A stretch of 18,944 bases of DNA. Source: Oscillospiraceae bacterium. Its GTDB lineage: Bacteria; Bacillota; Clostridia; Oscillospirales; Ruminococcaceae. The notes under the pieces are model-generated. The model was not told where the DNA came from. It saw only the letters and a program-made list of their open reading frames with translations, and ran no database searches. The stretch covers positions 1-18,944 of the forward strand of contig JAFQND010000078.1 in the NCBI GenBank assembly GCA_017396055.1, read 5' to 3'. The position numbers and the translations under genes are program-made. Shown here piece after piece: positions 1 through 18,944 of the stretch (its first letter is position 1; every line of letters begins with the position of its first letter).

Positions 1-1
1 G

Positions 2-451
2 CCCAGACTGCTGGATATCTTTGACAAAGCCCGCAGCTTTATGCGCGCCAACGGCAATATGGACCAGTGGACAGGCGGATATCCTTCTGCCGAAGTACTG
101 ACCGAAGACATTGGTTCCGGTCACAGTTATGTCTGTGAAGATGAGGGCGAAGTCATCGGTACCTTCTTCTTTGCTCCCGGTCCCGACCCCACTTATGCCG
201 TGATCTATGACGGCGAATGGGCAAGCGATGAGCCCTACCACGTCATCCACCGCATCGCCTCCGACGGCAAGCGCAAAGGGATCGCCTCTTTCTGTATGCA
301 GTGGTGCGCCGAACAGGACAGCCATCTGCGGATCGACACCCACCGCGATAATTTTCCCATGCAGAAAGCCGTCGCCAAAAACGGATTTGCCTATCGAGGC
401 ATCATTCATCTGCTGAACGGCGACGAACGCCTGGCTTATGAGAGGGTGTAA
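2..451 (+). CDS. GNAT-family N-acetyltransferase, 5' end outside window
   Basis: The reading frame is open from base 2, so the gene begins before the window; 149 residues are visible. An internal ATG at 41 exists, but the residues before it (LLDIFDKARSFM) read as the usual first helix of this GNAT group, so 41 is not the start. The acetyl-CoA loop appears as DGKRKGIAS, followed by a helix with MQWC, then the C-terminal strand pair with NGFAYRG. GNAT enzymes transfer an acetyl group from acetyl-CoA to an amine; the substrate cannot be told from sequence. No signal peptide is visible in the part present, so it is probably cytoplasmic. The next gene starts 3 nt after its stop, so the two are probably co-transcribed. 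Family call is firm, specific function unknown. Confidence 0.88.
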   Translation, partial: PRLLDIFDKARSFMRANGNMDQWTGGYPSAEVLTEDIGSGHSYVCEDEGEVIGTFFFAPGPDPTYAVIYDGEWASDEPYHVIHRIASDGKRKGIASFCMQWCAEQDSHLRIDTHRDNFPMQKAVAKNGFAYRGIIHLLNGDERLAYERV

Positions 452-454
452 AAA

Positions 455-1354
455 ATGAACGAGCTGAAAGCGAAATGGCTCCGTCTGATCGGCGAACCGG
501 ACGGCTATGATTTCGAGCCTTCCTTTACCCTGCTGAAAAAATACGATCACCCGGAATTTGACGGTGAACTGTATCTGCAGCAAAACGGCCCCGATACCTT
601 CCAGCGGGTGTTTATGGTCTTCCCGAAAGGCTGTGAAAATCCTGTAGCCGGTGTTGTGGTACCCTTTTATTATCCCGAAGCAATGCTCGGCTTTGACCCC
701 GAGACCGGCGAAGAGCTGCCGGGCTTCAAAAACATCGAAATGCTGCTCCATCTGGTGCGCAGAGGATATGCTGCCGCCACCGCCGATTCCTATCATCTGA
801 CCTATCTGAACTCCGACAAAGACCGGAGCGATTTTTCCCGCTGGCAGGATGCCGCTGAAGCACTCCTTCAGGATCATCCCCGCTGGACCGGTGTGGGAAA
901 ACTTGTTCATGACACAAAACTGCTGACCGATGCCTTTATCGCCGATCCCCGCGTGGACGAAAATCACCTCGGCATCGCCGGACATTCCCTCGGCGGCAAG
1001 ATGGCTTTCTATTCCGGCTGTCTGGATGAGCGGTTCAGAGTCATCCTCGCCAGCGATTTCGGTATCGGCTGGGACCAGACCAACTGGAAAGATCTCTGGT
1101 ACTGGGGCGAAAAGGTGGACAGCCTGAAAGCTGCAGGCATCGATCACGCTTCTCTTCTGGGGGCTGCCGCTCCAAAGCCCATGTTCCTGCTGGCAGGTCT
1201 CTATGACAACGAAGAAAGCGGCGAAATAATGAAAAAAGCACCCGGCTATGAAGGCTGCGAAGAGCGGCTGGTGCTTCTGAATCACGCGGTCGGTCATCGC
1301 CCTCCTCTGGATGCTTTGGAAGAAGGCTATCGTTTCCTGGATAAATGGATCTGA
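455..1354 (+). CDS. Alpha/beta hydrolase (dienelactone hydrolase / acetyl-xylan-esterase-like)
   Basis: A 299-residue protein with the nucleophile elbow GHSLGG (Ser178) near residue 176. The probable triad is completed by Asp251 in GLYDNEESG and His281 in NHAVGHRPP, in the order expected for this fold. The segment DPRVDENHLGIAG just before the elbow is typical of large dienelactone-hydrolase/acetyl-xylan-esterase relatives. There is no signal peptide, so it probably acts in the cytoplasm on an ester or small acyl substrate that cannot be specified. The ATG at 455 is preceded by AGAGGG (441-446) inside the end of the acetyltransferase gene. The two genes are 3 nt apart and share the terminator after 1354. 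Fold and triad are well supported; the substrate is not. Confidence 0.87.
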   Translation: MNELKAKWLRLIGEPDGYDFEPSFTLLKKYDHPEFDGELYLQQNGPDTFQRVFMVFPKGCENPVAGVVVPFYYPEAMLGFDPETGEELPGFKNIEMLLHLVRRGYAAATADSYHLTYLNSDKDRSDFSRWQDAAEALLQDHPRWTGVGKLVHDTKLLTDAFIADPRVDENHLGIAGHSLGGKMAFYSGCLDERFRVILASDFGIGWDQTNWKDLWYWGEKVDSLKAAGIDHASLLGAAAPKPMFLLAGLYDNEESGEIMKKAPGYEGCEERLVLLNHAVGHRPPLDALEEGYRFLDKWI

Positions 1355-1384
1355 AAAAAGCTCCCTGCGGGGAGCTTTTTCTTT
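1355..1384 (+). terminator. Rho-independent terminator after the hydrolase gene
   Basis: GCTCCC (1360-1365) pairs with GGGAGC (1370-1375) around the loop TGCG, and the A-run 1355-1359 pairs with the T-run 1376-1380. More T-rich sequence follows. It begins directly after the hydrolase stop codon and separates that transcript from nanE. Confidence 0.9.
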
Positions 1385-1413
1385 TCTTCGATATTCCATA
1401 TTCCATCAATTTG

Positions 1414-1422
1414 TGTTATACT
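1414..1422 (+). promoter_or_regulatory. Candidate extended -10 promoter for nanE-nanK
   Basis: TGT followed by TATACT (1417-1422) makes an extended -10 element about 45 nt before the nanE start. No good -35 is visible at 16-18 nt spacing. A direct repeat of ATATTCC (1391-1397 and 1398-1404) lies where a -35 or activator site would sit. The position after a terminator and before an operon supports it; the missing -35 lowers confidence. Confidence 0.5.
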
Positions 1423-1466
1423 TTTCTTACAGATACCGAAATCCAACCAGAAAGGTCGTCGAGAAT

Positions 1467-2153
1467 ATGACTAATCAGGAAATCCTCGCTAAAATCAAAG
1501 GCGGTCTCATCGTCTCCTGTCAGGCACTGGCCAGTGAGCCCCTGCACAGCTCTTACATCATGAGCCGGATGGCTTTTGCCGCCAAAGAGGGCGGCGCATG
1601 CGGCATTCGTGCCAACTCCCCCGAAGATATCGTCGAGATCAGAAAAACCGTTGATCTGCCCGTCATCGGTCTGCACAAGGTCGACTATGACGACTCTGAG
1701 ATCTATATCACCCCTACCATGAAAGAGATCGACGCACTGGTCGCCACCGGCGTTGAGATCATCGCTCTGGATGCCACCAAGCGCACCCGTCCCGGCGGCC
1801 TTACTCTGACCGAATTCTTCACCGAAGTCAGAGCAAAATACCCCGATCAGCTGTTCATGGCCGATACCTCCTGCTTCGAGGAAGGCAAACTGGCCGCAGA
1901 GCTGGGCTTTGACCTGATCGGCACCACCATGTCCGGTTATACTCCCTATACCAAGGGACGTTCCCTGCCCGACTATGAGCTGATGGAACGCTATGTCAAA
2001 GAACTGGATAAGCCCATCATCGCCGAAGGCGGCATCTGGGAGATCTGTCAGCTGAAGACCGCCATGGCTACCGGCGTGTGGGCAGCCGTTGTGGGCACTG
2101 CCATCACCCGTCCCCGTGACATCACCCGCCGCTTCGTGGAGAATATGAGATGA
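1467..2153 (+). CDS. nanE: N-acetylmannosamine-6-phosphate 2-epimerase
   Basis: A 228-residue TIM-barrel enzyme that converts ManNAc-6-phosphate to GlcNAc-6-phosphate in sialic acid and ManNAc catabolism. Family signatures are present along its length: GGLIVSCQALASEPL at residues 12-26, GIRANS near 47, GLHKVDY with Lys71, ALDATKRTRPGG at 100-111, TKGRSLPDY near 162 and IIAEGGI with Glu187. Lys71 and Glu187 match by pattern the catalytic pair known in this family. The frame is open upstream to 1311, but the ATG at 1467 is chosen because NanE homology starts there, AGAAAGG lies at 1449-1455, and upstream in-frame codons run back through the terminator. Its stop overlaps the next start as ATGA, so it is coupled to the ROK kinase. 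No sialate lyase gene is in the window. Confidence 0.94.
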   Translation: MTNQEILAKIKGGLIVSCQALASEPLHSSYIMSRMAFAAKEGGACGIRANSPEDIVEIRKTVDLPVIGLHKVDYDDSEIYITPTMKEIDALVATGVEIIALDATKRTRPGGLTLTEFFTEVRAKYPDQLFMADTSCFEEGKLAAELGFDLIGTTMSGYTPYTKGRSLPDYELMERYVKELDKPIIAEGGIWEICQLKTAMATGVWAAVVGTAITRPRDITRRFVENMR

Positions 2154-3052
2154 GCCTGACCGTTGCTGCGCTGGATATCGGCGGCACCGCCATCAAAGCC
2201 GGCATCATCCGGGGCGGAAAACTCATCCGCCAGGAAGAGATCCCCACTGACGCCAAAAAAGGCGGCGAAGCCGTCATGCGCAAAGCTGAAGAGATTCTCT
2301 CTTCCATGGGCGAGTTTGACCGGATCGGCATCTCTACCGCCGGTCAGGTCGATTCTTTGGGCGGTTTCATGCGGTTTGCCAACGACAATATTCCCGGTTA
2401 TACCGGCATGCAGGTCCGTCAGAGAATGGAAGATAAATTCAGTGTGCCTGTGGCTGTAGAAAACGATGTCAACTCCGCCGCGCTGGGCGAAGCTCATTTC
2501 GGCGCCGGAAAAGGCGAGAAGGATTTTCTCTGTCTGACCTACGGTACCGGTATCGGCGGCGGCATCATCGCAAACGGCCGGCTCTATACCGGCTCCAGTT
2601 TTTCTGCCGGTGAAGTGGGCCATATCGTCACTCATCCGGGCGGGCTTCCCTGTACCTGCGGCGGATGCGGCTGTTATGAATGCTACGGCTCGGTGACCGC
2701 GCTGGTCAGAGAGGCTGTCAAAGTTGATCCCGCCCTTTCAGACGGCAGAGCGATCTTCAAAGAGATCCACCGCCCCGAAGTACAGGCGCTGGTCGACGCC
2801 TGGGCAGACGAGATCGTCTGGGGTCTTGTGACCCTCACTCATACCCTCAATCCTTCCATGATCATTCTCGGCGGCGGCATCATGCAGCAGGAATCCCTTG
2901 TCCGGCTGCTGGAAAAAAAGCTCTATGACCGGATCATGCCCAGCTATCGTCATGTGAAGCTGAAGGCAGCAGAACTCGGCAACACTGCCGGTCTTTTCGG
3001 TGCGGCTGCGCTTGCACTTGAGAAGGATCATCTGGGTCCCATCGAAGCGTAA
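2150..3052 (+). CDS. nanK: ROK-family sugar kinase, probably N-acetylmannosamine kinase
   Basis: A 300-residue ROK kinase. The N-terminal phosphate loop reads DIGGTAIK (from Asp9). The catalytic aspartate is Asp106 in ENDVNSA. The second phosphate motif is GTGIGGG at 132-138. GEVGH (154-158) precedes the zinc motif CTCGGCGCYE at 168-177, which fits CxCGxxGCxE exactly. The enzyme would phosphorylate a hexose or N-acetylhexosamine with ATP in the cytoplasm. The 4-nt ATGA overlap with nanE makes ManNAc the most likely substrate, because NanK supplies the NanE substrate. ROK sequences alone do not fix specificity, so glucokinase remains an alternative. The operon ends at the terminator starting at 3092. 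Confidence 0.88.
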   Translation: MSLTVAALDIGGTAIKAGIIRGGKLIRQEEIPTDAKKGGEAVMRKAEEILSSMGEFDRIGISTAGQVDSLGGFMRFANDNIPGYTGMQVRQRMEDKFSVPVAVENDVNSAALGEAHFGAGKGEKDFLCLTYGTGIGGGIIANGRLYTGSSFSAGEVGHIVTHPGGLPCTCGGCGCYECYGSVTALVREAVKVDPALSDGRAIFKEIHRPEVQALVDAWADEIVWGLVTLTHTLNPSMIILGGGIMQQESLVRLLEKKLYDRIMPSYRHVKLKAAELGNTAGLFGAAALALEKDHLGPIEA

Positions 3053-3091
3053 TTTTTATACGATTCGTATATTTCTCCTGATAATAAACAG

Positions 3092-3127
3092 AAAAATCCC
3101 CTTTCCGACAATGGAAAGGGGATTTTT
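3092..3127. terminator. Bidirectional terminator between convergent genes
   Basis: A perfect 15-bp stem (3092-3106 with 3113-3127) encloses the 6-nt loop GACAAT. A-runs and T-runs flank both sides, so it can terminate nanE-nanK on the plus strand and the M28 peptidase on the minus strand. It lies between the two stop codons. Confidence 0.92.
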
Positions 3128-3140
3128 TATACAGGAAAAC

Positions 3141-4400
3141 TTACTTTTTATCCCAGCGATGGAGATAGTTGTCGATGGCTTCAAGCATGTTGTCGGGCAT
3201 GGTTCTGGGTACGGGGAACCAGGTGCTGCCGACGATACGGTCACAGAAGAGCCGGATGAAACCGGTGGTTTTTTCCAGGCTCTCGGCAGAGAGATGCTCC
3301 AGAAGGTCGTTGCGGTCATGACCGGGAGCAGCACCCTGTGCACCAAAGCGGGCAAAGCTGATGGCGGGAACGCCCTTGTCAGCAAAGGGAGTGGAGTCAC
3401 TGGAATAGACGTCCTGTGTGGTGCGGATGGGGAAACCTGCCTCTGCGCCGAGGTAATCGACCATATGCTGCAGCGAAACATCGCCGGTGATGAAAGCACG
3501 GTCGACGCCCAGAACGGGACCTGCCATGTCCACATTGATCAGCAGCTGGATCTTTTCCATCTCATCCTCATGGGCTTTGACGTAATATTTGCTGCCCAGA
3601 AGGCCGCGTTCCTCAGATCCGACCCAGAGGAAGCGCAGGCTGCGGCGGGGAGGATTCTCGATGAAATGGCGCATCATCTCAAGAATGATTGCGGCACCGG
3701 CACCGTTGTCATATACGCCGTTGGAATAAGGGGTAGAGTCATAGTGGGCAACAAAGCAGATCTCCTCTTCTGGCAGATCGGTACCGGGAAGGGTGGCGAT
3801 CACGTTGTGGGAGTTCCGCTCGCTCTCTTCCTGAACAAGAGTCAGACGGACGGTCTTGGGATTTGCTCTGACAAGCTCCATGGCATCCCATGCACGCATA
3901 ACCACGCCGGGGCATTTGCCGTGGCGCCAATGGGGTTCACGCAGTTCTCTCTTATCGATATCGGTACGGGCATTGTCATCGATGACAGTGCCGGACCAGC
4001 TGACAAAACCGACGGCGCCGGCTTTGAGAATACGTTCATACACATCGGGGGCAACACGTCCGTCTACCAGAACGATCTTGCCTTTTACGCCGTACAGATC
4101 GGCCTTGTTGCCCTGCTGGACATAGGCAAACTCAGCGGTGATGCCCTCTTCGGGAGTAGAACCGGAATAACCGTATCCCAGCACTTCGATCTCGCGGTAT
4201 TCGGGCTCGAGCATCTCGAATTTTACTTTTTTGACTTCATAGTGGGTGACAGGGAAGGGTTCCAGCTCAGCTTCTGCGCCAAGGGCACGAACTTCCTCCG
4301 CCAGCATTTCAGCAGCCTTTTTCTCTTCTTCAGAGCCGCTGACACGAACGAATCCGATTTTTTCCAGAAGAGCAAACTCTCTTTTTCCGCAGTTATCCAT
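3141..4400 (-). CDS. M28-family zinc aminopeptidase, cytoplasmic
   Basis: A 419-residue M28 metallopeptidase. Zinc and catalytic residues appear in the family order: His219 and Asp221 (AHYDS), Asp231 (YDNGAG), Glu263-Glu264 (GSEERGLLGS), Asp291 (NVDMAG) and His361 (GHDRND). Residues about 70-190 form an insert before the catalytic core that resembles a PA (protease-associated) domain. No signal peptide or membrane segment is seen, so it probably trims peptides in the cytoplasm. The frame is open to 4475, but that extension overlaps the -35 of the promoter at 4447-4475 and cannot be translated from it. AAAGGAAG (4406-4413, minus strand) lies 5 nt before the ATG at 4400 and only 2 nt before the ATG at 4403, so 4400 is preferred. 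Substrate is unknown. Confidence 0.9.
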   Translation of the reverse strand: MDNCGKREFALLEKIGFVRVSGSEEEKKAAEMLAEEVRALGAEAELEPFPVTHYEVKKVKFEMLEPEYREIEVLGYGYSGSTPEEGITAEFAYVQQGNKADLYGVKGKIVLVDGRVAPDVYERILKAGAVGFVSWSGTVIDDNARTDIDKRELREPHWRHGKCPGVVMRAWDAMELVRANPKTVRLTLVQEESERNSHNVIATLPGTDLPEEEICFVAHYDSTPYSNGVYDNGAGAAIILEMMRHFIENPPRRSLRFLWVGSEERGLLGSKYYVKAHEDEMEKIQLLINVDMAGPVLGVDRAFITGDVSLQHMVDYLGAEAGFPIRTTQDVYSSDSTPFADKGVPAISFARFGAQGAAPGHDRNDLLEHLSAESLEKTTGFIRLFCDRIVGSTWFPVPRTMPDNMLEAIDNYLHRWDKK

Positions 4401-4446
4401 CATAACTTCCTTTCCCGGGCGTGTGCCCGACTTGCTGTCATTTGTG

Positions 4447-4475
4447 ATTGTAGCACATTTTTCCGGTGTTCGCAA
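4447..4475 (-). promoter_or_regulatory. Promoter of the M28 peptidase gene
   Basis: On the minus strand TTGCGA (4475-4470), a 17-nt spacer and TACAAT (4452-4447), with TG one base before the -10 (extended -10). The predicted start near 4440 gives a leader of about 40 nt. That leader contains a 5-bp hairpin, CGGGC/GCCCG (4416-4429), directly upstream of the ribosome site. Confidence 0.8.
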
Positions 4476-4608
4476 TCCTAAAGCTGAAATAATCCCTGAA
4501 ATGGCCTGCTGTCGGATGAATAGAAGTTTTTCACATTCAAAAAGCCGCTATGGATCTTTTTTCCAGCATTTTGACCCGATTATTTGGGGATTTGTACTGT
4601 CTCAGCGG

Positions 4609-4638
4609 TTGACGCAGGTACTTTCTTTATGTTAAAAT
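4609..4638 (+). promoter_or_regulatory. Promoter of the CAP-domain cell-wall protein gene
   Basis: TTGACG (4609-4614), an 18-nt spacer and TAAAAT (4633-4638), with an extended -10 TG at 4630-4631. The predicted start near 4645 leaves a leader of about 48 nt. The 292 bases between the peptidase and this gene (4401-4692) hold the two divergent promoters and the inverted repeat at 4636-4663, and no gene that I can see. Confidence 0.75.
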
Positions 4639-4663
4639 GAAAATAACAATAAGCATTTTCATT
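4636..4663. promoter_or_regulatory. Inverted repeat over the transcription start of the CAP-protein gene
   Basis: AATGAAAAT (4636-4644) and ATTTTCATT (4655-4663) are perfect 9-nt inverted arms with a 10-nt spacer. The left arm overlaps the end of the -10 and the centre lies near +5. It could be an operator or a leader hairpin. A 9-nt direct repeat AAAATAACA (4640-4648 and 4671-4679) lies in the same leader. Confidence 0.5.
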
Positions 4664-4692
4664 CTGATATAAAATAACAGAAAGGCTGAGAC

Positions 4693-5604
4693 ATGAAAAA
4701 TCTCCTCAAAAAACTTACTGCTGTCTGCCTTGGTCTGATAATTGCGGTTTCGGCAATGGCTGCACCGGTTTCGGCTGCATGGAGCAAGACCTCCTCCGGT
4801 CAGTGGATCTATACCTCTGCTTCGGGCACCCGTACCACCGGCTGGCTGAGAACGGGCGGCGCATGGTATTACTTCGATAAAAACGGCATCATGCAGACCG
4901 GCTGGCAGAAAGTGGACGGTGCATGGTACTATCTCAACGCAAGCGGCGATATGCGCACCGGCTGGTTCCTTACCGGCGGAAAATGGTATTATTTCAATCC
5001 CAGCGGCAATATGCGTACCGGTTGGTTTTCGTATAATAACCAGTGGTATTACTTTGATGCCGACGGAAAAATGGCCACCGGATGGCGGACCATCGGCGGA
5101 AAACAGTATTATATGACTGAATCGGGCGCGATGACCACCGAGCCGGTCGTTCTGGACGGTATCTCCTATTCCTTTGATGCCAGCGGCGCCTGCACCGGCA
5201 GCACTGTTGTGGCCAACACCATCGACTATCAGGTTCTCCGGCTGGTCAATGAGCTGAGAAAGGATGAGGGTCTTCCGTCACTGCAGCTTTCTGCAAAGCT
5301 TTGTAATGCTGCCGCAAAACGCGCCAGAGAACAGGCACAGATGGAAAAACTCGTCCACAAACGCCCCGACGGCAGACAGTGGTATACCGTTCTGCCCGAA
5401 TACGGCATCTCCAATCTGGGCGGTTCGGCCGAAAATCTCGCCAGCGGTATGGACTCTGCAGAAGCAGTCGTCAAAGCCTGGATGGAATCCCCCTCCCATA
5501 AGGAAGCCATTCTCGGCGACTATCTGTATATGGGCGTTGCTTCTTCCAGCAAAAGCAACACCACTTACTGGGCACAGCTCTTCTCCAGAAGCGAATCTGT
5601 CTGA
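4693..5604 (+). CDS. Secreted cell-wall-binding repeat protein with C-terminal CAP/SCP domain
   Basis: A 303-residue exported protein. Residues 1-28 are a signal peptide (KKLT, hydrophobic core, likely cleavage after PVSA). Residues about 36-168 are cell-wall-binding repeats of the choline-binding type; TGW recurs at 49, 69, 89, 109 and 129, an exact 20-residue period, with WYYF in most units. Residues about 178-298 form a CAP (SCP/PR-1) domain with the usual positions His222, Glu247 in SAENLA and His269 in SPSHKEAIL. The protein should sit on the cell surface, held by the repeats; the bound wall component and the role of the CAP domain are unknown. AAAGG (4681-4685) lies 7 nt before the ATG. 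It is a single-gene transcript with its own promoter and terminator. Confidence 0.92.
   Translation: MKNLLKKLTAVCLGLIIAVSAMAAPVSAAWSKTSSGQWIYTSASGTRTTGWLRTGGAWYYFDKNGIMQTGWQKVDGAWYYLNASGDMRTGWFLTGGKWYYFNPSGNMRTGWFSYNNQWYYFDADGKMATGWRTIGGKQYYMTESGAMTTEPVVLDGISYSFDASGACTGSTVVANTIDYQVLRLVNELRKDEGLPSLQLSAKLCNAAAKRAREQAQMEKLVHKRPDGRQWYTVLPEYGISNLGGSAENLASGMDSAEAVVKAWMESPSHKEAILGDYLYMGVASSSKSNTTYWAQLFSRSESV
4837..5136 (+). repeat. Five tandem 60-bp units encoding cell-wall-binding repeats
   Basis: Each 60-bp unit encodes 20 residues starting TGW and usually ending near WYYF plus a Gly-containing turn. Spacing is exactly 20 codons for five units; partial or degenerate copies flank them on both sides. 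The units are diverged at the base level, so the array is old rather than a fresh expansion. Confidence 0.85.
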
Positions 5605-5616
5605 AAAAATCATCGG

Positions 5617-5648
5617 AACAGCACCCTTTCATGGGGTGCTGTTTTTAT
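5617..5648 (+). terminator. Terminator after the CAP-protein gene
   Basis: AACAGCACCC (5617-5626) pairs with GGGTGCTGTT (5634-5643) around a 7-nt loop, followed by TTT. It lies 12 nt after the stop codon and isolates the next transcript. Confidence 0.9.
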
Positions 5649-5680
5649 TTGCGAAAACCGCAAAAAACGGCATAAAATCC

Positions 5681-5709
5681 TTGCCGTCATGCGAAAAAGC
5701 GACTATAAT
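5681..5709 (+). promoter_or_regulatory. Promoter of the LSm/cold-shock STAND ATPase - HEPN operon
   Basis: TTGCCG (5681-5686), exactly 17 nt, then a perfect TATAAT (5704-5709). The predicted start is near 5716, giving a leader of about 79 nt. It is the only convincing promoter seen between 5605 and 13037, so it probably drives all three genes to the terminator at 14322. Confidence 0.85.
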
Positions 5710-5716
5710 AGGATTA

Positions 5717-5730
5717 GATATGCACATATC
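5717..5730. promoter_or_regulatory. Palindrome at the transcription start, operator candidate
   Basis: GATATG-CA-CATATC is a perfect 6-bp inverted repeat with a 2-nt centre, starting one base after the predicted transcription start. That position is typical of a repressor site, but it could also form the first leader hairpin. No regulator gene adjoins it. A second small inverted repeat, GTACC/GGTAC, lies at 5746-5761. Confidence 0.5.
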
Positions 5731-5778
5731 AGAATACCCGAATCCGTACCGGAAAAGGTACACTCTTTAGTTGCAAGA

Positions 5779-5794
5779 GAGAAAGGAGTTTCTC
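5779..5794 (+). promoter_or_regulatory. Ribosome-site hairpin with GGAG in the loop, next to the ATG
   Basis: GAGAAA (5779-5784) and TTTCTC (5789-5794) are perfectly complementary and enclose exactly GGAG (5785-5788), the Shine-Dalgarno core. The hairpin ends at the base before the ATG at 5795. This ribosome site fixes the start at 5795 rather than at the in-frame TTG at 5771. Confidence 0.6.
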
Positions 5795-8700
5795 ATGGAA
5801 AATTTACGCGAAGATTTTATTCTTGACAATCAGCCCGGTGATTTTATCACTGTTCTGCTGCAAAACGGCGCCGAATGGACCGGAACGATCCTCGACTGGA
5901 ACGAGCGCCGCGTCCGCCTGGAAGTAGACGGCGTTCCCCGTACTGTCAGCTTCAATATCATCGACGGTTATTATCCCGCTGCCCCGGCAGCAGCACAGCC
6001 TGCTCCTGTGCCCGTTCCTGTTCCTGTTCCCGCACCCGCTCCTGCCGCTGAAACAGCCGCTCCCACCGTCACCCCTGCACAGCTCGCTGTAGAGCGGGTC
6101 AGTGCCGCCGAATACCGTATCGCCTTTGACCCCGACCTGGTCAAGGAACAGCTGCGTCTTGCGCCCAATACCATGGAAAAAGAGCGCATTTCCTCGCTCT
6201 TCCAGAGCTTCCTGCGCGCAGATGCCGAAAGCAAAAACGATCCCCTCGCGCTCAAACGCGTCTCCGCAGCTGCCGATAAACTGGCAGAACAATATCCTGA
6301 CCGTCCCCTGACTCAGCGCATTATCGGTGAGATGGCCCTGTACACCGAAAACTGGGAAACCGCCGAAGAATGCTTCTATGCCGCACAGTCCTATGCCCGC
6401 GCCTTTTTTGCCGCTTCCAAGCTGAACAGCGAGGAAAAGATGGCGGAAGATGCCGCCTGTCACCTGCTGGACGAAAAGAAGAAAGAAGCCGACATCATCT
6501 ATACCTATCTGCGAATGGCAGCCAAAGCGGGAGACCTTTCTGTATTCCGTCGTTTTCTGCAGACCGAGGGTGACCGCTTCCCCCAGCTGGCGGCCGATTG
6601 CCTCTGCTGGCTTTTGAACTATCGCGGTCTTCCTCTGCCGGAAGGGGAGAATATCACGGAGCCCACCGTCATTGACGCCATGACCGAGCTTTTTGACCGT
6701 CATTATCCTGATCCCGTCGACTGCCAGATGAAAAAACTGGAGGCAGACGAAAACCCCGACGGCGAACCGGAAGAAGAGAAAGCTGCCGTCTCCAGACCCG
6801 CTCTGCCCACCGGCCTGCAGGGATATCTTTACAATTATACTGCCGAGCGCCGTATCGGACGCGTTGCCAGCCCGGAACGTCCCGACTGGTTCTTCCACTT
6901 CAATCACATCGCTGACCCTCTGCTGAGAGGCATGCTGGAATCCGATCCCAACCGTCCTTATCTGGTCACTTTTGACGTCGGCTCCAACAACCGCGGCGAA
7001 TGCGCCGACAACATCCGTCTCATCGACCCCGCACACCCCTATGACGATACCCTCCGCAGCGGTATTATCAGCAGTTTCTCCGCTCAGCGTCAGAACGGTC
7101 AGATCACCTGCAGTGATCAGAACGATGACGACAAGATCAAAAACTCCGACTGGTTCTTCCACCGCAGCCATATCACCGACACCAGACTGCACGAACTGCT
7201 GGATGCCGAGCCCAACCGTCCCTATAAAGTCACCTTCACCGCGGGTACCAATGACCGCGGTCTCTGCGCCGCCGATATCCGTCTCGCTGACCCGGATCAT
7301 CCTTATGAAGTGATCCGCCGCAGCGGTGCGGTCAGCTGCTATTATCCCCATTATCAGAACGGCAAGATCACCTGCGGCAGTGAGAATGACAGCTATGACT
7401 GTCCCTTCACCTATGACGGCATTGCCGACTCCAAGCTGCGCGATATGCTGGATTCCGATCCCAATCTGCCCTATCTGGTAACCTTTGACATGGGCATCAA
7501 TGACCGCGGTCCCTGTGCGGTCAATATTCGCTTCACCAATCCGGAGCATCCCTATGACAGCACCCGCTGCAGCGGTGTCATCACCCATTTCTATCCCCAC
7601 TATCAGAACGGCAAGATCACCTGCGGCGATCAGATCTATCACTTCCACATCGACGAGATCAGCGATCCCGATCTGCGCAATTACTGCATTATTTTCCCCG
7701 ATGTGGCTGCCCGGAAATTCAGTGTCAGCTTCCTGCTGCGCAAAGTCTATAACGGCAAAGAAAAAGCGGTCGACGTTCAGATGACGGAGCCTTTCTCTGA
7801 AGCTGAACAGAGACTCATCCGCGAACAGACAGCTGCCGAACAGAACCGTCAGGGTATCATCGGCCGATACTTCCCCACCCAGCGCCGCGGCATGATCCAG
7901 GACGGCAGCAGCGACTTTTTCTTCGATCTTGAAGATGTGAGCGACCCCGATCTGCGCCGCTGTCTGGAGCTTCTTCCCGATCCCGCAGCACACCGTTTCC
8001 GTGTGCTTTTTGCGGCTGTCCGCCGCGGTATCCGTACCTGTGCCGAAAACATCCGTCTGAACGGTCCTCTCCCCGAACAGGTAAGCACCCTGCTCGACGA
8101 TGCCGCCGACAGCAAATCCGACACCAACAACCCTTTTCTTCGTCTCTCACCCTGGCCCGAAGGTGAGAGCAGAGACGGCCGATATCTGCTGGCTCAGCAG
8201 GAACGGCTGAAGGGCGATCCTGCCAAAGCGGTCGGTTTCTATCTCGATGCTATCCGGGCTCAGGACCGGCTGGAATCCTCCGTCAGCGATCTGGTCAGTC
8301 TGTTTTTACAGCTTCATCAGGATGAGAATGCCATTCTTCTGATGAAAGCTTTCGAGCGGGTGCTCCCGGAAGAAAAAGCCATCAACAACTGGATCAGCAT
8401 CTATGACCGCACCAAATCCGACGATCCTCTCCTTCTGAGTCTGTTCGAGCGCATTCTGAACACACCTCTCAAGGTCAACACCAAGCTCCACTATCTGGTC
8501 AAAAAGGCACAGCTCCTCACCCGTATGGGACAGCATGAAAATGCCATGGCTGCCTATGCTCAGTGGGAAGCGCTTGCCATGCAGGCCGAGCGGGGCTTTG
8601 TCGGCAACAGCGGGTGGGAACAGGTCGCCATTTCGGACGGTCTGCGCAATCTGATCGCCCGCGGCCGCGCCATCTGTCTGTACCATATGGGCCGCAGAGA

Positions 8701-11533
8701 TGAAGCCCGTGAGATCGCTGCCCGGCTGGCTGCACAGAATCCCGGCGATACCGCTGCACAGCAGATCCTCGCCGGACAGCTGGAACAGATCACCGACGCC
8801 TCCTCTCTCGGCGAACAGGCACAGGATCTTCCTGTATCCGCTTATGAAAACCTCAGCAGCTATGTCAGAGAACTTCTCGACAAGCTTTCTATCCAGAGTG
8901 TTGTCCGTATCAGAAGCATCGAAAATGACAAATTCACCGGCGATATCCAGCAGGCAGGCCGTGATCTGGAAGCCTTTGAAAAATCCATCAGCGGTATTGC
9001 TCCCAAAGCGCGAAGCGACCGCCGTCTGGCAGCCGCAAAGCTGATCCTTCGCTGCCTGCAGCGAAGCGGCAGTGCCGCCTTCCAGGAAAAGGGTCTGGCC
9101 AAATTCAGCGAAAACTACTTCGAGACCATGCTTGGAAGCGGCATGTGCAGCTTTGGCGACGCACAGCTGCAGGAAGGCAGACCTGTACAGGCTATCCGCT
9201 ACAGTTATCTGCAGGCTGTTCCGCTTTTACAGCACGGCACTACCCGCAACCATGACCAGGATCTGGTCAACGCTGTCTGCCGCTACATCACGACCTATTT
9301 CCTCTCGGGTGACCGGCTGCGTGAAATCACCGCCCGTCCCGAAGAGATCGAGCGCTGTACCAGACTTTTCTCGGAACATGAGTGCAGCGACATAAGCGGA
9401 TTCATCCGGGGTCTCTTCTTCCTTCTGGACAACGGTACGCCCCATCGCGATACCATTCTGAAGGCATTGTTCCAGAGTCCCCTGCAGGATAAAGTCGTTT
9501 CTGTACTGCGGGATATCGCACACCTTTCCGGTTTTGCTGCCGAAAACAGCGATGACCTCTTCACTCTGTGGAATCAGGCATCCGACCAGTGGCTGAAAGA
9601 CTACCGTGCCTTCTGCAGCGAATTTTCTACCTCGCGGCTGGACTTTCTCAGTTCTGCCCGCATTGACAGCCTGAAAGGCATCATTGCGCAGGAACAGACT
9701 GCCATGCTTCCCGACGAATCCGATTGCCAGACCCTCAGCGAATTCCTGCGGGTACTGGATCTGTTTGAGCGCTTTACCGCCCTGTCGGAATTTGACCTGC
9801 GTGAACAGACGCTCCGTTCGATCGGTGACCTTTGCCAGAGCCTTTCCTCCCGCATTGAAGGTGTTTCCACCGCTTTTGCCCATGAGACCCTTCTCGGTGC
9901 GGTAAAACTCGCTTCCCAGACCGCTTCCCGTCAGCTGGAGAAGATCTACGACGAAAGCCGTCCCAGCCTTTCATTCACCGCAGACGGCACAGTCAGCCCC
10001 ACTGCCGACGGACGGTTCACCCTTCCTCTGTTTATCGAAAACGGTCCCAACCTGCAGACCGCGGACAATCTTCGCATAACGCTCGAATGTGACGAAGGGG
10101 TACAGCTTCTTCAGGTCGACGGCCTGAAAGGTCATGTCAAAGGCGGCAGCAAGGAGGGCTTCATCGCCTTCTTCTCCTCTGCCGACACAACACTCAACGC
10201 TTTTACCGTCACCGCTGCAGTCACCTATGAATACCGCGAAAGCGGCGCCACCCGTACCGGTGAACTGAAGCAGACCTTCCCCGTTTCTGTCAGCAGCAGT
10301 GCGGCGGTCCACATCAAAAACCCCTTCCGCGCCCATGCGAGCCAGCAGGAAGTCGAAGACCCCAATATGTTCTTCGGCCGTGATAAGGATATCGCCGATA
10401 TCATCAGCATCATCAGCGACGACAGCGGTCAGCTGACTCCCAAAAAGTCGGTTGCTCTCTTCGGCCAGAAGCGCACCGGCAAATCTTCACTGCTCTATCA
10501 TGTCCGCCGCCGTATTCAGAAAGATTTTCCTCAGGCAATACTGCTCGACCTGGGCAGCCTCGGCACCTATGACACCGCCAACAACGATTTCACAAAAGCT
10601 GTCATGGAATCGATCCTTTCAAAGCTGCGGCGCGCCATCCTTCTGGATAAATGCTATGCCGACCTGAAAAAGCTGCTGGAAGAAAATGACCTGAAGATCC
10701 CCTATCAGGAATTCAAGACATCTGCCACCGGCTATGATATCATCTTCAACAGTTTTATGGACAACCTGGACTGGGTCATCGAAAAGAGCGAAGTGCCTTA
10801 TCGGTTTATCATCTTCATCGATGAATTCACCCACCTTTACGGCCATATCCAGCGCGGTACGGTCACCAATCAGTTCCTGCGTTTCTGGCGCGAATCGGTC
10901 CACGATCACAGATGGATCAGTATCATCGTCGGTCAGGACAGCATGGAGACCCTCAAGCGGCAGTACAGCAACGAGCTGGGCGCCACCGCCATGTTCCCGG
11001 TCACCTATCTACGTCCGGAAGATGCCCGTAAGATGATCCAGGTTCCCATCGCCCGTGAAAATCCCGAAGTGACCTTTGACGAAAAGGCTCTGGACCGTCT
11101 GATCGAACTCACCGCCGGCAGCGCATATCTGCTGATGATCCTCTGTGCCGAACTGGTGGATCACCTCAACGAACTCCATCATAACCACGTCATGGTCGCC
11201 CACATCGAACAGCTGGTAAACCGTATCTTTACCAACGGTATCATCACCGGCAGCAATTTCGATCCCCTGTACAATGACGTCAGCTGTCCCGGCGACGACA
11301 GGCGCAAAGAGGATAATTTCACTCTGCTGACTGAGCTGGCGCGCTGTACCCGTCTGGTACCGGCTGTCTCCATCACCCAGCTGAATCCCGAAGGACTCAC
11401 CTCCGAACGGGTCGCAGAACTGCTGCGCGCGCTGGAAGCGAGAGGCGTTGTCAAAGTGGAACAAAACCAGTACAGCATCATTGTCGGGCTGTTCAAAGAA
11501 TGGCTCAACAACCGCTATGGCGAGTCCCTTTGA
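5795..11533 (+). CDS. Giant LSm-TPR-cold-shock-repeat-TPR-STAND/AAA_16 ATPase
   Basis: A 1912-residue protein; I know no named family with this whole architecture. Residues about 4-58 resemble an LSm/Hfq-type barrel (FITVLLQNGAEWTGTI). A Pro/Ala/Val linker (61-95) follows, then a helical TPR-like block (105-305) and an acidic linker (310-335). Five tandem cold-shock-like repeats fill 340-762. A second TPR-like block covers about 789-1000, more helices run to 1380, and a beta-rich domain spans about 1389-1506. The ATPase at about 1515-1850 has FGR (1527-1529), Walker A GQKRTGKSS (1557-1565) and Walker B FIIFIDEF (1671-1678); the C-terminus looks like a winged helix. There is no signal peptide or membrane segment. 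RNA or ssDNA binding plus ATP-dependent switching is inferred. The next gene begins 19 nt later. The frame is intact and codon use matches the neighbours. Confidence 0.85.
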   Translation: MENLREDFILDNQPGDFITVLLQNGAEWTGTILDWNERRVRLEVDGVPRTVSFNIIDGYYPAAPAAAQPAPVPVPVPVPAPAPAAETAAPTVTPAQLAVERVSAAEYRIAFDPDLVKEQLRLAPNTMEKERISSLFQSFLRADAESKNDPLALKRVSAAADKLAEQYPDRPLTQRIIGEMALYTENWETAEECFYAAQSYARAFFAASKLNSEEKMAEDAACHLLDEKKKEADIIYTYLRMAAKAGDLSVFRRFLQTEGDRFPQLAADCLCWLLNYRGLPLPEGENITEPTVIDAMTELFDRHYPDPVDCQMKKLEADENPDGEPEEEKAAVSRPALPTGLQGYLYNYTAERRIGRVASPERPDWFFHFNHIADPLLRGMLESDPNRPYLVTFDVGSNNRGECADNIRLIDPAHPYDDTLRSGIISSFSAQRQNGQITCSDQNDDDKIKNSDWFFHRSHITDTRLHELLDAEPNRPYKVTFTAGTNDRGLCAADIRLADPDHPYEVIRRSGAVSCYYPHYQNGKITCGSENDSYDCPFTYDGIADSKLRDMLDSDPNLPYLVTFDMGINDRGPCAVNIRFTNPEHPYDSTRCSGVITHFYPHYQNGKITCGDQIYHFHIDEISDPDLRNYCIIFPDVAARKFSVSFLLRKVYNGKEKAVDVQMTEPFSEAEQRLIREQTAAEQNRQGIIGRYFPTQRRGMIQDGSSDFFFDLEDVSDPDLRRCLELLPDPAAHRFRVLFAAVRRGIRTCAENIRLNGPLPEQVSTLLDDAADSKSDTNNPFLRLSPWPEGESRDGRYLLAQQERLKGDPAKAVGFYLDAIRAQDRLESSVSDLVSLFLQLHQDENAILLMKAFERVLPEEKAINNWISIYDRTKSDDPLLLSLFERILNTPLKVNTKLHYLVKKAQLLTRMGQHENAMAAYAQWEALAMQAERGFVGNSGWEQVAISDGLRNLIARGRAICLYHMGRRDEAREIAARLAAQNPGDTAAQQILAGQLEQITDASSLGEQAQDLPVSAYENLSSYVRELLDKLSIQSVVRIRSIENDKFTGDIQQAGRDLEAFEKSISGIAPKARSDRRLAAAKLILRCLQRSGSAAFQEKGLAKFSENYFETMLGSGMCSFGDAQLQEGRPVQAIRYSYLQAVPLLQHGTTRNHDQDLVNAVCRYITTYFLSGDRLREITARPEEIERCTRLFSEHECSDISGFIRGLFFLLDNGTPHRDTILKALFQSPLQDKVVSVLRDIAHLSGFAAENSDDLFTLWNQASDQWLKDYRAFCSEFSTSRLDFLSSARIDSLKGIIAQEQTAMLPDESDCQTLSEFLRVLDLFERFTALSEFDLREQTLRSIGDLCQSLSSRIEGVSTAFAHETLLGAVKLASQTASRQLEKIYDESRPSLSFTADGTVSPTADGRFTLPLFIENGPNLQTADNLRITLECDEGVQLLQVDGLKGHVKGGSKEGFIAFFSSADTTLNAFTVTAAVTYEYRESGATRTGELKQTFPVSVSSSAAVHIKNPFRAHASQQEVEDPNMFFGRDKDIADIISIISDDSGQLTPKKSVALFGQKRTGKSSLLYHVRRRIQKDFPQAILLDLGSLGTYDTANNDFTKAVMESILSKLRRAILLDKCYADLKKLLEENDLKIPYQEFKTSATGYDIIFNSFMDNLDWVIEKSEVPYRFIIFIDEFTHLYGHIQRGTVTNQFLRFWRESVHDHRWISIIVGQDSMETLKRQYSNELGATAMFPVTYLRPEDARKMIQVPIARENPEVTFDEKALDRLIELTAGSAYLLMILCAELVDHLNELHHNHVMVAHIEQLVNRIFTNGIITGSNFDPLYNDVSCPGDDRRKEDNFTLLTELARCTRLVPAVSITQLNPEGLTSERVAELLRALEARGVVKVEQNQYSIIVGLFKEWLNNRYGESL
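6812..8080 (+). repeat. Five tandem cold-shock-domain-like repeats within the giant ATPase
   Basis: Repeats start near residues 340, 422, 510, 593 and 686, about 82-93 residues apart. Each follows the cold-shock order: an RNP1-like site (RRIGRV, QNGQIT, QNGKIT, QNGKIT, RRGMIQ), an RNP2-like site (WFFHF, WFFHR, PFTYD, YHFHI, FFFDL), a D(P/S/T)xLR loop, and in most a VTF...NxRG...NIRL end matching the last strands of CspA-type proteins. The aromatic RNP1 residues are largely lost, so ligand preference may differ from CspA. Repeats 3 and 4 share a nearly identical 36-nt stretch (7343-7378 and 7592-7627). Confidence 0.75.
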
Positions 11534-11552
11534 TACCGGAAAGGAGAGCATC

Positions 11553-13043
11553 ATGAATAATATCTTTCAGATCGGCAATCAGGTTTCCGGTCCTGCCTTT
11601 ATCGGACGAAAAGCCCTGGTTGAAGATATCCGCAAGCGTGTCATCTATAACGGGACCCGCTGCACCCTTTCTTTTGTCGGTCTTCCCCGCATAGGAAAAT
11701 CCTCCCTCGTTGCCAATGCGCTTGACCCTGCTTTGCTCCGGGAAGCCGGCATCGTCTATGTCTTCACCAGCATCAGCAGCCACGAGAGCTTTGAAACGCT
11801 CTGGCAGAGCATTGTCGCCAGCATATGGCGTCAGCTGAAAATGATGGGGCTGGAGGATGAAATCGTCACGATGGCATATGAAGAATATACCATGCAGCCG
11901 CCGATTTATGCCATGATCAAAGAGCCGCTGGAATTCTTCTTTGAAGCGATCAAGAAAAACCTCAACACCCGCATCGTGCTGGTACTGGATGAATTCGACA
12001 AAGCCGCAGAGATCTTCCTCGGAAAACGGCACTACTTCGAGTTTATCCGCGATATTTCTTCCAAGACCTGCTACAGCATCTCCACCATCACCATCTCCCG
12101 CCGGCAGCTGATCAATATCGAGGCCGATGCCTACGGAAACTCCACCTTCCAGCATATTTTCGACTCCATTCAGGTACATGGCTTCAACGATGCCGACATG
12201 GAGGAATACTGGAATATCTTTGACCGGGAGGGCGCTTTCCTTTCCGATGAAAACCGTGAAGCCCTTGCCCATTATGCCGGACGGTCGCCTTACCTGCTTT
12301 CCATCTTCGGCAGCAATCTGTGCGAACAGATCAATCGCGGCAGCTCCCCCGACGTCCATGCAGTCTATTACGAAAAGGCTGTCAATATCCGCAACTATTT
12401 CGACTCCATCGTTCATCAGATGCAGCGGGACGAATCGCTCAACAAGCTGCTGCAGCTGGTGGTGGGTCCCAAATACGATCTGAAGGCCAGCGACCTTGAC
12501 TGGTACATCGGCGCCGGCTATATCGAAGTTGCGGCCGACGGCAGCTATTATGTCATCTCGGAAAGCTGTACCAGACGATTCCGTGAGCTGAGCGTAGAAA
12601 TGCCCATCTGGCCCATCGTCATGGACCGTGAAAAACGGCTCAAAGTCATGCTTGACCGCGCCATGAAAGACATTCTCGGCAGCGACTGGATGTACCGCTG
12701 CCGTCTGGATGAAAATCTTTGTGCGTTTGTCGATTTTTCTGCGGCAGACCAGAATATCACCAGAGAATGGAAATACTACCATATTGCCAGCTCTCTTCTG
12801 GATGTGCTTTCTCTGGGTGATGTTGTCAAGTTTATTCGTTTCTATTGGGACCAGGGTATCAGAGCCTATTTCAACAATCTCGATTATTCACAGTGGAAAG
12901 ACGGCTTTGACCTGCTGCAGCGCGCACGTAACGCCCTTGCCCACAACCATGAAGATTATCTGCAGGAAAGAGATATCCACGCTGCCGAAATGTTCTGTCT
13001 CAGACTGGCAGAAACACTTGATCAAGGAGAACAACCATGCTGA
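11553..13043 (+). CDS. STAND/AAA_16-type ATPase with C-terminal Swt1-like HEPN domain
   Basis: A 496-residue protein. The N-terminal ATPase has FIGR (16-19), Walker A GLPRIGKSS (43-51), Walker B LVLDEFD (143-149) and a sensor-like STITISRRQL (177-186). A winged-helix-like segment covers about 300-345. Residues about 352-490 are helical and match the Swt1-type HEPN pattern: an opening helix ending near GSDWM, then RARNALAH, where Arg459-x4-His464 is the catalytic motif of HEPN RNases. The probable role is an ATP-gated RNase effector acting with the upstream ATPase. The ATG at 11553 has AAGGAG (11541-11546) 6 nt before it; the frame is open to 11448, but that part lies in the previous gene. The 3' end overlaps the mannosidase start by 7 nt. 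ATPase firm; HEPN call good but needs profile or structure support. Confidence 0.85.
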   Translation: MNNIFQIGNQVSGPAFIGRKALVEDIRKRVIYNGTRCTLSFVGLPRIGKSSLVANALDPALLREAGIVYVFTSISSHESFETLWQSIVASIWRQLKMMGLEDEIVTMAYEEYTMQPPIYAMIKEPLEFFFEAIKKNLNTRIVLVLDEFDKAAEIFLGKRHYFEFIRDISSKTCYSISTITISRRQLINIEADAYGNSTFQHIFDSIQVHGFNDADMEEYWNIFDREGAFLSDENREALAHYAGRSPYLLSIFGSNLCEQINRGSSPDVHAVYYEKAVNIRNYFDSIVHQMQRDESLNKLLQLVVGPKYDLKASDLDWYIGAGYIEVAADGSYYVISESCTRRFRELSVEMPIWPIVMDREKRLKVMLDRAMKDILGSDWMYRCRLDENLCAFVDFSAADQNITREWKYYHIASSLLDVLSLGDVVKFIRFYWDQGIRAYFNNLDYSQWKDGFDLLQRARNALAHNHEDYLQERDIHAAEMFCLRLAETLDQGEQPC

Positions 13044-14314
13044 CACCATCGCTGAAAGCGGTACTTGACCGCGCGGATCAGATTCTTGCCGACCGGCCAA
13101 AACTGCTCCGCACCTTTAAAAATGCCTTTGTAAGTACCATCGACACCACGGTCCGCCGCCTGGATGACGGAGACAGCTTCGTTATCACCGGAGATATTCC
13201 GGCCATGTGGCTGAGAGACTCTTCGGCACAGGTGCGTCACTATCTTCCCTTTGTCAGAGAAGACGCCGAACTGGCTGCCATTATCGAAGGACTTATCCAG
13301 CGCCAGGCCAAATGCATCCTTCTGGATCCATATGCCAATGCCTTCAACGAAAAGCCCGATGGAAGCCGCTGGGCAGAAGATCTGACCGTTCACAAAAAAC
13401 AGGTCTGGGAGCGCAAATACGAAGTGGATTCGCTCTGCTATCCGGTACAGCTGGCCTATCTCTACTGGAAGGAAAGCGGTTCTGATACCATCTTCACTCC
13501 CGTACTGCACGAGGCGCTCTCGACGGTCGTCCGTACGTTCAAAACCGAACAGCGTCACTTTGAACAATCTTCCTACACTTTCATCCGTCCGGAGGAATTC
13601 TCCGGCGGTCTTGAGACCGAAACGCTTCAGAATGACGGCCGCGGCATGCCCGTCAACTATACCGGTATGACCTGGTCCGGCTTCCGTCCCTCGGACGATG
13701 CCTGCACCTTCAACTATCTGGTCCCCTCCAATATGTTTGCAGTGGTCATTCTGGGCTATCTGTCGGAAATGGCAGAAAAAGGTTTCGGCGACAGCATTCT
13801 CGCCGCCGACGCAAAGAAACTCCGCGCCGAGATCGATTTTGGCATCCGCCACTATGCCGTTTACCGTCATCCTGTCTTCGGACAGATCTATGCCTATGAG
13901 ACCGACGGCTTCGGCAACTATAATCTGATGGATGACGCAAACGTTCCCAGTCTTTTGTCCATCCCCTATCTGGGTTACCGCGGCGCCGATGATCCTGTTT
14001 ATCAGAATACCCGCCGTTTCATTCTCAGCGCCGAAAATCCCTATTACTGGGAAGGCACTGCCGCGAAGGGTATCGGCAGCCCCCATACCCCGAAAAATTA
14101 CATCTGGCATATTGCCCTGTCGATGCAGGGCCTGACCGCATCTGATCCCGCTGAAGCAAAAGAGATGATCGACCTGATCCTCGCCACCGACGGCGGAAAA
14201 GAACTGATGCACGAAGGCTTTGATGCAAACGATCCTGCAAACTTCACCAGAGAGTGGTTTGCCTGGTCCAACAGCCTTTTTGCCGAGCTGGTTTACAAAA
14301 CCTACCTTGCCTGA
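13037..14314 (+). CDS. GH125 exo-alpha-1,6-mannosidase
   Basis: A 425-residue glycoside hydrolase of family 125 (formerly DUF1237), metal-independent enzymes that remove alpha-1,6-linked mannose. Family blocks run in order: TGDIPAMWLRDSSAQV (51-66), YEVDSLCYP (128-136), MTWSGFRPSDDACTFNYL (211-228), YETDGFGNYNLMDDANVPSL (287-306), GIGSPHTP (345-352) and MHEGF (391-395). Asp220 and Glu393 fall at the same numbers as the acid and base that I recall for the Clostridium perfringens enzyme. No signal peptide is present, so it acts on imported mannosides, perhaps from host N-glycans. AAGGAG (13024-13029) and the ATG lie inside the end of the HEPN gene, with a 7-nt overlap, so co-translation is likely. 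No separate promoter was found. Confidence 0.93.
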   Translation: MLTPSLKAVLDRADQILADRPKLLRTFKNAFVSTIDTTVRRLDDGDSFVITGDIPAMWLRDSSAQVRHYLPFVREDAELAAIIEGLIQRQAKCILLDPYANAFNEKPDGSRWAEDLTVHKKQVWERKYEVDSLCYPVQLAYLYWKESGSDTIFTPVLHEALSTVVRTFKTEQRHFEQSSYTFIRPEEFSGGLETETLQNDGRGMPVNYTGMTWSGFRPSDDACTFNYLVPSNMFAVVILGYLSEMAEKGFGDSILAADAKKLRAEIDFGIRHYAVYRHPVFGQIYAYETDGFGNYNLMDDANVPSLLSIPYLGYRGADDPVYQNTRRFILSAENPYYWEGTAAKGIGSPHTPKNYIWHIALSMQGLTASDPAEAKEMIDLILATDGGKELMHEGFDANDPANFTREWFAWSNSLFAELVYKTYLA

Positions 14315-14321
14315 TAAAAAG

Positions 14322-14355
14322 AAAACTCCCCGTCTGAAAAGGCGGGGAGTTTTTT
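14322..14355. terminator. Bidirectional terminator between GH125 and the MATE gene
   Basis: AAAACTCCCCG (14322-14332) pairs with CGGGGAGTTTT (14343-14353), followed by TT on the plus strand. The minus strand also has a T-rich tail, so it can serve both convergent genes. Confidence 0.92.
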
Positions 14356-14369
14356 GTTTGAAAGCAAAT

Positions 14370-15716
14370 TTATCTCGTCAGCTTTTTGACCCACTTGTAA
14401 TTGTTGGCGCGAATGCCGGCGGGCAGACATTTGAACACCTGGTCAGCATTCAGACAGATGACGACCAGTGCGGGCGGCCAGTGGAAAACAAAGGCTGCCA
14501 ATGCCGAAACCGGCAGCACAATACCCCAGATACTGATCAGATCCATCACCATGACAAAACGGGAGTCGCCGCCGCCGCGGACGATGCCGCAGTTGACCTG
14601 CATCTCATAGGCCATACCGAAACCGGTGACGCTGAGAATCCCGAGGAAGGTATAAGCCATCTCTCTGGTCTCGGGTGAGAGATCATACAGGCTCAGAATG
14701 GGTCCGCGCAGGAGCAGCAGACCGGCCGCGATGAAAACGCCGATACCCAGATAGATCAGCTGAAGGGTATGGGTCATGTCTTTGATCTTTTTCATATCAC
14801 CGGCACCGACCGCTTTTCCGATCAGGATAGCCGAAGCCGAGGCACCGCCTACTGCAGCTACCTTCAGTACCAGATAAAGGGTAGAGGCGGCGGAGTTCGC
14901 AGCAATTGCCGAAGCGGTCATATGGCCAAGGATCATGGTGTGGATCGCATTGTTGAGTCCCCACAACGCCGCAGTGAACACGATCGGCAGACTGGTCTTT
15001 ACATAATCGCCGAAAAGGGTACGGTCAAACACCAGACAATCCCGCGGCCGCAACTGCAGCTTTTTATCCTTAAGGAGAAGATAACAGACAATGATGACCA
15101 GCTCCACCAGACGGGCGGTCAACGTACCGATCGCGGCACCTGCCGAGCCCAACGCGGGAAAACCGAACCTGCCCTGGATCAGCACAAAATTCAGGCCGCA
15201 GTTGACAAACAAAGTGGAAACAGATACATAAAGTGCTACCCGAATGGTCTCAACACTGCGTAGCGTGGCCAGCAGTACCGTTGTGACCGCACAGACAGGA
15301 TATGTAAAGCGAATAATATTCAGATAGCGGATGCCTTCGCTGATAACAGCGCTCTCAGTGGTAAAAAGCTGCAGTGCTCCCACAGGGAACACGCTGACAA
15401 GAAGGAACATGATCAGCGCAAAGCTCACCGCCAGCCGCAGACCGATGGACGAAAACTTCCTGATCGGTTCGGTACGGCGCTGTCCCCAGTACTGGCTGGA
15501 AAGCACAACGACACCCTCACCGATACCGCCCAGCACCTGCTGGAGCACAAACTGGATCTGATTGACGGCAGCAACGCCCGAAAGAGCATTCTCACCATAG
15601 GCACCGATCATGATATTATCGGCGAGGTTTACGCTGTGAACAATAATATTCTGCACCACCAATGCCCCCCAAAGGGAAAAGAAGGTGCGGTAAAAACTTT
15701 TGTCTTTGATCAGCAT
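14370..15716 (-). CDS. MATE-family multidrug/metabolite exporter
   Basis: A 448-residue integral membrane protein, the usual MATE length, with about twelve hydrophobic segments. Family features include a first helix with NLADNIMIGAYG, the loop VVLSSQYWGQRR, GFPALGSAGAAIGT before helix 6, and GIVRGGGDSR in the second half. MATE proteins export cationic drugs or metabolites by Na+ or H+ antiport across the cytoplasmic membrane; the substrate here is unknown. The frame is open to 15788, but the start at 15716 is chosen because AAAGGAG (15725-15731, minus strand) lies 8 nt before it and the promoter at 15747-15775 lies inside the longer frame. It is divergent from the ROK regulator gene, which may control it. 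Confidence 0.92.
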   Translation of the reverse strand: MLIKDKSFYRTFFSLWGALVVQNIIVHSVNLADNIMIGAYGENALSGVAAVNQIQFVLQQVLGGIGEGVVVLSSQYWGQRRTEPIRKFSSIGLRLAVSFALIMFLLVSVFPVGALQLFTTESAVISEGIRYLNIIRFTYPVCAVTTVLLATLRSVETIRVALYVSVSTLFVNCGLNFVLIQGRFGFPALGSAGAAIGTLTARLVELVIIVCYLLLKDKKLQLRPRDCLVFDRTLFGDYVKTSLPIVFTAALWGLNNAIHTMILGHMTASAIAANSAASTLYLVLKVAAVGGASASAILIGKAVGAGDMKKIKDMTHTLQLIYLGIGVFIAAGLLLLRGPILSLYDLSPETREMAYTFLGILSVTGFGMAYEMQVNCGIVRGGGDSRFVMVMDLISIWGIVLPVSALAAFVFHWPPALVVICLNADQVFKCLPAGIRANNYKWVKKLTR

Positions 15717-15746
15717 GAAAAAATCTCCTTTTGTCGGTTCCTGTTT

Positions 15747-15775
15747 ATCATAATCCAAAAACACCGGTTTGTCCA
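15747..15775 (-). promoter_or_regulatory. Promoter of the MATE gene
   Basis: On the minus strand TGGACA (15775-15770), exactly 17 nt, then TATGAT (15752-15747); each hexamer matches consensus at five of six positions. The spacer contains AAACCGGT (15770-15763, minus strand), an 8-mer that also occurs in the leader of the divergent ROK gene. Confidence 0.8.
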
Positions 15776-15995
15776 TGTTTTCTGTCATTTTGCGGCATTT
15801 TTCAAAATATTTTTAAAGTTCGGAATATGTTTTAATACTATGCGAAGAGAAAAACGACTCATTTTTATCCCGGTTTTTCTTAAAATCAAGCCCTATTTTG
15901 TATCTTTTGCAAATAAACATCGTTGTGTCAACAAAAAAATTGCATAAAATTTAGCAAATCCACTATCATCTTTAATTATTTTAGGTTTTACGCAC

Positions 15996-16020
15996 AAACC
16001 ATAATGACGAAAAATGGTTT
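15996..16020. promoter_or_regulatory. Palindrome over the ROK gene -35, operator candidate
   Basis: AAACCAT (15996-16002) and ATGGTTT (16014-16020) are perfect 7-nt inverted arms with an 11-nt spacer. The 25-bp element is centred on the -35 hexamer. ROK repressors such as NagC, Mlc and XylR bind palindromes of this general size, so autoregulation is a reasonable inference. Confidence 0.5.
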
Positions 16021-16031
16021 TATGCTATAAT
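16004..16031 (+). promoter_or_regulatory. Promoter of the ROK regulator gene
   Basis: ATGACG (16004-16009), 16 nt, then a perfect TATAAT (16026-16031) with an extended TG at 16023-16024. The predicted start near 16038 gives a leader of about 60 nt. Confidence 0.75.
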
Positions 16032-16098
16032 GACTATATTAGTTGTAATGTCAATCAATTTATTTTAAACCGGTATATCAATTAAGGGAGGGTTCTCC

Positions 16099-17205
16099 GT
16101 GAATATTCGTGGCATGAATGGTGAAACAACCAAATACATCAATCGCCGCCAGGTGCTGCGGCTTCTGAGCCGTGAACCCGGTATCTCCCGTACGGAGATC
16201 GCTGCCCGCATGGGTCTGGTTAAGATGACTGTTTCCAACATCATTGCCGAAATGCTGCAAAGCGGTATGGTCATCGAAACCAAAGCCACCGGCGCAGAAA
16301 AAACCGGTGCCGGCAGAAAGCTGACCGGTCTGCGTTTCTCTGAAAATGCTCCTGTTCTGGCAGGCGTCCTGCTGGAAGGACAAAAACTGCATATCGGTAT
16401 TTTCTCGATGGAACTGCAGCTTTTAAAGCGGGGCGAATACTCTGCTAAAACCGATGACACCAGTGAACAGATCGCTTCAGAGATCTCGGCGCTGCTGAAA
16501 AATACCGGCCGTTCCCTGTTGGGTACAGGATTGGCGCTTGGCCCCGGCTGGGATACTTCGCTCGGTGTCCTTTTACAGGAAAAACTGAATACCCCTGTCT
16601 TTGTCTCTTCATCTGCGGCAGCAAACACATATGCCGCTGACCGCTTCACCGATTATCAGAAAACACTCTGTCTTTCTCTTGCTTCCACCGGTCCTGTTCC
16701 TGCCTTCGACGGCGGTGTCAGAGCCGCCGCCATGACAGACGGTGTTCTGTTAGGCGACAAGACCGGCTGTATTCCTCTGGGACAGATGACCAGAAACGGC
16801 TGTTATCTGGCTGAAATGGTCAGTATCCCCGCCATCTGCCGGCAGGTCGGTAATGCCCTTGGCATCGAATGCCGCGACCTGTCTGAAGTTCAGAATGCCT
16901 GTCGGGAAAATGCCGCCGGAAGCGCCATACTCTGTGACATCTTCAGCTCACTGATGGATACTGTCTGCAATCTCTGTCTGACCATCCGTCCCGAAGCGCT
17001 GATGCTTGACGATGCTCTTTCCAGTTTCGGCAAAGAGCTGATGGATTATTTCTTCTCCCGGCTGCATGCCCGTCTGGGAGAAAGTGTTCCCGTCATTCTC
17101 AATCCTGTATGCGGCAAAGACACGTCTCTCTTCGGTGCCGCCTGTTTTGTACTGACAAAAGTATTTACCGATGCGCTCGGCTATGATATCTTCTTCAGTG
17201 AGTAA
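16099..17205 (+). CDS. ROK-family transcriptional repressor (NagC/XylR type), GTG start
   Basis: A 368-residue regulator. Residues about 15-75 form a winged helix-turn-helix (SRTEIAARMGLVKMTVSNII) with a GAGRKL wing, as in NagC, Mlc and XylR. The rest has ROK/actin-like length and pattern but is degenerate: the N-terminal phosphate motif is replaced by LAGVLLEGQKL, and the CxCGxxGCxE zinc motif is absent. It therefore should not be a kinase and may bind an unusual ligand. The GTG at 16099 is chosen because AAGGGAGGG (16084-16092) ends 6 nt before it; the ATG at 16114 is 21 nt away. The gene is divergent from the MATE exporter and is a single-gene transcript ending at a strong terminator. The controlled genes are unknown; the exporter and itself are first candidates. 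Confidence 0.87.
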   Translation: MNIRGMNGETTKYINRRQVLRLLSREPGISRTEIAARMGLVKMTVSNIIAEMLQSGMVIETKATGAEKTGAGRKLTGLRFSENAPVLAGVLLEGQKLHIGIFSMELQLLKRGEYSAKTDDTSEQIASEISALLKNTGRSLLGTGLALGPGWDTSLGVLLQEKLNTPVFVSSSAAANTYAADRFTDYQKTLCLSLASTGPVPAFDGGVRAAAMTDGVLLGDKTGCIPLGQMTRNGCYLAEMVSIPAICRQVGNALGIECRDLSEVQNACRENAAGSAILCDIFSSLMDTVCNLCLTIRPEALMLDDALSSFGKELMDYFFSRLHARLGESVPVILNPVCGKDTSLFGAACFVLTKVFTDALGYDIFFSE

Positions 17206-17217
17206 AACCATTGCCTG

Positions 17218-17255
17218 TGTCCGGTCCTGCTTGGACCGGACATTTTCTTTCTTTT
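17218..17255 (+). terminator. Terminator after the ROK regulator gene
   Basis: TGTCCGGTCC (17218-17227) pairs perfectly with GGACCGGACA (17233-17242) around a 5-nt loop, followed by a T/C-rich tail. Confidence 0.93.
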
Positions 17256-17261
17256 ATCCGT

Positions 17262-17290
17262 TTGACAAATCACGGCCCGCGTGATAGACT
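17262..17290 (+). promoter_or_regulatory. Promoter of the zinc-ribbon membrane protein gene
   Basis: A perfect TTGACA (17262-17267), exactly 17 nt, then TAGACT (17285-17290). The predicted start near 17297 coincides with the first base of the ribosome site AAAGGAAG (17297-17304), so the leader is only about 16 nt before the GTG at 17313. Confidence 0.75.
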
Positions 17291-17312
17291 CTAACCAAAG
17301 GAAGTGATCGAT

Positions 17313-18782
17313 GTGTATTGTATGAAATGCGGAAAACAGCTGCCTGACGACGCCCGGTTCTGCTCAGCCTGCGGTGCTGAAGTACCGAAAGCAGCTCCCG
17401 TTCCGGAAGAAACCCCTGCGGCAGCGGCTGCCGATATCCCCGACAAGACCGGTACAAAAAAGGACATCTCCTCCAAAAAGGTATTTCTGATCATCGGTTC
17501 CATCATGGCCGTGATCGTTCTTTTCTTTGCAGCCATGCTGCTCAGCGTCAACGCCGTGGAAAAGATTTCCGCCGCTGTGCCCGACCCTGCGGAATTTTTC
17601 AGTGTCGAGGGCGAAGACTGGCGCCTCGGTACCCCGCTGTACGATCCGGAATCGCCTCAGATGACCTATCACACGGTGGAGGATCCCGAAAAGGCGGTCG
17701 AAGACTATGTCAAGCTTCTCTGCACCGGAGATTACAATCTCAAACTGGTCGAATCCTTCGAGCTTTATGAAAATATCGAAGGCTGTAAAATGTATGTGCT
17801 GGATTATGTGCCGGACAGTGCCTTTATCCGTTTTGTTGACAAACATGCCCGGGCCCTTCCCTCGGTGGAGGTAGCCAACCGTGGCCTGCAGGACGACGGA
17901 TATTACCGTATTGACGTGGATATCCGCTATGGCGGAAGCTTTATCAGAACCGGCACCACCTGCGGCATCGATTTTACCCATCCGGACGAGGTTTCGGCTC
18001 CTTCCGCAGAGCTGCCTTCCGATACACCTGCACCCGCTCCCGAAGAAACACCCGAGGTTTCTGAACCCGAAGTGTCCTCCGAACCGCCCGCACCTTCCGA
18101 ACCGGAGCCTGCTGTACCGGTGATCACCGGCCCGACTCTGCCCGACCCCGGTGCCTTCCTCGGCGGCATGAGTCCCAGAGAAGATGAACCCGGCGAGATA
18201 TCCGGCTGGGAAGTATACTATAAGATGGATATCGACGACGGCTGGACTGCTGTGCAGGAATACATCGACCTGCTGCAGGATCCACGCTTCAAACTGACCA
18301 TGCGTATTCCGGCAGAGGATGAAAAATGGACGACCCTTTATCTCTATAATGAAGTATATTACTTTGACTATACCGGTCCGGAGGAGATCGTTCCCGCACA
18401 GGATCGCTATTTCCACAAGGATTATCAGTATTATTCTGCCGATGTATTTGTCTCGGTAAGTAAAAACGGACGGGATGGATACACCAGTATGACCGTCTGT
18501 TACAGCAATGATCTCAACGTCGCAGATCTGGGTGACCGGGCAAGTACAGCTTCCAGACTCTCGCCCATGGGCAGCACCGGCGGCGGAAGCAGCACCGGCA
18601 GCGGCGCCAACTATGATGCCAAAGTTCCCTGTAATGTCTGTGACCGCACGGGAGACTGCCAGACCTGCGGCGGTGACGGCTATCTCTACAGCTCTGCCTC
18701 CGGCAAGGAAGACCGCAACTGCTATAGCTGCAGCCACACCGGAAATTGCTCCTCCTGCAGCGGCAAAGGATGGCTCAGCTGA
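17313..18782 (+). CDS. Zinc-ribbon membrane protein with duplicated outer domain and DnaJ-like zinc finger
   Basis: A 489-residue protein of unknown function. Residues 3-21 are a zinc ribbon (Cys3, Cys6, Cys17, Cys20). A Pro/Ala linker and a Lys-rich stretch precede one membrane helix (57-78). Two similar domains follow, about 90-221 and 277-398, each starting PDPxxF and containing AVxxYxxLL and YYxxDV, split by a Pro/Glu-rich linker (228-276). A Gly/Ser stretch (418-432) leads to two CxxC-x5-CxxCxGxG units (Cys440-452 and Cys470-482) like a DnaJ zinc finger. Lys before the helix suggests the N-terminus is inside and the C-terminus outside. The GTG at 17313 is chosen because Cys3 completes the zinc ribbon, which the ATG at 17322 would lose, and because AAAGGAAG lies 8 nt upstream. 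It stands alone with its own promoter and terminator. Confidence 0.85.
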   Translation: MYCMKCGKQLPDDARFCSACGAEVPKAAPVPEETPAAAAADIPDKTGTKKDISSKKVFLIIGSIMAVIVLFFAAMLLSVNAVEKISAAVPDPAEFFSVEGEDWRLGTPLYDPESPQMTYHTVEDPEKAVEDYVKLLCTGDYNLKLVESFELYENIEGCKMYVLDYVPDSAFIRFVDKHARALPSVEVANRGLQDDGYYRIDVDIRYGGSFIRTGTTCGIDFTHPDEVSAPSAELPSDTPAPAPEETPEVSEPEVSSEPPAPSEPEPAVPVITGPTLPDPGAFLGGMSPREDEPGEISGWEVYYKMDIDDGWTAVQEYIDLLQDPRFKLTMRIPAEDEKWTTLYLYNEVYYFDYTGPEEIVPAQDRYFHKDYQYYSADVFVSVSKNGRDGYTSMTVCYSNDLNVADLGDRASTASRLSPMGSTGGGSSTGSGANYDAKVPCNVCDRTGDCQTCGGDGYLYSSASGKEDRNCYSCSHTGNCSSCSGKGWLS

Positions 18783-18793
18783 CCGAAAGAATC

Positions 18794-18831
18794 AAAACCC
18801 CGCCTGTTCCGAAAGGAACGGCGGGGTTTTT
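18794..18831. terminator. Bidirectional terminator with GAAA tetraloop
   Basis: AAAACCCCGCC (18794-18804) pairs with GGCGGGGTTTT (18820-18830), and GTTCC (18806-18810) with GGAAC (18815-18819) across a single bulged T (18805) and a GAAA loop. It sits between convergent stop codons at 18782 and 18834. Confidence 0.93.
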
Positions 18832-18833
18832 CG

Positions 18834-18944
18834 TCAGTATAACTCATTGAGCAGGGTATAGTAGCGCAGCTTTTCCCTGTCGATTTCAATATCCAGATAG
18901 CCAAAAAGTTCCTCCGGATCAAAATCGGGTACCGGTTCATTGCC
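18834..18944 (-). CDS. C-terminal end of an unidentified protein, 5' part outside window
   Basis: On the minus strand one frame is open from the window edge to a TGA at 18834-18836, giving 36 residues. They are rich in acidic and aromatic residues (PDFDPEELFGYLDIE, then KLRYYTLLNELY), which looks like a genuine C-terminal helix. The gene ends 3 nt from the bidirectional terminator, as the neighbours do. The family cannot be named from so short a piece; a helix of this kind would suit many cytoplasmic enzymes. Confidence 0.6.
   Translation of the reverse strand, partial: GNEPVPDFDPEELFGYLDIEIDREKLRYYTLLNELY

Follow-up and report, generated by a model that had tools for sequence, protein, structure and literature searches.

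Two long genes that each encode a P-loop ATPase lie in tandem in the stretch of DNA analysed here, a single 18,944-nt contig (the window) of an incomplete Oscillospiraceae genome (67.7% complete, 351 contigs). They raise the question of whether the two proteins, P1 and P2, work as one unit and, if so, what that unit senses and what it acts upon. Both genes start at ATG and are separated by 19 nt, which bears out the original prediction of two closely spaced ATPase genes. The layout, with the Shine-Dalgarno sequences read from the DNA, is the following.

5681..5709, + strand: candidate sigma-70-like promoter, TTGCCG-17-TATAAT (10/12 match), 86 nt 5' of the P1 ATG
5782..5788, + strand: Shine-Dalgarno sequence of P1, AAAGGAG
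5795..11533, + strand: P1, 1912 aa; small barrel, TPR-like part, five cold-shock domains, helical repeats, probable beta-sandwich, nSTAND ATPase
11540..11546, + strand: Shine-Dalgarno sequence of P2, AAAGGAG
11553..13043, + strand: P2, 496 aa; STAND-type ATPase and C-terminal Swt1-like HEPN

The promoter candidate is the top-scoring promoter-like site listed for the region. Its earlier description as a strong promoter is not retained, since the seven promoter-like sites counted are not above chance (5.3, sd 2.2, in shuffled sequences).

Searches with P2 alone as query detected it in 16 genomes: that of the window, G114, G771 (locus L004), G772 (L005, Succinivibrionaceae), G773 (L006, Schwartzia), four more of the G772 family and seven more of the G773 family, i.e. 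5/56 and 8/189 genomes of these two families, G772 and G773 included. Rare adjacency of the two genes in relatives had been named beforehand as an observation that would speak against a two-gene system; in 15 of the 16 genomes P1 is the gene directly upstream of P2 and has the same orientation, and in the 16th (G773) the contig ends inside P2. The gap between the genes varies from -38 to +36 nt, mostly measured from longest-ORF starts, and P1 has 1093-1969 aa where it is complete, the contigs of L024 and L034 carrying only a part of it. Between loci, P2s can be as little as 17% identical. The P1 and P2 distances are correlated (r = 0.93; 0.91 without L004 and L026; Mantel p 1e-4 for both), as expected of co-inherited genes, linkage and shared ancestry both contributing to the value. 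When the flanking frames of 100 aa or more were compared all against all, 3/105 pairs of the 15 loci (window/L004, L026/L027 and L034/L058) had one in common, a count that could miss sharing at L035, which has no such frame, and at L004, L007 and L029, whose flanks are short. P1 and P2 apart, no gene is common to three or more of the 15 loci, and synteny alone as the cause of the adjacency is rejected on the 3/105 result. Distantly related bacteria thus keep P1 and P2 side by side, which makes it probable that the two act as a unit.

The motifs and the C-terminal domain of P2 are located as follows.

11679..11702, + strand: P2 Walker A, GLPRIGKS (residues 43-50); G43, G48 and K49 invariant in 15/15 paired P2s
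11988..11999, + strand: P2 Walker B, DEFD (residues 146-149); invariant in the 99-row alignment, exact DEFD in 13/15 paired P2s
12606..13028, + strand: P2 C-terminal helical domain, Swt1-like HEPN (residues 352-492); helices in the model, PF18731 matches relatives in this region
12927..12944, + strand: HEPN motif R-x4-H, RNALAH (R459, H464); R and H invariant in 15/15 paired P2s

The AlphaFold model of P2 (pLDDT 93) is matched by Sso1545, CED-4, Apaf-1, NLRs, plant resistosomes, Avs3 and Cdc6-like proteins. In Pfam, NPHP3_N scores above its cut-off (26.1 vs 24.8) and nSTAND2 just below (23.3 vs 24). Like P1, P2 has a STAND/Cdc6-like P-loop ATPase with Walker A and Walker B motifs, which places both among the STAND NTPases. 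The P2 of L032 deviates, having GLPGIGKD for Walker A (Asp replacing Ser/Thr) and EEFD for DEFD, and the pattern search finds no Walker A motif in it.

The region of residues 352-492 is modelled as all-helical with high pLDDT, with R-x4-H just before the last helix, and R459 and H464 are each found in at least 90% of 99 P2 homologues. The fold-search matches cover residues 1-349 only, the ATPase filling the list, so they give no verdict on the HEPN domain. HEPN_Swt1 (PF18731) matches 12/25 of the P2 homologues scanned at E <= 0.01; five relatives score above the cut-off over residues 362-496, while the paired P2s of L030, L007 and L035 fall below it (E 0.0019, 0.00076 and 5e-5) and those of L005 and L028 give no match. 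The prediction of an ATPase joined to a HEPN domain with R-x4-H thus stands for the ATPase and the motif, and through its relatives for the Swt1-like HEPN family, but the window P2 itself does not match PF18731 at E <= 1. A C-terminal extension of 94-143 aa is present in 21/99 homologues (long P2s, defined by at least 70 extra C-terminal residues), mostly P0008-P0028, and looks OB/S1-like by eye only. The idea that it is a cold-shock domain moved from P1 is not supported, the comparison with the P1 cold-shock profile finding no similarity (probability 0.2%).

P1 is a longer and more composite protein, in which the following parts can be located.

5840..5950, + strand: small beta-barrel (residues 16-52); four strands in the model, LSm/SH3/KOW-like candidate family
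6074..6742, + strand: TPR-like helical repeats (residues 94-316); structure model, TPR structures among the matches with middling Z
6818..7021, + strand: cold-shock domain 1 (residues 342-409)
7055..7285, + strand: cold-shock domain 2 (residues 421-497); Pfam CSD at 422-496, below cut-off
7319..7534, + strand: cold-shock domain 3 (residues 509-580)
7568..7783, + strand: cold-shock domain 4 (residues 592-663)
7847..8059, + strand: cold-shock domain 5 (residues 685-755)
8666..8773, + strand: TPR match (residues 958-993); Pfam TPR_19, E 0.00099, below cut-off
9956..10294, + strand: probable Ig-like beta-sandwich (residues about 1388-1500) before the ATPase; a pattern in the alignment
10349..11143, + strand: nSTAND ATPase (residues 1519-1783); Pfam nSTAND1, E 2.9e-8, above cut-off

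The nSTAND1 match and the helices of the model agree with the TPR-like scaffold and P-loop ATPase attributed to P1 earlier; its Walker A is GQKRTGKS (1557-1564) and its Walker B DEF (1676-1678). No effector family is recognised in P1 by Pfam, which does not prove absence. The N-terminal barrel, with four strands at residues 17-52 in the structure model (pLDDT about 80), is alignable in 13/13 rows (from 12 P1s plus a single stand-alone form, see below) with one invariant Gly and identities down to 9%. A profile of these 13 N-termini finds no significant match in the PDB; its 20 weak matches include the KOW domains of Spt5 and NusG (E 0.07 and 0.11), a RimP-type protein (0.44) and LSm5 (0.8), as well as unrelated proteins. 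What had been called LSm-like is therefore kept as a small four-strand barrel in the model, but assignment to the LSm family is not, for want of a significant profile match. The absence of HEPN, LSm or cold-shock folds had likewise been expected to count against the proposal: the cold-shock folds and the Swt1-HEPN tail are supported, while LSm is one candidate among several for the small barrel. Taken together with the adjacency result, the two outcomes named beforehand for the most part do not speak against the proposal.

The five cold-shock domains foreseen in P1 are present as a repeated OB-type fold. Domains were counted in other P1s with a profile built from the five repeats of the window and extended three rounds with matches at E < 1e-3; as the profile was extended with its own matches, the E-values of the included domains are not independent. 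Three cold-shock domains each are found in P0101-P0105 and L004 (6/6), the P1 of L004 being nearly identical to P0104, vs five in the window P1, and the region of domain 2 is the site of the two extra repeats relative to these close relatives. By this count, the five-domain array is a lineage-specific expansion. Repeats 2-4 (within 6818-8059) have DNA stretches in common that are 74-83% identical, a sign of internal duplication. One or two domains occur in the more distant P1s of L007, L028, L029, L030, L031 and L032, and at least one in 8/13 readable P1s (L024 and L034, cut by the contig end, are excluded, and the count for L007 lacks the N-terminus). With the iterated profile no clear cold-shock domain is seen in the remaining 5/13 (L005, L025, L026, L027 and L035), and RNA sensing through these domains therefore cannot be general; the P1 of L035 gives weak CSD hints (Pfam E 0.08, PADLOC E 0.0015).

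In two same-genus species the N-terminal part of P1 occurs by itself, as a protein of 631 aa in G618 and an open frame of 562 aa in G720.

L042:7909-9804 (approx.): stand-alone P1 N-terminal part
L043:8043-9560 (approx.): stand-alone P1 N-terminal part

Both come after a CAP/choline-binding gene like the one upstream of P1 in the window; searches of the two genomes detected no P2, and the sequence read downstream shows no ATPase part. P0106-P0110 are of the stand-alone kind by length and content, with three cold-shock domains each (5/5). The frame is intact and 67% identical between G618 and P0107, which suggests that the stand-alone form is still useful. Its retention in the two species without ATPase and P2 suggests a role independent of the effector, a point against the sensor-effector reading proposed below. 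Since full-length P1s exist in remote lineages, loss of the ATPase and of P2 in this genus would be the simpler history.

The components of the pair have been met before in other combinations. The available part of Anantharaman et al. 2013 (PMC3710099) describes a Swt1-like HEPN joined to a STAND ATPase, TPR and S1; Ava_2192, a fusion of a Swt1-like HEPN with an AAA+ ATPase; and bacterial proteins that combine HEPN with STAND and sometimes with cold-shock-like OB folds. As far as that part goes, this set resembles P1-P2 in combining STAND, HEPN with Rx4-6H, RNA-binding OB folds and TPRs with a proposed conflict role, but it consists of single-protein fusions, whereas P1-P2 are two conserved neighbouring genes with one ATPase each. 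CoCoNuTs, in the part of their description at hand (PMC11090510), are similar in that their AAA-class NTPase is accompanied by cold-shock and Ig-like domains, some of the operons encode HEPN RNases, and the predicted target is RNA. They differ in having a McrB GTPase, coiled coils and McrC, whereas P1 and P2 give nSTAND/STAND matches; no Pfam match to McrB or McrC is found in P1, P2 or ten window neighbours, and the pair is not classed as a CoCoNuT. P2 shares the STAND fold with AVAST (Avs) proteins and with animal and plant STAND immune ATPases, Avs3, CED-4, Apaf-1 and the resistosomes being among its matches. In AVAST systems one STAND protein carries both the effector domain and the sensor repeats; unlike them, P1 has its sensor modules N-terminal to the ATPase and no recognised effector domain. 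A separate two-ATPase operon of the P1-P2 build was not found in the PMC CC literature, which omits most subscription papers, among the matches listed. The claim that no described system has this pairing thus agrees with that search, but the component combinations are already in print in the portion of PMC3710099 cited above.

From the observed pairing, domain content and motif conservation we propose, with about even confidence, that P1-P2 is a co-inherited STAND/HEPN module in which P1 is a nucleic-acid sensor-regulator and P2 a HEPN RNase effector. In STAND proteins, ligand-driven assembly of the ATPases clusters effector domains, and HEPN RNases act as dimers with R-x4-6-H; together these lead to the model for P1-P2. 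The small barrel, TPR-like scaffold and, in the window, five cold-shock domains of P1 would bind nucleic acid, most likely single-stranded RNA, upon which the C-terminal nSTAND ATPase would change state or oligomerise. The P2 ATPase would pair or co-assemble with it, and the Swt1-like HEPN tails, brought together, would cleave RNA at their R-x4-H active sites, the likely outcome being shutdown of the cell or the invader (abortive infection). We infer the RNA trigger, the contact between the ATPases, the RNase activity and the defensive purpose; the earlier formulation, an RNA sensor activating a HEPN RNase via ATP-dependent assembly, fits the domain anatomy. If true, the pair would be a two-protein STAND immune switch whose sensor modules vary between species from none detected to five cold-shock domains, a natural series for how STAND ATPases read RNA, and bacterial STAND-ATPase/Swt1-HEPN proteins would be given a role.

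Within this reading we consider defence proper slightly more likely than not. In its favour are the PDC-M34B matches, the patchy distribution, the STAND/HEPN content and the RdRP neighbours (see below). PDC-M34 is a PADLOC candidate defence system whose M34B model matches 12/25 P2 homologues scanned (best E 9.7e-12) but not the window P2 at E <= 1; PDC-M34 models match neither the window P1 nor five others, and no paper naming PDC-M34 was found in the PMC CC literature among the matches listed. The defensive role suggested from the outset is thinly supported, by these matches and by two RdRP-adjoining loci, and opposed by the metabolic neighbourhood in the window, by the single, weak PADLOC match among ten flanking genes from seven other loci and by the negative searches of phage, plasmid and viral collections given below.

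That neighbourhood consists of NanE, ROK, an M28 peptidase, a CAP/choline-binding protein, a GH125 mannosidase and MATE, so that genes of sugar catabolism, a peptidase and transport genes surround the pair on both sides, and the order M28 peptidase-CAP protein-P1-P2-GH125 is kept in L004, a related Oscillospiraceae genome. Moreover, the P2 stop overlaps the start of the GH125 alpha-mannosidase gene (ATGCTGA, 13037-13043), so P1, P2 and GH125 may be translated as one operon in the window. This is what one would look for in a chromosomal host RNA-processing or stress module, where P1 would be a scaffold recruiting the P2 RNase to host transcripts, e.g. in cold or nutrient stress. The persistence of the N-terminal P1 module alone in two same-genus species agrees with it, as does the lack of any mobility sign in the collections searched: P2 relatives were found neither in 50,697 phage records nor in 72,556 plasmid records (including searches with two homologues as queries), and neither P2 nor P1 relatives in IMG/VR, whose scans see only sequences with one of two short motifs. 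The pair is, however, patchy and rare (1/197 genomes of the family, 2/295 of the order and 1/299 of the phylum, the window genome being counted each time), yet two further bacterial families have it, with other flanking genes, and housekeeping genes would be expected to be more regular; we hold a host module to be possible but doubtful. The distant-relative P2 query A4 found G772 alone among 349 genomes of its phylum.

Two further explanations leave sensing aside or dispense with the RNase. HEPN toxins are known in two-gene pairs, e.g. HEPN-MNT, and two adjacent genes, the second of them carrying a conserved RNase motif, would suit a toxin-antitoxin-like pair, in which P1 keeps the P2 RNase inactive, its loss or change frees P2, and sensing is secondary. 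A very large P1 with its own ATPase and variable nucleic-acid-binding domains is unlike simple antitoxins, and both ATPases are conserved, which makes this explanation unlikely. That the two proteins are ORC/Cdc6/TnsC-like ATPases acting on DNA, with the HEPN tail merely structural, we consider very improbable: R-x4-H, invariant in 15/15, is hard to explain in a structural domain, and no further gene recurs at three or more of the 15 loci.

In two genomes of the G773 family P1-P2 adjoins a gene for a cellular-type RNA-dependent RNA polymerase (RdRP; PF05183 with DFDGD, E 2e-11 and 4e-17, above cut-off). A gene of 347-385 aa stands directly 3' of the RdRP in 8/8 loci, forming with it a conserved two-gene module; two copies scanned (365-382 aa) have no Pfam match.

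L034:1515-4976: RdRP, PF05183
L058:5859-9206 (also L028:2-2506): RdRP, PF05183
L034:404-1552, L058:9237-10334, L053:8768-9832, L054:7226-8323: RdRP partner
L055:7254-8318, L056:7651-8745, L050:3129-4286, L057:6664-7707: RdRP partner

L034 has them in the order P1-P2-RdRP-partner, P2 and the longest RdRP frame being 9 nt apart and the RdRP overlapping the partner; in L028/L058, RdRP-partner comes first and P1-P2 follows after 1.15 kb. The flank shared by L034 and L058 is this RdRP pair. The RdRP occurs in 8/189 genomes of the family, with DFDGD and partner in 8/8, the copy of L057 being split in two frames; an order-level search (168 genomes) found six carriers, all among these eight. RdRP and P2 are both present in three genomes and adjoin in two (p 0.0026 by a hypergeometric test with 8 carriers of each among 189, a value that treats genomes as independent, which they are not). 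The two pair-adjoining RdRPs are 41% identical and their P2s 24%, so the two associations look independent.

These loci allow a bolder reading, which we consider quite unlikely: P1-P2 would be an RNA-triggered immune module to which some bacteria add a QDE-1/RDR-like RdRP and a dedicated partner that copy foreign RNA into a signal keeping the RNase on, which would be a prokaryotic parallel to RdRP amplification in eukaryotic RNA silencing. If the main reading of P1-P2 holds, the association would open to experiment the question of whether RNA-templated RNA synthesis serves bacterial defence. Alternatively, the adjacency may reflect common residence in variable islands, in line with the AbiLi/AbiLii-type genes (L054:853-2764; PADLOC E 1e-57 and 1e-12) about 4.5 kb from another copy of the RdRP module. 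P1 or P2 was not seen on the stretches read, some of them short, at six of the eight RdRP loci, nor was an RdRP found in 54 Succinivibrionaceae genomes, a negative that says little as the search had no positive control. Neither RdRP nor partner matches PADLOC (two copies of each), and against PDB sequences they give no polymerase match. Distant RdRP relatives (22-27% identity) lie on fifteen viral contigs, whose fetched stretches hold no P1, P2 or RdRP partner at E 1e-3.

Two other loci have neighbours of their own: in L029 an IS3-type transposase (6938-7648; rve, HTH_21) lies just downstream of P1-P2, and in L032 an FtsZ C-terminal-like gene (9925-12327; PF12327, E 3e-11) begins 12 nt after P2.
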